From assembly GCA_018061755.1 (NCBI GenBank), contig JAGOTP010000003.1:1-64000 (forward strand): a DNA stretch of 64,000 bases, written 5' to 3'. Positions 1-64,000 of this stretch are shown here, one piece after another; the stretch's first letter is position 1; each line of letters begins with the position of its first letter. A program made the translations under genes and the position numbers. A model generated the notes under the pieces. The model worked only from the letters and a program-made list of their open reading frames with translations. It ran no database searches and had not been told where the DNA came from. This DNA comes from Patescibacteria group bacterium. Lineage in GTDB: Bacteria > Patescibacteriota > Patescibacteriia > 2-12-FULL-60-25.

Positions 1-102
1 TGCGGATACAAGCGAACGTTCTCATTTGTCATGAGCATAGCAATCTTCCCATAGGATACGGGAGGAGCCAGTATCAGGCAAAGCTGTTACACTACGAGAC
101 AT

Positions 103-2253
103 GTGACGTTCTCCCGCCTGTCGTCCGCGTTGCCGCTTTTCATCGTCAGCGCCGTTGTCATTGCAAGTGGATTTTTACCAGCTTCAGCCGATCTCCTTCG
201 TTCGGCCCTGTTTGTATTCAGCCTGGTGTTTGCAGCGGGAATCTTGGGACCAGAACTAGCTCCTCGACTGCCTCGTATTCTGCGCGGGGTTGTGGGTGGC
301 TTCAGCTTGCTCGCAGCTCAATCGATCTTGCAGACGGGCTGGTATTACTTAGGTGGAACACTCGGACCGTTAAGTGACGGAATTGGATTGGGCATTAGCA
401 TCCTTATCACAACCCTCATTGTCCGATTAAGTGCACGCCCTCATCAGACTGACAGCGAAGCTGATGCTTCGCCTCCCATCACCATCGCCCAAGCTGGTTG
501 GACCAGCTTTGCCGTTCTGGCTTTCACAGCCGCAAGTTTGTTCATTATCGTGAGCGCCATTCAAGCCGCCACCACACGTAGTATCAATAGCCCTTGGCCG
601 CTCTTTCCAGCTGGGCTTTTCATTGCTTTTTCAACACTTTTCGCCTCAGCCTTTCTGGTCGCTATCAAAGGTCGACGATTCGTCACGACCAGTCTCGTCG
701 CCCTCACGCTCTGTACCGTAGCTGCCTTGACCAGCTTGGTTTATCCGCTCGGTTATGGCTTTGATGGATTTTTACATCGTGCCAGTGAAGAAGTTATTCT
801 TACGACCGGCACCCTCACACCAGCTCCCCCGTCCTATATCGGGCAATACACACTTGTCACTTGGTTTGCGCGCGTACTTCACATTCCACCCGGCCTAGGG
901 GACGTCTGGTTGGTTGCTCTCGTAACACTTCTTTTACCTATAGCGACTTGGCATTTGGCACAAAAAAAACGAGCTGCTTATGCAATCGTGAGTCTGCTTC
1001 TAGCCTTACCTCTCGCCATCATTTCCGCCACGACCCCACAAAACGTAGCCTACCTACTAGGGTTGTTCGCATTACTTTGGTTGGTTCCTCAAAAAGAGGA
1101 AGCGGACGAAGAAGCGAAATGTGCCAACGCCATTCATTGGTTCGTTCCTTGGCTCTGTCTTGGCTGGTCGCTCGCAACACATCCTCTCGCTGGCCTCCCT
1201 TTTGCCTTAGCAGGCATCGGATTGACCCTCAATCGACTTCATCGCCCCCTCATTCGCAGAATCGGCAAAACCATCACACTCATCGGTAGTGCGCTGGTTG
1301 TTCCCTTAGCCTTTTCTGTCCGTGCTTGGGCACAAAGTGGAGACTGGAGCTGGGGTTGGTTGAAGGCTATCCCCTCTTCTCTGGGTTGGTTCATGCAACG
1401 TCTCGTAGAACCAGCCACTCATCTGGCCTTGTGGCCGGACTGGGCCAATTGGCAAAGTTATCTGGCAACCTTCCTCCTGATGGGTGCTGCCTTGTTTGCG
1501 GCTATCAAAGAACGGGAACGACGCAGCGTTTGGACCCTGCTCATTGGCTTTAGTCTAGGAGCCGTCCTCAGTAGTTGGCTGTTACAAATCAGTGGCGATT
1601 TCTCTTTCTTAATTTCCTATGAACGCCAGGACTATGCCTCACGCCTCTTGATCGTGGCACAACTCTGCTTGGTGCCAGCCGCGATCGTTGGTCTTGGCTT
1701 GTGGTTCGAGGTGGCTGAACGCGCTCATCCACGCATGCGAGCGGCTTCGCTCCTGTTTGGCATCGCCTGGTTCTCAGCCAATGTCTATAACGCGTTGCCA
1801 CGTCATGACGCTGCCATGATCGGACATGGCTGGAACGTCGCAGAAAGCGATCTGGAAACCGTACGCTTCATCGACAAGCAAGCAGACGGAAAAACGTACA
1901 CCGTACTCGCGAATCAAACTGTCAGCGCGGCGGCCATTTCAAGCTTCGGCTTCAAACGCTATGTTGGCGATGTATTTTATTATCCTATCCCGACCGGTGG
2001 GCCACTCTACGAACAGTTCTTACAAATGATGAATCGACCAGCCAAAGATATTGCCCAAGAAGCGGGAGAACTGGGACAAAGCGACTTGGTTTACGTGGTC
2101 GTCAACAAATACTGGTGGCAAGCAGAACGGATCGTTGAACGGTTAAAAGTGCTCGCCGATCGCACCTGGAACGTAGAACAAGGCTCAGCTTATATTTTCT
2201 TGTTTGACTTGAAAGCCTCCAGCAGCACCTCCACAACACGATCTGGTGCATGA
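103..2253 (+). CDS. Polytopic membrane protein of the glycan region
   Basis: A 716-residue integral membrane protein with many hydrophobic segments across residues ~10-570, followed by a soluble C-terminal part of about 130-150 residues. The start is a GTG; no in-frame ATG lies nearby. Overall shape (many helices, then a mixed soluble tail) resembles GT-C-type glycosyltransferases or DUF2206/DUF6541-like membrane proteins, but I see no diagnostic catalytic motif, so the function is unassigned. It faces two glycosyltransferase genes, and its last 64 nt overlap the 3' end of the opposing one (2190-2253). A role in surface polysaccharide assembly is inferred from context only. Confidence 0.75.
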   Translation: MTFSRLSSALPLFIVSAVVIASGFLPASADLLRSALFVFSLVFAAGILGPELAPRLPRILRGVVGGFSLLAAQSILQTGWYYLGGTLGPLSDGIGLGISILITTLIVRLSARPHQTDSEADASPPITIAQAGWTSFAVLAFTAASLFIIVSAIQAATTRSINSPWPLFPAGLFIAFSTLFASAFLVAIKGRRFVTTSLVALTLCTVAALTSLVYPLGYGFDGFLHRASEEVILTTGTLTPAPPSYIGQYTLVTWFARVLHIPPGLGDVWLVALVTLLLPIATWHLAQKKRAAYAIVSLLLALPLAIISATTPQNVAYLLGLFALLWLVPQKEEADEEAKCANAIHWFVPWLCLGWSLATHPLAGLPFALAGIGLTLNRLHRPLIRRIGKTITLIGSALVVPLAFSVRAWAQSGDWSWGWLKAIPSSLGWFMQRLVEPATHLALWPDWANWQSYLATFLLMGAALFAAIKERERRSVWTLLIGFSLGAVLSSWLLQISGDFSFLISYERQDYASRLLIVAQLCLVPAAIVGLGLWFEVAERAHPRMRAASLLFGIAWFSANVYNALPRHDAAMIGHGWNVAESDLETVRFIDKQADGKTYTVLANQTVSAAAISSFGFKRYVGDVFYYPIPTGGPLYEQFLQMMNRPAKDIAQEAGELGQSDLVYVVVNKYWWQAERIVERLKVLADRTWNVEQGSAYIFLFDLKASSSTSTTRSGA

Positions 2254-3263
2254 AGCTGCCAAGCTGATGTCGCCCGCTCAGTCCATTCGGAACATGAGCG
2301 ATCAACTACACGGTCAATCGTTTCCAGCCAAGCAGCCGTCGTTTGCTTTTCTACGATCACTCCTGCATCGCCTATTGTTTCTGGAATCCCACCCAAAGAA
2401 CTTCCAATACTTGGCAAGCCGCAAGACATCGCCTCTAACACAACCGTTGGCTGATTCTCAACAATTTGGGATGGAACCAACAAAATATCTGACTCGGACA
2501 AAATTCGCAGAACCTCTTCCGATGGAGATTGACCATGCGTCCGAAGACTAGAACCAGTTGGCAACATCACATCTTGTAAAGATTCACTACCCGAGCCAAC
2601 TACTTGCCAAATAATTGATCGCTGTGACCGTTCGATGATCGCTCGTAACAGATTCGCACCTTTATCGGCACTGACCCTTCCAACGAATGTGAGTCTGAGC
2701 GGAGTATGCCAATCGGCCTGAGACGAACCTCTATAGTCTGGCGCTGGATTTGGAACAATCCTCGTCTCAATATCTTTAAACCACCCACGTCGCATGTGAG
2801 CTTGCAGCAGCCAATTGGTTGGACTCAAAACAACATCTGGGCTGCCAAACGAGATCGAGCGCAGACATGTTACGATCTTCTGAAGCGATGTAATCGGCAT
2901 CTCATCCGCCAACAAACCAAGTGGCTCAAACAATTGCACATCGTGCAACAGATGTACCCAGCGTATTCCTTTTTTTTGTACAGCGCTCGGTGTTCGAAAA
3001 CCTCCTCCCGTCAGATTATGGCTCAACACAACAGCCGGCTGCCAGGCAATGATCTCTGTAGCCAAGGGATGGATCCAGACCAAATCACGAAGATGAAAAA
3101 AGACTCTTTGCCACGCAGGTCGACTTGTCCAAGCAAGCGAGGTTACAAACACTCGCACCTCGTGTCCTCGAGCACGAAGAAGCCCGACTTGGAGCGCCGC
3201 AATCCGACCAGCTCCGCCGCGTGCTTCCGGCGGATAGGCGTTCGTTAAGATCGCGATCCGCAT
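2190..3263 (-). CDS. Glycosyltransferase family 4
   Basis: A 357-residue GT4/GT-B enzyme expected to move a sugar from a nucleotide-sugar to a growing glycan at the cytoplasmic membrane face. The N-terminus reads MRIAILTNAYPPEARGGAGR, the usual first strand and Gly-rich loop. Near residues 200-225 is the family-type FVGRVSADKG strand, and near 285-310 is the donor-binding part with EAMSCGLPSIGSSLGGIPE. It overlaps the upstream GT4 gene (3245-4393) by 19 nt, so the two are probably translationally coupled. The 3' end overlaps the convergent membrane protein gene. The sugar specificity cannot be read from sequence. Confidence 0.9.
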   Translation of the reverse strand: MRIAILTNAYPPEARGGAGRIAALQVGLLRARGHEVRVFVTSLAWTSRPAWQRVFFHLRDLVWIHPLATEIIAWQPAVVLSHNLTGGGFRTPSAVQKKGIRWVHLLHDVQLFEPLGLLADEMPITSLQKIVTCLRSISFGSPDVVLSPTNWLLQAHMRRGWFKDIETRIVPNPAPDYRGSSQADWHTPLRLTFVGRVSADKGANLLRAIIERSQRSIIWQVVGSGSESLQDVMLPTGSSLRTHGQSPSEEVLRILSESDILLVPSQIVENQPTVVLEAMSCGLPSIGSSLGGIPETIGDAGVIVEKQTTAAWLETIDRVVDRSCSEWTERATSAWQLHAPDRVVEVLLEAFKSNKKI

Positions 3264-4393
3264 ACCTGTTGATACGTTTCAATCAATTGATCGAGATGTT
3301 GTTCTTGATCATAGCGACTGCCTACAAAGGCGACCGCGCGTGAACGTTGTTCAGCAACTTCTTCTTTTGAACGCTGGAGACAGACCTTCATCCGTTCAGA
3401 AAGTGCAGCGACGTCCCCAGACGGAACAAGCCAGCCTGTTTTTCCAGGATCCAACACAGAGCGAACCCCTGGCAGATCAGAAGCGATGACAGGCGTACCA
3501 CAGGCCTGCGCTTCCACCGCCACCAAACCAAATGCTTCTGAACGCGAAGTCGATGGAAATAACAAAATATCTGCTGAGCGATATATGAGCGGCAGTTCCT
3601 GAACCTGACAACGAGGAAGGAATCGAACTTGATCTCCCACCCCCAACTCCTCGGCTAATGCTTCAAAGCTTGGCTTCAAATCTCCATCGCCACGGATGGC
3701 GAGGAACGCGTTTGCATCATTCAGAGCCGCCAAGGCACGGATCGCGACGGGTACTCCTTTAAACAAATGAGCTCGATCCAATCCCCCAACCATCAAAAAA
3801 ATGGTCTTGTCTTGCGGCAAAGAAAACTTCTCTCGCTCGGCTGGACCAGGGCGAAATAAAGCCAGATCGATCCCGAACGGCAGCTCACTCAAACGAGGGT
3901 CTTTCCGGCTAACCAGTCTCCCAATCGATGACACAGCCGCATAATCCCAAGACGAGACAAAAATATGCCTCGCCTGACGCATAAGCCAAGGCTGGATCAA
4001 CCAGCGATGCACATGAGCAATCGGCTCACGCCAGCCACCCATGACCCCATCCATATGAAAGGTAATCACGATCGGTAGAGAGCGTGGGAGCGCGAGGAGC
4101 CATTCGGCTGTGCCGTAGAAAGGATAATGGAGGTGTACTACATCCCAACCTTCTTTGAGGACTTTGCTTAACGCTAATCCAGCAGCATTCCCGAGCCTCC
4201 AAACAGATTTGAGCGGTCTGACCGCTTCGGGACGCCTTGTCTCTTTCTCCATTCTCCCGAGCTCAGGCGCAACCAGTAGAGCCTCATGACCACGCGCGCG
4301 CAGACCCTCCACTTCACGCAACGCAGCCATCCCAATTCCTCCCACCTCAGGTGGGGCCAAGCAAGCTACATGCAAGACACGTATTTTAGCCAT
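3245..4393 (-). CDS. Glycosyltransferase family 4
   Basis: A 382-residue GT-B fold transferase. It starts MAKIRVLHVACLAPPEVGG with the N-terminal Gly-rich acceptor loop. The C-terminal donor-nucleotide half carries FLMVGGLDRAHLFKGV (around residue 200) and the EX7E-like region EAFGLVAVEAQACGTPVI (around 300), followed by GKTGWLVPSGD. It is the middle gene of a minus-strand run: DUF2304 gene upstream (8-nt overlap) and a second GT4 downstream (19-nt overlap). The overlaps suggest one operon for a surface glycan. Acceptor and donor are unknown. Confidence 0.9.
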   Translation of the reverse strand: MAKIRVLHVACLAPPEVGGIGMAALREVEGLRARGHEALLVAPELGRMEKETRRPEAVRPLKSVWRLGNAAGLALSKVLKEGWDVVHLHYPFYGTAEWLLALPRSLPIVITFHMDGVMGGWREPIAHVHRWLIQPWLMRQARHIFVSSWDYAAVSSIGRLVSRKDPRLSELPFGIDLALFRPGPAEREKFSLPQDKTIFLMVGGLDRAHLFKGVPVAIRALAALNDANAFLAIRGDGDLKPSFEALAEELGVGDQVRFLPRCQVQELPLIYRSADILLFPSTSRSEAFGLVAVEAQACGTPVIASDLPGVRSVLDPGKTGWLVPSGDVAALSERMKVCLQRSKEEVAEQRSRAVAFVGSRYDQEQHLDQLIETYQQVCGSRS

Positions 4394-4745
4394 GAGACCG
4401 ATCTTGTGACGGCACTTCTGCTTTTGGTAATTGTCTCAGTGCATCGTGACGGACAAATTCCGTGATAGATTTCTCAATACGATCATGCACAACGTGTAAA
4501 TGAAAAACCAACAAGAACAGGACAAAGACAGACACGTAGACGACCAAGTCAGCTCCACGACCGATCCCGACTTGGTTCGCAAATAAGGACGTGATCCCTG
4601 GTAACAAGACGATAACGGCAGCGCCCACCCACAGGATCGTCCAACCGACTGCCTCAAGCGGGCGGATGGCTTGCTTGGACGCTCGATACCAGGTCAGAGC
4701 TGTCGTGGCGGCTAAGGCAAGCAGGAGAAGGTATTGGATGCGCAT
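4386..4745 (-). CDS. DUF2304 small membrane protein
   Basis: A 119-residue protein with three hydrophobic segments (about residues 3-20, 32-52 and 66-88) and a charged C-terminal tail beginning HDRIEKSITEF. This matches DUF2304, a family commonly encoded beside GT2 and GT4 glycosyltransferases and thought to act with them at the membrane; its biochemical role is not established. The 3' end overlaps the next GT4 gene by 8 nt, so they are likely cotranscribed. The start ATG is the first codon after the short gap to the 4772-5335 gene. Confidence 0.8.
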   Translation of the reverse strand: MRIQYLLLLALAATTALTWYRASKQAIRPLEAVGWTILWVGAAVIVLLPGITSLFANQVGIGRGADLVVYVSVFVLFLLVFHLHVVHDRIEKSITEFVRHDALRQLPKAEVPSQDRSHG

Positions 4746-4771
4746 ACAAAGACAGATTGCGAGCGATTTCG

Positions 4772-5335
4772 CTAGTGAAGCGTTGGTTTAGCAACGAGCT
4801 GCTCGCGACGCTCTAACTCAGCCTGCAATTGCTTCGCCAGAGCCAGCTGCTCAGGACTCAGCGGCAGACGGTAGCCAAACGGTCCAGAAATGATCTTTTG
4901 ATCTGATATCAATTCAAGCAGACCACGTGTAAAACGTAAGGCTTCATTTCGTTCTTGCGTCGTAGAATTCGTCTGCGTCTCGCCCAAAGCGACTTCCAAT
5001 AGGTCGCCCAACATTTTTGAAAAACGTGGCTCTGCCTGTTTATTCAACATCCATTGCATGCTGAGATTCTCTCGTTCAGCGTTCAATGTTTGGTGGAGAG
5101 AAGCTTTTTCTGTCAGTAAGTCCGCTGACTCAGCCAATCGTTCCAACTCCTCATAACGCTCGACCTGCTCATGCGGCATCCGATCGTTCACAAAACAAGC
5201 CGCCAAACAGCCTTGAGCAAAGAATTTAATCTCATCCATCTTTGCTAACTCAGCGGGAGTCAATGATGGCTCATCTGACGATCTGTCCGGACTAGTCAGC
5301 GGAATAACATCCGCTTGCAGGTATTCCATAGTCAT
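4772..5335 (-). CDS. Hypothetical protein, helical
   Basis: A 187-residue soluble protein without a signal peptide or membrane segment. It is rich in Glu, Leu, Gln and Ala and mostly helical in character, with a likely coiled-coil stretch around residues 60-105 and a C-terminal segment ending in QLQAELERREQLVAKPTLH. I do not recognise a family. It lies between DUF2304 and a GT2 glycosyltransferase in the same orientation with short gaps, so it is probably part of the glycan operon. ATG codons at codons 1 and 3 are both possible starts. Confidence 0.65.
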   Translation of the reverse strand: MTMEYLQADVIPLTSPDRSSDEPSLTPAELAKMDEIKFFAQGCLAACFVNDRMPHEQVERYEELERLAESADLLTEKASLHQTLNAERENLSMQWMLNKQAEPRFSKMLGDLLEVALGETQTNSTTQERNEALRFTRGLLELISDQKIISGPFGYRLPLSPEQLALAKQLQAELERREQLVAKPTLH

Positions 5336-5341
5336 AAAATA

Positions 5342-6019
5342 TTATTTACGGAATGAACCAACCAAGAGCTGCCAGACAACGCGTAAGGCACCGCCTCGCC
5401 ACTGTCCCTTCGCAAGCGTCTCTTTGGAGTATCGGACTTGAACCGGAACTTCTTGCCAACGCAAATGGTGCGTGACGTAGCGTAGAATCTCTGAACAATG
5501 CGCCATCCGATCCTGTTGGAAATCGAGCTTGCGGCCAGCTTCGGCATGAAAAGCACGTAGACCAGTTTGAGGATCCGTTACTTGTGATGGAATTCCCAAG
5601 GCAAAAATATTGAACAGGCGAATGCCGATCATAAGGATACGACGCTTCAAGGGCATGCCGACGGTCTTGATACCCATAAAACGAGAACCAAAAACGACGT
5701 CTACCTCGCCCTCCTTAATTGGCTTCAAGAGCAACGGAATGAAGGACGGGTCATGCTGGCCATCGGCATCAATATGAACAATGTAGTCCGCACCTAACGC
5801 CAGAGCGGCCAATGTTCCCGTTTTGAGTGCTGCCCCCTGTCCACGGTTGATCGCGTGACGGAGAACCAGAGCGCCCCCCTTCTCCGCCTCCTTGCCTGTT
5901 TCATCCTCAGAACCATCGTCCACCACGATCACCCGTTCAACATACGGCAAACAAGCCTCGACCGAGGCCCGGACGCGAGGCGCTTCACGAAAGGCTGCAA
6001 TAACCGCAAAAACGCGCAT
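5342..6019 (-). CDS. Glycosyltransferase family 2 (DPM1/polyprenyl-phosphate type)
   Basis: A 225-residue GT-A enzyme. It opens MRVFAVIAAFREAPRVRASV and shows the expected VVDDGSEDET nucleotide-binding motif and DADGQHDPSF, the DxD-like metal site, followed by VDVVFGSRFM. No C-terminal membrane helices are present, so it resembles the short dolichyl/polyprenyl-phosphate mannose synthase branch. Together with the DUF2304 gene nearby this is a frequent pairing. A GTG three codons upstream could also initiate, but the ATG at 6019 is preceded by GGGAGA and is preferred. Likely transfers a hexose to a lipid carrier (inference). Confidence 0.88.
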   Translation of the reverse strand: MRVFAVIAAFREAPRVRASVEACLPYVERVIVVDDGSEDETGKEAEKGGALVLRHAINRGQGAALKTGTLAALALGADYIVHIDADGQHDPSFIPLLLKPIKEGEVDVVFGSRFMGIKTVGMPLKRRILMIGIRLFNIFALGIPSQVTDPQTGLRAFHAEAGRKLDFQQDRMAHCSEILRYVTHHLRWQEVPVQVRYSKETLAKGQWRGGALRVVWQLLVGSFRK

Positions 6020-6051
6020 ATCTCCCACAGTAGCCGGTTAAGGCCAGATGT

Positions 6052-7074
6052 TCAAGCAACGACTTCGCCTTTATTAGCAGGTCGCAAACGATGTTCGTGC
6101 CACTGCCGCGCCACCTCATTCACGTCTTCAATCCCTACGATCGGGGTATCACCCGGACATTCAGCGCTGACTTGAGCGGAGGCCTGATGCAAGATGCCGA
6201 GCGCGCTGGCGTGAGAACGGTCAGCTGTTTCCAGGGCAACTTTGGCACAGGCTTCGTCGACGATGTCAAAGGCTTTGTCCGGCAAAAAACGATCATGGAT
6301 GAATTTCATCGAGGCATCAACGGCTGCTTCGACGGATTGTTTAGGAATACAGACATTGTGAAACTTCTCATACGATGGCTTCGCGCCTTGTACGATCGCA
6401 ACCGCTGTATCACGTGATGGCTCTTCGACCAAGACTGGCTGAAAACGACGATCGATCGCGCCATCCGGTTTCAAATATTGTTCGTATTCGCGCCAAGTTG
6501 TCGCCCCAACCACCTGCAAATCGCCACGTGACAAGGCTGGCTTCAAAATATCCGCCAAATCGAGGGAGCCTTCACTCCCACGCGCCTGCTCGATCATGTG
6601 CAACTCATCGATGAAAAGGATAACTTCGCGTTCGCGTTGCTCAAGTGACTGCAAAAGACCGCGCAAACGGCTCTCAAGCTCACCGCGATACTTGGTACCA
6701 GCCATCAAATCCCCCAAATTCAAAGCCAGAATTTTTTTTCCTTTGAATTTTTCTGGGACATCTCCGGCCACGATTCGCTGAGCCAAACCTTCCATCACCG
6801 CCGTTTTTCCAACCCCTGGCTCACCGATTAATAATGGATTATTTTTTGATTTACGAGCAATAACATGGATGACACGCTCGATCGCATCGTCCATACCAAC
6901 AACATGCGGCAATTTGCCTCGCTTGGCCAAGTCGGTTAAATCGGTGGTAAATGAGCCACTTTTCTCTTCTGGCTTCTTGTTACGCTGAGACAAGAACAAA
7001 TAACCACCAAACAAGATCACCAAAAAAATCACGATCAACACAGCAGGTGAAGGAGGGACGACGGGGACGGCCAT
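6052..7074 (-). CDS. Membrane-tethered ClpB/ClpA-like single AAA+ ATPase
   Basis: A 340-residue protein with one N-terminal transmembrane helix (about residues 10-28) and a linker, then a single AAA+ module like nucleotide-binding domain 1 of ClpB/ClpA. Visible motifs are Walker A GEPGVGKT (84-91), the pore-loop-like GTKYRGELE (126-134), Walker B VILFIDE (151-157), GATTWREYE (sensor 1 area) and DRRFQPV (arginine finger). The Clp N-domain, middle domain and second AAA+ ring are absent, so this is far shorter than ClpB (about 860 residues). It follows a 66-residue membrane protein by 14 nt. Substrate and partner are unknown; a membrane-located unfoldase is inferred. Confidence 0.88.
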   Translation of the reverse strand: MAVPVVPPSPAVLIVIFLVILFGGYLFLSQRNKKPEEKSGSFTTDLTDLAKRGKLPHVVGMDDAIERVIHVIARKSKNNPLLIGEPGVGKTAVMEGLAQRIVAGDVPEKFKGKKILALNLGDLMAGTKYRGELESRLRGLLQSLEQREREVILFIDELHMIEQARGSEGSLDLADILKPALSRGDLQVVGATTWREYEQYLKPDGAIDRRFQPVLVEEPSRDTAVAIVQGAKPSYEKFHNVCIPKQSVEAAVDASMKFIHDRFLPDKAFDIVDEACAKVALETADRSHASALGILHQASAQVSAECPGDTPIVGIEDVNEVARQWHEHRLRPANKGEVVA

Positions 7075-7088
7075 AAGATAAAAAATAA

Positions 7089-7289
7089 TTAGGGTTTTTC
7101 TTCTTCAACGATTGAAATCCTCGCCCCACCGCGCGCAGTTAGCTCTTGTTTCTCCCGATGATCGGCCTGAATCGAGGAAGAAGCCAAAAAAAGCATGCCA
7201 GCCACCCCCAACGAACCAAAGAGAGAACAAACCACAACTGTTCTTACGGAAACAGCTGATGCGGTGGCCCCGTGAGTCATTGTTGCCAT
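7089..7289 (-). CDS. Small single-pass membrane protein
   Basis: A 66-residue protein with one hydrophobic segment (about residues 16-42) and a short polar tail ending in EEEKP. It sits 14 nt upstream of the membrane-tethered AAA+ gene in the same orientation, so the two probably share a transcript and may form a complex. No family is recognised. The reading frame is modest in length; support comes from its position and its sensible topology rather than from homology. Confidence 0.55.
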   Translation of the reverse strand: MATMTHGATASAVSVRTVVVCSLFGSLGVAGMLFLASSSIQADHREKQELTARGGARISIVEEEKP

Positions 7290-7381
7290 AGTGCAAAAGG
7301 ATCAAGCTTAGAGGATCGTAACATAAGAGCGACCCCTACAGCTATATTGGAGAAACGTTTTACAGGAAGTACGTGGATCAA

Positions 7382-7420
7382 TTGACTTTTCGCATAAACC
7401 TTCATAAAATGAAGGTTTAT
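7382..7420 (+). promoter_or_regulatory. Promoter with overlapping 12-bp-arm palindrome
   Basis: TTGACT (7382-7387), a 17-nt spacer and TAAAAT (7405-7410) form a near-consensus sigma70 promoter. The predicted transcription start (7417-7418) coincides with the ATG at 7419, so the mRNA would be leaderless. A perfect inverted repeat, ATAAACCTTCAT and ATGAAGGTTTAT separated by AAA (7394-7420), covers the -10 box and start site and looks like an operator for a dimeric repressor. Confidence 0.7.
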
Positions 7421-8132
7421 GCTCGTAAACAGCCGAATCTGCCTGACCGGAATGAGTGGTACCGGCAAAGGCACCATCATCGACCGGCTCGCCGCCTACG
7501 CAGGCCACATGGCCGGGCTTAACGCGCCAATACCCAAGGTATCGATGAGAACCCAGCTCTGCCGACCGGTCCCAGAGCTCATCGCCATGGGAATTCCGGC
7601 GGAAGACGCGCCTGGAGTTCGCGCTCAAGTCGAGGCAGGCATCCTTCTCAAACAGCACATCGTTGTACCGGCCATGTGCGCTGCACTTGATCAGCCAGAA
7701 TTTCGCGACAACTGGATCATTGACGGTTCACCGCGAAGCGCCTGGTCCATCGACATCCTCGAGAACCGCGTAAACAATCCGACGACCGTGATCATCTTCA
7801 CCGCAGACAAAGATGAGATCCGACGACGAGCGCGAGAGCGTTTTGTGGACGATACAGGCGAGAGTTTCTCAGTGGCCATACACAAAATCGATCCTGAAAA
7901 TCCTCGTCACCCTGTCACAAACCTACCGCTCAAGCGTCGTCCAGATGACGATGCAGAACGTTTGGAATTCCGTTTCGCAGAATATGAACGCACGATCGCA
8001 CAAACAATCGACACCTACCGCAAGATCAAGCGCCCAGGACTCAGGTTCATTGATATAGACACAACATCGCTCACACCAGACGAAGTTTTCGAGACGCTGA
8101 TCTCAAAGCTCTACGGACAGACGCTCCTCTAG
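7419..8132 (+). CDS. Adenylate-kinase-like nucleoside monophosphate kinase
   Basis: A 237-residue P-loop kinase. The N-terminus has GMSGTGKGT (residues 10-18), the adenylate kinase P-loop; DGSPRS replaces the usual DGFPR; a LID-like region begins RRRARERFVDDTGE, and RRPDDDAERLEFRFAEYE matches the R-x-DD...R segment that closes on nucleotides. It lacks the four-Cys zinc site of some LID domains. Overall it should transfer phosphate between ATP and an NMP, but it diverges enough that the acceptor is uncertain. It is a lone plus-strand gene between two minus-strand operons and has its own promoter-palindrome. It ends 3 nt before the convergent epimerase gene. Confidence 0.8.
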   Translation: MLVNSRICLTGMSGTGKGTIIDRLAAYAGHMAGLNAPIPKVSMRTQLCRPVPELIAMGIPAEDAPGVRAQVEAGILLKQHIVVPAMCAALDQPEFRDNWIIDGSPRSAWSIDILENRVNNPTTVIIFTADKDEIRRRARERFVDDTGESFSVAIHKIDPENPRHPVTNLPLKRRPDDDAERLEFRFAEYERTIAQTIDTYRKIKRPGLRFIDIDTTSLTPDEVFETLISKLYGQTLL

Positions 8133-8135
8133 GCA

Positions 8136-9158
8136 TTATGTTTTTCGGAAGCTGAGGAGTGATTTATGCGACATCGTATATTCAATCGTACGTTTCAACC
8201 CATCATCAAGCGTGACAAGCGGAATCCAACCCAAGGCATCTTTCGACTTAGTCATATCCGGCAAACCTAACTGCGACATGAACAAAAGCGGTGGTTTGAA
8301 GGTAATTTTTGAGACAGATCCCGTCATTTCGCTGATACGTTGAGCAACATCCAAGAGCGGAATATCTACGTCGCTGCCCAAGTTGACGACTTGTACTTCA
8401 GGTGGTGCTTGCATGAGCTTACGCATACCATCCACCACATCACCGACATAGAGCAACGAGGTACGAAAGGTTTCGTCGCCGTAGAGCTCCAAGTCCTTGC
8501 CATCGAGCGCGTCCGTAATGAAGTCAGGGATCATTTGGCCATCATAGAGCGGCATGCGCGGGCCATAAGTGCGGAAAATACGCGCGATACGCACGTCGAT
8601 GCCATGAACATTGCGATAGGTCACACAACAAGCTTCTGCGAAGCGCTTACCTTCGTCGTAACAGGCACGTGGCGACAACAGATCAGATGTACCGAATTCT
8701 GTTTCCTTGAAAACATGTCCGTCTTCTGGACGTGGCCCATAGACAACCGAACTAGAAGCGAACAAAACCTTTGAGCGATAGCGCACAGCCACATCCAAGG
8801 CATTCTTCATGCCAAGTGAGTTCGCATAGAGCGTTTGCATGCGATACTGATCAAACTTCTTAGGACTGGTTGGACAGGCTAAGTGATAGATCTCTTGAAT
8901 CCCCTGGAATTTGACCTTGAAACGCGTCAGTTCTGGAAATTGCTCGGGATCAAACGGAGTATTGATATCGTGACGGATGAACTCAAAGTCCGGATGTTTC
9001 AAGAGATGCGTAATATTTTCAACGTCACTCGTCGTGAAGTTATCCAAACAAATGACGCGCGCATCCTGAAGCAAACGCTCACACAAATGTGAACCGATAA
9101 AACCGGCACCGCCGGTAATCAAGACATTCTTCTTTTCAAAGACAGGGGCTTCGGGCAT
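8136..9158 (-). CDS. NAD-dependent epimerase/dehydratase (UDP-glucuronate decarboxylase-like)
   Basis: A 340-residue extended SDR enzyme. It has the NAD-binding GGAGFIGSHLCE near the start, an ASSSVVYGP strand, and the catalytic YDEGK (Tyr-x3-Lys) near residue 165. The pattern HLACPTSP plus the downstream RIFRTYGPRM is typical of UDP-xylose synthase/UDP-glucuronate decarboxylase. It likely makes a nucleotide sugar for the surrounding glycan genes. The ATG at 9158 is chosen over an upstream TTG that would overlap the preceding paralogue. The next gene upstream is a close paralogue, suggesting tandem duplication. Confidence 0.88.
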   Translation of the reverse strand: MPEAPVFEKKNVLITGGAGFIGSHLCERLLQDARVICLDNFTTSDVENITHLLKHPDFEFIRHDINTPFDPEQFPELTRFKVKFQGIQEIYHLACPTSPKKFDQYRMQTLYANSLGMKNALDVAVRYRSKVLFASSSVVYGPRPEDGHVFKETEFGTSDLLSPRACYDEGKRFAEACCVTYRNVHGIDVRIARIFRTYGPRMPLYDGQMIPDFITDALDGKDLELYGDETFRTSLLYVGDVVDGMRKLMQAPPEVQVVNLGSDVDIPLLDVAQRISEMTGSVSKITFKPPLLFMSQLGLPDMTKSKDALGWIPLVTLDDGLKRTIEYTMSHKSLLSFRKT

Positions 9159-9172
9159 ACAAAGAGAAAAGA

Positions 9173-10204
9173 TCAATCGCTTAAGGCGTGAAAAACACCC
9201 ACCTGCTGACGGTGTGAACGAGCAAAATCAATCATCTTGACCAAACCATCATCCACGCGTACCAGGGGCACCCAATGGAGCAAAGAACGGGCTCGCTGCA
9301 GGTCTGGCAAAGGCGCTTCGGTCATCCCTTTGTCGTCTGGTGGTTCAAAACGGACACGTGAACGAGCACCGGTCAGACGGATGATCTTTTCAGCCACTTC
9401 TGCCCAAGATAAATCGTGATCAGAACCAAGATTGACCAGGGTCACATCCATCGTCGTTCCCATGTGACGGATAAGACCGTCGATCAAATCCGTCACATAA
9501 CACAGAGAGACACGCGCACTTTCGGAAGCACGAATGACGATATCCTCTCCATCCAGCGCGCTCATGATCATGTCGGGCAAGAGATGTCCGTCATGGATCT
9601 TCATGCGTGGACCGTAGGTACGGAAGATCCGCGAGATCTTTACGTCGATGCCGTAGACGTCGGCATAGGTATAGAGCACTGATTCACTAAAACGCTTACC
9701 CTCATCATACGCCCCATGAGACGTTAGGTGATCGATGGTGCATGGCGCTTCCTCACGTACAAGCGGACTATCAGGACGTCGCGGCCCATACAACACCGAT
9801 GAAGAGGCATAGAGCACCTTAGCTTTATATTGAACCGCCACATCAAGAATATTCTTCAAGCCCAGCGAGTTGGTGAGAATCGTTGCAATCCGAAACTGTT
9901 CATACTGCGCTTTTGAGATCGGACAGGCCAGGTGATAGATTTCTTGAATACCTTGAACGGATAACTTGAAACGCTCCAGTTCGCTTACCTGATCCAACTG
10001 GAGAGGCTGAGTGATGTCGTGATTGATAAACTCAAACGAAGGATGCTGAAGCAACGACTCAATATTCCGTGGCGTGCTGCTCGAAAAATTATCAAGACAA
10101 ATGACGTTGGCGTCCTTGACCAAGGTTTCACAGAGCTGTGATCCAATGAATCCAGCACCACCGGTAACCAGGATATTACGACGAGCAAAAGGAGCTGCGG
10201 GCAT
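9173..10204 (-). CDS. NAD-dependent epimerase/dehydratase (paralogue of 8136-9158)
   Basis: A 343-residue extended SDR protein. Motifs mirror its downstream neighbour: GGAGFIGSQLCE for NAD, HLACPISKAQYEQF, YASSSVLYGPR, catalytic YDEGK, RIFRTYGPRM. The two proteins align end to end with many identical motif residues but have diverged in between, so an old tandem duplication is likely. Either both act on the same UDP-sugar class or one has shifted substrate. It lies upstream of its paralogue with a 14-nt gap and follows the subtilase gene by about 20 nt, so the three probably form one minus-strand operon. Confidence 0.88.
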   Translation of the reverse strand: MPAAPFARRNILVTGGAGFIGSQLCETLVKDANVICLDNFSSSTPRNIESLLQHPSFEFINHDITQPLQLDQVSELERFKLSVQGIQEIYHLACPISKAQYEQFRIATILTNSLGLKNILDVAVQYKAKVLYASSSVLYGPRRPDSPLVREEAPCTIDHLTSHGAYDEGKRFSESVLYTYADVYGIDVKISRIFRTYGPRMKIHDGHLLPDMIMSALDGEDIVIRASESARVSLCYVTDLIDGLIRHMGTTMDVTLVNLGSDHDLSWAEVAEKIIRLTGARSRVRFEPPDDKGMTEAPLPDLQRARSLLHWVPLVRVDDGLVKMIDFARSHRQQVGVFHALSD

Positions 10205-10223
10205 GGCAGCAGTGTAGCACAGC

Positions 10224-11888
10224 TTAGCGAACGGTTACACGACCGTTCCGATCAATTTCCCAGACCTTCTTCGTCTTTGCGTCAGCAAAGATCCAACGAA
10301 CTCGTTTGCCATCCCAAGCGAGCTTGGCAGCGGCTGGCAGGCCCTTGATAGCCGGAAGCGTAATTACCTTCCAATCTTCTGTTCTAATGACGCGGAGTTC
10401 GCGTTTTGATGAAACCAAGAGCCACATAGGAGGTGTACCAGTCGCCGCCACGAGATTTGTCCATGTCTGATTAACTCTTGGTGTAATCTTCATCACTTGT
10501 TCCTGATTCAAGAGCGGGAACCAACGCTTCAAGGTATAGACGTTCACCTCTTTCACCAAAGTGGAGGCTGCCGGCACCCCGTTTTGCACACCCCACTCAG
10601 CCCAAACGGGTTTAGGAGCAACTAACCAACGCAAGGTTGTGGTTGGTGTCGTGAATAAGAACCAAGTAGCTGCAGGCGTTTCTTCGGTTGAAGTAGGAGA
10701 AACGGTTGTAGACGGAAGGACAGATCGCTCCGTCGAAGAGCTAGATGAAGTCTGACCAAAGACGAGCGCAGCCTGAACTGCCTTAAACGCATTTAAACGA
10801 CCTGTTCCCATCTTTCCACGCTCCGATGATTTGAGAGAATCTTCAATATTGTCTGTTGTCGATGTCAGCAACGTATGCAACTGGTCAACCGTGAGATCAG
10901 GTCGGATCGCTTTCAAAAGACTCGCAACTCCACTCACAAGCGGGGCGGCCAAACTCGTGCCGGTCATTCCTTCCAAATAGCGTTCGGCTGGTCGCGCTCC
11001 TTCATCTTGGCGAGCGTAGCTGGGACGAGCGCCAAACAATTCAAAGCCTGGCGCGGATAAGTCCGTACAGTGTGCGCCATAGTTTGCGTAGGAAGCATGC
11101 TGATCGAGCGAATCAGTTCCACTCACGCCAACCACATTACTCGTCGCCTGATCAAAGCAAGCAGGATACACAGGACTTCGATCGGTATCCCGCCCAGCTG
11201 GAGAATCACCGTTTCCAGTCGCAGCAACCACTAGCACCCCTGCATCACGGGCACGTTGAATCATTTCCGCCAATTCAGGACTATCTTCAAAACCGGCCAA
11301 GCTCAGATTAATGATGGAAGCTCCTTGGTTCACAGCATAGCGAATCGCCTGCAGCACGCTCGGAATCGTTCCATAGCCATCACCGTTCAAAGCAACCAAG
11401 GGAATGATCTGTGAAGACTGATTAACCCCTACCATTCCGCTTCTTCCAAACGAGCGCGCTCCAATCAAAGAGGCAACAAAAGTGCCATGACTCCAAGCCT
11501 CCTCTAGCTGATTCGGCACTTCCTGGGGTCGAACATCGCCTGATTTTGTCACAAAATTCCAACCGTGAACGTCGTCGACAAAGCCGTTTTGATCGTCATC
11601 TAAGCCATTTTCCGCTACCTCTTTAGGATTTGTCCAAATCGCTTCCCGTAGATCGGGATGAGAAATATCGACTCCTGCGTCGATCACGGCCACAATAATA
11701 TCCTTATTGACCGACACTGCTCGCCAGGCCTCAGGAGCCTGAATTTGCCTTAAATACCACTGTTTTTGCCAATAACGATCGTTCGTATCAGGAATCACAA
11801 AGGGGGCGGCCTGGGTTGGCAATGCAAAGATCATTCCGATGAGCAGGAACAAAAGACCAGACAACCAACGGGAAGGAACGAACCGCAT
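10224..11888 (-). CDS. Secreted subtilisin-like serine protease (S8)
   Basis: A 554-residue protease with an N-terminal signal peptide (hydrophobic residues ~10-26, then PTQAAPF). The S8 triad is visible: Asp in VAVIDAGVDISHPD (~70), His in SHGTFVASL (~134), Ser in GTSLAAPLVSG (~312), with the oxyanion Asn in ATGNGD (~226). After residue ~370 a Ser/Thr-rich linker leads to a C-terminal domain of about 150 residues with no recognised family. It is an extracellular peptidase, probably anchored to or acting at the cell surface. The ATG at 11888 is preferred over a TTG three codons upstream. Confidence 0.9.
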   Translation of the reverse strand: MRFVPSRWLSGLLFLLIGMIFALPTQAAPFVIPDTNDRYWQKQWYLRQIQAPEAWRAVSVNKDIIVAVIDAGVDISHPDLREAIWTNPKEVAENGLDDDQNGFVDDVHGWNFVTKSGDVRPQEVPNQLEEAWSHGTFVASLIGARSFGRSGMVGVNQSSQIIPLVALNGDGYGTIPSVLQAIRYAVNQGASIINLSLAGFEDSPELAEMIQRARDAGVLVVAATGNGDSPAGRDTDRSPVYPACFDQATSNVVGVSGTDSLDQHASYANYGAHCTDLSAPGFELFGARPSYARQDEGARPAERYLEGMTGTSLAAPLVSGVASLLKAIRPDLTVDQLHTLLTSTTDNIEDSLKSSERGKMGTGRLNAFKAVQAALVFGQTSSSSSTERSVLPSTTVSPTSTEETPAATWFLFTTPTTTLRWLVAPKPVWAEWGVQNGVPAASTLVKEVNVYTLKRWFPLLNQEQVMKITPRVNQTWTNLVAATGTPPMWLLVSSKRELRVIRTEDWKVITLPAIKGLPAAAKLAWDGKRVRWIFADAKTKKVWEIDRNGRVTVR

Positions 11889-11950
11889 AGTAGACAATGT
11901 TTTCTAATGCAGCGTACAGTATTGCCAACAAACAGGCCACCGGCCTTCCT

Positions 11951-13309
11951 ATGCGCAAACGTCACCAACACGCCAAACGAACCCTCCTCATGATCGGAGA
12001 CTTTCTTGTCTTTGAATTATCGTTAGTTTTGAGCCTGGCTGGACGCTATGGCGCCATTCGCGAAGGTGACCTAGAAACACACATTTTCCCTTTCAGTCTA
12101 CTCTTTTTGCTCTGGATGGCTGGTTTGTATGCTGCCGGCTTGTACAACTTGATGCTGCTGCGTAATCCGTTGCGCATTTTCCGCTCGTTTGCCGAAGGCA
12201 TGATCGGCAACCTCCTGGTTGGCTTGGCGTTCTTCTATCTGGTCCCAGGACTCGGCATCGCTCCACGCACCAATCTATTTCTCATCTTCACCCTGAGCCT
12301 GCTCTTAGGCTATGCCTGGCGCCTGTGCTTCTTGCGACTAGTCGATCGACGGATCACGACTGGTCGCGTGCTGTTTGTCGGACCACAGGAAGAAGCGGAG
12401 GAAGTAAATCGCTTGGTCGAACAAAGCTCGCTTGGCTTCAAGTTAATTGCACAATTCTTTCCTAAACCGGAAGAAGGCCCTGAGAGTATGGCGGCTCAGA
12501 TTGACCACTTAATCAAAGAGCATCAGATCACCACTGTCGTTCTCGGCCAACCACAAGACAAAACCGCTGGTATCGACCAATTACTCTACAGCCTCCTCCT
12601 TCATTCCGTGACCTTGATCGATCGAGCAGAAATCGAAGAACTAACAACTGGCCGTATCCCCTTGCGTTTTGTAACAGATCGCTGGTTTTTGACGCACCTG
12701 CGCGAAGGTGAAAAGCATTGGTATGAAAGTGTAAAACGTTATTTTGATATTCTCTTAGCTATTCCCTTTGGACTAGTTACCCTCATCCTCATGCCGTTCT
12801 TGGCGTTAGCTGTTCGCTTGAGTTCACCTGGACCAGTTTTCTATAGTCAAATGCGTGTAGGGTATCAAGGCAAACTCATCCGCATCTGGAAGTTGCGAAC
12901 CATGCGAACTGACGCCGAAGCCCAAGGCCCACGCTTCACTTCGGATACCAAATCTGATCCACGTATCACGAAGATTGGTCGCTTGTTACGTCAGCTGCGT
13001 TTGGATGAACTACCTCAGATTTGGAACGTCTTTCGCGGCGACCTCTCCTTCGTTGGCCCTCGTCCAGAACGCCCAGAGTTCGTCGAACCGTTGATCGGAA
13101 AAATGCCCTACTACGCTCTGCGCCATCTGACGCGTCCAGGCCTGACGGGCTGGGCACAGGTCGTTTGGCTCACTCCAACCGCGAGCCTGGATGATAACTT
13201 GCTCAAGCTCCAATACGATTTATATTATATTAAACACCGTTCATTTGCCCTGGACTTGGCGATTCTCCTCAAAACAATTGGCATCGTCTTACGTCGTCAA
13301 GGCACGTAA
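11951..13309 (+). CDS. Polyprenyl-phosphate sugar phosphotransferase (initiating enzyme of polysaccharide synthesis)
   Basis: A 452-residue membrane protein of the WbaP/EpsL-type bacterial sugar transferase family. It has four N-terminal membrane helices (first ~150 residues), a middle Rossmann-like part around GRVLFVGPQEEAEEV, a fifth hydrophobic segment before the catalytic domain, and the conserved KRYFDILLAIPFG, IRIWKLRTMRTDAE, LRQLRLDELPQIWNVFRGD and VGPRPERPEF. It loads the first sugar-phosphate onto undecaprenyl phosphate. The ATG at 11951 leaves a sensible gap to the divergent subtilase; an ATG at 11897 would nearly touch it. truB follows after 5 nt. Confidence 0.9.
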   Translation: MRKRHQHAKRTLLMIGDFLVFELSLVLSLAGRYGAIREGDLETHIFPFSLLFLLWMAGLYAAGLYNLMLLRNPLRIFRSFAEGMIGNLLVGLAFFYLVPGLGIAPRTNLFLIFTLSLLLGYAWRLCFLRLVDRRITTGRVLFVGPQEEAEEVNRLVEQSSLGFKLIAQFFPKPEEGPESMAAQIDHLIKEHQITTVVLGQPQDKTAGIDQLLYSLLLHSVTLIDRAEIEELTTGRIPLRFVTDRWFLTHLREGEKHWYESVKRYFDILLAIPFGLVTLILMPFLALAVRLSSPGPVFYSQMRVGYQGKLIRIWKLRTMRTDAEAQGPRFTSDTKSDPRITKIGRLLRQLRLDELPQIWNVFRGDLSFVGPRPERPEFVEPLIGKMPYYALRHLTRPGLTGWAQVVWLTPTASLDDNLLKLQYDLYYIKHRSFALDLAILLKTIGIVLRRQGT

Positions 13310-13314
13310 TTTTT

Positions 13315-14037
13315 ATGGACGGCTTACTCTTAGTCGACAAACCGATCGGCTGCACTTCGCACGATATCGTTGATCGTGTACGTCGAGCATTAAAAATAAG
13401 GGCTGTCGGACATGCCGGTACGCTTGATCCGTTTGCTTCTGGTCTCTTAATTCTAGGGATCGGAAAAGGGACAAAAGCTCTGACTCCTCTAGTTGGTTTG
13501 GATAAACACTACGAAGTTACGATCGAGCTCGGGAAACGAACGACTACCTTTGACACAGAAGGAGAAGTGACGGAGACAGTTGACCCCAACAAGCAACCAC
13601 CGACACTCGAACAGATCCAAAGCGCTCTTCTGCCTTTTACAGGAACCTTTTCTCAAAAGGCGCCTTTGTATTCCGCTAAAAAACTCAACGGGACTCCTCT
13701 CTACAAACTCGCCCGAGCGGGCACAGCCACGGAAGAGCTTCGACCAAGTAAGGACGTGACTATCTCATCTCTGACGATTCGTGCGTATCACTGGCCCAAA
13801 CTCGAACTTGAGGTTCATTGCTCTTCGGGAACCTACATTCGTTCTTTAGCCGACGACCTAGGAGAAGCTTTAGGCGTTCATGGGCATGCCTGCGCTTTGC
13901 GCAGAACCATGATTGGATCACTCAGTATAGACAGGGCAATTTCTGGCGACGCACTCACCGACGAACAAATCGCTAGTCACTTGATTGCATTAGATCCCGC
14001 CTCGACTTCCCCTGGAGCGCAAAATCAAACGCCCTAA
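13315..14037 (+). CDS. truB: tRNA pseudouridine(55) synthase
   Basis: A 240-residue TruB that isomerises U55 in the T-loop of tRNAs. The start MDGLLLVDKPIGCTSHD and the catalytic-loop motif GHAGTLDPFASGLL (catalytic Asp) are diagnostic; YSAKKLNGTPLYKLARAG and CSSGTYIRSLADDLG are the other family motifs. It is shorter than E. coli TruB (314) because the C-terminal PUA domain is missing, as in many small genomes. It follows the sugar transferase by 5 nt and its last 48 nt overlap the convergent recQ. Confidence 0.96.
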   Translation: MDGLLLVDKPIGCTSHDIVDRVRRALKIRAVGHAGTLDPFASGLLILGIGKGTKALTPLVGLDKHYEVTIELGKRTTTFDTEGEVTETVDPNKQPPTLEQIQSALLPFTGTFSQKAPLYSAKKLNGTPLYKLARAGTATEELRPSKDVTISSLTIRAYHWPKLELEVHCSSGTYIRSLADDLGEALGVHGHACALRRTMIGSLSIDRAISGDALTDEQIASHLIALDPASTSPGAQNQTP

Positions 14038-15837
14038 ACGCAATTCATCGTAGGAATAACTTTCTCCTAACGCCTGGCGAACGGGAGTTAGAGCATAGCC
14101 CTGCGCTCGCTTAAATGCCTGCTTAATCGTCTCCAAACGATCTTCAGCGAATGGAACGTGGCTCAGTGAAACCGCTTCGCCTTGCTGGATGGCTTCTTCT
14201 AAATGTTGCAAAATCGTTCCCAGAGTCAACTGTCGTTCTTGTGCAACCGCTTGCAAGGATTTTCCCGAACAAAATAACTCCACCGTGAACTTACTCGAAT
14301 CACCCAATGACTGTTTAGGACGTGCTTTCACGAGTGGTAGCACGGGAGGCTGTGACGCTGCCTGAGTTGCTGGCCATCCATGTTCAGCCGCATAGAGCTT
14401 GATAACCGCGAGAAAACTTTCTCCGTATTGCTCCATCTTCGTCCGACCAATACCGAAAATTTGTGGCAATTCGCCCTGGTTCCTAGGCCAACGACTGGCC
14501 AGATCAGCCAAGGTTCGGTCACCGAAGATCACATACGGCGGCACACCTTTTTCCTGAGCGAGCTTTAAACGATGAGCGCGTAACGCTTCAAATAAGCCTT
14601 GATCATAGGCCACCGTCTCAGCCTGGGGAGCGGACAAGACAACGGTGGTCTCCTGTGGACGACAACGGTCACAAGCATCACAGGTCACTTCGTTTCGTGT
14701 TTCGCCAAAATAATTTAATAGGAACGTTCGTCGGCAAGTCGTGACCTCACAGAACTGAACCATCTGTCGCAACTGATCGTAGGCACGCTGACGTTCCTGC
14801 AACGTCGGTAAATCTCTGATGAACATCTCTTGCTTCACTCGATCACCGGCAGAATAGAATAAGAGACATTGACTTGGCAGACCATCACGACCAGCGCGGC
14901 CAGTTTCTTGATAATACCCTTCCACCGATTTCGGAAGATCCATGTGCACCACTAAACGGACATCAGGCTTGTCGATCCCCATGCCGAAGGCGATCGTTGC
15001 GACAATCACGGGAATCTCGTCACGAATGAAGCGCTCTTGGACACGTGCACGCTCAGGAGCAGGTAATCCGGCATGATAGGCAGCGGCTGACACTCCATTC
15101 GCAACGAGACGTTCGGCAATTTGTTCCGTGCTTTTTCGCGAAAAACAATAAACGACAACCGCCTGACCAGGACGAGCGCGTAACTCATGCAACAAATGCT
15201 CAAATGATTGCTTCTTAGGAACAACGCGATACAACAAATTCGGTCGGTTGAAACTTGATTGAAAAATCTTTCCTTGGCGAAAACGCAATTGATTCAAAAT
15301 GTCCTGCTTGACTCGTGGGTTGGCGGTTGCCGTAAGCGCGATCAAGGGCGCTTGCTGATAGAGCTCACGCAACAGGTTTAATTGGCGATACTCAGGTCGA
15401 AAATCATGTCCCCACTCAGAAATACAGTGGGCCTCATCGATCGCAATCAACGAGACAGGCAATTTGAGTAGATCAGCTCGAGCCTGAAGCAGAGGCACAC
15501 GCTCAGGAGCGATATACAAAAGTTTGATTTTCCCCGTGAGAGCGTCCTGCCAAATACGCTCAGCCTGAGATGCTGGCAAAGAGCTGTTCACAAACGCCGC
15601 CGACACACCGTTCGCAACCAAAGCATCCACCTGATCTTTCATGAGCGCGATCAAAGGCGAGATAACTAGTGTAAGTCCAGGCAAAGCCAAGGCTGGCAAC
15701 TGAAAACACAAAGACTTTCCCCCACCGGTTGGCATAAGAACCAGCGTATCCTTACCCGACATGACATGCTCAATCACCTCGCGTTGCAGCGGTCGAAAGT
15801 CCGAGTAGCCAAAGTACGTTTTTAGAAGTTGCTGCAT
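13990..15837 (-). CDS. recQ: ATP-dependent DNA helicase RecQ
   Basis: A 615-residue 3'-5' helicase. Order of parts: helicase core with FRPLQREVIEHV, Walker A MPTGGGKS and DEAHCISEWGHDFRPEYR; second RecA domain with YCFSRKST and ETGRAGRDG; a zinc-binding RQC segment with the four Cys in CEVTTCRR and CDACDRC; then an HRDC domain (about residues 405-480) and a short helical tail. All key residues are present and length is normal for bacterial RecQ (about 610). The 3' end overlaps truB by 48 nt on the opposite strand. Acts in recombination and fork repair. Confidence 0.96.
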   Translation of the reverse strand: MQQLLKTYFGYSDFRPLQREVIEHVMSGKDTLVLMPTGGGKSLCFQLPALALPGLTLVISPLIALMKDQVDALVANGVSAAFVNSSLPASQAERIWQDALTGKIKLLYIAPERVPLLQARADLLKLPVSLIAIDEAHCISEWGHDFRPEYRQLNLLRELYQQAPLIALTATANPRVKQDILNQLRFRQGKIFQSSFNRPNLLYRVVPKKQSFEHLLHELRARPGQAVVVYCFSRKSTEQIAERLVANGVSAAAYHAGLPAPERARVQERFIRDEIPVIVATIAFGMGIDKPDVRLVVHMDLPKSVEGYYQETGRAGRDGLPSQCLLFYSAGDRVKQEMFIRDLPTLQERQRAYDQLRQMVQFCEVTTCRRTFLLNYFGETRNEVTCDACDRCRPQETTVVLSAPQAETVAYDQGLFEALRAHRLKLAQEKGVPPYVIFGDRTLADLASRWPRNQGELPQIFGIGRTKMEQYGESFLAVIKLYAAEHGWPATQAASQPPVLPLVKARPKQSLGDSSKFTVELFCSGKSLQAVAQERQLTLGTILQHLEEAIQQGEAVSLSHVPFAEDRLETIKQAFKRAQGYALTPVRQALGESYSYDELRLGRLILRSRGSRGGI

Positions 15838-15892
15838 AGCTCTCTTCTACACCGTTGTCAGAAAGCTGGCGAGACGTCAAACTAAACTTACT

Positions 15893-17527
15893 ATGAACGC
15901 CTCCAAATCATTCGTCCGCTGTCTGGAAGCCGAAGGGGTTAAATACATCTTCGGCGTGCCTGGCGAAGAAAACCTGCATTTTTTGGAGGCATTACGCACC
16001 TCCTCGATTACCCTCATCACGACACGTCACGAACAATCAGCTGCTTTCATGGCTGCAACGTTTGGACGCTTAACCGGCAAAACTGGCGTAGCTTTATCCA
16101 CACTGGGCCCTGGAGCGACCAATTTTGTGACCGCCGCCGCCTATGCCCAACTTGGTGGTATGCCAATGTTGATGATTACGGGACAAAAACCCATCTGGAA
16201 AAGCAAGCAAGGAGCCTTTCAGATCGTAGACACGGTCGACTTGATGAAACCGGTCACAAAATTCACTAAACAGATCATTAGTGGTGATGCCGTAGCAGCC
16301 GCCGTACGCGAAGCCTTCCGCCAAGCCGAAGAAGAACGTCCGGGAGCAGTACACTTAGAACTTCCGGAAGACGTAGCCATCGACGAAACTGATAACGAGC
16401 CATTCGAGGTGAAACGAGTGCGCCGACCGATCGCTGAGGGGAAAGCGATCGCAGAAGCCATTCGCATGATCGAAGCAGCCAAACGCCCTCTGCTTCTGAT
16501 TGGTGCAGGTGCCAATCGCAAACTAAGCGCCAATATGTTGCGGGAGTTCGTGGATGCGACCAGCATCCCCTTCTTCAATACCCAGATGGGCAAAGGCGTG
16601 ATCGACGAACGTCATCCGCTGTTCATTGGAACGGCTGCGCTATCCGCTGGCGATTACGTCCATTGCGCTGTCGAAGCGGCCGATCTGATTATCAACATCG
16701 GTCATGATGTCATCGAAAAACCACCGTTCATCATGAAGCGTGGTGGCCAACAAGTGATCCATTTGAATTTCTGTTCTGCCAAAGTTGATCAAATCTATTT
16801 CCCACAGCTCGAAGTCATTGGCGATATTGCCAATGCCATTTGGCAAATCAAGGAGAAACTCACAAAACAAGCGCACTGGGATTTTTCTGTCTTCCTTCGT
16901 CAGCGTGAACGACTCTTGGCACACATCGCGGAAACCGATCAAGACAGCGCTTTTCCGATCAAGCCACAGCGTGTGGTACGCATGGTTCGCGATGCTATGC
17001 CGTCGGATGGGATCGTCTGTCTCGACAATGGCATGTACAAACTCTGGTTCGCCCGCCACTACCAAGCACACGCACCGAACACACTCTTGCTCGACAATGC
17101 GCTGGCAACAATGGGTGCTGGCCTCCCTTCAGCCATGGCCGCCGCCATGCTCTATCCTGAGCGCAAAGTGCTCGCTGTCTGTGGCGATGGTGGCTTTATG
17201 ATGAACTCACAAGAGTTGGAGACAGCGGTTCGTCTGGGACTCCATCTAGTCATTTTGATTCTGAACGATAATGGCTACGGCATGATTCAGTGGAAACAAA
17301 GCGGAATGAACCTGCCAGATTTTGGCCTGAAATTTCACAATCCTGACTTCGTAAAATACGCCGAGGCATACGGTGCACACGGCGTACGAGCAGAAAAAAC
17401 CGAAGACGTCCCAGCTCTCTTGCAACAGGGTCTCACGACTCCCGGCGTCCATCTGATCGAACTTCCCGTCGACTATCGAGAAAACGATCGGGTTCTGAAC
17501 AAAGAACTGAAACAAATTACTTGTTAA
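15893..17527 (+). CDS. Acetolactate synthase-like thiamine diphosphate enzyme
   Basis: A 544-residue ThDP enzyme of the acetohydroxyacid synthase/IlvB class. The N-terminal domain has the catalytic Glu in TTRHEQSAAFMA, the middle domain is FAD/Rossmann-like, and the C-terminal domain has the ThDP motif GDGGFMMNSQELETAVR with NDNGYG. It probably condenses two pyruvates to acetolactate. No small regulatory subunit and no ilvC/ilvD lie nearby, which favours a catabolic (AlsS-like) or other decarboxylase role over branched-chain amino acid synthesis. The aldehyde dehydrogenase gene follows after 10 nt, so the two are likely cotranscribed. Confidence 0.85.
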   Translation: MNASKSFVRCLEAEGVKYIFGVPGEENLHFLEALRTSSITLITTRHEQSAAFMAATFGRLTGKTGVALSTLGPGATNFVTAAAYAQLGGMPMLMITGQKPIWKSKQGAFQIVDTVDLMKPVTKFTKQIISGDAVAAAVREAFRQAEEERPGAVHLELPEDVAIDETDNEPFEVKRVRRPIAEGKAIAEAIRMIEAAKRPLLLIGAGANRKLSANMLREFVDATSIPFFNTQMGKGVIDERHPLFIGTAALSAGDYVHCAVEAADLIINIGHDVIEKPPFIMKRGGQQVIHLNFCSAKVDQIYFPQLEVIGDIANAIWQIKEKLTKQAHWDFSVFLRQRERLLAHIAETDQDSAFPIKPQRVVRMVRDAMPSDGIVCLDNGMYKLWFARHYQAHAPNTLLLDNALATMGAGLPSAMAAAMLYPERKVLAVCGDGGFMMNSQELETAVRLGLHLVILILNDNGYGMIQWKQSGMNLPDFGLKFHNPDFVKYAEAYGAHGVRAEKTEDVPALLQQGLTTPGVHLIELPVDYRENDRVLNKELKQITC

Positions 17528-17537
17528 CACGATTCAT

Positions 17538-18902
17538 ATGGCTCTCATCTCAAAAAATCCTACGACCGAAGAAGTCTTCGGCACGTTTCCAGAGTTAACC
17601 GATGAACAATTAGCCGCCAAACTCGCTTTGGCCGAAACTACCTTCAACATTTGGAGTCAAACACCTCTAGAGGAGCGGTTAGTGCCCATGAAGCGTCTGA
17701 GCGCTCTATTTCGTGAGCGTGCGCCTGAACTTGGCAAACTCGCAACACTCGAAATGGGGAAACCCATCACACAAGCCATCGCAGAAGTTGAAAAATGTAG
17801 CCTCGCGTGCGATTACTATATTGAACAAGCCGCTAAGATCCTTGCTCCTCAAACGGTCGCGAGCGATGCCTCAGAAAGTTTCGTTCGCTTTGATCCGATC
17901 GGTGTCGTGCTGGCCGTCATGCCATGGAATTTTCCGTTCTGGCAAGTCATGCGTTTTGCGGGACCAGCTTTAGCCGCAGGAAATGTCGGGGTGTTGAAAC
18001 ATGCTTCCAACGTGCCACAATGCGCCGTTGCTTTTGAGAAACTTTTTCTCGAAGCTGGCTTTCCTGAAGGCTGTTTTCAAAACTTAGCGATCGGCTCATC
18101 CAAAGTGGAGCAGGTCATTCGCCATCGAGCCATACAAGGCGTTGCGCTCACAGGCAGTGAACAAGCTGGCAGCAAAGTCGCAGCCTTGGCAGGATCACTC
18201 ATCAAAAAAACGGTGCTAGAACTCGGTGGTAGCGACCCCTTCATTGTATTGGAAGATGCCGATCTCTCGCTTGCTGCAGAAGCTGCCGCCAAAGCTCGCT
18301 TACAAAACAATGGTCAAAGCTGTATCGCGGCCAAACGCTTCATCGTGGTTGAAGCGGTCTACGACCAATTCCTCTCTCTTTTCAAAGACAAGGTTGAAGC
18401 TTCAGTCGTCGGTGATCCGTTAGATGCAACCACAACCGTTGGGCCGCTCGCCAGTGAAGCGGGGTTGCAGGAAATCGATGCCCAAGTCAGCGATTCCGTC
18501 GCCAAAGGAGCGCGTCTCGTAACTGGTGGTCAACGTCTAGCCAAGACCGGCTACTTCTACGCCCCAACCATCCTAGCTGACGTCAAACCAGGCATGCGCG
18601 CTTATGAAGAAGAATTGTTCGGCCCAGTCGCCAGTGTCATTCGCGCCAAAGATACAGACGATGCCATCCGTCTCGCCAACGACAATCGTTTCGGTCTTGG
18701 CTCTTCCCTCTGGACGAAAGATCTAGAAAGAGCCAAACAACTCGCGCCACTGATTCGTGCTGGCTCAGTCTTTGTAAACGGCATGGTTAAATCCGATCCA
18801 CGCCTACCCTTTGGTGGTACCGGTGTCTCTGGCTATGGCCGCGAACTGTCTTCTTGGGGTCTCTACGAATTTATGAACGTCAAAACGGTTTGGATCAAAT
18901 AA
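17538..18902 (+). CDS. Aldehyde dehydrogenase, succinate-semialdehyde type
   Basis: A 454-residue NAD(P)-dependent aldehyde dehydrogenase. The general base Glu is in [16 protein letters not shown] and the catalytic Cys in [25 protein letters not shown] and FGPVASV complete the family pattern. The closest named subgroup by motif is NAD-dependent succinate-semialdehyde dehydrogenase of the short GabD1 type. It starts 10 nt after the acetolactate synthase-like gene. The pair may oxidise or recycle an aldehyde formed by the ThDP enzyme; the true substrate is not readable here. Confidence 0.88.
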
Positions 18903-18924
18903 AGACAAAGAAAACCGCTTAATA

Positions 18925-19015
18925 TTCACAATTTTTCGCCTTTGTGCTACCTTCTCGGCAGCCGGATTTGGGTACAGATTTACTACAATCGATAGACACC
19001 CCCTAGAGGGGTTTG
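18925..19015 (+). promoter_or_regulatory. Probable rny promoter and 5'-UTR hairpin
   Basis: TTCACA (18925-18930), a 17-nt spacer and TACCTT (18948-18953) form a plausible promoter. The leader then carries a small C-rich/G-rich hairpin (CCCC-TAGA-GGGG, about 19000-19012) just before the start codon, where a Shine-Dalgarno sequence would normally be. The hairpin could restrict translation; this is inference. Confidence 0.4.
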
Positions 19016-19019
19016 GACT

Positions 19020-20558
19020 ATGCCTTGGAAGATTATTTATCCCCTTTTAAGCATCATTTTAGGCGCTGGTATTGGTTTGGCTGGAGGTATTTTACTCGCT
19101 CGTGAATGGACAAAACGTTTGCGCAAGAAGGAGCTTGTCGATACAGAAACTCGCATCAAACAAGTGGAAATGAAGGAGCAAGAAGTCTTGCAACGCGCCA
19201 AAGAAAAAGCCATCAAGATTCTGGAAGATGCACGCCTCGAAGAGAAGCGTGCGCTTGAAGAACTTAAGAAAGAGCAGGCAGGATTACTTGAACGTGAAGA
19301 AACCTTTAGTAAAAAGGTGTTGGAGATTGACACTTCACGTCAAGAAGTTGAGAAGATGAAGCTCAAAGCAGAAGAAGCGGAAAAGGAAGCGCTCGCCTTA
19401 CAAAGCAAATTTTCTGAAGTGCTCGAGAAAACCGCTGGTTTGAGCAAAGAGCAAGCTGTCGAGCAATTGCTCAAAAAGATCGAGGTCGATGAAGCAGAGG
19501 TGCTCGTGAATCGTTTGCGGAAAGTCGAAGAGATGACGTCAGATGAAATCGATCGCAAGGCCAAGAACCTACTCGCGCTCGCCATTCAACGCCAGGCTTC
19601 ATCGCATGTTGCAGAGACGACAACTACCTACGTCGAACTGCCAAACGATGAAATGAAAGGTCGCATTATTGGCCGCGAAGGTCGCAATATCAAAGCTTTG
19701 GAACTGCTGACCGGTTGTGAATTCATCGTAGACGATACACCTGGCATGGTGACGATCTCAGGCTTCTCCCCTATCCGCCGTCAAATCGCCAAACGTGCTC
19801 TTGAGAAATTGGTCGCTGACGGCCGCATTCAACCAAGTCGCATCGAAGAAACAGTTGAAGAAGCCAAACGCGATTTGGCAGTTGATATTCGCAAAGCCGG
19901 TGAAAACGCCCTCTTCGAATTAGGTATTCCCATGGCTGGCATCGACGCCAAATTGATTCAAATCCTGGGACGTCTGCGCTATCGCACTAGCTACGGTCAA
20001 AATGCTCTCATGCACTCCATGGAAGTCGCGAACCTTGCCGCCGTGCTGGGTGAAGAGCTAGGCGCCGACGTCATGGTCTGCAAAAAAGGCGGCTTGTTGC
20101 ATGATGTAGGAAAAGCCGTTGACCACGACATGCAAGGCAGTCATCCAGAACTTGGTTATCGTATTCTCAAAAAATTCGGCTTCCCTGAAGAGATCTGTTA
20201 TCAGTCCATCGGTCATCACGAAGACAAGCCAAAAACCTTAGAAGCCATCATCGTCAAAGCCGCCGATGCTATCTCCGGTGCTCGACCAGGTGCTCGCAAA
20301 GATAATTTGGAACTCTACGTCAAACGTTTAGAAGACCTCGAAGCCACCGCCACCCGCTTCGAAGGCGTCGAAAAAGCCTACGCCATCCAAGCCGGCCGCG
20401 AAATCCGCGTCTTCGTAAACCCCCAACAAATCAACGACCTAGCCGCCTACGAACTCGCCAAAAAAATCGCCACTACCATCGAAGCTGAATTGAAACACCC
20501 CGGCGAAGTACGTGTGACTCTCATCCGCGAGACGCGTGTCATCGAATACGCTAGATAG
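19020..20558 (+). CDS. rny: Ribonuclease Y
   Basis: A 512-residue membrane-anchored endoribonuclease that starts bulk mRNA decay. Domains in order: N-terminal transmembrane helix (about residues 5-25), a long charged coiled coil (about 30-165), a KH RNA-binding domain with GRIIGREGRNIKALE (around 215), and an HD metal-phosphohydrolase domain with LLHDVGKAVDHD (around 360), followed by the conserved C-terminal part. Length matches the family (about 515-520). It appears to be monocistronic. The first structured repeat element begins 25 nt after its stop codon. Confidence 0.96.
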   Translation: MPWKIIYPLLSIILGAGIGLAGGILLAREWTKRLRKKELVDTETRIKQVEMKEQEVLQRAKEKAIKILEDARLEEKRALEELKKEQAGLLEREETFSKKVLEIDTSRQEVEKMKLKAEEAEKEALALQSKFSEVLEKTAGLSKEQAVEQLLKKIEVDEAEVLVNRLRKVEEMTSDEIDRKAKNLLALAIQRQASSHVAETTTTYVELPNDEMKGRIIGREGRNIKALELLTGCEFIVDDTPGMVTISGFSPIRRQIAKRALEKLVADGRIQPSRIEETVEEAKRDLAVDIRKAGENALFELGIPMAGIDAKLIQILGRLRYRTSYGQNALMHSMEVANLAAVLGEELGADVMVCKKGGLLHDVGKAVDHDMQGSHPELGYRILKKFGFPEEICYQSIGHHEDKPKTLEAIIVKAADAISGARPGARKDNLELYVKRLEDLEATATRFEGVEKAYAIQAGREIRVFVNPQQINDLAAYELAKKIATTIEAELKHPGEVRVTLIRETRVIEYAR

Positions 20559-20582
20559 TCCCCATTTCCGTCATCACGTCTA

Positions 20583-20696
20583 GTTAGCTCGGAGGAAGGA
20601 CTTGAATGCTCGAGCACCTGTTTGAGCAAAACCATTAAAAATAAGAATATGGATTGCGAGTTGCGCAGAGCATGAAAGGCCTTCCTCCGAGCTAAC
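20583..20696 (+). repeat. Structured repeat element, copy 1 (upstream of hup)
   Basis: A 114-nt element. The outer arms GTTAGCTCGGAGGAAGG (20583-20599) and CCTTCCTCCGAGCTAAC (20680-20696) are perfectly complementary over 17 bp. Inside is a core nearly identical to copy 2 at 21162-21277: it begins CTTGAATGCTCGAGCACCTG and ends GCGCAGAGCATGAAAGG. The inner ATGCTC pairs with GAGCAT, and a GA/GA internal loop separates it from the outer helix. The outer arms share no sequence with those of copy 2, although both pair with themselves. It lies between rny and the hup promoter. No run of T follows, so it is not a standard terminator. Confidence 0.85.
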
Positions 20697-20703
20697 CCCC
20701 AGT

Positions 20704-20732
20704 TTGCCCAATTTGAGCGAAAAATGTATCCT
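20704..20732 (+). promoter_or_regulatory. hup promoter
   Basis: TTGCCC (20704-20709), a 17-nt spacer and TATCCT (20727-20732). It lies just after repeat copy 1 and would start transcription near 20739, about 35 nt before the hup ATG. Confidence 0.55.
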
Positions 20733-20773
20733 ATCAACAATTAATTCTTTCATTCTTTCTCTTCCCCACTTCT

Positions 20774-21091
20774 ATGGACTCACTCAAAGTTAACAAAAAT
20801 GAGCTTGCCCATCGTATCTCGGAAAAAGTTGGCGTCACCAAGAAACAGGCGGAAGACATGTTGGAAGCCTTCGTTGAAATCGTCACGACCACCCTGCAAA
20901 CTGGTGGCGAAGTCACCATCGCTGGTTTCGGCGCTTTCCTCTCAAAGACTCGCAAGCCACGCACCGGTGTGAACCCACAATCCCCACAAGAGAAGATCCA
21001 AATCCCAGCCGTCACCGTTCCAAAATTCAAAGCAGGCAAAGGATTGAAGGACGCCTTGAAAGGTACAGGTCAAGCAGAAACGACAGCGTAA
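20774..21091 (+). CDS. hup: HU-family DNA-binding protein
   Basis: A 105-residue nucleoid protein. It begins MDSLKVNKNELAHRISEKVG; the core has TLQTGGEVTIAGFGAFLSK and the DNA-clasping arm region TRKPRTGVNPQSPQEKI, then VPKFKAGKGLKDALKG. It is some 15 residues longer than the usual 90, with a short extension at each end. It is a dimer that bends DNA. It has its own promoter and a strong terminator. It is flanked on both sides by copies of the structured repeat element, each 65-80 nt away. Confidence 0.96.
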   Translation: MDSLKVNKNELAHRISEKVGVTKKQAEDMLEAFVEIVTTTLQTGGEVTIAGFGAFLSKTRKPRTGVNPQSPQEKIQIPAVTVPKFKAGKGLKDALKGTGQAETTA

Positions 21092-21108
21092 AAATATCCA
21101 TCAGTAAA

Positions 21109-21150
21109 GTAAGACACAGAGCGCTCATAAGCGCTCTGTGTCTTTTATTC
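21109..21150 (+). terminator. hup intrinsic terminator
   Basis: GACACAGAGCGC pairs perfectly with GCGCTCTGTGTC (12 bp) around a TCATAA loop and is followed by TTTTATT. It ends the hup transcript about 50 nt after the stop codon. Confidence 0.92.
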
Positions 21151-21161
21151 ATCAACAACAA

Positions 21162-21277
21162 GTTGGTACGAGGTACGTCCTTGAATGCTCGAGCACCTGT
21201 TTGAGCGAAACGATTAAAAAACAAGGATAACGGATCGCGAGTTGCGCAGAGCATGAAAGGACGTAGTTCGTACCAAC
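21162..21277 (+). repeat. Structured repeat element, copy 2 (downstream of hup)
   Basis: A 116-nt element in the same orientation as copy 1. Outer arms: 21162-21180 (GTTGGTACGAGGTACGTCC) and 21259-21277 (GGACGTAGTTCGTACCAAC); 17 of 19 positions pair, plus one G-U. The core is almost the same as copy 1, with most differences in the middle A-rich loop. Position-for-position, the arms differ from copy 1 but stay complementary within the copy, which is the pattern expected from selection on a helix. It begins only 12 nt after the hup terminator. Confidence 0.85.
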
Positions 21278-21285
21278 ATCCATAA

Positions 21286-21350
21286 ACGACAAACGCCCGC
21301 TTCCGTAGCTCCACTCCTTGTGAGAGTGGCGGATGCGAGCGTGTTGTCCT
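21286..21350 (-). terminator. Long imperfect hairpin 3' of the 21414-22157 gene
   Basis: On the minus strand CGCTCGC pairs with GCGGGCG, with an inner CCACTC/GAGTGG hairpin, followed by TTTGTCGTTTA. GACAA and TTGTC extend the base. It probably ends the GC-rich lipoprotein transcript. Together with the hup terminator and repeat copy 2 it accounts for most of the 21092-21413 gap. Confidence 0.6.
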
Positions 21351-21413
21351 CCTGTGTAGAATGATCACCTCCTGATGAACGAAGGAACGATGGGAACCAG
21401 AGACCGAGTAGCT

Positions 21414-22157
21414 CTACCAGCCCCAGTCGTTGTAGACGGGCTGCTGGAACCCCGGCTGGAAACCGGGCTGGAAACCGGGCTGCTGTCCGCCGGCGAAGGG
21501 CAGCGTGGTACCCGGAACGCCGGGCACACCACCCACGCCGGGTCCCAGGCGGTTGGTGGGGACGTCGTAGGCGACCCCGTTGCTAGAGATGAAGTAGGTC
21601 TGCACCCCCGGGATCCAGGCGGTCGGGCTGCAGCCGCCGGTGCTGGCGATGAACCAGGGCTGGGTCGAAGGGCAGTTGGTCTGGATGTCGGCCATCCCGG
21701 GCTGCTGGACGCGCGTCGCAGCGACGTTGTAGGGGTCGGCCGGGTTCAGGTTGACCACGTAGGCCCCCTGCTGACGCGTACCGGCCAGGTAGGCCGCCTG
21801 CTGGTTGCCTGCGGCAACCTGCGCGCCCGGCGTCATGCCCGGGTACGGCAGACCGGCCGGCAGCATCGGCGCGGGCGGCGGTGCAGCCGCCAGAGCCCCG
21901 TAGCCCTGGATGAACGGCGCAGTACGTGCGTAGTACCCCGAAGGGTACTGCACACCCGACCACGGACCGCCGGGCCAGTAACCGGCACCCGGGTAGGCGT
22001 TCGGACTGAAGCCGTAGTAGCCCGGGTTGGCAGCCGCGACGAGGGCGTTGGCGAGCGCGATGCTCGTCGCCCGCTCGGCGATGACGCAGCCGCTGCCGAT
22101 GGTGGCCATGGCGAGAGCGAAAGCACCCGAGACACCGAAACGAACGATGCGGTTCAT
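21414..22157 (-). CDS. GC-rich Pro/Gly-rich putative lipoprotein
   Basis: A 247-residue secreted protein starting MNRIVRFGVSGAFALAMATI, with a lipobox-like IGSGC near residue 24, so lipid anchoring is likely. The mature part is rich in Pro, Gly, Tyr, Ala and Asn and ends with GFQP-type repeats (GFQPGFQPGFQQP). No family is recognised. Base composition is much richer in G+C than its neighbours, with codons ending in C or G. A Shine-Dalgarno-like GGGGGAGA precedes the ATG at 22157; a longer frame starting at 22181 has no better support. Leader is about 140 nt. It is divergent from the carotenoid operon. Confidence 0.75.
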   Translation of the reverse strand: MNRIVRFGVSGAFALAMATIGSGCVIAERATSIALANALVAAANPGYYGFSPNAYPGAGYWPGGPWSGVQYPSGYYARTAPFIQGYGALAAAPPPAPMLPAGLPYPGMTPGAQVAAGNQQAAYLAGTRQQGAYVVNLNPADPYNVAATRVQQPGMADIQTNCPSTQPWFIASTGGCSPTAWIPGVQTYFISSNGVAYDVPTNRLGPGVGGVPGVPGTTLPFAGGQQPGFQPGFQPGFQQPVYNDWGW

Positions 22158-22300
22158 TGTGATGGACCCTGTCTCCCCCATCTTGGATGGAGGGCTAACG
22201 AAACCGTTGACGTTGGTAGACCTTGTTGTTCGACGAACCCGCGTTTACCAGCTCTTCACGAGCGATTTCCTACATGAAAAGAGCGAGTGTACGTGTTCTA

Positions 22301-22351
22301 AGGCTAGCATATTTTATTAAAATTGTCAATCGGTTTTCCGGGGAGTATTCT
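22301..22351. promoter_or_regulatory. Back-to-back promoters sharing overlapping -35 boxes
   Basis: Plus strand: TTGTCA (22323-22328), 17 nt, TATTCT (22346-22351), driving the carotenoid genes. Minus strand: TTGACA (complement of 22324-22329), 17 nt, TAGCCT (complement of 22301-22306), driving the lipoprotein gene. The two -35 boxes overlap within ATTGTCAAT, so polymerase cannot occupy both at once. A GGGGA/TCCCC hairpin lies in the plus-strand leader. Confidence 0.6.
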
Positions 22352-22370
22352 ACACAAATTCCCCCTATTT

Positions 22371-23453
22371 ATGGCTGCACATCCCCTCACTTCCGCCGCT
22401 TGGCCGACCTTTCGCCAAACGTTTGATCAAAAATTGACCGATGCGTTAAACGCCCACATTCATGGGCTACCCCTGCAAAAAGACCAAGCTCTACATGAAT
22501 TATTCACCCACCTCATCTCCTTAGCTGGACAAGGGAAACGTGTCCGACCGTATGTCGCCGCGTTGCTCTTTGAAGCGAGCGGTGGGGACAAAGAGACGCT
22601 ACCTTGGGATGCGTTGCTCGGCATCGAACTGATCCATCTCTTCGCCCTGATTCATGATGACCTGATTGATGAAGGCACTCTGCGGCATAATGTCGAAACC
22701 GTGCAGACCTTTGTCGCTCGTCGGCTCCAGGAACGACAACGAAATGGTGTCTATGCACGTATTGGAGAATCGCAGGCGTTGCTCGCTGGGGATTTAGTTT
22801 ATACCTGGGCCTTTAAACATTTGACGAAGGTGTTGCAAGAATCGAATCAGAGTGAGATGGCGCGAAATATTATCTTCCAGCTTTTGGAAGAAGTGATCGT
22901 GGGACAGACGCTCGATGTTGATCTGACAACCCGCAATCCTGAGCCTTATGAATTGATCGAGCAGAAGATGCTCCTCAAAACGGCACGTTATACCTTTAGT
23001 CGACCAATGCAGCTTGGCGCAGCCTTAAGCGGCAAAGCAACCGAAGAGCTTCTGCGCTTTTGTCAAGAATTCGGGGATCCACTGGGCATGGCCTTTCAAT
23101 TACAAGATGATTGGTTTGATCTGATCGCAAGCGAACAGCGCACCGGGAAAACCGGCTATCGCGATCTAGAAGAAGCACAACAAACGTTTTTCACTTGCTT
23201 CGTACAGACTCAAGGAACCGTAAATCAACAAGAACGCTTAGCCAGACTCTTGGGACATCCGCTGACCAAAGCAGAACAAGAAGCCGCCTATGCCCTCTTC
23301 ACCGAAGTTGGAGCCATGGAGCATGGTGAACGTTTGATTGAAAAATATTTCTTGGAGGCAGAGCGCGTATTGAAACAAGCAGCCTATCTTTCCGATGAGC
23401 ACAAACAAACGCTGCAATCATTAGTCACCTTCTTGAAAACTCGCTCGGCATGA
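22371..23453 (+). CDS. crtE: Polyprenyl diphosphate synthase (GGPP/FPP type)
   Basis: A 360-residue trans-isoprenyl diphosphate synthase that builds the C15-C20 allylic diphosphate. The first Asp-rich motif is in LIHDDLIDEG (DDxxD), the second in FQLQDDWFDL. The QGKRVRP segment binds the diphosphate. It is the first gene of a four-part carotenoid locus, and its stop overlaps the next start as ATGA. The ATG at 22371 is chosen because it follows the promoter; an upstream TTG frame overlaps the promoter itself. Symbol is by context; the chain length is not readable. Confidence 0.88.
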   Translation: MAAHPLTSAAWPTFRQTFDQKLTDALNAHIHGLPLQKDQALHELFTHLISLAGQGKRVRPYVAALLFEASGGDKETLPWDALLGIELIHLFALIHDDLIDEGTLRHNVETVQTFVARRLQERQRNGVYARIGESQALLAGDLVYTWAFKHLTKVLQESNQSEMARNIIFQLLEEVIVGQTLDVDLTTRNPEPYELIEQKMLLKTARYTFSRPMQLGAALSGKATEELLRFCQEFGDPLGMAFQLQDDWFDLIASEQRTGKTGYRDLEEAQQTFFTCFVQTQGTVNQQERLARLLGHPLTKAEQEAAYALFTEVGAMEHGERLIEKYFLEAERVLKQAAYLSDEHKQTLQSLVTFLKTRSA

Positions 23454-24310
23454 TCGCTCCTCTACCATCGGCAGAAGATTTTGCCCAGTGTCGTGCACTC
23501 CAGAAAAAACACGGGACAAGTTACGCGCTTGCCACCAAGTTCTTTCCGCGCGAAAAACGCCTCGCGACCGAAGCGCTCTACGCCTTTTTTCGTGTTCCTG
23601 ATGACATTGTCGATGTCGCCTATAGCCAGGATAAACAAACAGGGACAGCTGAACTAGCACGCTTCAGCCAAGCCTGGCGTAAGGCTATTGATAGCGGTAC
23701 CAGTGAAGATCCGATCCTGCGCTGCACCGCTTGGGCATTCCGACGTTTTGCGATTCCCATGGAATATGGCGAAGCATTTTTGGAAGCCATGCAACAAGAC
23801 ACAGTCGTTGAACATTACGAAACGTACACCGATCTGAAGCAATATATGTACGGTTCAGCCGTTGTTGTTGGTCTCATGATGACGCACGTCATTGGCTTTT
23901 CCGACAAACAAGCGCTTGAGCATGCCAAAGCCTTAGGCGAAGCCATGCAGCTCACGAATTTCTTACGAGATGTCGGCGAAGATTGGCGCGAACGGCAACG
24001 TGTCTATTTACCAGAAGAGGATCTGAAGCGATTTCGGGTTACTCCAGAAGAAATTCAAACAGGCCAACTAAATTCGCAGGTAATTGAATTATTACGTTTT
24101 GAAATACAGCGCGCAGACGCGCTCTACGCACAAGCCGAACCAGGGATCGCGCTTCTTTCAAAAGATGGACGTTTTGCCGTACGCGCTGCCAGCCGTCTGT
24201 ATCAGGCGATCCTGCGTAAGATTGAACAAAATAATTACGATGTATTCAGCAAACGTGCGAGAACATCAAGTTTAGAGAAAGCTCGCCTTCTCTTACAAGC
24301 TGCACTATGA
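23450..24310 (+). CDS. crtB: Phytoene/squalene synthase family (phytoene synthase)
   Basis: A 286-residue head-to-head prenyl synthase. It joins two GGPP molecules to phytoene (or two FPP to a C30 equivalent). Motifs: YALATKFFPREKR, YAFFRVPDDIVD (first Asp-rich region), and LTNFLRDVGEDW (second). ATGA overlaps link it to the genes on both sides, so expression is coupled. Because a CrtI-type desaturase follows, phytoene synthase is the best reading; squalene or dehydrosqualene synthase is less likely. Confidence 0.9.
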   Translation: MIAPLPSAEDFAQCRALQKKHGTSYALATKFFPREKRLATEALYAFFRVPDDIVDVAYSQDKQTGTAELARFSQAWRKAIDSGTSEDPILRCTAWAFRRFAIPMEYGEAFLEAMQQDTVVEHYETYTDLKQYMYGSAVVVGLMMTHVIGFSDKQALEHAKALGEAMQLTNFLRDVGEDWRERQRVYLPEEDLKRFRVTPEEIQTGQLNSQVIELLRFEIQRADALYAQAEPGIALLSKDGRFAVRAASRLYQAILRKIEQNNYDVFSKRARTSSLEKARLLLQAAL

Positions 24311-25812
24311 AAATAGCCATTATCGGTGGAGGCCTTGGAGGCTTAGCTACAGCTGCTTTATTCGCCGCGTCAGGTGATGAAGTAACCGTTTACGAGAAAA
24401 ATGAGCAACTAGGCGGCAGAGCCTCGGTGCTCAAGCTCGATGGTTTCACATTCGACATGGGTCCTTCTTGGTATCTCATGCCGGAGTTTTTTGAGCATCT
24501 CTTTCAATTATTAGGTGAACGGACAGAAGACTATTACCAACTCCAAAGACTTGACCCATCCTATCGGATCTTTTTCAAAGGTCAGCCGAAGTCTGTTGAT
24601 TTCTATGGTGATCTGGCACGTGATTTAGATCTTCTTGAAAAACTAGAACCGGGTTGTCGTCAAAAGATTGAAACCTATCTCGAAACAGCTCGTCAGCAAT
24701 ATGAAATATCGACCGATCGATTCATCTACAAAAACTATGATTCACTTCGTGATTTTTTCACGAAAGAGATTCTGAAAGATGGCCTTAAACTGCATGTCTT
24801 TGAGTCGATGGAGCGTTACATCAATCGACAATTCAAAAGCCCAGAAGTTCAAAAGATTCTGCAGTACACCCTTGTTTTCTTAGGCAGCTCCCCCGCTCGC
24901 ACTCCTGCCCTATACTCCTTGATGAGTCATATCGATTTCCATCAAGGGGTCTTTTATCCCATGGGTGGCATCGGACAATTGCCCAGGGCATTAGAAATCA
25001 TTAGCAAGAAACATGGGGTGCAATTCAAAGTAAATACGCCGGTAAAGCGGATTGTGGTGGAACAGGGTCACGTAAAAGGCATCGAATTAGCGTCTGGTGA
25101 CATTGAGTCAGCGGATATCGTCATCTCTAACGCCGACATCGCGCACACCGAACAACAACTTCTCCCACCAGAAGCTCGCGATCATGCGGCGAGCTATTGG
25201 AAGAAACGGACACTGGCCCCTTCTGCTTTCATGTTGTATTTAGGGATTGATAAAAAACTTCCTCAGCTGAAGCATCATAATTTGTTATTTTGTACGAATT
25301 GGAAAAGGACATTTGATCAAATTTTCGAGCACCCGACTTGGCCCGATGATCCATCGCTCTATATCTGCGCTCCGAGCGTAACAGATCCATCGGTTGCTCC
25401 GGCTGGAATGGAGAATCTTTTTGTTCTCGTTCCGATTGCCGCAGGACTCCCAGACACTGAAGAAATTCGACAAACCTATACCGATCGAATATTAGAGCTG
25501 ATCGAACAAGAGATGAATATCCCCGATCTGCGATCACATATCATCGTTCAGAAAATATTTTGTGTTCGTGACTTCGTTGAACGCTATAACAGCTTGGGTG
25601 GCAGCGCCCTTGGTTTAGCGCATACCCTGTTACAGACCGCGACCTTCCGACCGAATAACGTAAGCAAAAAAGTGAAAGGACTCTACTACGTTGGAGCCAA
25701 CACCAATCCAGGCATTGGCATGCCCATGGTCATCGCAAGTGCCGAACTTGTCTACAAACGTATCCGCAATATAAAAACCAGTAGCCGTCTCACCAAGCTC
25801 GTGCGAGAATAA
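24307..25812 (+). CDS. crtI: Phytoene desaturase-like FAD oxidoreductase
   Basis: A 501-residue CrtI-family flavoprotein. The N-terminus KIAIIGGGLGGLATAALFAA is the FAD-binding Rossmann motif, followed by YEKNEQLGGRA; the C-terminal region has YYVGANTNPGIGMPMVI, the second FAD-contact motif of the family. It introduces double bonds into phytoene to give a coloured polyene. It overlaps crtB by 4 nt, and its last 23 nt overlap the convergent UbiA gene. Confidence 0.92.
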   Translation: MKIAIIGGGLGGLATAALFAASGDEVTVYEKNEQLGGRASVLKLDGFTFDMGPSWYLMPEFFEHLFQLLGERTEDYYQLQRLDPSYRIFFKGQPKSVDFYGDLARDLDLLEKLEPGCRQKIETYLETARQQYEISTDRFIYKNYDSLRDFFTKEILKDGLKLHVFESMERYINRQFKSPEVQKILQYTLVFLGSSPARTPALYSLMSHIDFHQGVFYPMGGIGQLPRALEIISKKHGVQFKVNTPVKRIVVEQGHVKGIELASGDIESADIVISNADIAHTEQQLLPPEARDHAASYWKKRTLAPSAFMLYLGIDKKLPQLKHHNLLFCTNWKRTFDQIFEHPTWPDDPSLYICAPSVTDPSVAPAGMENLFVLVPIAAGLPDTEEIRQTYTDRILELIEQEMNIPDLRSHIIVQKIFCVRDFVERYNSLGGSALGLAHTLLQTATFRPNNVSKKVKGLYYVGANTNPGIGMPMVIASAELVYKRIRNIKTSSRLTKLVRE

Positions 25813-26611
25813 TCAGAAAGAGCAGCATTCCGACCAAGGTATTTAGCCAAGGAAAGAAGGTGTAGATTTTTAGTAGCTTTTGATTCTGCGCCCGGCTGCT
25901 CACGCCCATCAATACGATATAGACGATCCCTAATACAAGCGCGGGCCATCCAAAGACCGGGTAGATGAAGAGAGCCGATAGAGCATACAATCCTGCACAG
26001 ACCATCAATGTTTTTGTTTTTCCCAAGGTCGTCGCAATCGTCGACAAGTGTGCTGTTCGATCCGCTTCGATATCTGGGACAGCTGAATACGCGTGCATCG
26101 CCATACACCAGCAGGCGGCAGCAAAAACCAAACCAACGTTCAATCTACCGCCACCAAACGTATACCAGGCCGTCAGTCCAGGAAACAGATAGAGGATATT
26201 GAACAAGGCATCCAGAAACGGCCTCGCCTTAGCTCGAATCGGTGGAGCTGAGTAGAAGGCCCCCAAGAGTAGGAAGAGTACCACCGATAAAATTGCTGAA
26301 AATGGAAGAAGGAGAAACGCTATCAGGAAAGGCAATAAACCCAAGATGCTCCAGCGAATAATGTGTTGGGCATGTTTCGGATTCAACGTTTTTTCATATC
26401 CCTGTTTTTTTGGATTCAAACGGTCCGTTTCAATATCAAAAATATCGTTAATCCCATACAAAAACAGGTTGGCCGGAAATGTAAAGACGAGAAGCGCAAA
26501 CGCGCCCAACCAGGACCAATGACCACCCGAGGTCAAGGCAGCAACACTCCCCAAAAGCGCCGGACCTAGTAAATAGATCCAAAAGCGTGGACGGCTGACT
26601 GAGAGAAGCAT
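25790..26611 (-). CDS. UbiA-type prenyltransferase (possible lycopene elongase)
   Basis: A 273-residue membrane prenyltransferase with 7-9 helices. The catalytic NDIFDIETDRLNP (NDxxDxxxD) lies near residue 60 and the second Asp-rich site VPDIEADRTAHL near 185. Next to a carotenoid operon this most resembles lycopene elongases (CrtEb/LbtA/bacterioruberin type), which add C5 units to lycopene ends. That substrate is inferred from context; a quinone or heme prenyltransferase is possible. The ATG at 26611 matches the family start (MLLSVSRPRFW); a 32-codon upstream extension overlaps the next gene's hairpin and is rejected. Convergent with crtI. Confidence 0.85.
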   Translation of the reverse strand: MLLSVSRPRFWIYLLGPALLGSVAALTSGGHWSWLGAFALLVFTFPANLFLYGINDIFDIETDRLNPKKQGYEKTLNPKHAQHIIRWSILGLLPFLIAFLLLPFSAILSVVLFLLLGAFYSAPPIRAKARPFLDALFNILYLFPGLTAWYTFGGGRLNVGLVFAAACWCMAMHAYSAVPDIEADRTAHLSTIATTLGKTKTLMVCAGLYALSALFIYPVFGWPALVLGIVYIVLMGVSSRAQNQKLLKIYTFFPWLNTLVGMLLFLIILARAW

Positions 26612-26644
26612 AGCAGGATCATACCCTGTCCTCCAAAAACACAA

Positions 26645-26706
26645 AAACGACAAAGCCTCGCGAACCGGAGTTCGACAAGGTTTGTCGATCTGCGACTGCG
26701 AGGCCA
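26645..26706 (-). terminator. Long hairpin 3' of the ClpP-like gene
   Basis: On the minus strand GCCTCGC pairs with GCGAGGC around a 35-nt loop that contains its own CGACAA/TTGTCG hairpin; TTTGTCGTTTTTG follows. The TTTGTCG tail could also pair with CGACAAA in the loop. The region lies upstream of the UbiA start codon as well. Confidence 0.6.
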
Positions 26707-26741
26707 TCTCTCCTTTAACTTAAGGTACGAACCCCACTGGA

Positions 26742-27314
26742 TCAGAGCACGATGCCAGACACGAACCCCTTCTCGAGAGATTTCGTTGCCGTCAGGTACT
26801 CAGGATGATCGAAGAGAGCTGTCACCCCCTCAAGCGAGAGTCCGGTTCCATCAGCAATACAACGCAGACTCGCCGCATGCCGCTCCTTGCAGAAGGCGAG
26901 ACGAGCTGCACGCTCCAGCATGGCATAGTCCTGTTCTTCCGGTCCTCCAGACGTCCGTCCACCGAAGGTGAGATCCCCACGATGTACGTAGAACACCGCA
27001 TTCCGAGACGCGAACCGACGCTCGCGCGGCACAGCCATTGCAATCACTACACCCATGGAACAGACATTGCCCAGGCAGAGCAGCCTCATCGACGTCGCGC
27101 ACCCGATCGCCTCCAGCTCATCAGAGATCGCGTAACCCCAGTCGACATCACCTCCCGGCGTCGTAAGCGTGACGATGATCTCAGCAGGAGCAGACGCCTT
27201 AAAAATATCATCTCGCTGAGTGCGCAGCACCTTCAGCATGGCCTCATCGACCGTTCCCGTCAGGTGAATGACTCGCCTGGTCTTGAGCGCGTCCCCATAT
27301 GTCCTCAGATCCAT
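26742..27314 (-). CDS. ClpP-like serine peptidase homologue
   Basis: A 190-residue protein of the ClpP/crotonase fold. Landmarks: TTPGGDVDWGYAI (oxyanion-loop region), catalytic Ser in NVCSMGVV (~86) and His in FYVHRGD (~111). In the position of the catalytic Asp of ClpP (the D of the E-R-D-x-F-[LM]-[ST]-A motif) this protein reads DHPEYLTA, so the Asp is replaced by Pro, with another Asp two residues earlier. It may be a divergent peptidase or an inactive relative. GC-rich gene with a Shine-Dalgarno-like GAGAG before the ATG; a GTG eight codons upstream is less likely. Confidence 0.78.
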   Translation of the reverse strand: MDLRTYGDALKTRRVIHLTGTVDEAMLKVLRTQRDDIFKASAPAEIIVTLTTPGGDVDWGYAISDELEAIGCATSMRLLCLGNVCSMGVVIAMAVPRERRFASRNAVFYVHRGDLTFGGRTSGGPEEQDYAMLERAARLAFCKERHAASLRCIADGTGLSLEGVTALFDHPEYLTATKSLEKGFVSGIVL

Positions 27315-27379
27315 GTCGTCTCTCTTTCTGTCTTCCACTCTTATTTTGGCACCTTCATCCGATGAAAGATGAAGGGAGA

Positions 27380-27408
27380 AATGTACTTATATTCGATCTT
27401 TCTGTCAA
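27380..27408 (-). promoter_or_regulatory. Promoter of the ClpP-like gene
   Basis: On the minus strand TTGACA (complement of 27403-27408), 17-nt spacer, TACATT (complement of 27380-27385). About 10 nt downstream the transcript would form a CTTCATC/GATGAAG hairpin. The promoter overlaps the last codons of the upstream gene. Confidence 0.6.
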
Positions 27409-27971
27409 TAAATGGATGGTCTCTTTTTCTTCAATATTTCCCAAGTACGAAAAACGACTAGACACACGACTCCATACAACGATCCGGTAATAAACGGGCT
27501 CAAAAACGCACGGAGAGCCGTATACCAAGTCGTATACGTTACTGCATCCAAGGCTAGTCGTTGTTCAAGCTGAAGAAAGAACTCATAGCCTGGGCCAGTG
27601 AGAGCCGTGATCGCAGAGATAATCGGGAACCGTTCTATAAGTAACACCGGAGTAATCATGAAGACGATCAAGGAAACAACCAACGGGATCAATCCTTGAC
27701 CCATCAAAAAACCACCCGTAAACACACTTAAGGAAAGATTTGAAGACTTAGCTAAAGAGATCTTCCAAAGGAAAGCCATAAACATCAAATTCGCCACAAT
27801 ACCAATCGCACCCGCCCAATCCGTGAAGAAGAAATTCGACAGCCAAACCGGAATAGCAGCACACAGAAGGATGAGGAAGACTTTTTGCGTCAGCTTCTTA
27901 CGACCCGCGTTGCCATTTTGCATAGAGGAATAGTGATTAAAATAGGCAGCTGACGAGCCGTCTGTTATCAT
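27405..27971 (-). CDS. Hypothetical membrane protein
   Basis: A protein of about 188 residues with four or five hydrophobic segments, the first near the motif VFLILLCAAIPVWLSNFFF. The C-terminus is basic (EILKKKRPSIY). No family recognised. The start is uncertain: ATG at 27971 is chosen because an earlier start at 28019 would run into the divergent gene at 28005. Composition is AT-richer than the neighbouring ClpP-like gene. Confidence 0.55.
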   Translation of the reverse strand: MITDGSSAAYFNHYSSMQNGNAGRKKLTQKVFLILLCAAIPVWLSNFFFTDWAGAIGIVANLMFMAFLWKISLAKSSNLSLSVFTGGFLMGQGLIPLVVSLIVFMITPVLLIERFPIISAITALTGPGYEFFLQLEQRLALDAVTYTTWYTALRAFLSPFITGSLYGVVCLVVFRTWEILKKKRPSIY

Positions 27972-28004
27972 TTCTTCAGAACCTATCTCAGTATAACTTG
28001 CTGT

Positions 28005-28733
28005 ATGGAAAATCCCCAATATATCGTTGGTGCACGCAGAAATACCGACGGATCACTCGATGTATCGCGCTCCCTCATCTGGAAAAAAGCTCTACCGGCT
28101 CAAGAAGCACCTAAGAACATCTTTACACCTGCAGAAATCCATCAATTAATGAACAGACTAAATGACTCGACGTTTGCACGCCAAAATCTGTTGAAATATC
28201 TCGCAAAACAGAAAGCAGCACCGGAAAGCGAAATTCTTCGTGAATTTCAAAAGGCGGCCGTGAAACGGATAAAAGAAACGGAGCCGGGCAATCTTCGTCA
28301 CTATCATCGAACCAGTTTTGAGGCGCTCCGCACCATCGTAGAAACCGGAACGCTCTTGTCACGCACGAAGATCAAGGAAAAATTTCCTGGCAAGGTGATG
28401 AGCGCTTGGTCTTCGAGTGACAACATCATGATGACGCGCGATATGTTTGACCGCAGCGGAAAACTACTAAATCCTGGCTATACTCCCGACGAAGGCGGCA
28501 TTGGAGCAAGTGGTGGCAGTGCGGTTCTTGTCTTCAGACAAACCATCATGGATCAGGACGACTACGATGCAACGCGACGTTATCCGGAAATGTCAGAAAT
28601 CCCCTTTCAAGAGTATTGCGAAGCCATCTTAGTCAGAACAGAACAAGATCAAGCCTCCACCGAACAGCTACTTGCTCAACATCACATCCACATTCCCGTC
28701 GTACTCGCATCACAGTGGAAGCGATCGAGCTAA
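28005..28733 (+). CDS. Hypothetical protein, possible ADP-ribosyltransferase-like fold
   Basis: A 242-residue soluble protein. The middle carries LRHYHRTSFEALRTIVETGTL, similar in form to the opening strand-helix of DarT/DUF4433-type ADP-ribosyltransferases (an H-x-T before a helix and G-x-L). Later come WSSSDNIMMTRDM and EYCEAILVRT, where DarT-like enzymes place a catalytic Glu. These resemblances are weak and by eye; I do not assign function. TATAAC lies 7 nt before the ATG, so the mRNA may be leaderless. No antitoxin-like partner is evident immediately downstream. Confidence 0.5.
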   Translation: MENPQYIVGARRNTDGSLDVSRSLIWKKALPAQEAPKNIFTPAEIHQLMNRLNDSTFARQNLLKYLAKQKAAPESEILREFQKAAVKRIKETEPGNLRHYHRTSFEALRTIVETGTLLSRTKIKEKFPGKVMSAWSSSDNIMMTRDMFDRSGKLLNPGYTPDEGGIGASGGSAVLVFRQTIMDQDDYDATRRYPEMSEIPFQEYCEAILVRTEQDQASTEQLLAQHHIHIPVVLASQWKRSS

Positions 28734-28757
28734 GACAGGAAAATATGAAGATCTAAT

Positions 28758-29354
28758 CTAGAGACTTTTACCCCGAAGAGACGAGGTCTTCTGTAGCGCT
28801 GAAATCAATTCATACGGCTGACGTGTGGGAATGAAAAAGGGTAATTCCGATAAAATGCGTGTACCAAACAAACCCCCTGAAGAAGGTTTCGTCTTCTTTG
28901 TAAGCAAAAACACTCCCTCAGATGAGGGGAAAGGAGTATCTGGAAATATTTGACAGGCAATCGCACGACTCGAGATATCACCATCTTTCTCGAAAACATG
29001 TGGGGTATGTGGAGTATGAGAGTAACCTTGTAGTGTTTTCTTTTGAAATTGGATCATATCTTCTCTTGCGAAATAAACTTCTTGTTTCCCGTGTGCAAGC
29101 TTCAAACCGTCAGACGTAACCAAGATTCTTCCATTGGTCATAACTTTTTTGATTGAGCCTACGACCGAAGCAAGAAACAAGATGGCGAATAGAAGAATAG
29201 CGAATACAGGGCCATAACTCACTCCAGTAATGAATAACGTCCAGGCCATAACACCAAAAGCCAGACCTATTAAACTCATGGATGCTGTAGCGACCTTACT
29301 AACCAGTGAGGAAGAGAGAATCTCTTCGTATAGAATAGAATCAACGCTTTTCAT
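28758..29354 (-). CDS. Hypothetical membrane protein, PH-like C-terminal part
   Basis: A 198-residue protein with two adjacent hydrophobic segments (about residues 22-65) followed by a soluble part with TNGRILVTSDGLKLAHG, which resembles the first strands of bacterial PH-like membrane proteins. The rest is not recognised. The ATG at 29354 is used; an ATG four codons upstream is equally possible. It is convergent with the 28005 gene. Confidence 0.55.
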   Translation of the reverse strand: MKSVDSILYEEILSSSLVSKVATASMSLIGLAFGVMAWTLFITGVSYGPVFAILLFAILFLASVVGSIKKVMTNGRILVTSDGLKLAHGKQEVYFAREDMIQFQKKTLQGYSHTPHTPHVFEKDGDISSRAIACQIFPDTPFPSSEGVFLLTKKTKPSSGGLFGTRILSELPFFIPTRQPYELISALQKTSSLRGKSL

Positions 29355-29584
29355 AGAGCTAAGCATAGCACAACATCGATCATCAGAACGTTTTTACTGG
29401 TGAAAAAGGAAAAGTCACCTTTTTCAAAAATCGTCTTTACGTGGCGCAGGTTAAGAGAACAAAATCTAATTTTCAAATTATTTGTGCTTCTGTTAATCTA
29501 AGTACTATGTTGTATTTGTTTTAATTTTTTTTAAAACAACTCCTAATTTGACAGAGACGTTAGACTCTTGTCTCTTGACAATAT

Positions 29585-30463
29585 ATGCATACAGTCATTG
29601 AAAACATGAAAAATCGTGCTGAAGCAATTAAGATGGACTTGAAAGAGCTTATTTCCTTGCATTCCTCTCTTCATTATAAAACACCACATAGGCTGGTCGT
29701 TGTGGCGGGGGGAGATTTTTTCTGGAACCCGTTACAGGAAGCAGGCCGACAGATTCAGTCAAAGATCATTGATAGCTATGATAAGTTTTGTGAAACGATT
29801 CATATTTTGCTCAAAGACCAGCCCGATAAAACCACACGTCAACTCAGTCAGTATGAATCTAGCGTGAGAAAAACCATTGAACAGAATCGTAATCGCCCCA
29901 ATGACGACAAGATGGCAGTTTTAACGGAAGCTCTGCAATCGATTGATCAACAAATCAACTTGCTTGACTCTCTTTACCATATCCTACCTGACCATGAAAC
30001 GGTCTATGTTCCAGATACAAATGCGCTTTTATACAATGTCCACCTTGATCGGTGGCGCTTCACTGGGAGCGCAAAGTTCACTGTAGCTCTGACACCAACC
30101 GTTTTATCTGAACTTGATATATTAAAGATCAGTCATCGTTCTGAAGATGTGCGGGCAAAGGCAGAAACCCTAATACGTACCATAAAGGGATATCGGATCC
30201 GTGGCCGCTTGACGCAAGGAATACCACTGGTCAAAGGGGTCAGCCAGCTAATAGCTTTTGCAACTGAGCCAAAAGTAGCTGAAAGCCTATCTTGGCTTGA
30301 TTTTAGCAATAAGGATGACCGTTACCTAGCCAGTGTTATCGAAGTCATGAGAAAAATGCCGAGATCGCCCGTCGTTATTATAACGCGCGATATAAACCTT
30401 CAAAACAAGGCGGAGTTTGCCGAGCTTCCATATGTAGAGCCACCTGAACTATTGCAAGATTAG
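29585..30463 (+). CDS. PIN-domain protein
   Basis: A 292-residue protein with a helical N-terminal half and a C-terminal PIN nuclease domain (about residues 135-280). Acidic metal-site residues are visible in YVPDTNALLYN, LSELDIL, NKDDRYLAS and ITRDINLQNKA. PIN proteins cleave RNA. The arrangement is closer to the large stand-alone PIN proteins than to VapC toxins (about 130 residues), and no antitoxin gene is adjacent. The 29367-29584 gap is AT-rich and includes TTGACA and an AGAGAC/GTCTCT inverted repeat before the start. Confidence 0.75.
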   Translation: MHTVIENMKNRAEAIKMDLKELISLHSSLHYKTPHRLVVVAGGDFFWNPLQEAGRQIQSKIIDSYDKFCETIHILLKDQPDKTTRQLSQYESSVRKTIEQNRNRPNDDKMAVLTEALQSIDQQINLLDSLYHILPDHETVYVPDTNALLYNVHLDRWRFTGSAKFTVALTPTVLSELDILKISHRSEDVRAKAETLIRTIKGYRIRGRLTQGIPLVKGVSQLIAFATEPKVAESLSWLDFSNKDDRYLASVIEVMRKMPRSPVVIITRDINLQNKAEFAELPYVEPPELLQD

Positions 30464-30530
30464 TCGAGCAAAAGCAAAATAAACTCAATTTAAACTTTAA
30501 GGAAGTGCAGCGACTATGCCGCAATAATGA

Positions 30531-30903
30531 AACATCACCAAACAGTACTACGAACGCGAGCGCCCCAAACTTGAAGCTGAGCTCCAGAGCGTACTAGTCC
30601 GACTTGAAGCAAATACCGAACGCGCGAAAGAATAGGAGCAGGCCGTTTGTGACGCGCTCGACTTGGCTACGCTTGCCCGAACCGTTTATCAGAACTCCCA
30701 AGATCCCGAGATCAAACGTCTCATTCTGAAAGCTCTTGGATCTAACTTTGTTCTTTCGCAAAAACAACTAACGATTGAGCTGAAAAAACCGTTCCAAGTC
30801 ATTGCGAACCATCAGATTGAACTCGCCTCAACAGTTGAAGCGGATCTAACTCGTCCGTTCATCAATTTTTCGCTCAACCAAGAACTCTCACAAACAAAAA
30901 CTC
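30531..30903 (+). pseudogene. Remnant of a large serine recombinase (C-terminal part)
   Basis: One frame gives KQYYERERPKLEAEL (coiled coil), then a TAG stop at 30633-30635, then LDLATLARTVYQ and EIKRLILKALGSNFVLSQK followed by KKPFQVI. That series matches the C-terminal coiled-coil and end of large serine recombinases (the typical 'eKr.llk..fsn..l' and 'kPF' segments). The catalytic domain is gone, an in-frame stop interrupts the rest, and a TGA at 30528 precedes it. It directly abuts tRNA-Arg, a common integration site, so it looks like a decayed integrated element. Confidence 0.65.
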
Positions 30904-30926
30904 AGTCCCTTTCAGGACCGAGTCTT
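30899..30926 (-). terminator. Terminator of tRNA-Arg
   Basis: On the minus strand ACTCGGTCC pairs with GGGACTGAGT around TGAAA, followed by TTTTGTTTG. It begins 4 nt after the tRNA CCA end. Confidence 0.85.
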
Positions 30927-30929
30927 CTG

Positions 30930-31006
30930 TGGTGCACCCCAGACGATTCGAACGTCTGACCTCTCCCTTCGGAGGGGAGCGCTCTATCCAGCTGAGCTAG
31001 GGGTGC
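30930..31006 (-). tRNA. tRNA-Arg (anticodon CCG)
   Basis: A 77-nt cloverleaf on the minus strand. Acceptor GCACCCC/GGGGTGC, discriminator A and encoded CCA; D-arm GCTC...GAGC; anticodon loop CTCCGAA giving CCG (reads CGG); T-arm with GTTCGAAT. A plausible promoter TTGCTG-17-TAGTCT lies upstream at about 31020-31050. With the terminator and recombinase remnant it explains the 30464-31082 gap. Confidence 0.96.
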
Positions 31007-31082
31007 AAATGGCTGGTGTTTCCGTGGCAAAAGACTACGCGATTTGAGCGACCTCAGCAACCATGCTTGAATAGGGCGATCT

Positions 31083-31673
31083 ATGCTCGAAATCCCCCGC
31101 CTTCATAACCGCTACTATGTCATGCGACATGGTCATAGCCAAGCCAATGAAAAAGGCATTATTGTGAGCGATCCAAAAAATGGCCTTTCCGATTACGGTC
31201 TCACCGATAAAGGCAAACACGAGGCAAAAGTCTCCATTTCCGAAGCCGCCTTGCGTTATAGTTTTGACGTGAACCTGCTCATCATCTCTTCAGATTTTCT
31301 CCGTTGTCGTGAAACAGCCGAACTCGTAAGCGGCTTGCTCGGAACATCTAATGTGGAACTAGAACCACGACTACGTGAACGGTTTTTTGGCGAACTAGAA
31401 CTTGGTCCGAACAGCGAGTACAAACACATCTGGGAACGAGATGCGCTAAACGAAACAGTTGGAGCGTTTGGTGCCGAGTCCGCACAAGAGACGCTTGAAC
31501 GCTGTCTAGCCGTCATCGGTGAACTTGAGGCGGGATTTCAGGAAGAAACATTTTTACTGGTTTCTCATGGGGATCCTCTACAGATCCTTTCAACCGCTTT
31601 TCATAATCTTCCGCCAGGCAGACATCAGGAATTGTCTTTGTTGGAAACTGGGGAAATTCGAGCATTAATCTAA
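31083..31673 (+). CDS. Histidine phosphatase family protein
   Basis: A 196-residue phosphoglycerate-mutase-like enzyme. It has the catalytic RHG in YYVMRHGHSQANEKG, the second Arg in SSDFLRCRETAE, an acidic catalytic region in RLRERFFGELE and the second His in LVSHGDPLQI. Such enzymes remove phosphate from small phosphorylated substrates through a phosphohistidine; the substrate is unknown. It ends 9 nt before the convergent TrmB-family gene. Confidence 0.88.
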   Translation: MLEIPRLHNRYYVMRHGHSQANEKGIIVSDPKNGLSDYGLTDKGKHEAKVSISEAALRYSFDVNLLIISSDFLRCRETAELVSGLLGTSNVELEPRLRERFFGELELGPNSEYKHIWERDALNETVGAFGAESAQETLERCLAVIGELEAGFQEETFLLVSHGDPLQILSTAFHNLPPGRHQELSLLETGEIRALI

Positions 31674-31682
31674 GCACGCCCC

Positions 31683-33239
31683 CTACTCTCGCGAGATGCG
31701 ACACAGACCGTCAAAATAGCGGCGATAGGATTGCGCTACATTTTCATTGCGCATTACGAAAACCGTTTCCGCGTCTCCCCATAGAACGTGAGCCACCGTA
31801 TCTCCAAACACCCAAATCGCCAATGGACCCTCAAAAAGTGGCGGTAGGTAACGAATCGTTCTCTCAGGAATCGCAGCGATTCCTGAACCTCGAGTGTTTT
31901 CATTCGCCAACATATGCAAATGAATCCCCTTCTCAACACGACGCTTGGTAAACGATGGGAAATATTCTTTGTGCGTTGACATAATTCTGCCCGTCGCAGC
32001 AATCAAATATAGATCTTCGCCTTTGTCTAAAACCTGTTCACATAAATCAATAATCCCCTGATGTCCGAAAAGCGTTTCGACTGAACGATTCCACATCTCG
32101 TCGAAATAGAGTTTGAATCCAGAGTAAATCTCTTGATTTTCAAAGTAGAGAACCAATGGCTCTGGTTGATAGATCACCATGACGGCCTTGTCCTGATACA
32201 GGTTGATCTGCATGGGACTCAAAAAAGGCGTCTGAAAAGCTTTGACTTGGCTCACAGCCTCATTTGGATCTCCCTGCACACGATTACGTTCACGAATACT
32301 TTTCGCCGCATCTCTTTGCGCCAAAATTTGCGCCACCACACCTTTTTGAATTCGATAGTGATGAAAATCGTCGAAGAACTCTCCCAATCGTTCGTATTCG
32401 TAGCCTAAATTTCCGCCCAACACTTGGTACGGCTCGCCTGGACGAAGTGCATCAACCATCGAATAAAAAGCTTCTCGCAATGCCACTTCACCGCGCTGGA
32501 TACGTACGTTCTGCGTCCAAAGCAACTGAAAATAATTTCGATAAGCTTCAACCAAATGCTTGTTTTTGACTTCGATCACAGTATAGGGATATTCAAATAT
32601 TTGAAATGCTACACTCGTGTTCGTAAAGACAACGTTAGCCGTTGGTGTCATTTCATAGGGCAGAATACGGATTTGCGTATCTTGCATGTTTTGCATGAGA
32701 GCTAGCATTTCCGTTGAGAACATTTGTTGTTTGTACATGAGCGTACGAACACCGGCCCCGCGCTGATCGATTTCGCGTAGATAGCGTTTCATTGCAACCG
32801 GTCCCAGCGCCTCTTCAAAACGTTTTCCGCCTGAACCAAGTACATGCAAACACTCTCCTTTAGAAAGGTTAGCCGCATTTTTCAGAGAAAACGCTCGGAT
32901 GGCATCTTCACCTTCATAAACCGTAATCTCTTGATCCGTTAGCTTCTGTCGTTCTTTCAAGGAAGTGATCACTTGTTCAGCTGTAACTTCTTGCTGTCTA
33001 ACAGAATCGCGAAAATGTTCAACATCTGTTACTCGATAATGAAAAATGCCCTTGTCCGTAGTCTTTGTAGCTAAATGACGCTCAATCAGACTCTCAAGGG
33101 CCTGATAGACCAGTTGACGATGCAGGGACGTATCCTGAATCAGTTCACCAGCACGACATCTTCCACGGCGAAATAGAGCCAAATAGACTGTTACTTCATG
33201 CGTCGATAGTCCCAACGCTTTTAATTCCTGTTCTAACAT
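31683..33239 (-). CDS. TrmB-family transcriptional regulator (long form)
   Basis: About 518 residues. The N-terminal winged helix (LKALGLSTHEVTVYLALFRR through SLIERHLATKT) matches TrmB-type regulators; a coiled-coil linker follows, and the rest contains two phospholipase-D-like effector units back to back (around residues 110-290 and 300-510), each with a pattern like YLREIDQRGAGVRTLMY / FTKRRVEKGIHLHMLAN. The usual TrmB-like protein has one such unit and about 250 residues, so this looks duplicated. ATG at 33239 (or 33257) is chosen; a longer open frame upstream runs antisense through the 33432 gene and is rejected. Divergent from that gene. Confidence 0.82.
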   Translation of the reverse strand: MLEQELKALGLSTHEVTVYLALFRRGRCRAGELIQDTSLHRQLVYQALESLIERHLATKTTDKGIFHYRVTDVEHFRDSVRQQEVTAEQVITSLKERQKLTDQEITVYEGEDAIRAFSLKNAANLSKGECLHVLGSGGKRFEEALGPVAMKRYLREIDQRGAGVRTLMYKQQMFSTEMLALMQNMQDTQIRILPYEMTPTANVVFTNTSVAFQIFEYPYTVIEVKNKHLVEAYRNYFQLLWTQNVRIQRGEVALREAFYSMVDALRPGEPYQVLGGNLGYEYERLGEFFDDFHHYRIQKGVVAQILAQRDAAKSIRERNRVQGDPNEAVSQVKAFQTPFLSPMQINLYQDKAVMVIYQPEPLVLYFENQEIYSGFKLYFDEMWNRSVETLFGHQGIIDLCEQVLDKGEDLYLIAATGRIMSTHKEYFPSFTKRRVEKGIHLHMLANENTRGSGIAAIPERTIRYLPPLFEGPLAIWVFGDTVAHVLWGDAETVFVMRNENVAQSYRRYFDGLCRISRE

Positions 33240-33431
33240 GAGTGTCACTTTAATCATGACAATACATATTGGGCAAATTATTTGGTAATATAGATGAATT
33301 TGGAAAAAAATAGTCGAGCTAGTATGACGCATCTTTTCTTTTAAATTAGCTAAATAACTATATCGGTCAGCGAAATAGTGATAGTACGAATATGTGCCGC
33401 TCTGATCGAGCACACGAAAGGGTAGCCCTAG

Positions 33432-33965
33432 ATGAACCGTCTGATCTCGAACATCCTGCTTCTGGCGCTGGCTGGCCTGCTGGTACTCGTAACGCCGTCC
33501 GCTAAGAGCGATCCGATCCCCGCTCCACCGCTGCGCTCTCGCTGGACGATCTACAGCGGGATCGGCACCCCCGTCTACCGTTACGCCAACGGGACTCGTC
33601 TCGGACCCTGGGAACAACCGACCCTGCTCGAACTGACCGGCGTGAGCTATACCCTAATCCGTCCCTGGCTCGAGGTCCGCGCAGCCGCTCTCTTCGGTCA
33701 ACGACTGGATCGTCCGGGTAACTCCGCTGGTGCACTGCTCTCAATCAGTCTGGCCGTGGCACCCCTCAACCTCGGCCTGGCGGCGATCGTGCTGAACACC
33801 CCGACCGCGGGAACCAACCCCGGAATCGCTCTGACTTTCGGTCTGGGCCAACGAGTCCGCAACGGCTGGTCCATCAGCCTCGGTGGTCAGATCGCAACCT
33901 ATCCGGGCCTGGGCTGGCCGGTCACGATCGTCTTCGCACCGAGCGTGGCATATCGGTTCCCCTAA
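33432..33965 (+). CDS. GC-rich secreted protein, beta-strand-rich
   Basis: A 177-residue protein with a clear signal peptide (MNRLISNILLLALAGLLVLV, cleavage near SAKSDP). The mature part has alternating polar/hydrophobic residues and Gly-rich turns and ends in an aromatic segment, VAYRFP, reminiscent of small beta-barrels. No family named. Codon use is strikingly GC-rich relative to its surroundings. It is divergent from the TrmB-type gene across a 190-nt AT-rich gap, which suggests control by that regulator (inference). An AGGG-TAG-CCCT hairpin lies just before the ATG. Confidence 0.72.
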   Translation: MNRLISNILLLALAGLLVLVTPSAKSDPIPAPPLRSRWTIYSGIGTPVYRYANGTRLGPWEQPTLLELTGVSYTLIRPWLEVRAAALFGQRLDRPGNSAGALLSISLAVAPLNLGLAAIVLNTPTAGTNPGIALTFGLGQRVRNGWSISLGGQIATYPGLGWPVTIVFAPSVAYRFP

Positions 33966-33977
33966 TTCTGAGGCACA

Positions 33978-34047
33978 CTCAGCGCCCAAATCCCATGGGA
34001 TCTCTACGCTAGAGGTCACGTCAGGTCATGGGTGGTGCGCTATCGTA
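33978..34047 (+). terminator. Long hairpin 3' of the 33432 gene
   Basis: AGCGC...CCCATG pairs with CATGGG...GCGCT around a 30-nt loop that holds an inner CTCTA/TAGAG hairpin. No long T tract follows. A second small hairpin TGGACG/CGTCCA follows near 34058-34076. These two plus tRNA-Lys fill the 33966-34350 gap. Confidence 0.5.
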
Positions 34048-34116
34048 TCGTACTTCTCTGGACGTCCTGACCGTCCAAATACTTTGTTATTCTCTCTGAG
34101 GATGACAGAGTATACA

Positions 34117-34147
34117 CAAACACCTCCCCTTTCAGGGAGGTGTTTGT
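34117..34147 (-). terminator. Terminator of tRNA-Lys
   Basis: AAACACCTCCC and GGGAGGTGTTT pair around a short loop directly after the tRNA CCA end (minus strand), ending in TTTGTG. The hairpin works in both directions. Confidence 0.75.
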
Positions 34148-34223
34148 TGGTGCGACGGCTGGGGATCGAACCCAGGACCTTGGGCTTAAGAGGCCCCTGC
34201 TCTACCAGCTGAGCTACCGTCGC
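34148..34223 (-). tRNA. tRNA-Lys (anticodon CTT)
   Basis: A 76-nt cloverleaf on the minus strand: acceptor GCGACGG/CCGTCGC, discriminator A, encoded CCA; D-arm GCTC...GAGC; anticodon loop CTCTTAA giving CTT (reads AAG); T-arm CTGGG TTCGATC CCCAG. Confidence 0.96.
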
Positions 34224-34240
34224 ATTTCTGGTGCGTCGGC

Positions 34241-34269
34241 AGTATAGGCAATGCCCAATCTAGTGTCAA
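34241..34269 (-). promoter_or_regulatory. tRNA-Lys promoter
   Basis: On the minus strand a perfect TTGACA (complement of 34264-34269), 17-nt spacer, TATACT (complement of 34241-34246), about 17 nt before the tRNA. It serves as a local reference for what a strong promoter looks like in this genome. Confidence 0.88.
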
Positions 34270-34300
34270 TGAAGAGAATAATGGCGACATCAGATCATTC

Positions 34301-34329
34301 AAAAAACTCGCCCAAAAGGCGAGTTTTTG
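34301..34329 (-). terminator. Terminator of the ileS-lipoprotein operon
   Basis: AACTCGCC and GGCGAGTT pair around CAAAA with A and T runs outside, so it works on both strands. It lies 22 nt after the lipoprotein stop codon. Confidence 0.9.
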
Positions 34330-34350
34330 TTCATTCGCTTATCTATGTAT

Positions 34351-35208
34351 TTAAGGTGTTGTACCAGGCACTATCTCAGCGCTTGGAATATCAATGTGTC
34401 CAGGTACCGTAACGCCCCTAGCAACGGTAATAATATTTTCTACACCGCTTCCGGCATCATATGTCGACTTAACCATTCCAACATCCTTCACCCACCATTC
34501 AGTGCCGCTCATGACAACATTTTTATCAAACTTTGTTGTAGCTTTTATTTTCATCGCCTCGAATGTTCCCGCTGGCACTGTCACACGCTCAATTCCAAGC
34601 GCCGTGCGTGTGATCGTAATTGGGATAGAAAGCGCCTCCCCGATGACGACCTCTTCTTCAGAAGTAGCTGTCGTAGGATCTGCTACCGGAACAACTTTTG
34701 CGTTGAAACTCGCTGACCAAGTATCACCCCGAGAAATACGCGGCGGCAAGAACTGGCCTGAGGCGCTATCAGTACGGACACGGAACTTATTCCGTTCTTC
34801 CCCACCCAGAATCTTACTTGCTGTATCGAAATACCCAGAGACCTGGAGAGAACCGTCAATGCACTTATAGACAATGTCCGAATTAATTGGCTCAGCATCC
34901 GTCATGTAGCTAGCTTTGATATAGACCGAGTCAGACTTTACCTGTGCCACCTGCAATGCGTAGTACGATGTCGTCTTTCCTCCGATTGGTGGGAACGTCA
35001 CTTTATACTGGATGTGATACCCCAAGCGAAGTGGGTAATACTCATGATTACAGCCCACTCCTGTCGGAGAATCCGAATCAGCAGCATCAGGCGCGCGCGA
35101 ATCATCCGGCGCGGGAGGACGACCACCTCCACGACAACCCGCTCCCAATAACACCAACGATCCACAGCCCACTACTCCCCAAAAACGTGCGAATGATCTC
35201 AAGGACAT
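34351..35208 (-). CDS. Putative lipoprotein
   Basis: About 285 residues, starting MSLRSFARFWGVVGCGSLVL with a lipobox LLGAGC (Cys near residue 25), then a Pro/Asp/Ser-rich linker and a mature domain of mostly beta-strands. The C-terminal stretch VPAGTFEAMKIKATTKF ... EWWVKDVGMVKS resembles the TapB/DUF3108-like pattern 'aGtFea.k' and 'W...gVG.Vk' seen in periplasmic or surface proteins. Function unknown. It starts 14 nt after the ileS stop, so it shares that transcript. The ATG at 35208 is chosen over one overlapping ileS. Confidence 0.72.
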   Translation of the reverse strand: MSLRSFARFWGVVGCGSLVLLGAGCRGGGRPPAPDDSRAPDAADSDSPTGVGCNHEYYPLRLGYHIQYKVTFPPIGGKTTSYYALQVAQVKSDSVYIKASYMTDAEPINSDIVYKCIDGSLQVSGYFDTASKILGGEERNKFRVRTDSASGQFLPPRISRGDTWSASFNAKVVPVADPTTATSEEEVVIGEALSIPITITRTALGIERVTVPAGTFEAMKIKATTKFDKNVVMSGTEWWVKDVGMVKSTYDAGSGVENIITVARGVTVPGHIDIPSAEIVPGTTP

Positions 35209-35222
35209 AACTTCGTACAATA

Positions 35223-38165
35223 TCAGGGGCAACGCTGTAAGAATACTTCGCCATCGCCTACTTTGGCACGTACGGCATCTGGTTCAGACAGACTTGTAAG
35301 AGCGGTCAGCTCGCTCGCACGCACATCCTTTGCTAATTCTGCGCGTGAACTTTCGATCAATTCTTTGATCTCTGGATTATTCGTTTCATAGGCAAATCGA
35401 ACCACATCAGCTGGCGACAAACCAAGTTCTTTCCGATAGGCCATCAGCTGACGCACTAATTCACGACGCAGGCCCTTCTTTCGTAGCTCGGGCGTAATAA
35501 CCGTATCAAGCTCAACCGTGTCTTCTGTCGCCTCTTTAGGTGCTTGATCCAATAGGACTGCTTCGACGTTCAGTTCATCACGCACCAAAGATAACAGGTC
35601 TCCTTGATGCGACAAACGTTCGAGATCTTCGCTTGAACGGACAAACAACGTCGCCTTAGCGAGAGCCTGGCGTACTGGAAGCTTGCTCACGTTGCGCGCC
35701 TCCTGGCCCTTCGACACCATCTGACGCACCCAAACCATATCCTGCATCAAGCGTTCGTTGACATAGCGATCCTGAACCTTCGGCCACAATTCAAGATGAA
35801 CAGAGCTCTTCTGGCCACCGATATCCAGGTAGATGCGTTCAGCGATGAATGGCATGAAGGGTGCGAGAACTTTGGAGAATTCTTCCAGAATTTCTTTCAG
35901 TGTCCGCAAGGCATCAACGCGTTCGTATTCTTGTTCCGACTTAAAACGGTCACGTGAACGACGCAACCACCAAGTCGATAGATCATCGACAAAGGCGCGC
36001 AGTGGACGAGTCGCTACTGCTAGTTGGTAACCATCCATGGCTTTCGTGACTTCGGCCAGCAAGCCATGAAAACGAGAGAAGAGCCAACGATCAAGGATAT
36101 GCGCACTACGCGGCATTGTCACCTCAATCCGATCGTCCTTGGCATACGTTTCGTAGAAAGTCTTTACATTCCAGAGCAAGTTCAAGAATCCACGCACAAC
36201 TGATTGCAAGTCACGTTCTGAGAAATTCAAGGAATCTGCTTCGACGACCGGTGAAGATAGAAGATAATAGCGTAAAGCGTCCGCACCATAGGTCGTGAAG
36301 ACCATCCATGGATCAGGATAGTTCTTGAGTTTCTTTGACATCTTTTTCCCGTCCTCCGCCAAAATTAATCCAGTCACGATGACATCTTTAAAAGCCGGCT
36401 TGTCGAATAGACCGGTCGCTAAGACGTGCAAAGTGTAGAACCAACCGCGCGTTTGGTCATGCGCTTCTCCAATGAAATCCGCTGGGAAATGTTGTTCGAA
36501 CCATTTCTTGTTCTCAAATGGATAATGTACTGAAGCAACAGGCATACTACCCGATTCGAACCAACAGTCGAAGACTTCAGGAATGCGCAACTGTTCGCCA
36601 CCACAAGGACAAGATAACTTAATATTGTCGATGAATGGGCGGTGGGCATCGAACTCTGCTGGGAAAGTTTCTGATTTGGCCTGTTTTTTCAATTCCTCTA
36701 TCGACCCAATGACAGTACGTTTTTCACACGTCGAACACTCCCAAACGGGAATTGGCGAACCCCAATAACGGCTACGCGAAATATTCCAATCCGGTGCTGT
36801 ATCTAGACCACGGCCAAAGCGACCTTCTTTGAAGTGCTCTGGATGCCAGTTGATTTTGTCGGCCGTTTTCAACATGGCTGGCTTGAGTTTCGTGACATTC
36901 ACGAACCAAGCTGGCTGCGCTTTGTACAAGAGATGCGTGTCACAACGCCAACAAATAGCAATACTGTGCGTGATTTTCTCTTCACGCAGAAGCAAACCTC
37001 GGCGTTGCAGATCATCGATGACAAGTGGATTCGCTTCCGCTGTCTTTTTTCCGGCGAAGATCCCACAAGCCGAAACAAAGACCCCTTCGTCGTTCAGCGT
37101 TTGTGCAATTGGCAAGCCTGCAGCTTGACCAGCGATCAAGTCCTCTTCTCCAAAAGCAGGAGCCGTTGTCACGACACCGGTACCAACCTCATCCGTCACG
37201 TGCTCACCCAGAATAACGCGCCCAGCGGCTTGTTTATCAATTGGCAAAAACTCGTAGGGCAAGGTCACACGCATGCCAACCAATTCCGAACCTGAAGCGC
37301 GACGAATCACTTCGTACGTCTCCGGAGGTTGATCTTTAAAGACCTCACTGATGCGTGTGCTGGCACAAATACTTACCTCCCCACTTTCACGCGAACGAAC
37401 AAACGAATATTCGAGCTTCTCGCTGACCGCCAAACCTGTAACACCTGGGACAGACCAAGGGGTCGTCGTCCAAGCGATAAAGGACGTCTTGTCTTCACCT
37501 TCTATCGGGAACTTGAGGAAGATGGCTGGATCTTCACGATCGATATAGGAATTTCCCATCGCGACTTCGAAGTTCGAGATCGGCGTTGCACAGCGTGGAC
37601 AATACAAAGAGACACGCAAGCCTTTATAGATGTGGTCTTTTTTATATAGCTCAGAGAAAACCCACCAGACTGATTCAATGTAGTTGTTATCCATCGTCTT
37701 GTACGACTCTTCGAACTCCACCCAACGGCCTAAGCGGTCAATGTATTTTCCCCACTCTTTTTCATAGGCAAAAATCGCCGTACGACAAGCTGCGTTGAAC
37801 TTGTCGATGCCATGTGCTTCGATCTCGCGCTTCGAACCGAGTTTTAATTCTTTTTCGATGATGTTCTCAATTGGCAAACCGTGACAATCCCAACCCCATT
37901 TGCGGGGTACACGATAGCCTTGCATCGTCCAATAGCGTGGAACGGCGTCTTTGATCGTGGATTGGAGCAAGTGACCGTAGTGAGGTAAGCCGGTTGCAAA
38001 GGGTGGACCATCGTAAAAGACGAACTGCTTGTCCGCTGGACGCTCATCCAGACTACGTTCAAAAATACGTTCAGCGGCCCAATGACGAGAAACACCCTCT
38101 TCCAGTGAAGGAAAGAGGGCGACTTTCTCGGATTTCTCAGGAGAAGCGGCGGGAGTGTCTGACAT
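35223..38165 (-). CDS. ileS: Isoleucyl-tRNA synthetase
   Basis: A 980-residue class I synthetase. The HIGH signature is HYGH in GLPHYGHLLQSTIKD, the KMSKS loop is DGKKMSKKLKNYP, and the residues GWDCHGLPIE and the editing (CP1) domain TTTPWSVPG are as expected. The C-terminal anticodon-binding part is complete, with a TSL-like end. It charges tRNA-Ile and edits valine. First gene of a two-gene minus-strand unit. Length is normal for the long (eukaryote-like/type 2) bacterial form. Confidence 0.97.
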   Translation of the reverse strand: MSDTPAASPEKSEKVALFPSLEEGVSRHWAAERIFERSLDERPADKQFVFYDGPPFATGLPHYGHLLQSTIKDAVPRYWTMQGYRVPRKWGWDCHGLPIENIIEKELKLGSKREIEAHGIDKFNAACRTAIFAYEKEWGKYIDRLGRWVEFEESYKTMDNNYIESVWWVFSELYKKDHIYKGLRVSLYCPRCATPISNFEVAMGNSYIDREDPAIFLKFPIEGEDKTSFIAWTTTPWSVPGVTGLAVSEKLEYSFVRSRESGEVSICASTRISEVFKDQPPETYEVIRRASGSELVGMRVTLPYEFLPIDKQAAGRVILGEHVTDEVGTGVVTTAPAFGEEDLIAGQAAGLPIAQTLNDEGVFVSACGIFAGKKTAEANPLVIDDLQRRGLLLREEKITHSIAICWRCDTHLLYKAQPAWFVNVTKLKPAMLKTADKINWHPEHFKEGRFGRGLDTAPDWNISRSRYWGSPIPVWECSTCEKRTVIGSIEELKKQAKSETFPAEFDAHRPFIDNIKLSCPCGGEQLRIPEVFDCWFESGSMPVASVHYPFENKKWFEQHFPADFIGEAHDQTRGWFYTLHVLATGLFDKPAFKDVIVTGLILAEDGKKMSKKLKNYPDPWMVFTTYGADALRYYLLSSPVVEADSLNFSERDLQSVVRGFLNLLWNVKTFYETYAKDDRIEVTMPRSAHILDRWLFSRFHGLLAEVTKAMDGYQLAVATRPLRAFVDDLSTWWLRRSRDRFKSEQEYERVDALRTLKEILEEFSKVLAPFMPFIAERIYLDIGGQKSSVHLELWPKVQDRYVNERLMQDMVWVRQMVSKGQEARNVSKLPVRQALAKATLFVRSSEDLERLSHQGDLLSLVRDELNVEAVLLDQAPKEATEDTVELDTVITPELRKKGLRRELVRQLMAYRKELGLSPADVVRFAYETNNPEIKELIESSRAELAKDVRASELTALTSLSEPDAVRAKVGDGEVFLQRCP

Positions 38166-38265
38166 AAGAAGGTGTAGAGCTTAAGAATGCGGGGAACTCG
38201 CTACTTGGTCAAGGCGAACCTGCGACTGGCGAAGGCGGTTGATCGGGTGCTAGCATGGCCGGCAT

Positions 38266-38718
38266 ATGTCGCCCCTGTCTTCCCACGTCATTATCGGAAC
38301 AGATCACGCCGGATATACGCTTAAACAAGCGCTTCTCCCCTTGCTCAAGCAACAGGGATTAACGGTGGAAGATCTTTCACCAAGCTTGACCCCAGATGAT
38401 GATTACCCCCTTATCGCCCACCAAGTGGCCGAAAAAGTGACGAAAGCATCGGATCGGCAATGGGGCATTCTGCTCTGCGGTAGCGGGATTGGTGTCAGCA
38501 TTGCCGCCAACCGACATCCATCCGTACGGGCGGCCTTGGTCCGAACGGCTACAGACGCTGAACTGGCTCGCTTGGATGATCAAGCCAACGTCTTAGTCTT
38601 GGGGGGTCGAATCACCAAACCCGAAGAACTGCCAGAGATTTTGGAGGCCTGGCTCAAGACAGATCCGTCATCCGATCCACGCCATGCTCGTCGAGTCGCT
38701 CAAATTGATCAGTTCTAA
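38266..38718 (+). CDS. rpiB: Ribose-5-phosphate isomerase B
   Basis: A 150-residue RpiB/LacAB-type isomerase interconverting ribose-5-phosphate and ribulose-5-phosphate. Signature parts: IIGTDHAGYTLKQALLP at the start and the catalytic-Cys motif GILLCGSGIGVSIAANR, then the C-terminal LVLGGRITK. First gene of a pentose-phosphate pair; rpe follows by 11 nt. It is divergent from ileS with about 100 nt between the two starts. Confidence 0.94.
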   Translation: MSPLSSHVIIGTDHAGYTLKQALLPLLKQQGLTVEDLSPSLTPDDDYPLIAHQVAEKVTKASDRQWGILLCGSGIGVSIAANRHPSVRAALVRTATDAELARLDDQANVLVLGGRITKPEELPEILEAWLKTDPSSDPRHARRVAQIDQF

Positions 38719-38729
38719 CTACCCATCTC

Positions 38730-39386
38730 ATGAATCCTGCTTTTGAAATCTTGCCGACAATCTTGGAGCAGACAGCTGAAGCCTGCAAAGAGAAGGTACG
38801 TGTCGCCGAAACTGCCGCCAAATGGGTCCAATGGGATATCATGGATGGCAAATTCGTCCCCAATACCACTTGGTACGATGCTGATGTCGTAAAGAACTGG
38901 ACCATTCATGCCAAAATTGAACTTGATTTAATGGTTGAAGACCCTGTTTCCGTGATTACGCGTTGGCAATCCATTCATGCCTTTCGACGCGCCGTCTGGC
39001 ACATTGAGGCAGATATCGATCACGACGCACTCATTGAGGAAGTTCGAGGACAAGGTCGTGAAGTTGGCTTAGCGATTTCGCCAGGCACATCTTTCATGGA
39101 GCTCACGCCGTATCTTGATGTAATTGACGTCGTCCAAGTTATGGGGGTCAAACCTGGTTTCAGCGGACAAACACTTTTGCCAGACACGATGAAAGCCGTT
39201 GAAACACTTCACCGCATGCAACCCGAAGTCTTAATCAGCGTTGATGGCGGTGTGAATGCGCAAAACATTCTTCCGTTGGCTAAAGCGGGCGCAAAGCGTT
39301 TCTGTATGAACAGTGCGTTCTATACGCATGCTTTCCCTCGTGACTTTCTACAGGGACAATTGGAACGCCTTAGCCGCTTGCCCTAG
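38730..39386 (+). CDS. rpe: Ribulose-phosphate 3-epimerase
   Basis: A 218-residue TIM-barrel epimerase interconverting ribulose-5-phosphate and xylulose-5-phosphate. Motifs: WVQWDIMDGKFVPN (metal-binding region), IELDLMVEDP (in place of LDVHLM), VMGVKPGFSGQ and ISVDGGVNAQN. The usual metal-ligand His of LDVHLM is read here as a Leu-Met pair, so that metal site is altered and worth noting. The gene lies directly after rpiB and with the split transketolase downstream forms a non-oxidative pentose-phosphate set. Confidence 0.88.
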   Translation: MNPAFEILPTILEQTAEACKEKVRVAETAAKWVQWDIMDGKFVPNTTWYDADVVKNWTIHAKIELDLMVEDPVSVITRWQSIHAFRRAVWHIEADIDHDALIEEVRGQGREVGLAISPGTSFMELTPYLDVIDVVQVMGVKPGFSGQTLLPDTMKAVETLHRMQPEVLISVDGGVNAQNILPLAKAGAKRFCMNSAFYTHAFPRDFLQGQLERLSRLP

Positions 39387-39407
39387 TGAAAAAGAAAGAT
39401 CGGGAGC

Positions 39408-39424
39408 TATACTAGAAGCCTATG
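39408..39424 (+). promoter_or_regulatory. -10 box of a probable leaderless transcript
   Basis: TATACT at 39408-39413 lies 8 nt before the ATG at 39422, so transcription would begin at or one or two bases before the start codon. No Shine-Dalgarno sequence is present and no clear -35 box is seen. Confidence 0.45.
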
Positions 39425-40654
39425 AAAATCTCCCGCGTTCTCTCCTTGCTTGGCATGGGCGCTCTCAGCATCGCACTCTTTGCTAGCACCACCAAACCAA
39501 CACAAGCCGCTACCGTCACTACTGGTAGTTTAATCAAGGCCTCAGGATCATCCGTCTATTACTTCTCAGCTGACGGGAAACGCTACGCCTTTCCTGACCA
39601 AGCAACCTATCGAAGCTGGTATGCGGATTTCAGCGGAGTGCAAACCATCTCTGATTCAGATCTAGCCGCTATCTCTTTCGGAGGTCTCGTCACGCTTCGC
39701 CCTGGATCTTCGATGGTAAAGATCACGACTGATCCGCGCGTCTACGCACTGTCACGTGGTGGTATTTTGCATTGGGTCACGAGTGAAACGTTAGCGCGTA
39801 GTCTGTATGGGGAAACCTGGAATCGCCAGGTGGTTGATATTCCTGATGCTTTCTTCACAAATTATCAAATTCGGACCGATGTCTTGCAAACCAGCGACTT
39901 CTCATCGAGCACGGAACAACTAGCAAGCCTTACGATCGACGCAGATCTGAACGCTCGACGCACGATTCGCGCACAGGCCTATCCTCCTATCCCCCTCACG
40001 CCAAGTTCAACCGGACAACTACCCCCAACGAGCACAACGCCCGTTACACCAACTAGCACCGTCGTCACACCAACTTCGACCAACAGCACCCTAGTTGACG
40101 GTCGGATCGAAGTCCTGACAAACGGTCCCTATACTTCAGGCGACACAGTGACCGTTCTCGCCTCCGTCACACGTGGCTTCACTGATCGCATCTTGTTGTC
40201 ATTCGGTGCCAGCAGCACTCCATCCACCTGCAGCAACAACCCATGTCGTGGAGAATTCTTGATTCCAAACGTTCAGGCAACCACTACACTGCAAATCCAA
40301 GCCATTTTCGAAATCGGCCAAGGAAACGATCGCATTTCCAACACTTCCACAGCGGAGTTAACCGTTCTACCTAATCGCTTTTCCTCTTTGATTCACGTGT
40401 TCGCACCAGCTCAGGTGAGCTATGGTTCAAATCGCGATGTCCGCGTCGAAGTTGATCCAAGTCTTGGCGTACGTACCATCCAAATCCTCATCGACGGAAC
40501 GGCTGTACGCGACTGTACATTCGCCCAACTTTGCGAATTTACGGAGCAAGAAAGCCGTGCCGTTGGTACCCGTCGTCAGGTGAGCGCCATTGTGACTAAT
40601 CTTGAGTATCGTCGAATTTACAGCGATAGCGTCAGCTTCAACGTTGTACAATAA
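39422..40654 (+). CDS. Secreted surface protein with shared N-terminal domain
   Basis: A 410-residue exported protein. Signal peptide at residues 1-29 (ending TQAAT), then a ~135-residue domain with VYYFSADGKRYAFPDQATY and SSMVKITTDPRVYALSRGG, a Thr/Pro/Ser linker (about residues 190-225), and two beta-sandwich-like repeats after it. The N-terminal domain is paralogous to that of the cupredoxin protein at 41111. The C-terminal part is reminiscent of Ig/cell-surface domains but no family is named. Probably displayed on the cell surface. Confidence 0.72.
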   Translation: MKISRVLSLLGMGALSIALFASTTKPTQAATVTTGSLIKASGSSVYYFSADGKRYAFPDQATYRSWYADFSGVQTISDSDLAAISFGGLVTLRPGSSMVKITTDPRVYALSRGGILHWVTSETLARSLYGETWNRQVVDIPDAFFTNYQIRTDVLQTSDFSSSTEQLASLTIDADLNARRTIRAQAYPPIPLTPSSTGQLPPTSTTPVTPTSTVVTPTSTNSTLVDGRIEVLTNGPYTSGDTVTVLASVTRGFTDRILLSFGASSTPSTCSNNPCRGEFLIPNVQATTTLQIQAIFEIGQGNDRISNTSTAELTVLPNRFSSLIHVFAPAQVSYGSNRDVRVEVDPSLGVRTIQILIDGTAVRDCTFAQLCEFTEQESRAVGTRRQVSAIVTNLEYRRIYSDSVSFNVVQ

Positions 40655-40680
40655 GCGCGGGCGTGGCTAAATCGGGGTCT

Positions 40681-41076
40681 ATGCCGAATACCCCTCTCCA
40701 GAAGACCGATTTTTCGAGCTTCCTGCAAGACACTCAACAGTTACTTGATCGCTGCGTCGAACTCCTGCGTAACAAAGCCAATGACTATGCAGAAGGCGGA
40801 GATGCCTTCTTGAACTTCAAGACGGCTGCTCAAATTGCGGGCATCTCACCTGAGCAAACGCTCCTGACCTTACTTGGCATGAAGCTGTCTCGTCTGACGC
40901 AATTGATCGGCAAAGGCAAAAAAGCCCGTAATGAATCCGTCGAAGACACCATGCTCGACGTCATTAACTACATCGTTCTGCTTCGTGGTATGATGCGAGA
41001 GCAAGAAGGAGCAGTTTCGACGGAACAAACGCTTGGCGTCTTCAGCCAATCAGCCCCGAACTTGCTACAACAATAG
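40681..41076 (+). CDS. DUF1599/Nmad1-like protein
   Basis: A 131-residue all-helical protein. The pattern LLRNKANDYAEGGDAFLNFK, GMKLSRL and NESVEDTMLDVINYIVLLRG matches DUF1599 (nucleotide-modification-associated domain 1), a MazG/dUTPase-like helical fold with acidic residues that may bind nucleotides. Role unclear. The ATG at 40681 is chosen; it lies 26 nt after the surface-protein gene and 34 nt before the cupredoxin gene, so all three may be one transcript. Confidence 0.7.
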   Translation: MPNTPLQKTDFSSFLQDTQQLLDRCVELLRNKANDYAEGGDAFLNFKTAAQIAGISPEQTLLTLLGMKLSRLTQLIGKGKKARNESVEDTMLDVINYIVLLRGMMREQEGAVSTEQTLGVFSQSAPNLLQQ

Positions 41077-41110
41077 TTTATTCTTATCAGAACCCAGGTT
41101 CCGAACTCGT

Positions 41111-41914
41111 ATGACGCTCACCCGTCTCGTTAGTTTCGCCTCAGCCTTGTCGCTGCTTGCTGGCAGCGCCGCGCCTCTCATGGCCTCAGCTGCCACGACC
41201 AGCGCCTTCAACTCTGGCGAGTTGATCAAGGGGTCGCTATCAACCGTTTACTATTTTGCCGCGAACGGAAAACGCTACGTTTTCCCAAACGAGAAGACTT
41301 ACTTCACGTGGTACCAGGATTTCTCAGACGTCAAACAAATTCCTGATGGTCAACTTTCGACCATTCCGCTCGGTGGCAACGTCACCTATCGCCCAGGCCG
41401 CAAGATGGTAAAAATCACAACCGATCCACGTGTGTACGTGGTGGACCAGGGCGGTGTCTTGCGTCATGTCGGTAGCGAGCAACTTGCTCAAACGCTTTAC
41501 GGAATCAGCTGGAAGAACCAAATTGACGACGTACCGGATGGTTATTTCACTAACTACCGCACAGGCACCGCGATTCAAACCGCTTCCGACTACCAGCCAA
41601 ACAACGTCATGACGCAGACGGTGCGCATCAACCAAGACAAGCAGTTCGACGAAACAAAGGTCATGGTGACGATCGGCAGCATGAATAACGGTTTCGTTCC
41701 GACCACCTTGACCATCAAGCGCGGAACAGAAGTCACTTGGACCAACGCCGACATCACCGAACACACGGTGCACATAGGTATGTCTCAAGCCACGGGCTCA
41801 CCACTCATCCCTCCAGGCGGCACCTACACGCGTGTCTTCGACACCGTTGGCTCGTTCGACTACCGCTGCTCGATTCATCCAACCATGCAAGGTACGATCA
41901 ACGTTGTTCCTTAG
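41111..41914 (+). CDS. Secreted protein: shared N-terminal domain plus cupredoxin
   Basis: A 267-residue exported protein. Signal peptide at residues 1-30 (ending LMASA), then a ~135-residue domain with VYYFAANGKRYVFPNEKTY and KMVKITTDPRVYVVDQGG, strongly similar to the 39422 protein. The C-terminal ~85 residues are a plastocyanin-like cupredoxin: TWTNADITEHTVH supplies the first His ligand and YRCSIHPTM the Cys, His and Met ligands of a type 1 copper site. It may carry electrons or bind copper at the surface. A strong UUCG terminator follows. Confidence 0.85.
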   Translation: MTLTRLVSFASALSLLAGSAAPLMASAATTSAFNSGELIKGSLSTVYYFAANGKRYVFPNEKTYFTWYQDFSDVKQIPDGQLSTIPLGGNVTYRPGRKMVKITTDPRVYVVDQGGVLRHVGSEQLAQTLYGISWKNQIDDVPDGYFTNYRTGTAIQTASDYQPNNVMTQTVRINQDKQFDETKVMVTIGSMNNGFVPTTLTIKRGTEVTWTNADITEHTVHIGMSQATGSPLIPPGGTYTRVFDTVGSFDYRCSIHPTMQGTINVVP

Positions 41915-41934
41915 TAGACACAACTTCAATCGAG

Positions 41935-41970
41935 ACAACGGACGCACTTCGGTGCGTCCGTTGTGTATTT
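41935..41970 (+). terminator. Intrinsic terminator after the cupredoxin gene
   Basis: ACAACGGACGCAC pairs perfectly with GTGCGTCCGTTGT (13 bp) across a TTCG tetraloop, followed by GTATTT. A TATGAT -10 box (41975-41980) then lies 12 nt before the transketolase start. Confidence 0.88.
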
Positions 41971-41992
41971 GGGTTATGATAGGTTCATTCGT

Positions 41993-42856
41993 ATGCTCTT
42001 TCGTTCTTCCACCAACAAACCAACGCTGTCGCTCAAAGAGCTGAGACAACTTGCGTACGACATTCGCATCGACATCATTCAAGCTTTGACCGAAGCAAAA
42101 AGCGGTCATGCTGGCGGACCACTTGGAATGGCAGAGGTTTTTACTGCCTTGTATTTCCATATCTTGAATATTGATCCGAAACGCCCAGATTGGCCTGAGC
42201 GTGATCGACTTGTGCTTTCTTGTGGACATATCTGCCCAGTTTTGTACGCAACTCTCGCACGACGTGGTTTTTGCGATCGTAGCCAGTTCATCAAAACGTT
42301 ACGTAAAAAAGGCAGTCCTTTCCAGGGTCATCCAAATAACCATGGGAAGATTGGGATCGAAACATCAAGCGGCCCACTCGCACAGGGCTATTCCCAAGCC
42401 ATTGGCATGGCACTCACTGCTCGCCTGACAGGCGCTCGCTGGCGAACCTATCTCATTGGCAGCGATGGTGAATTAAACGAAGGTCAAACCTGGGAAGCGA
42501 TCATGTTCGCCGGCAAAGAACGTTTAGGAAATCTCACTTGCATTATTGATCGCAATAACATTCAAATTGATGGCAACACCGAAGACATCATGCCGCTGGA
42601 ACCATTGGCCGATAAATGGCGCGCCTTCAATTGGCATGTGATTGAGGTCGATGGACACAATCTACGTGGCATCATCGACGCATACAAACAAGCTGAAGCG
42701 ATCACAGATCAACCGACGGTTATTCTCGCTCACACGACACCTGGCAAAGGCGTCTCGTTCATGGAACGGAATTACGAATGGCATGGCAAAGTGCCAAACA
42801 AAGAAGAAGCGGCTCGTGCTATCGCCGAACTCGAACAAGCGAAGGCCGCCCTGTGA
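41993..42856 (+). CDS. Transketolase, N-terminal (ThDP-binding) subunit
   Basis: A 287-residue subunit with the pyrophosphate-binding half of transketolase: SGHAGGPLGMAEVF, SSGPLAQGYSQAIGMAL, the metal-ThDP motif GSDGELNEGQTWEA (Ser replacing the first Gly) and AHTTPGKGV. The C-terminal half is the separate gene 11 nt downstream. Split transketolases are common in CPR and archaea. The ATG at 41993 is preferred over an earlier frame. With rpe and rpiB it interconverts sugar phosphates. Confidence 0.93.
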   Translation: MLFRSSTNKPTLSLKELRQLAYDIRIDIIQALTEAKSGHAGGPLGMAEVFTALYFHILNIDPKRPDWPERDRLVLSCGHICPVLYATLARRGFCDRSQFIKTLRKKGSPFQGHPNNHGKIGIETSSGPLAQGYSQAIGMALTARLTGARWRTYLIGSDGELNEGQTWEAIMFAGKERLGNLTCIIDRNNIQIDGNTEDIMPLEPLADKWRAFNWHVIEVDGHNLRGIIDAYKQAEAITDQPTVILAHTTPGKGVSFMERNYEWHGKVPNKEEAARAIAELEQAKAAL

Positions 42857-42867
42857 ACCCTATCTCT

Positions 42868-43860
42868 ATGAAATCCGCCCGCCCTTCCCCTTTCCCGCTT
42901 GATGCCAAGCTCTTCACTCCAACCCCTGATCGCACTCCCAATCGCGACGGGTATGGTCAAGGCGTATTAGACATCGCTAGCGAAGACGAACGTATCGTTG
43001 TTCTGACAGCCGACGTTGCCGAATCGACGCGGGTTTTAGCCTTCAAAAAGCAATTTCCCAAACGCTTCATCGAATGCGGTGTCGCCGAACAGAACATGAT
43101 GGGCATCGCCGCCGGCTTAGCTTTGTCAGGTCAAATCCCCTTCGTCAGTTCCTACGCAACCTTTTCACCAGGCCGTTCTTGGGACCAGCTTCGCGTTTCG
43201 GTTTGCTATAGCAACGCCAACGTGAAAGTCATCGGCGCGCACACAGGCATTTCGGTCGGACCAGACGGCGCAACGCATCAAGCGTTAGAAGACATCGCCC
43301 TCACACGCGTCTTGCCAGGCTTAGTCGTCATCGCTCCCTGTGACACACATGAAGCCCGCAAAGCCACCATCGCCGCGGCCAAATACCAAGGACCGGTCTA
43401 TCTTCGTCTTGCTCGTGAAAAGACTCCCGTCATCACAACCCCAGATTCTCCTTTCGAAATTGGAAAAGCTTACGTCGTCCGCCCAGGAACAGACGTGACG
43501 ATCGTTGCGAGTGGCCCCTTGCTCGCCGAAGCCCTCTTTGCCGCCGAAGCCCTCGCCAAGAAACAGATCCAAGCGGAAGTCATCAATTGCCCTACGATCA
43601 AACCATTGGACGAAGCCACCCTGCTTGAGAGCTTCAAAAAGACGGGCTGCGGCATCACAGTCGAAGAACATCAGATCACTGGGGGCCTGTTCGGAGCCAT
43701 TGCTGAGCTAACTTCCCGCACCTTCCCGATTCCCCTCGAACCGGTCGGCATGCCGAACGTCTTTGGCGAATCTGGTGAACCAGCCGAACTTCTAGCAGCA
43801 TATGGTATGGATCAGGCGGCCATCATAGCAGCTGTAAAGCGGCTTTTTCGCAGAATCTAG
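42868..43860 (+). CDS. Transketolase, C-terminal subunit
   Basis: A 330-residue subunit with the pyrimidine-binding half: catalytic Glu in CGVAEQNMMGIAAGLALSG, the conserved SSYATFSPGRSWDQLR, and HTGISVGPDGATHQ, followed by the C-terminal regulatory domain ending in ESGEPAELL. Start is the ATG at 42868; the alternative GTG at 42853 would overlap the upstream stop as GTGA. It works as a heterotetramer with the N-terminal subunit. The gene ends 20 nt before a strong promoter for the folded RNA. Confidence 0.93.
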   Translation: MKSARPSPFPLDAKLFTPTPDRTPNRDGYGQGVLDIASEDERIVVLTADVAESTRVLAFKKQFPKRFIECGVAEQNMMGIAAGLALSGQIPFVSSYATFSPGRSWDQLRVSVCYSNANVKVIGAHTGISVGPDGATHQALEDIALTRVLPGLVVIAPCDTHEARKATIAAAKYQGPVYLRLAREKTPVITTPDSPFEIGKAYVVRPGTDVTIVASGPLLAEALFAAEALAKKQIQAEVINCPTIKPLDEATLLESFKKTGCGITVEEHQITGGLFGAIAELTSRTFPIPLEPVGMPNVFGESGEPAELLAAYGMDQAAIIAAVKRLFRRI

Positions 43861-43881
43861 CGACTTTTAGGACAAAAAACT

Positions 43882-43910
43882 TTGACAAAGTGGATAACTT
43901 GTGCTAGTAT
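43882..43910 (+). promoter_or_regulatory. Strong promoter of the folded RNA
   Basis: A perfect TTGACA (43882-43887), a 17-nt spacer and TAGTAT (43905-43910). Predicted start is near 43917. It is among the best promoters in the window and does not face a coding start directly. Confidence 0.88.
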
Positions 43911-43916
43911 ATTGCA

Positions 43917-44115
43917 CTAGGAATTGAGCTTCGTTGTCTCAAGACTGAAGCAACCTTAAGCAGGTTTGGAGCGTGGCTCCAAACCTCCAGAAGGAAGCGG
44001 GAATTCTTGAGACAAAGCATCTCGCCAGATCTTCTTGTTGGCTGACGGGAGTGGTCAGAGAAGCTTTAATTCTGTCTAACATTTATCTTGATCTTCACGG
44101 ATCAATTCTTTTTTC
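43917..44115 (+). ncRNA. Highly folded ~195-nt RNA of unknown class (ncRNA or leader riboswitch)
   Basis: Nested complementary arms: GAATTGAGCTTC (43921-43932) with GAAGCTTTAATTC (44060-44072); GTCTCAAGA (43936-43944) with TCTTGAGAC (44005-44013); AGGTTTGGAGC with GCTCCAAACCT (11 bp, GTG loop, around 43962-43986); and CTGAC/GTCAG (about 44042-44058). It ends in a hairpin TTGATC-TTCACG-GATCAA followed by a T tract (44088-44115). A perfect promoter precedes it. The terminator ends 9 nt before the NUDIX ATG, so it could be a free RNA or an attenuating leader. I could not match it to SRP RNA, 6S RNA, tmRNA or RNase P. Confidence 0.7.
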
Positions 44116-44123
44116 AGAACCCT

Positions 44124-44735
44124 ATGGAACAAATTGAAATCGTCCATCATGAGACCGGCATCCCTCTCGGCATCGTCCTTGATCGCAGAGATGTCTTTAC
44201 ACAAAATGCTTGGTGCCGCTCAACCAACGTCTTCGTCATAAACAGCGAAGGCAAGGTACTCTGCCACCAGCGCTCGCTCGTCAAAGAACGTATGCCAGGC
44301 GTCTGGGTCACCCACTTGGGCGGCCACGTTGCCCACGGCGAAACGCCAGCTACCAACGTCATCAAAGAGTTGGAGGAAGAAGCCAACATCTTCGCCCAAC
44401 CACACGAAGTCATCCGCTGGAGCACCATGCCGGTTGCGGAAACGACGCGCGTCAAAAACGTTCGTCTCTGGATGCACAACTTCGTGACCTTGTTCAACGG
44501 CGATACTTCTCTCATCAAGCCTCAGCCAGGAGAAGTCGAAAAATTTGAATGGTTGTCTCTGGAAGAGATCTTGAACTCCGAAAAGGAAGAGCCTCACATG
44601 TGGAACGCCGGTATTCACGACTTCCACACCGAATACTTCCACTTGCGCGCCGCTCTCATGGGTGCCCACGCTGCCGGCAGCATCAGCGTTCCAGATGAAT
44701 TGCATGTCTGGCGTCCGATCTCCCGCTCGAACTAA
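44124..44735 (+). CDS. NUDIX hydrolase (YfcD/IPP-isomerase-like)
   Basis: A 203-residue NUDIX protein. The box is GGHVAHGETPATNVIKELEEEA (about residues 71-93), with RE replaced by KE but the EExx glutamates intact. The N-terminal strands ...STNVFVINSEGKVLCHQRS resemble YfcD and type 1 isopentenyl-diphosphate isomerase. An IDI role would suit a carotenoid producer but the IDI catalytic Cys is not clear, so a hydrolase of a nucleotide derivative is the safer call. An upstream in-frame TTG at 44088 lies inside the terminator hairpin; the ATG at 44124 is used. Confidence 0.82.
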   Translation: MEQIEIVHHETGIPLGIVLDRRDVFTQNAWCRSTNVFVINSEGKVLCHQRSLVKERMPGVWVTHLGGHVAHGETPATNVIKELEEEANIFAQPHEVIRWSTMPVAETTRVKNVRLWMHNFVTLFNGDTSLIKPQPGEVEKFEWLSLEEILNSEKEEPHMWNAGIHDFHTEYFHLRAALMGAHAAGSISVPDELHVWRPISRSN

Positions 44736-44756
44736 AAACAACCGATGCGAGATAAA

Positions 44757-44790
44757 AAAACACCCTTGAACCAACGTTCAAGGGTGTTTT
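44757..44790. terminator. Bidirectional terminator
   Basis: AAAACACCCTTGAA pairs perfectly with TTCAAGGGTGTTTT (14 bp) across CCAACG. It serves both the NUDIX gene and the convergent oxidoreductase, whose stop codon (44778-44780) lies inside the stem. Confidence 0.92.
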
Positions 44791-46181
44791 GGTAATTCGC
44801 AATTTCGCATTTTTGGGTTAAATAAATTCGCTCCATCATCTCGATCCATGAGCAAACCTGCAATACGCTTGCCACCGTAAATCGAGGTCATGATGCCGAT
44901 TCCATTGCAGCCTAAATTGTAGAGGAGATCGGCATAACACGGCTCACGACCAATACAGCGTACACGGCCATTGGTATAGCCCATCAAGCCATGCCACTCG
45001 AAGGTAGGATGATGCGCATCCGCATGCGTCCCTAATGGCGAACCCTTTAAAAAACGATCAAACTCATCACGGACGAACTCAGGGATGTGGTGCTCTGGAT
45101 CATAAGCGATTTCTTCCGGCAACGAGGTTTCTGGACCGCCCAAACACACTAGTCCCCTTTCCTGACCATCGCGGGTATGAAAGGGACGACGAGTGAGATA
45201 CACAAAGGTATCGCTGGCCGAAGGATCATCCTCTGGAGCCACCATGCTGGAAGTATAATAATCCAAGCCTTTGACGGGTTTGTAGACGGGAACGGTATGA
45301 CCCTGCATGAATGAGACGACGCCACGGATATCGCGATGGACTTGCGCGTTGATATCTTTGCCTAAAAAATGAAAGACTCGGAATTGTTCAAAACCATTGG
45401 TACACAACACCACCTGCTTCGCCTTGACCTGATAGGCTCCAATTTTGAGCATGATGTGATCGCGCTCTAGATGGAGTTCAGAAACGGGCGACTCTTCGAA
45501 CAGAAAGAACCGATTTCCGTAGCGGTGCAGGAGCGCCTGGATCAGTTCTTCGGATAATTGTGCGCTGTTGGTGCAGGCGAGGCGAGTCTGGCAAAGGGCG
45601 ATATAAGCCGGATCTTTCGTTTCCAAGTCGGTCAAAATCGATTCATGCGTATCCTCTACCCAAAGATCCTGATACTTCTCAGGGATCAGACTGGTATCAA
45701 ATAGGTCTTTTGCAATCCGCATCTGGTGCCAAGGCAACTGGAGTTCCTTTTTCCAATAGATATTTTCTAGCTCTTCGAGCAACGGGTCACGACCGGAATA
45801 GCCATTGTAGCCAGGGGCGTGGATCACGGGTGTCTGCAGAGAGAAATCCTCTTGTAGATCCTTGACCAAGTCCCAGGCGGTTTCGACTTTTTGTAAGCCC
45901 ACCCTCACCTCTTCCTGACCATAGCTATTCACGAGCTCGCCTAGCGGACGCTCAAATTCGGTCAGCATTTGCCCGGCGTTGCGACCGGTCGCTCCATGAC
46001 CGATCTTGCCCGCCTCAATCAAGGTAATACGCAAAGGCGTATCCTTGAGAGTAAAGGCTGCCGTTGAGGTTCCGGCGATCCCACCCCCGATCACGACGAC
46101 GTCGGTCTCGTGGTACTGTGTTAGGCGCTTTATGGGACGGCGGCGGACCAATTCAGCCAGCCAAGGCGATTGAAGGGACAT
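44778..46181 (-). CDS. FAD-dependent oxidoreductase (DAO family)
   Basis: A 467-residue flavoprotein of the D-amino-acid-oxidase/glycine-oxidase class. FAD-binding motif VVVIGGGIAGTSTAAFTL near the start, then IEAGKIGHGATGRNAGQM (typical for the family), and the C-terminal GCNGIGIMTSIYGGKRIA. It probably oxidises a C-N bond in an amino acid or amine; the substrate is not readable. Stands alone, with a large palindrome immediately upstream of its start. Length and motif order are normal. Confidence 0.86.
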   Translation of the reverse strand: MSLQSPWLAELVRRRPIKRLTQYHETDVVVIGGGIAGTSTAAFTLKDTPLRITLIEAGKIGHGATGRNAGQMLTEFERPLGELVNSYGQEEVRVGLQKVETAWDLVKDLQEDFSLQTPVIHAPGYNGYSGRDPLLEELENIYWKKELQLPWHQMRIAKDLFDTSLIPEKYQDLWVEDTHESILTDLETKDPAYIALCQTRLACTNSAQLSEELIQALLHRYGNRFFLFEESPVSELHLERDHIMLKIGAYQVKAKQVVLCTNGFEQFRVFHFLGKDINAQVHRDIRGVVSFMQGHTVPVYKPVKGLDYYTSSMVAPEDDPSASDTFVYLTRRPFHTRDGQERGLVCLGGPETSLPEEIAYDPEHHIPEFVRDEFDRFLKGSPLGTHADAHHPTFEWHGLMGYTNGRVRCIGREPCYADLLYNLGCNGIGIMTSIYGGKRIAGLLMDRDDGANLFNPKMRNCELPKHP

Positions 46182-46188
46182 GGAAGTA

Positions 46189-46222
46189 GTATATCAGGTC
46201 ACTCGCGAGTGACGTGATATAC
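46189..46222. promoter_or_regulatory. 34-bp near-perfect palindrome upstream of the DAO gene
   Basis: 17-nt half sites reading GTATATCAGGTCACTCG and CGAGTGACGTGATATAC pair at 16 of 17 positions. It ends 7 nt before the start codon at 46181. Its left end contains TATACT (minus strand), 6 nt before the ATG, so a bound protein would block a leaderless promoter. It may also fold as a hairpin. Confidence 0.6.
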
Positions 46223-46256
46223 CAAAAAGCCGCCTTTCTTTGACGAGAAAAAGGCC

Positions 46257-46310
46257 TTGTCAGAGACAGCAGCGTTTGCTATGGTATCGCCCGCAACGTA
46301 GATCTACGTA
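46257..46310 (+). promoter_or_regulatory. tRNA-Asp promoter and leader palindrome
   Basis: TTGTCA (46257-46262), 17-nt spacer, TATGGT (46280-46285). The leader then contains a perfect 14-nt palindrome ACGTAGATCTACGT (about 46297-46310) before the tRNA. Confidence 0.6.
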
Positions 46311-46333
46311 GCAATCAATTCAAGACATCACGT

Positions 46334-46411
46334 GGGTGCGTGGTGTAGCCCGGTTAACACGTCTCCCTGTCACGGAGAAGATCGAGGGTTCGAATCCCTT
46401 CGCACCCGCCA
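46334..46411 (+). tRNA. tRNA-Asp (anticodon GTC)
   Basis: A 78-nt cloverleaf: acceptor GGGTGCG/CGCACCC, discriminator G, encoded CCA; anticodon stem-loop TCTCC CTGTCAC GGAGA giving GTC; T-arm GAGGG TTCGAAT CCCTT. It heads a stretch in which tRNA 3'-end-like tails recur at 46902, 47484 and 48218. Confidence 0.96.
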
Positions 46412-46413
46412 TG

Positions 46414-46445
46414 CAAAAAATGCCTTATCAAAGGCATTTTTTGTT
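46414..46445 (+). terminator. tRNA-Asp terminator
   Basis: AAAAAATGCC pairs with GGCATTTTTT around TTATCAAA. It starts directly after CCA. The same position and form (CCA, 2-3 nt, A-rich stem, ~8-nt loop, T-rich stem) is repeated at the three downstream tail copies with different stem sequences. Confidence 0.92.
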
Positions 46446-46468
46446 TAGGGATAAAGGGAGATTAGAAA

Positions 46469-46858
46469 CTAGTTTATTTCAAGATGTTCTACTATCTGTT
46501 CAAAAAGAGATGGCATGTATTTTGCGATGTCCTGAACCTCAACCCAGATATACTGCTCCATGTCAGATTCTGGTGAAGCTTTCACTGCTTCGTCTTCTGA
46601 TCTCTCGCATCGATAATACTCGGTAAGGTTATTCGTGACTGGATGAACTCTCTCACCTATTTTCTCAGCGATGGAGACACGAATACCGCATTGAAGAGCA
46701 ACTTCTCGCATTAATGCATCAGTAGTGTTTTCTTCGTTCTTAGGCTGAGTACATGGAAAAACGTATTCAAGACCGCCGTATTCAGGTAAAAGTTCCGTTT
46801 TTACTTTTCCAATAAGAACTTTGCCCTCTGAAACGATTATGGCTAAGGCAGTAAGCAT
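46469..46858 (-). CDS. Degenerate NUDIX-fold protein
   Basis: A 129-residue protein with the NUDIX strand order LTALAIIVSEGKVLIGKV ... YVFPCTQPKNEENTTDALMREVALQCGI. The box keeps E(x7)RE but has T where the first Gly should be and Leu-Gln where the metal-binding EE pair should be (REVALQCGI). It therefore is likely catalytically inactive or altered. AT-rich composition. It is module 1 of the tRNA-tail array, on the strand opposite to the tRNA. Confidence 0.7.
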   Translation of the reverse strand: MLTALAIIVSEGKVLIGKVKTELLPEYGGLEYVFPCTQPKNEENTTDALMREVALQCGIRVSIAEKIGERVHPVTNNLTEYYRCERSEDEAVKASPESDMEQYIWVEVQDIAKYMPSLFEQIVEHLEIN

Positions 46859-46901
46859 ATGAGGCGAGGGTAGCAGACTCGTCTAATTATTCATATATTT
46901 C

Positions 46902-46931
46902 GTTTCGAACAACATCCCTTATCTCCCGCCA
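46902..46931 (+). repeat. tRNA 3'-end-like tail 1
   Basis: GTTTCGAAC ... ATCCCTTATCTCCCGCCA resembles the T-loop and acceptor end of a tRNA including CCGCCA. The nearby GGCGAGG (46863-46869) could pair with TCCCGCC (46924-46930) as a degenerate acceptor stem with one mismatch and one G-U. Tail 3 (48218) shares GTTTCGAAC and CCTTATC-CCGCCA with it. Confidence 0.55.
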
Positions 46932-46932
46932 C

Positions 46933-46966
46933 GCAAAATCCCTCAATAAAATGAGGGATTTTGCTT
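46933..46966 (+). terminator. Terminator following tRNA-like tail 1
   Basis: GCAAAATCCCTC pairs perfectly with GAGGGATTTTGC (12 bp) around AATAAAAT, followed by TTT. It starts 2 nt after the CCA-like end. Confidence 0.85.
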
Positions 46967-47010
46967 TGGGTGAGTGGACGGTTGGAACAAGATAGGTCAG
47001 GATATGAGAT

Positions 47011-47451
47011 ATGCTTTCGCAGGAACAGATCCAAGAGATCATCGATGAAATTAAACGAGACCGAAGAATAGATGGCATTCTTATTACCGGTTCTTACATC
47101 TATGGCACTCCTCATGATCAAAGCGATCTCGATGTTCGCTGCATTACCAACGATGGATCCGATTGGGGAGAATTAGATCGTCTGCGTTTCGGAACACGTA
47201 TTGAAGTATTTTTCAATCCACCAGACAAAGTACGTTTGTATATGCAGGAAAGTAAAAAAGGTGGACACGGCGACTGCATTCACTTTTGGGCGAATGGAAA
47301 AATCGTTTACGATCCGAATGGAATCGTTCGACTACTCCAAAAAGAGGCTCAAGATTTATGGCGAGAAGGACCAGAGCCGGGCAGATCATGGGAATGGAGA
47401 AAAGAAAAACACAAGAAGTATGAAGGAGTGGATTGGAATTTCATAAAATAA
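47011..47451 (+). CDS. Nucleotidyltransferase-fold protein
   Basis: A 146-residue protein with the minimal polymerase-beta-like nucleotidyltransferase motif GSYIYGTPHDQSDLDVR (GS-x-DxD) and a third acidic residue in RIEVFFNPP. Length fits a stand-alone MNT-type domain; many such proteins act with a HEPN partner, but none is adjacent. The target of nucleotide transfer is unknown. It is module 2 of the tRNA-tail array and is flanked by tails 1 and 2. Confidence 0.78.
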   Translation: MLSQEQIQEIIDEIKRDRRIDGILITGSYIYGTPHDQSDLDVRCITNDGSDWGELDRLRFGTRIEVFFNPPDKVRLYMQESKKGGHGDCIHFWANGKIVYDPNGIVRLLQKEAQDLWREGPEPGRSWEWRKEKHKKYEGVDWNFIK

Positions 47452-47483
47452 GTTCATCGCACTAAGCACTCATCATGAACCAC

Positions 47484-47512
47484 GTTCCAACCTCCTTCAC
47501 TCGGACACGCCA
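47484..47512 (+). repeat. tRNA 3'-end-like tail 2
   Basis: GTTCCAACCTCC...CACGCCA keeps the spacing GTTC-AA-CC...CGCCA of a tRNA 3' end but is the most degenerate of the three tails. It is followed after 2 nt by a terminator of the same form as the others. Confidence 0.45.
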
Positions 47513-47514
47513 CG

Positions 47515-47547
47515 CAAAAACGTCCAATAGAATGGGCGTTTTTGTTA
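47515..47547 (+). terminator. Terminator following tRNA-like tail 2
   Basis: CAAAAACGTCC pairs with GGGCGTTTTTG (one G-U) around AATAGAAT, followed by TTATTT. Confidence 0.8.
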
Positions 47548-47548
47548 T

Positions 47549-48160
47549 TTACAAGGAACTCTCTAACTTAAGATGAAAAATGGCGTAAGCCAAACTTCGA
47601 GCGTCGTGTGCAGCATCATGGGCACCTACTCCCTCGATAGCGGGCAGGGTAATGCCGAGAACTTTGTACAAGCCGCCACTGCAAACTTCGGTGAATCCCG
47701 CCTGTTTAAACTTTTCGAGGGTGACTCCTTTTTCTTCCAAGAGCGGCTTTACTCGTTGAAAAGGTTGTTGAAAAGGCATGGGGAGCTTATGCGCTCTCAC
47801 ATTCCCTTCCACAACCCACCAATCACCGCTAAACGTCCAAATATCGTTATCATCTCCGATAAACTCGACGAGTTGTCGCAAAGCTTCGGGATAAGGAAGG
47901 CCTGCGGCACGTTTTTCTTCGGAGATGCCTGTCATCCGAGATAGCCAAAGAGGGATGTTGCGAAGCCGATGGGGCTGAATGGTAACATTAAGCGTTCCTA
48001 TTTCTACCCCGTGAGCATCCAGTTTGCAGGCACCAATTTGCATGATTTCGCAATAGACACGCTGTACGTCCGGTCGTTCACCAGGCGTATCTCCTGACGG
48101 AGCAGTCTCGGAAAGATATTCATGGTCAATTGCAATCATAGATGGAATCTTTACAATCAT
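47549..48160 (-). CDS. DEDD-type 3'-5' exonuclease-like protein
   Basis: About 203 residues. The first strand MIAIDHEYLSET supplies the D-x-E pair, and the C-terminal HDAAHDARSLAYAIF matches the last acidic motif of RNase H-fold exonucleases (ExoX/DnaQ-like); the middle Asp region is around FSGDWWVVEGN. Probably a nucleic-acid exonuclease. It is module 3 of the tRNA-tail array, on the minus strand. The ATG at 48160 is used; one at 48139 (MIAIDHEYL) is also possible. Confidence 0.68.
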   Translation of the reverse strand: MIVKIPSMIAIDHEYLSETAPSGDTPGERPDVQRVYCEIMQIGACKLDAHGVEIGTLNVTIQPHRLRNIPLWLSRMTGISEEKRAAGLPYPEALRQLVEFIGDDNDIWTFSGDWWVVEGNVRAHKLPMPFQQPFQRVKPLLEEKGVTLEKFKQAGFTEVCSGGLYKVLGITLPAIEGVGAHDAAHDARSLAYAIFHLKLESSL

Positions 48161-48217
48161 GACAGGTAGGATACGTCGCAACAAGCAGGTAGTTTGTACG
48201 TCTTAGTTTTCTTGGAA

Positions 48218-48246
48218 GTTTCGAACCAATTACCTTATCCCCGCCA
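48218..48246 (+). repeat. tRNA 3'-end-like tail 3
   Basis: GTTTCGAACCAATTACCTTA followed by TCCCCGCCA. It is close to tail 1 (same GTTTCGAAC and CCTTATC-CCGCCA), and like it precedes a terminator by 2 nt. Confidence 0.55.
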
Positions 48247-48248
48247 TA

Positions 48249-48283
48249 CAAAAACATCTCTATCAAACGAGATGTTTTTGTTA
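48249..48283 (+). terminator. Terminator following tRNA-like tail 3
   Basis: CAAAAACATCTC pairs perfectly with GAGATGTTTTTG (12 bp) around TATCAAAC, followed by TTATTT. Confidence 0.85.
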
Positions 48284-48354
48284 TTTATAGCGGAGATTCT
48301 GCATGCAGAAGTGCGTGAAGATTGTCACAAACAATGTTAGCTGCCATTATTTAG

Positions 48355-48861
48355 TTGATTATGAATCTCTGGCTATTGGGGGAGGTTAAGAATAGTGAGC
48401 TTATAACGGTGCTATTAGCGCTGTGGGGAGCAGCGCTCTCTACGGCGACAACGGTATTGTCGGTTTCACTTTTCTTTAAAGATAGACCAAGAGTTAAAGT
48501 ACAAGTTCGGCGTTCTAAATACTTTCCCACAGAGGGTGGAAAATCTCTTCCCTGCATATCAGTGTATATTAGTAACTCTGGTAGAAGGCCAGTAACTATA
48601 GAATCTTTTTTTCTACAGTTTAGAGATGGCAACTGCCTCCACGTATTTGATCCCTCTCTATATCTTAAAGGTGGTAACGACTTCCCTATTAGACTGGATG
48701 AAGGGACTGGTTACTCGCTAATACTTCCAGTCGGAAGCATTGCAAGCGAATTCAGAGCTAAAGGAGAATACCCAAAATTCGCTTGTTATAAAGATGTGCT
48801 AGGCCAAGCTTATTTAGCAAGAACATCAAAGAAATTCTGGAACATGCTTTTGGAAGCATAA
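48355..48861 (+). CDS. Hypothetical membrane-anchored protein
   Basis: A 168-residue protein with one N-terminal hydrophobic helix (about residues 16-38, then FKDRPRVKVQVRR) and a beta-rich soluble domain. No family recognised. It is the fourth unit after tRNA-Asp and begins about 100 nt after tail 3. AT-rich like its neighbours. After it (48862-49007) I see a GATTCAA/TTGAATC inverted repeat and only a faint fifth tail-like sequence. Confidence 0.55.
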   Translation: MIMNLWLLGEVKNSELITVLLALWGAALSTATTVLSVSLFFKDRPRVKVQVRRSKYFPTEGGKSLPCISVYISNSGRRPVTIESFFLQFRDGNCLHVFDPSLYLKGGNDFPIRLDEGTGYSLILPVGSIASEFRAKGEYPKFACYKDVLGQAYLARTSKKFWNMLLEA

Positions 48862-49007
48862 CCACACCTTTCATCAACGATTCAAATATTGAATCATGCC
48901 TACCCGTATCCACAAAAAATACTTCGTTTCGCCCGATGTGTTCTAATAGTTTGATAGCGTGATGACTTCAACGAATTCCCACTAGATTATCATGTTACCC
49001 TAGACCC

Positions 49008-49463
49008 ATGTATAAACCTGGCTTCCTTTTCGACCGCACACCAGCGGAACGAACCGACCCACTTCTCTTCTGGCAGCGCGAAGACCAGGCTTTCTTTGCG
49101 GCAGGCGCCTGTCACATTCTAGCCGAGATGTTTCGGCAGCTTCATCAAGGTGAAGACTTCCATATTATCTTCATGAAGGCCAAGGAGGGATACCCGGGGG
49201 CACATGTCTATATTCGCTACGGCGAATGGATCTTCGACCACAATGGTTGGACGCTTGAACAGGAAATGATTGATACAGTAAGAGCTGGGTTTAGAGAGCG
49301 CTATCCTGGATGGGATTTTGATCAAACGATTATTCAAGAAGATCTAGAAACATTTTGTCGTAAGAATAACCACAGACTTCCATCAGAATACGCACACCTG
49401 CCTTGGGAACGAGCAGATCGTTACATCAAGAAGTTTCCCAATCGGCCTCCAGCGCAAGCATGA
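49008..49463 (+). CDS. Hypothetical protein, possible Cys/His hydrolase fold
   Basis: A 151-residue protein. GACHILAEMF (a Cys and His before a helix) near residue 32 and HVYIRYGEWIFDHNG near residue 64 give the Cys-...-His-...-Asp order of papain/transglutaminase-like hydrolases, but this is by eye only. The C-terminal part (QTIIQEDLETFCRKNNHRL) is helical. No family is assigned. Confidence 0.5.
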   Translation: MYKPGFLFDRTPAERTDPLLFWQREDQAFFAAGACHILAEMFRQLHQGEDFHIIFMKAKEGYPGAHVYIRYGEWIFDHNGWTLEQEMIDTVRAGFRERYPGWDFDQTIIQEDLETFCRKNNHRLPSEYAHLPWERADRYIKKFPNRPPAQA

Positions 49464-49519
49464 TTCTCGTGTCGCCTATTTCCTGCGCAAGACATTTTCA
49501 GATATATTCCATCCACACT

Positions 49520-49915
49520 ATGAAATTCTACGTAACCGGCAGATCCAGCAGTTATCCCCTTGTGCAAAGTACATTCGCTGAAATCAAAGCAAGAGGCCAT
49601 CAGGTCGTTTTTGAATGGACAGATTTACCGATGATAAAACCGTACGCCAAAAATCAAACACGAGCGGCAGACTATTCAGAACAGGGTATCCAGGGAGTCG
49701 TCGATGCAGATGTGTACATCCTATTTGCCGATCGAGAAGGAAACGGAGTCTTTACGGAGCTTGGCGCTGCCCTCGCCAGTCATACAATTAAAGGCTCTCC
49801 CCGAATCTTCGCGATCAATCAAGCGAATCAGGACGGCTGCATGTTTCACTACCATCCAGCTATCTCTTGGAAGAAAAGTCTTGAAGAGATTTTTGCCGAG
49901 ATAAAGCCAATCTAA
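49520..49915 (+). CDS. Nucleoside 2-deoxyribosyltransferase-like protein
   Basis: A 131-residue Rossmann-like protein. MKFYVTGRSSS at the start and ADREGNGVFTELGAALAS match the small deoxyribosyltransferase/MTH538-like family, which handle nucleosides; FTELG supplies the catalytic-type Glu. Function would be nucleoside salvage or nucleotide hydrolysis. ATG at 49520 chosen; an upstream frame overlaps the preceding gene. Confidence 0.68.
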   Translation: MKFYVTGRSSSYPLVQSTFAEIKARGHQVVFEWTDLPMIKPYAKNQTRAADYSEQGIQGVVDADVYILFADREGNGVFTELGAALASHTIKGSPRIFAINQANQDGCMFHYHPAISWKKSLEEIFAEIKPI

Positions 49916-49926
49916 AGGAGATGGTA

Positions 49927-50532
49927 TTATTCTGTTCGAGCAGAACTTTGACGCCTCGCCCTCCTCCCCAAAAGAATCGCCACAAAAACTGCCCCGTTAA
50001 TCAAGAAGATATAGAGAGGATAGGCCAGAAGCGAGACATCTAACTTGCCGACAGATAAGACGGCGAACAATCCTGCAACAGCCGACATGGCCCACGTGAC
50101 CGGCGTTTCCGTGTCCGGTTCTTCGTAGGATTTGATCACCGTCAGATATCCGCCCATGGCATCGATCAAGGTTGTGAGATAAACAGCGACCACGGGCTGC
50201 CGAGTAAAATACCAAACGACGAGTGTTAGAGCAGAGGCGATCAGGGTCAAAATATCTCTTTTCAAAAGCCCACCGTAGCCATGCTTGATAGATAGCAAGA
50301 AGACGACAATCACTCCAATCCCCTGTACTCCCGGTAGCCAAAGCGAGTGCGTTGCTCCGATCGCGAGATTTGAGAAGAATCCCATCGCTGTTAAGGCAGA
50401 CCAAATCAACCACGAAGCACGTTCTGGTTTTACGTGTCCTTTGATAATTCCTCTGACGTAGGGAACATAACAGAGAGCACTCAGAATACCGGAGAGGAGG
50501 CCGAAGACGCTTAAAACAGTATTACTGAGCAT
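49927..50532 (-). CDS. PQ-loop-like membrane protein
   Basis: A 201-residue protein with six or seven hydrophobic segments. CYVPYVRGIIKGHVKPERAS near residue 21, followed by WLIW, resembles the PQ-loop/SemiSWEET motif; a second similar half may follow after about residue 110. Such proteins transport small solutes or act as receptors. Substrate unknown. Convergent with the 49520 gene. Confidence 0.65.
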   Translation of the reverse strand: MLSNTVLSVFGLLSGILSALCYVPYVRGIIKGHVKPERASWLIWSALTAMGFFSNLAIGATHSLWLPGVQGIGVIVVFLLSIKHGYGGLLKRDILTLIASALTLVVWYFTRQPVVAVYLTTLIDAMGGYLTVIKSYEEPDTETPVTWAMSAVAGLFAVLSVGKLDVSLLAYPLYIFLINGAVFVAILLGRRARRQSSARTE

Positions 50533-50577
50533 GATCAGAACTCTAACGAATGATCGAGATTTTGTCTTGTCGTGTTT

Positions 50578-52545
50578 TTAGAAACCACGACCATTCCTCA
50601 AACGACACAAAACCGTATCCGTCGCTTCTCGAACTATTCCCGTCCCACGCGAGAGGCTGAGCGGAGCAAGAATATCGGTTGCATACCTCTCTTGAAGACG
50701 AACTACCGCTCGCTTGGTCGCCGAGCCAAAAAATCCTGTCACCAATCTCTCAGGGTAGATCGTGGCACCTTGTGCTGCCAGGATTCTTTGCAGCATCTTC
50801 ACTCGCTGCCCAACACTGCCCTGTTTCAATACCCCCAAAGACAGACACTTTGCCGTCGAAGAAGGATCTTGAGTAGAACGCGCGATCGAATCAGGCGCGC
50901 GAGGTGCTTCAAGCGTAATGACACGCGAGAGAAGCGGAGAATACTCGCCAGCTAAAGAATAATATTTTAGATAGACCGTGTACGTTCCTGGACGTTCGGG
51001 TAAGGAATAGAAGAAAGATGATGTGGCATGAGTGAAGGGAAATATTCCGTCTTTCGCAAAAGTGGGGTCGAGAGAAATCACATAGCCACGCACCGTTCGT
51101 GGGTCGGCGTTTAACGCAAGAGAGACAAGGGGTGAGGTCGTTGTCGCCACACCGCTGTTCAGTTCAAAGGAAGGGGGCGCTGGAATTCCCTGCTTTAAGA
51201 AAATCATCGGTTGAACTGGCAAAGAACCAACTGCGCCGCCTCCCGTTGGAAGAGGTGGTGCGACCACGATACTTGATCCGATCCGTAATCGATTCGCACG
51301 AGTAAACGTAAGCGTAAAATCCAGTACGTCCCCGATGCGAAGACCACCAAACGAAACAGTATGACGAACCGGATCAATCACAACACTACAGGAGTGACAA
51401 GCTGGCAAAGTAGACGAATATGCTCCAGTCTCAGCCGTGAGGAGCGTTTCAACTAAATCCGTTACTTGAAATGAATAGACAGCGTCAGTAATGGTCGTCC
51501 GCTGAGCGAGAGGGCGGACTTCGGTCAAACAGAGATTTCCGCCGTCGGTAATGATCCAGTTCTGAGGCGTACCTGTGAGCTCTCCCCGTGCTTCGGTAGC
51601 ACAATAGGTACTTGATCCCGCATGAAAAGTCACTGACGGCTGAACCGTTTGCGCAGACCAAGAAGTTAACAGAAGATCATAATTTTCCAACGACAGCTCC
51701 CCTCCTTCGAGCATCTCACTCATGGTCGTTACCTGCTCAATATTCCATTCGCTTAGATCTTGATTGAAAGAAGTAGCGTGATAAAACAACCCCGCCATAT
51801 TCGTGACCTGTGACGTGTCCCACGAACCAATATCCTGATTAAAAGCGCCATCTCCATAGAACAATCCATTCAAACTTGTGACATTTGAGATATCCCAATC
51901 ACCAATATCTTGATTAAAAACGGGATTCCCATAAAACATCGCAGCAATATTCGTCGCTCCAGACATATCCCAGTTTCCAATAGCCCCGTTAAAACGTGTA
52001 TCTTGAAATGTCCCAAGAAATGTCGATATGTGACTCACGTCCCAATCTTCAAACCCTCCGCTCACATTCGTCGAGCGAAATGAATAGGTCAAATCAGTGA
52101 TTGCCGACAAATCTGGAGCATCAGATGCCAAAATTTGAAGGTTCGTACAACCAAAAAATGCGCCTCCCATGACCGCCCACGGATTCGTCCCCCACTGATC
52201 TACAGACAAAATCTTTTCACGATCACCCGCCAAGATGAATCCAATTCCTGGGAATGTCCCACTGACACTGACGGTATATGTTCCCGGAACCGCGTACTCA
52301 TGTGTTGTACTTGCCGTTAGTCCTGAGCTATACGTACCGTCACCCCAGCCCACATTATAGTTATAGACTTGGCCGTCATAGACTGGGATGCGTATTTCAT
52401 CTGTATCGGTAACTCCTGGATTATCCGTCTTCCAGGTTGTAATAAATTCACCTGCCGCTTGAACAGAAGAAATCGGCAGGAACACGTAGACAGCACCAAA
52501 GAAAAGGAGAAACGACAAAAAGAACTGAAGACAGCGCTTCATCAT
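50578..52545 (-). CDS. Secreted BspA-like (DUF285) repeat protein with peptidoglycan-binding end
   Basis: A 655-residue secreted protein with a signal peptide (about residues 1-31), an Ig/PKD-like domain, about five DUF285 repeats (each ending like FNQDIGDWDISNVTSLNGLF, about residues 150-280), Pro/Ser linkers, further beta domains, and a C-terminal peptidoglycan-binding-like segment (LKQGSVGQRVKMLQRILAAQ ... GFFGSATKRAVVRLQE). DUF285 is best known from Mycoplasma and BspA-type surface proteins. It is likely a wall-anchored adhesion or surface protein. Confidence 0.82.
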   Translation of the reverse strand: MMKRCLQFFLSFLLFFGAVYVFLPISSVQAAGEFITTWKTDNPGVTDTDEIRIPVYDGQVYNYNVGWGDGTYSSGLTASTTHEYAVPGTYTVSVSGTFPGIGFILAGDREKILSVDQWGTNPWAVMGGAFFGCTNLQILASDAPDLSAITDLTYSFRSTNVSGGFEDWDVSHISTFLGTFQDTRFNGAIGNWDMSGATNIAAMFYGNPVFNQDIGDWDISNVTSLNGLFYGDGAFNQDIGSWDTSQVTNMAGLFYHATSFNQDLSEWNIEQVTTMSEMLEGGELSLENYDLLLTSWSAQTVQPSVTFHAGSSTYCATEARGELTGTPQNWIITDGGNLCLTEVRPLAQRTTITDAVYSFQVTDLVETLLTAETGAYSSTLPACHSCSVVIDPVRHTVSFGGLRIGDVLDFTLTFTRANRLRIGSSIVVAPPLPTGGGAVGSLPVQPMIFLKQGIPAPPSFELNSGVATTTSPLVSLALNADPRTVRGYVISLDPTFAKDGIFPFTHATSSFFYSLPERPGTYTVYLKYYSLAGEYSPLLSRVITLEAPRAPDSIARSTQDPSSTAKCLSLGVLKQGSVGQRVKMLQRILAAQGATIYPERLVTGFFGSATKRAVVRLQERYATDILAPLSLSRGTGIVREATDTVLCRLRNGRGF

Positions 52546-52640
52546 GAATGGATCATATCATGAGATGAGCCACGAAGGCATCGACGGTTAAAGCGACTAT
52601 TGCCCATCTAGCTCATTCAGCGCTACCATCTGATCAAGCT

Positions 52641-53048
52641 ATGAAATTCACCTCCATCCTCTCCATCGTTGGGAAGATTCTCCTGACGCTACTTCTTGTC
52701 ATGCCTATCTTCGGAACGCTTGGCATTTTTCCAGCACCAACACCAGACATGTATCAAACGCCACAAGCGTTTCAGTTTGTCGATCTCTTGATGAAGAGCA
52801 AATACATCATGGTAATTGACGCGCTCGTCTTCCTGGCTGCTATTATCTGTCTCTGGACGAAGCGCACAGCTCTCGCCGCTCTTCTGCTCTTGCCGATCAC
52901 GATCAACATCGTTGGCTTCCACGCCTTTCTCGATGGTGGCCCATTCACAGCAGGAGCTATCATGGGGAACGTTCTCTTCGTGTTGAACTTAGCCTTCCTC
53001 TGGCAGCAACGCGCTCAGTACCGGACACTTTTCCAGAAGCACAGCTAA
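52641..53048 (+). CDS. Small membrane protein (DoxX-like topology)
   Basis: A 135-residue protein with four hydrophobic helices, first KILLTLLLVMPIFGTLG and last IMGNVLFVLNLAFLW. The short polar loop GFHAFLDGGPFTAGAI and size recall DoxX-like proteins, but no diagnostic motif is seen. It has a clean start after the divergent surface-protein gene, and a bidirectional terminator follows. Confidence 0.6.
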   Translation: MKFTSILSIVGKILLTLLLVMPIFGTLGIFPAPTPDMYQTPQAFQFVDLLMKSKYIMVIDALVFLAAIICLWTKRTALAALLLLPITINIVGFHAFLDGGPFTAGAIMGNVLFVLNLAFLWQQRAQYRTLFQKHS

Positions 53049-53071
53049 TCTAGATCAACGTAGACAGGTAC

Positions 53072-53099
53072 ATAAAACCGCCTCTTCAGGCGGTTTTAT
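53072..53099. terminator. Bidirectional terminator
   Basis: ATAAAACCGCCT pairs perfectly with AGGCGGTTTTAT (12 bp) around CTTC. It serves the small membrane gene and the convergent MerR-type gene. Confidence 0.92.
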
Positions 53100-53120
53100 G
53101 ATGCGAATGTTTTTTTGAAA

Positions 53121-53894
53121 TTACTCCTTCTTCTTAGGTTCGTTCTGCTCGATAAAATGCACCATCCCTTGACTGAATACCTTTGCCAGACCGACACGGT
53201 AGTTTTCGTAGTAAGCCGTGAAGCGTGGATCGTCGACGTACATTTTGGCCAGACCACGATACATCTCGTAGTTTGGTTCGTACCACGTACTGAGCGACTT
53301 GAAATGCTCAGCAATCAAAACCTGGAATTCAGGACTCGTCGCTCCTTTATCCATCGTCGTCGCCACTTTCTTCATAAAGATATCTGAATCCTGCTTATAC
53401 TTTTCGTAATCCGCTTTTGTCATTTTCGCAGCACGTTCCATGGATTGCTTGTATGCCTCTGTGTTGCCCCAGCGGCCTTTCACCTCATCTGCATACTGCT
53501 TAATCGTCTCTTCGCCGAAGGTGTCATATAACTCCTGCATGTCTTGGTCATTCATAGGTTTCGCTTGTTCTAATTTCTGAAGAGTAAGATCAATCGTTTT
53601 CATAAGTCCAGACAATCGTTTCCGTTTCAATTCAATCAAGGCTCGCTGATCACGCAACGCCCGACGCATATCGAAGGTCTGAGCAGACATGATTCGCTTG
53701 ATGTCTTCCACTGAAAAATCCAACTCGCGAAAAAAGAGAATTTGTTGCAACAACAAAAGCTCACGTTCTTCATAGACGCGATAGCCGTTCTTTTGAATGG
53801 TAGACGGCTTTAACAAACCTACTTCATCGTAATAATGAAGGGTTCGAACGCTGATGCCAGCCAACTTGGCGAGCTTGTTTACGGTATAGGGCAT
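53121..53894 (-). CDS. MerR-family regulator with TipAS-like domain
   Basis: A 257-residue regulator: N-terminal MerR winged helix (YTVNKLAKLAGISVRTLHYY ... DEVGLLKP), a coiled coil, and a C-terminal all-helical TipAS-like antibiotic-recognition domain (about residues 115-250, with the typical YGEETIKQYADEVKGRWGNT-like stretch). In TipA relatives, ligand binding in this domain activates transcription of resistance genes. The transporter at 54070 is divergent and a likely target (inference). Confidence 0.9.
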   Translation of the reverse strand: MPYTVNKLAKLAGISVRTLHYYDEVGLLKPSTIQKNGYRVYEERELLLLQQILFFRELDFSVEDIKRIMSAQTFDMRRALRDQRALIELKRKRLSGLMKTIDLTLQKLEQAKPMNDQDMQELYDTFGEETIKQYADEVKGRWGNTEAYKQSMERAAKMTKADYEKYKQDSDIFMKKVATTMDKGATSPEFQVLIAEHFKSLSTWYEPNYEMYRGLAKMYVDDPRFTAYYENYRVGLAKVFSQGMVHFIEQNEPKKKE

Positions 53895-54069
53895 AGTTCA
53901 GGGAGAAAGGTGTCGACCTCACCTGAGACAGAGACTAAACTACGACGTAACGGAAGGGTCAAGAGATGGAATCATCATACTGGATCACCTGAAGCTTCTT
54001 CACCTATTGAAACGATGAAGTGAGTTCTAGTAGTAAGGTATACTTGTGCAGATCACCGTGAAGCAAATT

Positions 54070-55284
54070 ATGCCTCCCCTACCAAAACTCCCTGCAACTG
54101 CCCGTAAACTCCTATTTGCCTTCGTCTTCCTTGGACTCGCTCAGCCGATGATCGGGACGTTTACCACGGTCTTTTTGTGGCGCCAAGGAAAAAGTTTTCC
54201 CGTCCTCATTCTCTACACTCTCGCTTTTTATCTCTTCCTGCCGCTCGGATTTTTCCTTAGCTATCGACTGGTTGGGCGAGTGACGCATCGTTTTCTCTTT
54301 CTGCTTGGCACGATCGGTGCGGGCATCATACCGCTTCTCATCATCTTCTCACCCACCTTCCTTCCAGCAGTAATCGTTTCATTCGGTGCCCTCCTTGGGA
54401 TCGCGCAAGGTTTTCTTTGGTCTACCAGAAACTACCTAACGCTGAATGCAACAACAAAGAGTTCTCGCCTGCGCTTCAGCTCCATTGAATCCCTGATTGG
54501 AACGCTCTGTGGCATCATCATCCCACTTCTGATCGGCTGGAGCTTAGAACTTGGGACAAGGCTTGATTGGTTTAGCCTGCTCCAAGGCTATCGTTGGATG
54601 GGAGTCATCGGTTGTGTCTTATTGGGAATTGGAGGAATGGCTGTCTACGACCGCCAGGAACTCACTCCCAAACCGGTAGCCCTTAGGCTTTTTCCAGTCA
54701 CAAGACAGTGGAAACTTCTCCGTAGCCTAGACTTCACGCAAGGGATGGTAGACGGCATGAAAAACTTGCTACCAACGATTTTGACCGTGCTTTTCATCGG
54801 AATGGAAGGAGCGGTTGGAACATTCAGTTCCATTGGAGCATTAGTTACCTGTATCAGCATCTTTCTTGTTGGGCGATACATTACCCATGGCAAACGACTT
54901 CCAGTTTTAGCCATACCACTCGTGACGGATGCTCTAGCCGGCCTGGCCGCCATTTTGCTTCCATCTCCAATCGGCATTATTGTGTTTCTCGTCGTATCCG
55001 TTGGAACAGGATCCCTACGCTGGTGGGTAACGGCGGCGACTATGTATCACGCGGTTGAAATTGAAAAACAGTTAACCGGATCAAGTCAGGAAGGACTTCT
55101 ACTTGATCGAGAGTTTATTTTAGATATGGGGCGCGTTCTGGGATTAGGCTTGTTTTTACTTGCCTATCGTTTCGCACCAATCCAAGCTCCCTTTATCGCC
55201 ATCGCCTTTGTGGCCCTGATTCAGCTGGTTATTTATCCGATCTGCAAGCAGCTAGATGAGGAAGCGAACAAAGTAGCGAATTAA
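54070..55284 (+). CDS. MFS transporter (YQGE-like)
   Basis: A 404-residue transporter with about 12 hydrophobic helices (first KLLFAFVFLGLAQPM). The family is consistent with YQGE-type MFS permeases. A TATACT -10 box at 54039-54044 would start transcription after an upstream GTG at 54046, so the ATG at 54070 is preferred. Divergent from the TipAS-type MerR regulator, it may export the compound which that regulator senses. Confidence 0.78.
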   Translation: MPPLPKLPATARKLLFAFVFLGLAQPMIGTFTTVFLWRQGKSFPVLILYTLAFYLFLPLGFFLSYRLVGRVTHRFLFLLGTIGAGIIPLLIIFSPTFLPAVIVSFGALLGIAQGFLWSTRNYLTLNATTKSSRLRFSSIESLIGTLCGIIIPLLIGWSLELGTRLDWFSLLQGYRWMGVIGCVLLGIGGMAVYDRQELTPKPVALRLFPVTRQWKLLRSLDFTQGMVDGMKNLLPTILTVLFIGMEGAVGTFSSIGALVTCISIFLVGRYITHGKRLPVLAIPLVTDALAGLAAILLPSPIGIIVFLVVSVGTGSLRWWVTAATMYHAVEIEKQLTGSSQEGLLLDREFILDMGRVLGLGLFLLAYRFAPIQAPFIAIAFVALIQLVIYPICKQLDEEANKVAN

Positions 55285-55308
55285 TTTTGCTTGGGATAAA
55301 TAGAGACT

Positions 55309-55815
55309 ATGGACACACTTAAAACAATTCAAAACCTGTTCGAAACAGAACGCGATATACCCTTTCGAATTCCTCTTTCAATCAGCGAAATAAATAATTG
55401 TTGCGCCGGAAAAAATATTCGCCTTAAACAAGCATTGGAAATTCTGGGTATCCCCGTTCGTTCTAGAATTTGTTGGTTTCACTGGTCAGATCTTGAACTT
55501 CCAAAAGAACTTCAAGACATTCCTCATACCGACGAGAGCAGCCATCTTTATCTTGAAATACTCATCAATGACAAGTGGTACCCATTAGACGCTTCGTGGG
55601 ATAAAGGCTTGTCCTCAATTTTACCCGTCAGTGTCTGGTCGGTCCCTTTTGAGGGAACACCTGTTGGCGTACCGGCGTACAAAACGTTTTCTCCAGAGGA
55701 AAGCGAAGCGTACATGAATAGCCTCACAGATGAAGAAGCGGTAGAAGATTTACAAAAGAATGGCCAATTTTTTGAAGCATTTAACGCGTATCTAGCCAAA
55801 ATACGGCAAGGATAA
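55309..55815 (+). CDS. Transglutaminase-like protein
   Basis: A 168-residue protein with the Cys-His-Asp order of transglutaminase-core proteins: Cys in EINNCCAGKNIRLKQALEIL, His in SSHLYLEILINDKWY, Asp in PLDASWDKG. It lacks a signal peptide, so it is probably cytoplasmic. It follows the MFS gene by 24 nt. Role unknown; transamidation or peptidase activity would be inferred. Confidence 0.65.
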   Translation: MDTLKTIQNLFETERDIPFRIPLSISEINNCCAGKNIRLKQALEILGIPVRSRICWFHWSDLELPKELQDIPHTDESSHLYLEILINDKWYPLDASWDKGLSSILPVSVWSVPFEGTPVGVPAYKTFSPEESEAYMNSLTDEEAVEDLQKNGQFFEAFNAYLAKIRQG

Positions 55816-55863
55816 AAGACTGTTTTAATTTCTTTATATCTTTTCTTTTGGTATCGAAAAACA

Positions 55864-55891
55864 TTGACAATATCCGCAGCGCTGATAGAGT
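55864..55891 (+). promoter_or_regulatory. Promoter of the 55968 gene
   Basis: TTGACA (55864-55869), a 16-nt spacer and TAGAGT (55886-55891). The transcript would begin with a GTGTCC/GGACAC hairpin. Confidence 0.55.
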
Positions 55892-55967
55892 TCCGTGTCC
55901 ATCTGTAGGACACCTTCCGCGACTAGGAGTAAGTCGAGTAGCCCTTCTGGTAAAGGAGTGAGAACCC

Positions 55968-56237
55968 ATGGTAGCAGATCCCCAGTTCGATCCCCAGGCA
56001 GTCAAGGAGCACGGACTGCCGTACAGGAACATCAATCCGCCCATCGCCCCCATCGTGGCTGGTGACCAGATGCTCATCATGCTCCTCAGCGACGGGGTGA
56101 GCGAGATCGCGGTGGATGTCAGCGAGAAAAGGTCGTACGACTACTGGTACGGCCGGTACTGCGCTGGTGACTACGTGTCCATGAAGCTGCGCACGCTCTC
56201 GAAAGCGTCCAAGGAGCAGTGCAAGCTGCAACCCTAG
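55968..56237 (+). CDS. GC-rich small protein of unknown function
   Basis: An 89-residue protein, MVADPQFDPQAVKEHGLPYR..., acidic to neutral, with one predicted strand-rich part (MLIMLLSDGVSEIAVDVSEK) and a polar C-terminus. No membrane segment or signal. A good Shine-Dalgarno (AAAGGAGTGAG) precedes the ATG. Composition is GC-rich. It is one of the set of scattered GC-rich genes, with a family hairpin (A) after its stop codon. Confidence 0.65.
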   Translation: MVADPQFDPQAVKEHGLPYRNINPPIAPIVAGDQMLIMLLSDGVSEIAVDVSEKRSYDYWYGRYCAGDYVSMKLRTLSKASKEQCKLQP

Positions 56238-56258
56238 ACCCACCAACGACATCCTCAA

Positions 56259-56306
56259 CACGTCCACCTGCGGCGCCACTTGCCACAGGTGGACGTCGCA
56301 TTTTAT
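56259..56306 (+). terminator. Family hairpin A
   Basis: Outer stem CGTCCACC/GGTGGACG (56261-56268 and 56288-56295), inner GGC/GCC, apical CCACT, then TCGCATTTTATA. Same family as B (60359-60408) and C (63786-63834). Outer and inner stem positions change in compensating pairs between the copies. Confidence 0.8.
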
Positions 56307-56329
56307 AGAAGCTCTCAAATAAAACCATC

Positions 56330-56692
56330 CTAATACCACATCATCACTCCCCCGTGTCCACTGCACGTCCCACGTCGGTTCTGACTGAAACTGAAGGTGT
56401 TATCACGACACTGAGCTGAAGCTCCCGCAGGGGTGATAGGGGCGACATACGGTCGTCGGATTTTATTCCCATTGACGTTGGTATAGGTCCCGCGTGGAGC
56501 AACTGGTGATGGTTTAACGGGAACTGCTTTAGGATTCGCTGCTTTTGTGGAAGTGGGCTTGATGATTGTTTGAACCGGTTTGACGGGTATCACCTTGACC
56601 TGCGTTGCTGCACTAACTTGAAAAGGTGAGAAAATACTGCTCAATGTAGCAAGCAAAACCAATCCCGAACGAAACTTCCAAAAAATATTCAT
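56330..56692 (-). CDS. Secreted protein with DUF3761-like C-terminus
   Basis: A 120-residue protein with a signal peptide (about residues 1-29, ending VSAAT), a Lys/Pro/Thr-rich repetitive linker, and a C-terminal CRDNTFSFSQNRRGTCSGHG (then GVMMWY) that matches the DUF3761 pattern with its two Cys. DUF3761 proteins are small exported proteins of unknown role. A perfect TATAAT box lies 6 nt before the ATG, with AGGAG in between. Convergent with the 55968 gene. Confidence 0.78.
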   Translation of the reverse strand: MNIFWKFRSGLVLLATLSSIFSPFQVSAATQVKVIPVKPVQTIIKPTSTKAANPKAVPVKPSPVAPRGTYTNVNGNKIRRPYVAPITPAGASAQCRDNTFSFSQNRRGTCSGHGGVMMWY

Positions 56693-56764
56693 ACTCCTAT
56701 TATAGGGTCATTTTACGCCTTTTGAGTCCAAATCGTCGATCTGATCGGATATAGCTCTATTTTA

Positions 56765-56794
56765 TTGACTTTTTTGCAAGAAAAAGCGTAATAT
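56765..56794 (+). promoter_or_regulatory. Promoter of the MBL-Rieske gene
   Basis: TTGACT (56765-56770), an 18-nt spacer and TAATAT (56789-56794). The leader carries CCTATT/AATAGG and CAGTCC/GGACTG hairpins before the AGGAG and GTG start at 56903. Confidence 0.6.
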
Positions 56795-56902
56795 TTCAAT
56801 CTACTTTCCCTATTTTAATAGCGGCCTCGAGAGAATAGGTTATTTTTATCCCCTTCCCTTCAGTCCGGTATTTCGCTGGACTGGCAACGCAGGAGTAGCA
56901 AA

Positions 56903-58495
56903 GTGGCACCTTTCAACGCAACGACGATCAAATTTCTCGGACAGGCCTGCGTGTTCGTCGAGGCAGGCGACGTACGGATCCTCTCCGATCCCTGGTTCAG
57001 CGGAGCGGCACACGTAGGCAGCTGGATCCCGTTCCCGCTGCTCGAAGGAGCCGCTCAACAGGAACTGCTCGCGCTCGCCAAGAGCGCGAGCCACATCGTG
57101 CTGAGCCATCAGCACGATGACCACTTCGACCTGGAGTTTCTCTGGGGACTGCCTCCCGGCAAGGAGATCCTGGTCGGCAACTTCAGGAGCACCCGCTTCC
57201 GGGATTCCCTCCTCGCTCTCCGTGTGCGACATCGCGTGACCTTTCTCGAGGATGGTGAGGTTCACAAGCTGACGGACGGCGTCACGCTGCAGCTGTACCT
57301 GGAACGCCCGGCGTTCCGCACGAACTCCGTCATCGTGATCGAAACGCCTGATGGGCGGATCGTGAACGCGAACGACTGCGGACTCGATACGGCCATGCTC
57401 GAGCGCATCGCCGCACTGGGTCCGAGCAGTCTGTTCCTCTACACCCTGAACTTCGCGGCCAACGGGTATCCATTCCCGTATCTGCGAAGTGATCAACCGG
57501 ATCGTCTGGCGAGGATTCAAGCCGTACGAGACGAGATCGTCGCCAAGTTCGCACAGGCGATGACGATTCTTCAGCCGAACCAGTCGATCGCTTTCGCCGG
57601 GCCTGTAACGTTCAGCGACGAGCTGAACAATCGACTGCTCAACCACCCCGAAGCCCTCGACTGGCGCAAGATGGTCGCAGAACTCGGCCACATCGGTTCG
57701 ATCAGCTGGCCGGCACCGGGCTCGGTTCTGGAGCTCGAGAAAAACCACCAGCGCTGGACAAAGTCCGTGGGCTGGGAAGGCTTCCTCGAAGCCGCTCAGA
57801 GCCACCAGGCTATGGAGGCACCGACGCACATCATCTGTACGCCCTGGAGCGACGAAGGATTCACGGCCAGCGTGGAAACGTTCGTGCAGCGTCGAGCTGA
57901 TCTCTTCCGACGCCTGGGGGTCTCGCCGCGTACGCTTCTCGTCCTGAGCGCAGTCGCCTCGGTCAAGGACGTCGAGCAGGGACCGGTTCTCTGGCACCAT
58001 CTCCTCAATTTCGGTGTGCGGACGACCGGGCATCGACGCATCGTTGCACACATGCCCTTTCAGGAGCCCTACCTGCAGATCACGGCCGCCCAGGATGATC
58101 TGGCCGCGTTCATGCGGGAAGACATCGACTACGACCACCTCATGCTGTCGTATCGTGCAAGGTTCACGCGCGTCCCGGATGAGTTCAACTCTGACCTCCA
58201 CAATGTTCTGCGTTTCGGCCACGACGAAGGCGCCTCGGACGCGCTGGCCCAGTGGACATACGCTCAACAAAGAGCACAGCCGGCGGCCACGATCACCGTA
58301 CAGGTACACGGACAGGCGCTCGCTATTCCAGCCGCTTGTCCGCATGAAGGACGGGCCTGGGGTCAGGCTGACGTCGACCAAAACGAGCGCACGATCACCT
58401 GCCCTACCCATCGCTGGAAATTCGAACTCGATTCAGGTAGGTGCGTGGTGGGCAGACGAGACTGCGGCCTGTACCAGCTCGGACGCAAGCCCTGA
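56903..58495 (+). CDS. Metallo-beta-lactamase-fold hydrolase fused to a C-terminal Rieske domain
   Basis: A 530-residue GC-rich protein. Residues ~1-440 hold an MBL fold with HxHxDH as H69-Q-H71-D-D73-H74 in VLSHQHDDHFD, preceded by ILSDPWFSG. The last ~60 residues are a Rieske [2Fe-2S] site: C479-P-H481 and C500-P-T-H503, 18 residues between them. Start is the GTG at 56903 with AGGAG upstream. The same two domains occur in CMP-Neu5Ac hydroxylase (CMAH), but there the Rieske part is N-terminal, so the order here is reversed. It may oxidise or hydroxylate a sugar nucleotide or a UlaG-like substrate; this is inferred. Confidence 0.85.
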   Translation: MAPFNATTIKFLGQACVFVEAGDVRILSDPWFSGAAHVGSWIPFPLLEGAAQQELLALAKSASHIVLSHQHDDHFDLEFLWGLPPGKEILVGNFRSTRFRDSLLALRVRHRVTFLEDGEVHKLTDGVTLQLYLERPAFRTNSVIVIETPDGRIVNANDCGLDTAMLERIAALGPSSLFLYTLNFAANGYPFPYLRSDQPDRLARIQAVRDEIVAKFAQAMTILQPNQSIAFAGPVTFSDELNNRLLNHPEALDWRKMVAELGHIGSISWPAPGSVLELEKNHQRWTKSVGWEGFLEAAQSHQAMEAPTHIICTPWSDEGFTASVETFVQRRADLFRRLGVSPRTLLVLSAVASVKDVEQGPVLWHHLLNFGVRTTGHRRIVAHMPFQEPYLQITAAQDDLAAFMREDIDYDHLMLSYRARFTRVPDEFNSDLHNVLRFGHDEGASDALAQWTYAQQRAQPAATITVQVHGQALAIPAACPHEGRAWGQADVDQNERTITCPTHRWKFELDSGRCVVGRRDCGLYQLGRKP

Positions 58496-58499
58496 GACA

Positions 58500-58600
58500 C
58501 ACGCCTTCTTCAACTCAACTCTTTCCGCACTCGCGGCAGCGCACCAGCTTTTCTTGCTTGTCCCTGCTTCGGGTGCGTTGTTGTTTTTTGTTTTACTCGT
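58500..58600 (+). terminator. Hairpin after the MBL-Rieske gene
   Basis: GCGCACC pairs with GGTGCG(T) around a 25-nt loop, then TTGTTGTTTTTTGTTTT. A different sequence from family A-C but the same large-loop style. Confidence 0.6.
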
Positions 58601-58610
58601 AACGCACTAT

Positions 58611-58991
58611 TTAGTGCGTTGGATCTTCTCCAAATACTCGGTAGTCAACCGTAAGTTCTTCGCCTGGTTCTATATCGCGTAACGCCACATCTTGCCCATC
58701 GTCTCCTTCATGCGCACCGATCGTACCAACATTAGGAGAAACAGAATGATTGGTAAAACGATGTCCATCAGCTGCCACTACATATCCATTTAGCTCAGGA
58801 CTCCAATACCCATAGTGATCAAAAAACGATTTCCCTACTTCTGAAAGATCGTCGTACGCTTCACGACGCAGCAAAATATCAATTCCCACATCAAATTTCC
58901 AAATGAGTGCTCCTTTAGATATTTTTTGATCCGCAAATAGCCCTATTCCATGCGTCGGGCTTGGCTTGAGAGTGGTTTTTATGTACAACAT
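58611..58991 (-). CDS. SET-domain protein
   Basis: A 126-residue protein consisting almost only of a SET domain: GIGLFADQKISKGALIWKF at the start, the NHS motif in FTNHSVSPNVG (SAM/substrate channel), and IEPGEELTVDYRVF at the end. SET proteins methylate lysine in proteins. Bacterial SET proteins are rarer but known; the target cannot be predicted. It is a short stand-alone gene without the pre-SET/post-SET regions of eukaryotic proteins. Confidence 0.82.
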   Translation of the reverse strand: MLYIKTTLKPSPTHGIGLFADQKISKGALIWKFDVGIDILLRREAYDDLSEVGKSFFDHYGYWSPELNGYVVAADGHRFTNHSVSPNVGTIGAHEGDDGQDVALRDIEPGEELTVDYRVFGEDPTH

Positions 58992-59041
58992 GGCTCAATA
59001 GTATTCAATGAAATCTTTCTGGTAAACATACGATCCAAACT

Positions 59042-59788
59042 ATGGTATCTCTCTATCAAACACAAGACTTCGCGAAATTCTGGAACAACAGAGCTGGAGA
59101 TGATGGCGAACCCTACAAGAGATATGTGCTTGATCCAATCATGTTAAAGAAACTTGGACCAATCAACGGGAAAGTCATTTTGGAACTCGGTTGTGGGAAT
59201 GGATATTTAGCGAAGACATTCTTGAAACAACAACCAAAGAAAGTAATTCTGACGGATCTTTCAAAGTTCAATCTGATGCATACAGCTGAGAAAATAACTG
59301 ATAGACGAGTAGAAATAACAAGAATGGACGCGACTCGTGCTTGGCATATTCCCGACTCATCTCTTCATTACATCTATTCGAACATGATGTTGAATGAAGT
59401 AAAGAACATCAAAACACCTATTCAGGAAGCCTATCGCTGTTTGAAACCGAAAGGACAATTCATCTTCTCCATTACCCATCCGAGCTGGGATCTATTCAAC
59501 TATGCTCAGGAGTTAGCAGGAAAACCATCAGCCAAGATGAAAGGCTTGAAAGGCTATTTTGAACGTAGCTTCGCCTCATTTATCATGAAAGGTCAAGAAA
59601 AAGAGTATTCTGTTTCCCACTTTCACAGACCCCTGTCTGATTATTTTCAAACGCTAAAGAATGTGGGGTTCGACATCGAAGATATCATCGAACCACAGCT
59701 GAACGCTGCGCTATTAAAACATCATCCTCGCTTTGCTTCATATAAAGACCATCCTGTTGGTTTGATATTTTCGTGCAGCAAGAGTTAA
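59042..59788 (+). CDS. Class I SAM-dependent methyltransferase
   Basis: A 248-residue methyltransferase. SAM motif I is VILELGCGNGYLAKTFL; motif II region VILTDLSKFNL; motif IV-like DSSLHYIYSNMMLNEVKN. The C-terminal part suggests a small-molecule methyltransferase of the UbiE/COQ5-like group. Substrate unknown. AT-rich codons set it apart from the GC-rich genes around it. Confidence 0.85.
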   Translation: MVSLYQTQDFAKFWNNRAGDDGEPYKRYVLDPIMLKKLGPINGKVILELGCGNGYLAKTFLKQQPKKVILTDLSKFNLMHTAEKITDRRVEITRMDATRAWHIPDSSLHYIYSNMMLNEVKNIKTPIQEAYRCLKPKGQFIFSITHPSWDLFNYAQELAGKPSAKMKGLKGYFERSFASFIMKGQEKEYSVSHFHRPLSDYFQTLKNVGFDIEDIIEPQLNAALLKHHPRFASYKDHPVGLIFSCSKS

Positions 59789-59920
59789 TCTAACTTTATT
59801 AGAGAGAATTTCTTTCGTATTTTCAGAGGAAATATGAAGGAATAAAATAATGTATTTACTTTCTTAGCAACCCAGTATACCATCTCTCTTGGCTCTTTTC
59901 GCGCATTGGAGGCGCAAAAC

Positions 59921-60337
59921 ATGGTAGAACAACCTGATAAAATCTCTGCAGTCCACGAGCGGGAGATCACTGACATGGTCGAGCAACGCATGAAGGTCCT
60001 GTTTCCAAGGAGACATCCGGAGCGGTTCGACACCTTCCTCTTCGTACTCGTCATGACGTTGATACTGGCGAGCGGTACGATCATCGCACGCTACGTGATC
60101 TGCGCTCTGATCCTCCCGTTCGCACTCGTCCGCCTCGGCTACGAATACGAGACCTACTTCAGGGCATACCAACAGCGACGAGAGGCTGCGTGGGATACCC
60201 TCAAGAGCCAGCTACTCCTGCTCCTGATGAGCGGCAACGTCATCGGCTACCTGCTGGGCGATTTCGAACATCTGTTCGCCATCATCGGTCTCACAGGCAT
60301 CTACCTCTGGCTCGAGCGCAAGCGGCGCACGGGCTGA
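59921..60337 (+). CDS. GC-rich small membrane protein
   Basis: A 138-residue protein with two N-terminal hydrophobic helices (about residues 36-72), an amphipathic stretch, and two further hydrophobic segments (about 92-125). It starts MVEQPDKISAVHEREITDM after a GGAGG Shine-Dalgarno; an upstream TTG frame is rejected. No family recognised. The C-terminus LWLERKRRTG is basic. Ends before family hairpin B. Confidence 0.65.
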   Translation: MVEQPDKISAVHEREITDMVEQRMKVLFPRRHPERFDTFLFVLVMTLILASGTIIARYVICALILPFALVRLGYEYETYFRAYQQRREAAWDTLKSQLLLLLMSGNVIGYLLGDFEHLFAIIGLTGIYLWLERKRRTG

Positions 60338-60358
60338 TCAGAAGCAACACCTCCACAT

Positions 60359-60408
60359 CACACCCACCGCGGCAACCCACTCGCCGGAGGTGGGTGCTGC
60401 ATTTTATA
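60359..60408 (+). terminator. Family hairpin B
   Basis: Outer stem CACCCACC/GGTGGGTG (60361-60368 and 60389-60396), inner GGC/GCC, apical CCCACT, then CTGCATTTTATA. Same family as A and C; outer-stem positions differ by complementary pairs. Confidence 0.8.
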
Positions 60409-60465
60409 CGAGATAAGCTGTATACTATCTTCCGCAGGTTCCTTACTCATGCTAGATCTTTTCCT

Positions 60466-60528
60466 ATGGCCAAAGGCGATTCCCCGCGCAAAGAAGTGAA
60501 GAAACCAAAGAAGAACAAGAAGAAGTAG
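60466..60528 (+). CDS. Very short Lys-rich peptide (20 aa)
   Basis: A 20-codon open frame, MAKGDSPRKEVKKPKKNKKK, with a clean ATG and a strong terminator 15 nt after the stop. Short basic MAKG-type peptides of similar form recur in bacterial genomes and are often left unannotated. Position and terminator support it, but coding is not proven. Confidence 0.5.
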   Translation: MAKGDSPRKEVKKPKKNKKK

Positions 60529-60542
60529 TTAGGCGTGACAAG

Positions 60543-60586
60543 AAAGGTCGGAACGTTTTTTGAACAATGTTCCGACCTTTTGTATT
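60543..60586. terminator. Bidirectional terminator
   Basis: AAAGGTCGGAAC pairs perfectly with GTTCCGACCTTT (12 bp) around a 14-nt loop, followed by TGTATT. It lies between the 20-aa peptide and the convergent HIT gene. Confidence 0.88.
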
Positions 60587-60598
60587 ATCGCGCAAAAC

Positions 60599-61039
60599 CT
60601 AAAGTGCTTCTTGGATCTTCGTAATTTGAAACTTCAAACTCTCTGGCGACAATCGTTCAAGCGCTTTATAGCGTTCCGGCGATTGCAAAATTTGGAATGG
60701 GCTTTGCATCTCTCCGTCAAATCTTGGGACGAGATGAATGTGAAGATGCGGAATCGTTTGACCAGCCGATACTCCAATATTAGAAAAGACATTTAAACCG
60801 GTGCTTGAAAAAGCTCGTTGTAACACTTGCGAAAATCCCCGTACCAGCCCCATCAAAGCCGACCCCTCATCCGATGTCAGTGTTATAAAATCAGCGTGAT
60901 GCTTCTTGGGCAAAATCAAGATATGACCACGAGAGAGCGGACGGCGAGCGTGGATAACGAAGGCTTCAGACGTTTCCTGAATGATCTGAGCAGCAAAACC
61001 TTCACGATCACAAAACGGACAAGTAGTTTCCCGGGGCAT
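60599..61039 (-). CDS. HIT-family protein
   Basis: A 146-residue histidine-triad nucleotide hydrolase/transferase: the catalytic HxHxH is HLHIHLVPRF, and an N-terminal CPFCDREGF pair may bind zinc, as in the Hint/HinT or GalT-like branch. It usually cleaves adenosine phosphoramidates or dinucleotides. It stands alone, closed by a terminator. Confidence 0.9.
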   Translation of the reverse strand: MPRETTCPFCDREGFAAQIIQETSEAFVIHARRPLSRGHILILPKKHHADFITLTSDEGSALMGLVRGFSQVLQRAFSSTGLNVFSNIGVSAGQTIPHLHIHLVPRFDGEMQSPFQILQSPERYKALERLSPESLKFQITKIQEAL

Positions 61040-61090
61040 AGATAGGGAGAAGTATAAGACCTGAAAATGCTCCTGTCTAAATGATTTTGC

Positions 61091-61148
61091 TACTTGAAGA
61101 CCGCATCCTGAGATGGACCTTCAAGTAAGAAAGTCTGGGATGCGGTCT
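61091..61148 (-). terminator. Large hairpin with interleaved second helix
   Basis: On the minus strand AGACCGCATCC pairs perfectly with GGATGCGGTCT (11 bp, 61138-61148 and 61098-61108). The loop contains TACTTGAAG, which is complementary to CTTCAAGTA (61091-61099) directly after the stem, so two helices interleave (a-b-a'-b'). It lies 3' of the GC-rich P-loop gene. Confidence 0.6.
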
Positions 61149-61187
61149 GTGTTTGCAGCGTAAGTGCGTTGTATCGACAATGTTCTG

Positions 61188-61931
61188 CTAAGAACCGGTC
61201 AGAATCTGTCGGGCGAGCCGGTCGAGATCGGCTTGCTGTTCGCTGATGGGAGCACCCGTGTCGATCGATCCGACGACGTAGTCGAACCTCTTCGGCCGCC
61301 ACGTGCCACCACCCACCGAACTCCAGTCGCAGTGATGCGGAGTACGCCGCGTGAACTCGAACTGCTTCACGTCGGCCGGGGTGACCGTGTGCCTCGGAGT
61401 CGATCGCTTCAGGGCAGCGGTGCAGTAGAAGCTCCCAGGCAGGTAGGCGGTCGAGCCGATCCGACTGATCATGGTCAGGTGGTCACAGACAGCCTGAACG
61501 AAGAACACCGGGGCCAGACCCCCGACCTTGGCGATCAGGCTGGCGCGTTTGGGGGTACTGACGAAGTCGGAGTCGATGATGACGCTTCCGCCCCGCGACA
61601 GGATCTCGAGCGCGATGTTCTCGGCGATCAGGCGAGTCAGGTCGAAACGCCCTCCCCGTTCGCCAAGCTCGACCCGGATGGCATCCCCTTCGATGATCGT
61701 CGCTCCGATGCGCTTGGCGAGAGCGCGCGCCACCATCGACTTGCCGCTTCCGATCAGTCCGACCATTCCGACGACCTTCGGACAGGGCGAGGCCTCGTAA
61801 GACCGGAGCGTGGCCGTGACAGCGGCTTGTGCTTCGAGCTCGGCGGCGGTCAGTGTTTCGCTCGAATGAACGAAGCGAGACACCAGTTGGGGGAGAACGC
61901 CCCTCGTAACCAATCGATCGAACAAAGACAT
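61188..61931 (-). CDS. GC-rich P-loop NTPase/kinase-like protein
   Basis: A 247-residue protein. Walker A is GLIGSGKS (residues ~56-63), then IEGDAIRVELGER like the adenylate-kinase/AAA-type kinase pattern, and GGSVIIDSDFV fits Walker B. N-terminal ~45 residues are helical and unassigned. Likely a small-molecule or nucleotide kinase of unknown substrate. GC-rich codons; ATG at 61931 preceded by GAGGTG. Confidence 0.72.
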   Translation of the reverse strand: MSLFDRLVTRGVLPQLVSRFVHSSETLTAAELEAQAAVTATLRSYEASPCPKVVGMVGLIGSGKSMVARALAKRIGATIIEGDAIRVELGERGGRFDLTRLIAENIALEILSRGGSVIIDSDFVSTPKRASLIAKVGGLAPVFFVQAVCDHLTMISRIGSTAYLPGSFYCTAALKRSTPRHTVTPADVKQFEFTRRTPHHCDWSSVGGGTWRPKRFDYVVGSIDTGAPISEQQADLDRLARQILTGS

Positions 61932-62002
61932 GCGGCACCTCGTGTGAGTTGTGAGCCAGAACCCGCACAGACCAACGGATCAATGCGGTGTTTTGACTGG
62001 TT

Positions 62003-62031
62003 TTTTTAGCAAAAAATAGACTTTTTGTCAA
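62003..62031 (-). promoter_or_regulatory. Promoter of the P-loop gene
   Basis: On the minus strand TTGACA (complement of 62026-62031), 17-nt spacer, TAAAAA (complement of 62003-62008), in a very AT-rich stretch. Confidence 0.6.
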
Positions 62032-62146
62032 TTTTATAACTATAGAAAAATATCTACTGTATTCGGCCGTCTTTGAGCGATACCTCTTTTGATTTTTACG
62101 ATCTAACTAAATAGTTCGTAACAAAACGGTGAATGTACTTTCTTTT

Positions 62147-62896
62147 TTACAATTTCTCTAAAAATAGCTTGAACAGCTGACGCTGAAACAAAGCAAAGCG
62201 CTCACTCTCCACGATCCAAGCAGCCTCTGCTTCAAAATCAATAAAAGCCACTTTATTAGCGTAGATAATTTGCGTAATATTATATTCAAATACATCAAAA
62301 TTCTGTGGTACTACTTTGACTGATCGCTCTGGTTGTTTAGGCTTACTTTGAGCAGTAACGTTGTTTGTAATCACAAACTTCTCAATCTCTCGTTTCTCAC
62401 AGACACGTTCAAAATAGGCTTTGGGAAGGTAAACATCTTGTTTTTTGTAATCTCGTGGAGACTCATAGCGAAAAAAGACTTCTCCTTTTTTCAAAGAGCG
62501 CAACAGATCATTATAAACTTCGGTAATTCCTGTTTTTCCCACAAAACAGCGCACAATCGGCTGCAATCTTCGTTGTGAAAATTTCTCAGTTAACGTAGGG
62601 AGTATCTCATCTAATACTTCTTGCTTTTGAGCCATAACGTTACGCAAAGTCTGAGGATCTTCGGGTAGATAGATCGTTCGTTTGCCTTTCTGCACCGAAG
62701 ACACGCTCCCCTGTTTTTGCAGCTCCTTTAAAGCCAAGGCAACAATCGCACGATGCAGAGCCGTCTCTCGGGCGAGATCGGAAACCGATCCAGAACCAAT
62801 CAAAAGTAATGAATAATAGACACAGCTCGCTTCTTCGGAAATACCAGCCGACATGATCTGCTGAATCATTTTTGCGTTTGTCATATTTTCTGACAT
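62147..62896 (-). CDS. TrmB-family transcriptional regulator (single-unit form)
   Basis: A 249-residue protein: N-terminal winged helix (IQQIMSAGISEEASCVYYSL ... SLVSDLARETALHRAIVALAL-type pattern with KELQKQGSVSSVQ), a coiled-coil linker and one phospholipase-D-like effector unit with YEVFFRYESPRDY-like and CEKREIEKFVITNN. It is a shorter relative of the 31683-33239 protein. It is divergent from the SDR gene and probably controls it (inference). Confidence 0.82.
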   Translation of the reverse strand: MSENMTNAKMIQQIMSAGISEEASCVYYSLLLIGSGSVSDLARETALHRAIVALALKELQKQGSVSSVQKGKRTIYLPEDPQTLRNVMAQKQEVLDEILPTLTEKFSQRRLQPIVRCFVGKTGITEVYNDLLRSLKKGEVFFRYESPRDYKKQDVYLPKAYFERVCEKREIEKFVITNNVTAQSKPKQPERSVKVVPQNFDVFEYNITQIIYANKVAFIDFEAEAAWIVESERFALFQRQLFKLFLEKL

Positions 62897-63040
62897 ATTT
62901 CAAGTGAATTAAACACCCTATTTATACAGGTATTATCTAACATGGGGTTATTTATTTGTCACTTTTTTTTACATTTTACTTAACGAAATTTCATTTTCCT
63001 GTACAGTCATTTCGACGCACGGTGCGTCAAGGAGGTCCTT

Positions 63041-63772
63041 ATGGACGGTCATGCTCTCATCATCGGTGGTTTCGGTGGACTCGGTTCCGCCCTCGCGCAC
63101 GAATGTGGTCAACGCAAGGTCATGCCGATCGTCACGAGTCGCATCCACCGTGAGACGCCGACGGAACTGGCACGCTGCGGAGGAACGGCGGTGCAGATGG
63201 ACGTCACGGATGAAGGTTCCGTTCGACGCTGTGTGAACCAGCTGGATCTGCTGCTCAGTCAGATCAAGTACGTCTTCTACACGCCCGGCGTCAGGCTGCA
63301 GGGCACGCTCACGGATCACACGCCCGAAGACATCCAGAACACGATCGACGTCTGCCTGACAGGTCTGATCCGGGTCATGCGGGCGCTGCTCGATCGCAAG
63401 ACGACGCCCTGGCATATGATCCCGATCATCTCAACAACGGGCTGGAGGGTCCGCGACGACGAGACGGCCTACGCGGCCGTCAAGGCCGGTGCCGCGCACG
63501 CGGCGCGCGGCTTCTACCGGGAAATGCGCGCCGCACTCCCGTCCTGCCGCGTGCTCGTCGCCCATCCCGGCGGCATGCGGACCAACTTCTGGCGGGGTAG
63601 CGTCGTGGACACCAAGTCCTTCTTCGATCCAGCCCTCATCGCCAAGCTCCTCTGCAATGAGATCGAACGACAGGAAACCGGCGACGCGCCGCCGCTCCAC
63701 GAGGTGCATTACCTGCGCAGCGCGAACGGAGAACCGAACATCGAGTTCGGACCGAAGGCGCCCCTGTACTGA
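63041..63772 (+). CDS. Short-chain dehydrogenase/reductase, GC-rich
   Basis: A 243-residue SDR. The NAD(P) motif is GGFGGLGSAL (GxxxGxG); the catalytic pattern includes STTGW and YAAVKAGAAHAARG (YxxxK), though the usual Ser is read as Thr-Thr in IISTTGWR. It lacks signals and is cytoplasmic. A good Shine-Dalgarno (AAGGAGGTCC) and a GACGCAC/GTGCGTC hairpin precede the ATG. Substrate unknown. It is GC-rich and ends in family hairpin C. Confidence 0.82.
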   Translation: MDGHALIIGGFGGLGSALAHECGQRKVMPIVTSRIHRETPTELARCGGTAVQMDVTDEGSVRRCVNQLDLLLSQIKYVFYTPGVRLQGTLTDHTPEDIQNTIDVCLTGLIRVMRALLDRKTTPWHMIPIISTTGWRVRDDETAYAAVKAGAAHAARGFYREMRAALPSCRVLVAHPGGMRTNFWRGSVVDTKSFFDPALIAKLLCNEIERQETGDAPPLHEVHYLRSANGEPNIEFGPKAPLY

Positions 63773-63785
63773 AGACCACTCTATA

Positions 63786-63834
63786 CCCGCCCACCTGCGA
63801 CACCACTCGTCACCGGTGGGCGTCGCGCTTTTCA
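63786..63834 (+). terminator. Family hairpin C
   Basis: Outer stem CGCCCACC/GGTGGGCG (63788-63795 and 63815-63822), inner GAC/GTC, apical ACCACT, then TCGCGCTTTTC. Third member of the family; the inner stem has changed from GGC/GCC to GAC/GTC, a compensating pair. Confidence 0.8.
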
Positions 63835-63849
63835 TGTATTGGAGCTATC

Positions 63850-64000
63850 ATGCTCAGGCATATGAACCCTACAAAACGACGTAAAACCGTAGGTCTCGCA
63901 CTCGGCAGCGGTGGTATTCGTGGCCTAGCGCATGTCGGCGTTATTCGATCCTTGCTGAAACACAACATTCCGATCGATTTTATCGCCGGTGCGAGTATCG
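63850..64000 (+). CDS. Patatin-like phospholipase (partial, N-terminus)
   Basis: The window ends in this gene. The frame gives (MLRH)MNPTKRRKTVGLALGSG, then GIRGLAHVGV, and the last codons read GASI, the start of the GxSxG nucleophile motif. GSGGIRGLAHVG is the patatin oxyanion loop. Starts at 63850 or 63862 are both possible. It would hydrolyse membrane lipids or act as a lipid acyl hydrolase. Confidence 0.75.
   Translation, partial: MLRHMNPTKRRKTVGLALGSGGIRGLAHVGVIRSLLKHNIPIDFIAGASI

Follow-up and report, generated by a model that had tools for sequence, protein, structure and literature searches.

The window, the whole stretch of 64,000 nucleotides analysed here from a Patescibacteria group bacterium, contains two copies of a palindromic element in direct orientation, one on either side of hup (20774-21091, + strand), which encodes an HU-type DNA-binding protein (Pfam PF00216, E 4.8e-28) and lies between the copies, outside the element. 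Copy 1 (20583-20696, + strand, 114 nt) starts 24 nt after the stop codon of rny (19020-20558, + strand; RNase Y, with Pfam RNase_Y_N, KH and HD domains) and lies between rny and the hup promoter region. Its left outer arm (20583-20599, + strand, 17 nt) pairs with the right outer arm (20680-20696, + strand), and these enclose a conserved core (20601-20678, + strand) of the form CTT-GA-ATGCTC ... GAGCAT-GA-AAG, in which the two halves of the family signature, TGTTTGAG and CGAGTT, are located at 20619-20626 and 20657-20662 (+ strand). Copy 2 (21162-21277, + strand, 116 nt) has the same organization, with outer arms at 21162-21178 (17 nt) and 21261-21277, a core at 21180-21259 and the signature halves TGTTTGAG and CGAGTT at 21198-21205 and 21238-21243 (all + strand). 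These positions and the shared orientation agree with the original prediction. A separate hairpin with a T-rich tail (TTTTATT) lies ahead of copy 2 and is distinct from it (21111-21144, + strand); from its inverted repeat and sequence, this is probably the hup terminator.

Only two copies of the element, the pair flanking hup, occur in the window's genome (37 contigs, 1.15 Mb). In most relatives, the rny–hup interval (20558-20774 in the window) includes an extra gene, presumably, as judged by eye only, for a YmdB-type phosphoesterase; the window is without that gene and has copy 1 there instead. The rny–hup junction of relatives carries no element, so synteny is uninformative at this site. Elsewhere in the window, nested inverted repeats occur at 43926-44023 (an outer one of 19 bp and an inner one of 19 bp), and the region 43901-44040 folds at -50 kcal/mol; the core of the hup-flanking element is absent from these repeats.

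The cores of the two copies, each of ~80 nt and predicted to be nearly identical, share about 90% identity, and a 24-nt core stretch with up to 3 mismatches gave no chance matches in 100 shuffles. Copy 1 folds at -53.7 kcal/mol (z -9.1) and copy 2 at -52.5 kcal/mol (z -7.9), and none of the shuffles folds as well. When the outer arms are compared in register, exactly 17 bp form in both copies: between copies, 8 of the 17 pairs are the same, 7 have both partners replaced but remain Watson–Crick, 1 is G-T and 1 is a mismatch. The arms of both copies start with GTT and finish with AAC. The original prediction had the arms as unrelated in sequence yet self-pairing over 17-19 bp; the pairing is borne out, and the description as unrelated is nearly right, given the 8 identical pairs and the common ends. 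A covarying pair is also present inside the core (A46-T75 to G46-C75). The tandem GA loop (a GA/GA step) and the 6-bp ATGCTC/GAGCAT helix are present in the core as originally described, and neither copy has the T tract after the stem that characterizes an intrinsic terminator.

The hup-flanking repeats are very probably members of an unnamed, widely scattered family of bacterial DNA hairpins. The family core is strand-asymmetric and reads CGAGsACTGTYTGAG-[variable stem-loop]-CGAGTTsCGCAG, in which the two s positions form a covarying G-C/C-G pair; written out more fully, the consensus is CGAGGACTGTYTGAGC-[apical stem-loop]-GCGAGTTCCGCAG. Both the sequence and the length of the apical stem-loop are free to vary, and the element is ~90-125 nt long across the family. 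The window copies, and one copy on a betaproteobacterial-looking prophage contig, have GCAC/GTTGC in place of GGAC/GTTCC, a G-C to C-G change that is compensated. The core was first met in a Lachnospiraceae genome, when a single genome from each species was scanned with a pattern, and a covariance model built from the two window copies found single copies in two same-family genomes. The signature TGTYYGAG ... CGAGTT, defined as the overlap of these matches, was then used to search relatives, many of which carry elements with perfect or near-perfect long hairpins.

The element occurs in relatives of the window's genome, in remoter members of its phylum, in a few Clostridia and on the prophage contig mentioned above; looser members are intergenic on an Ilyobacter plasmid (Fusobacteriota) and a Variovorax replicon. 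The distribution is very patchy, with up to about 11 copies per genome, and the element often begins at or over a stop codon. Within the phylum, only 6 of 380 genomes have the strict core; so do 2 of 391 sampled Clostridia and 3 of 100 genomes of a Lachnospiraceae sample. A reversed-pattern control gave 0 matches in the same scans. Plain BLAST with the core against 144 relatives and against phages and plasmids returned only chance-level matches beyond the window's genome. Early matches of the pattern scan to viral contigs were rejected as chance matches, and some loci with similar letters (for example L167, L121, L122 and L292-L297) were rejected as members for arms that do not match. A neighbour gene of 440-490 aa that seemed to be common to the elements was an artefact of the 1.5-kb flanks; the neighbours are unrelated housekeeping genes. 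The original prediction knew of no named RNA or repeat family with this core, and no Rfam family matches: a scan of the whole window against Rfam at the curated threshold found tRNAs only, permissive thresholds matched the element only to unrelated hairpin models, mostly eukaryotic microRNAs and far below the cut-offs, other family members had no Rfam match, and a literature search for the core letters found nothing relevant.

Several further features of the family were observed. A second core variant, CTGCGGGGCTCG...CTCGAACACATCCTCG, has equally good and unique arms at five loci of genus g14 (L267, L268, L252, L255 and L263); this variant is found at three junctions (atpD, gatA and murJ) in G013 and G030, and a viral scan for CTGCGGGGCTCG...CTCGAA gave about as many matches as expected by chance. 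The 1.24-Mb contig C3 of G013 has ten core matches, all on one strand, and the neighbouring genes are mostly on the other strand. Two elements in direct orientation, separated by 0.6-1.1 kb, are met repeatedly: around hup in the window, in recJ of G814 and around a DUF554-like gene in G946.

The arms are specific to the site and match themselves. In 39 of 43 elements, the fit between an element's own arms exceeds the 99th percentile of arm pairs drawn from different elements, and arms of different elements mostly resemble each other no more than expected by chance. Among 15 Clostridia elements, both partners have changed in 25 of the 40 pairs, a number reached in 0 of 500 shuffles, and sliding the partners destroys the signal. 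The original prediction was correct in that the arms conserve nothing but their pairing. In four orthologous comparisons, the changes on both sides are still Watson–Crick in 9 of 9, 11 of 11, 6 of 6 and 5 of 5 cases, and one-sided changes number only 0-2 per side. In an orthologous pair at dnaK, arm changes are mostly one-sided, and this element is decaying. Many copies with identical arms, named in the original prediction as a finding that would speak against it, were seen in one Lachnospiraceae genome, in which the core sits in a carrier resembling a miniature inverted-repeat transposable element (MITE), but not among the window's relatives, in which arms differ at nearly every non-orthologous site; the exceptions are a pair in G089 with a common inner arm and copies in G067 with a common short inner stretch.

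Comparison of the same gene junctions across four species of genus g14 reveals filled and empty sites. Three of the species carry the element at the atpD–atpC junction, the core being diverged in one of these; in the fourth (G034), the junction is empty, with 9 nt and no palindrome from the atpD stop to the atpC start. At gatC–gatA, two species carry the element and G030 is empty with 2 nt. In two species the element lies downstream of dnaK; at this place, G034 is empty with 17 nt and G025 has a different palindrome of GTAG type. This last palindrome (L264), the pair GTAGGGGC...GCCCCTAC, is REPIN-like and occupies the place where sister species carry the element; Y1_Tnp fragments are present in the G025 genome. 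Several elements occupy orthologous junctions in two or three species, which indicates slow turnover and is compatible also with a retained functional element.

At the filled atpD sites, the left arm is made up of the gene's own last codons (GTA GCT GCA TGA, GTG TCT GGA TAA and GTG TCA GCG TAA), which are homologous, codon by codon, to GTA ACC GCA TAG at the empty site. In each species, the inverted complement of the left arm forms the right arm, which differs from species to species. As the left arm is the native atpD 3' end, at least part of the arm is host-derived, and the other arm has been made to match it. The gene upstream of murJ follows the same pattern, with an arm over its last codons. 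The atpD case and the orthologous sequence comparisons suggest, on balance, that the arms are made from, or are continually matched to, host sequence.

The distribution of wobble pairs differs between the strands. With strictly defined arms, and read on the TGTYTGAG...CGAGTT strand, the CPR-like set has 36 G-T against 16 A-C mismatches (19 vs 4 by element), and Clostridia, in which the copies are related, have 24 against 1. With tighter arm settings, the G-T excess in the CPR-like set persists in weaker form (24 vs 12 and 21 vs 9). An earlier result of strand symmetry came from over-long arms and was reversed by the strict arms. Judging from these sequences, one specific strand appears constrained to fold. 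This wobble-tolerant strand is antisense to the gene with the adjacent 3' end in 27 of 37 cases (27 vs 10; p = 0.008, a somewhat optimistic value because a few loci are orthologous). This bias is the reverse of that expected for an element acting in the mRNA of its neighbours; it is compatible with folding of a DNA strand or with an antisense RNA made independently.

The element can also lie within a gene. In G814, recJ (L270 1126-2976, - strand) contains two in-frame copies, each encoding PAELATLRQSSAT. In an alignment to a solved RecJ sequence, one insertion falls in an unaligned stretch, and the other lies where the alignment is gapped and poor. An NCBIfam scan of the encoded peptide, made to look for known peptide models of Rickettsia palindromic elements, was empty, a weak test with 28 residues. 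In-frame copies are rare in the family, recJ being the one gene in which they were seen.

The patchy occurrence, the empty sites, the dispersed copies that are nearly identical and the in-frame recJ pair all point to a mobile palindrome, and the element is probably mobile rather than a vertically fixed RNA. In the Lachnospiraceae genome G386, the core lies inside eleven near-identical, dispersed MITE-like repeats of ~215 bp with common ends GGGCTGTCGCA, and G946 has near-identical copies of the element about 1.1 kb apart. These repeats show recent spread, and the carriers may differ between lineages. The outermost ~15 bp of the G386 repeats (L193, L195-L204) differ among copies, in most copies on both sides together. 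Genes of the Y1/RAYT type (Y1_Tnp, PF01797) are absent from G000, G013, G034, G067, G038, G039 and G386, the window's genome and the copy-rich G013 and G067 being among those without them, and they do not co-occur with the element. Mobilization by RAYT was rejected, as RAYT genes do not track the element.

Other explanations have to be weighed against a mobile element. A structured RNA, that is, a non-coding or intercistronic element for processing, stability or protein binding, would have arms that drift under compensatory selection and a core bound by a protein or ligand. The intercistronic position directly after stop codons, the very strong covariation and the conserved internal loops with tandem GA fit such an RNA, and the excess of G-T over A-C on one strand (36:16 and 24:1) is expected under selection for a folded single strand; single-stranded DNA, however, would give the identical wobble signal, and the tolerant strand is antisense to the adjacent mRNA at most sites. 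With the patchy distribution and empty sister sites, the two copies in frame within recJ, no recognised promoter or terminator common to family members and no Rfam match, a structured RNA seems rather unlikely. Where the original prediction saw the signature of an RNA helix, the covariation holds and the RNA reading stays unproven. Bidirectional transcription terminators or attenuators would account for strong hairpins at gene ends, but the T tract is absent, hup has its own terminator and several copies lie inside operons (atpD–atpC and gatC–gatA) or within recJ, so that this function is scarcely credible.

The other two alternatives concern how the arms arose. An ordinary element might have been inserted in pre-existing hairpins, such as terminators, so that the arms would be old and the core new. 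This was also raised in the original prediction, and arms unique to the site around a common core would be in line with it; the empty sister sites, bare junctions of 2-17 nt without a palindrome at three loci, contradict it, as do arms that extend over stop codons and a hup terminator that is a separate hairpin, and the idea is very improbable. A classical MITE, bounded by terminal inverted repeats of its own, moved by a standard DDE transposase and with arms that are merely old and eroded, is improbable too: the core in G386 does lie in a ~215-bp repeat with common terminal repeats GGGCTGTCGCA, but the dispersed copies outside G386 are without a common terminal repeat, erosion would cost pairing whereas the arms within a copy match almost perfectly and yet differ between copies, and one atpD arm is native coding sequence.

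The explanation that we favour, with moderate confidence, is that both window sequences are an interspersed palindromic element that is mobile, with a functional core and with arms taken from, or re-matched to, host sequence. It would be a non-autonomous mobile element with a lifestyle comparable to those of MITEs and Rickettsia palindromic elements (RPEs). The core, folded as a single strand, would be the part recognised by a recombinase or a polymerase-linked process. The outer arms would not be carried by the element but made from host DNA beside the insertion, the end of the upstream gene being copied by fold-back, and would later stay matched by inter-arm copying (template switching), by selection for the fold, or by both. 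Template switching has been cited as one route by which palindromes form and stay matched (PMC6649704). Against this explanation, no transposase is linked to the element and Y1/RAYT is absent, only two copies are present in the window's genome, orthologous placement in two or three species also suits a retained functional element, re-matching of the arms could equally be compensatory selection rather than copying, and the dnaK orthologous pair has mostly one-sided changes.

A more specific version can be put forward only tentatively: a cross-phylum mobile hairpin carrying a small strand-specific core, whose arms would be manufactured at each insertion by fold-back copying of the adjoining host sequence, usually a gene end, and then kept matched. 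The copying itself, by fold-back or template switching, is inferred. We know of no bacterial element for which such a mode of transposition or retro-copying has been described. If this version is right, a widespread palindrome family would be recognisable from a 30-nt signature, sister species would record directly how a palindrome comes into being next to a gene and how the match between its arms is kept, and the origin and persistence of interspersed palindromes would become testable by comparison of empty and filled sites. Covarying stems, the usual proof of a functional RNA, might then arise through a DNA-level process, which calls for caution.

Known palindromic elements resemble the family in part. 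RPEs are interspersed, non-autonomous palindromes of ~100-150 bp that lie in frame in housekeeping genes, and the recJ copies match their described habit of in-frame insertion (PMC10969869). Unlike the present family, in which the core alone is common and the arms stay matched, RPE families are alike along the whole element and lose repeat identity with time (PMC6649704); also, the CGTC end tag (PMC3733652) is absent from the ends of the element, which occurs in several phyla. REP and REPIN sequences are likewise palindromes in intergenic positions, frequently separating co-transcribed genes, and have irregular stems, but REPs are 20-40 bp long, GTAG-tagged, mostly with short loops and RAYT-linked (PMC3733652), whereas the element has ~90-125 nt and no GTAG. 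The near-perfect inverted repeats in coding sequences of nematomorph mitochondria are host-derived, are gained and lost between species and have been proposed to form and be maintained by template switching; they are without a common core and do not constitute an interspersed family (PMC6649704).

MITEs such as ERIC, RUP and Correia are, like the element, short, non-autonomous, dispersed and intergenic, but they keep their terminal repeat sequence, whereas the terminal arms of the element are host-like and differ by copy, being conserved only in the G386 carrier. Like the element, the attC sites of integrons are strand-asymmetric hairpins that directly follow stop codons, with unpaired bases that are conserved and stems that covary; at their ends, attC sites carry conserved R boxes. 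The ends of the element vary and do not form the R box pair (RYYYAAC ... GTTRRRY), and those of the window copies, GTT...AAC, have the opposite order. Unlike attC, the element is conserved at its centre and free at its ends, and its neighbours are housekeeping operons.
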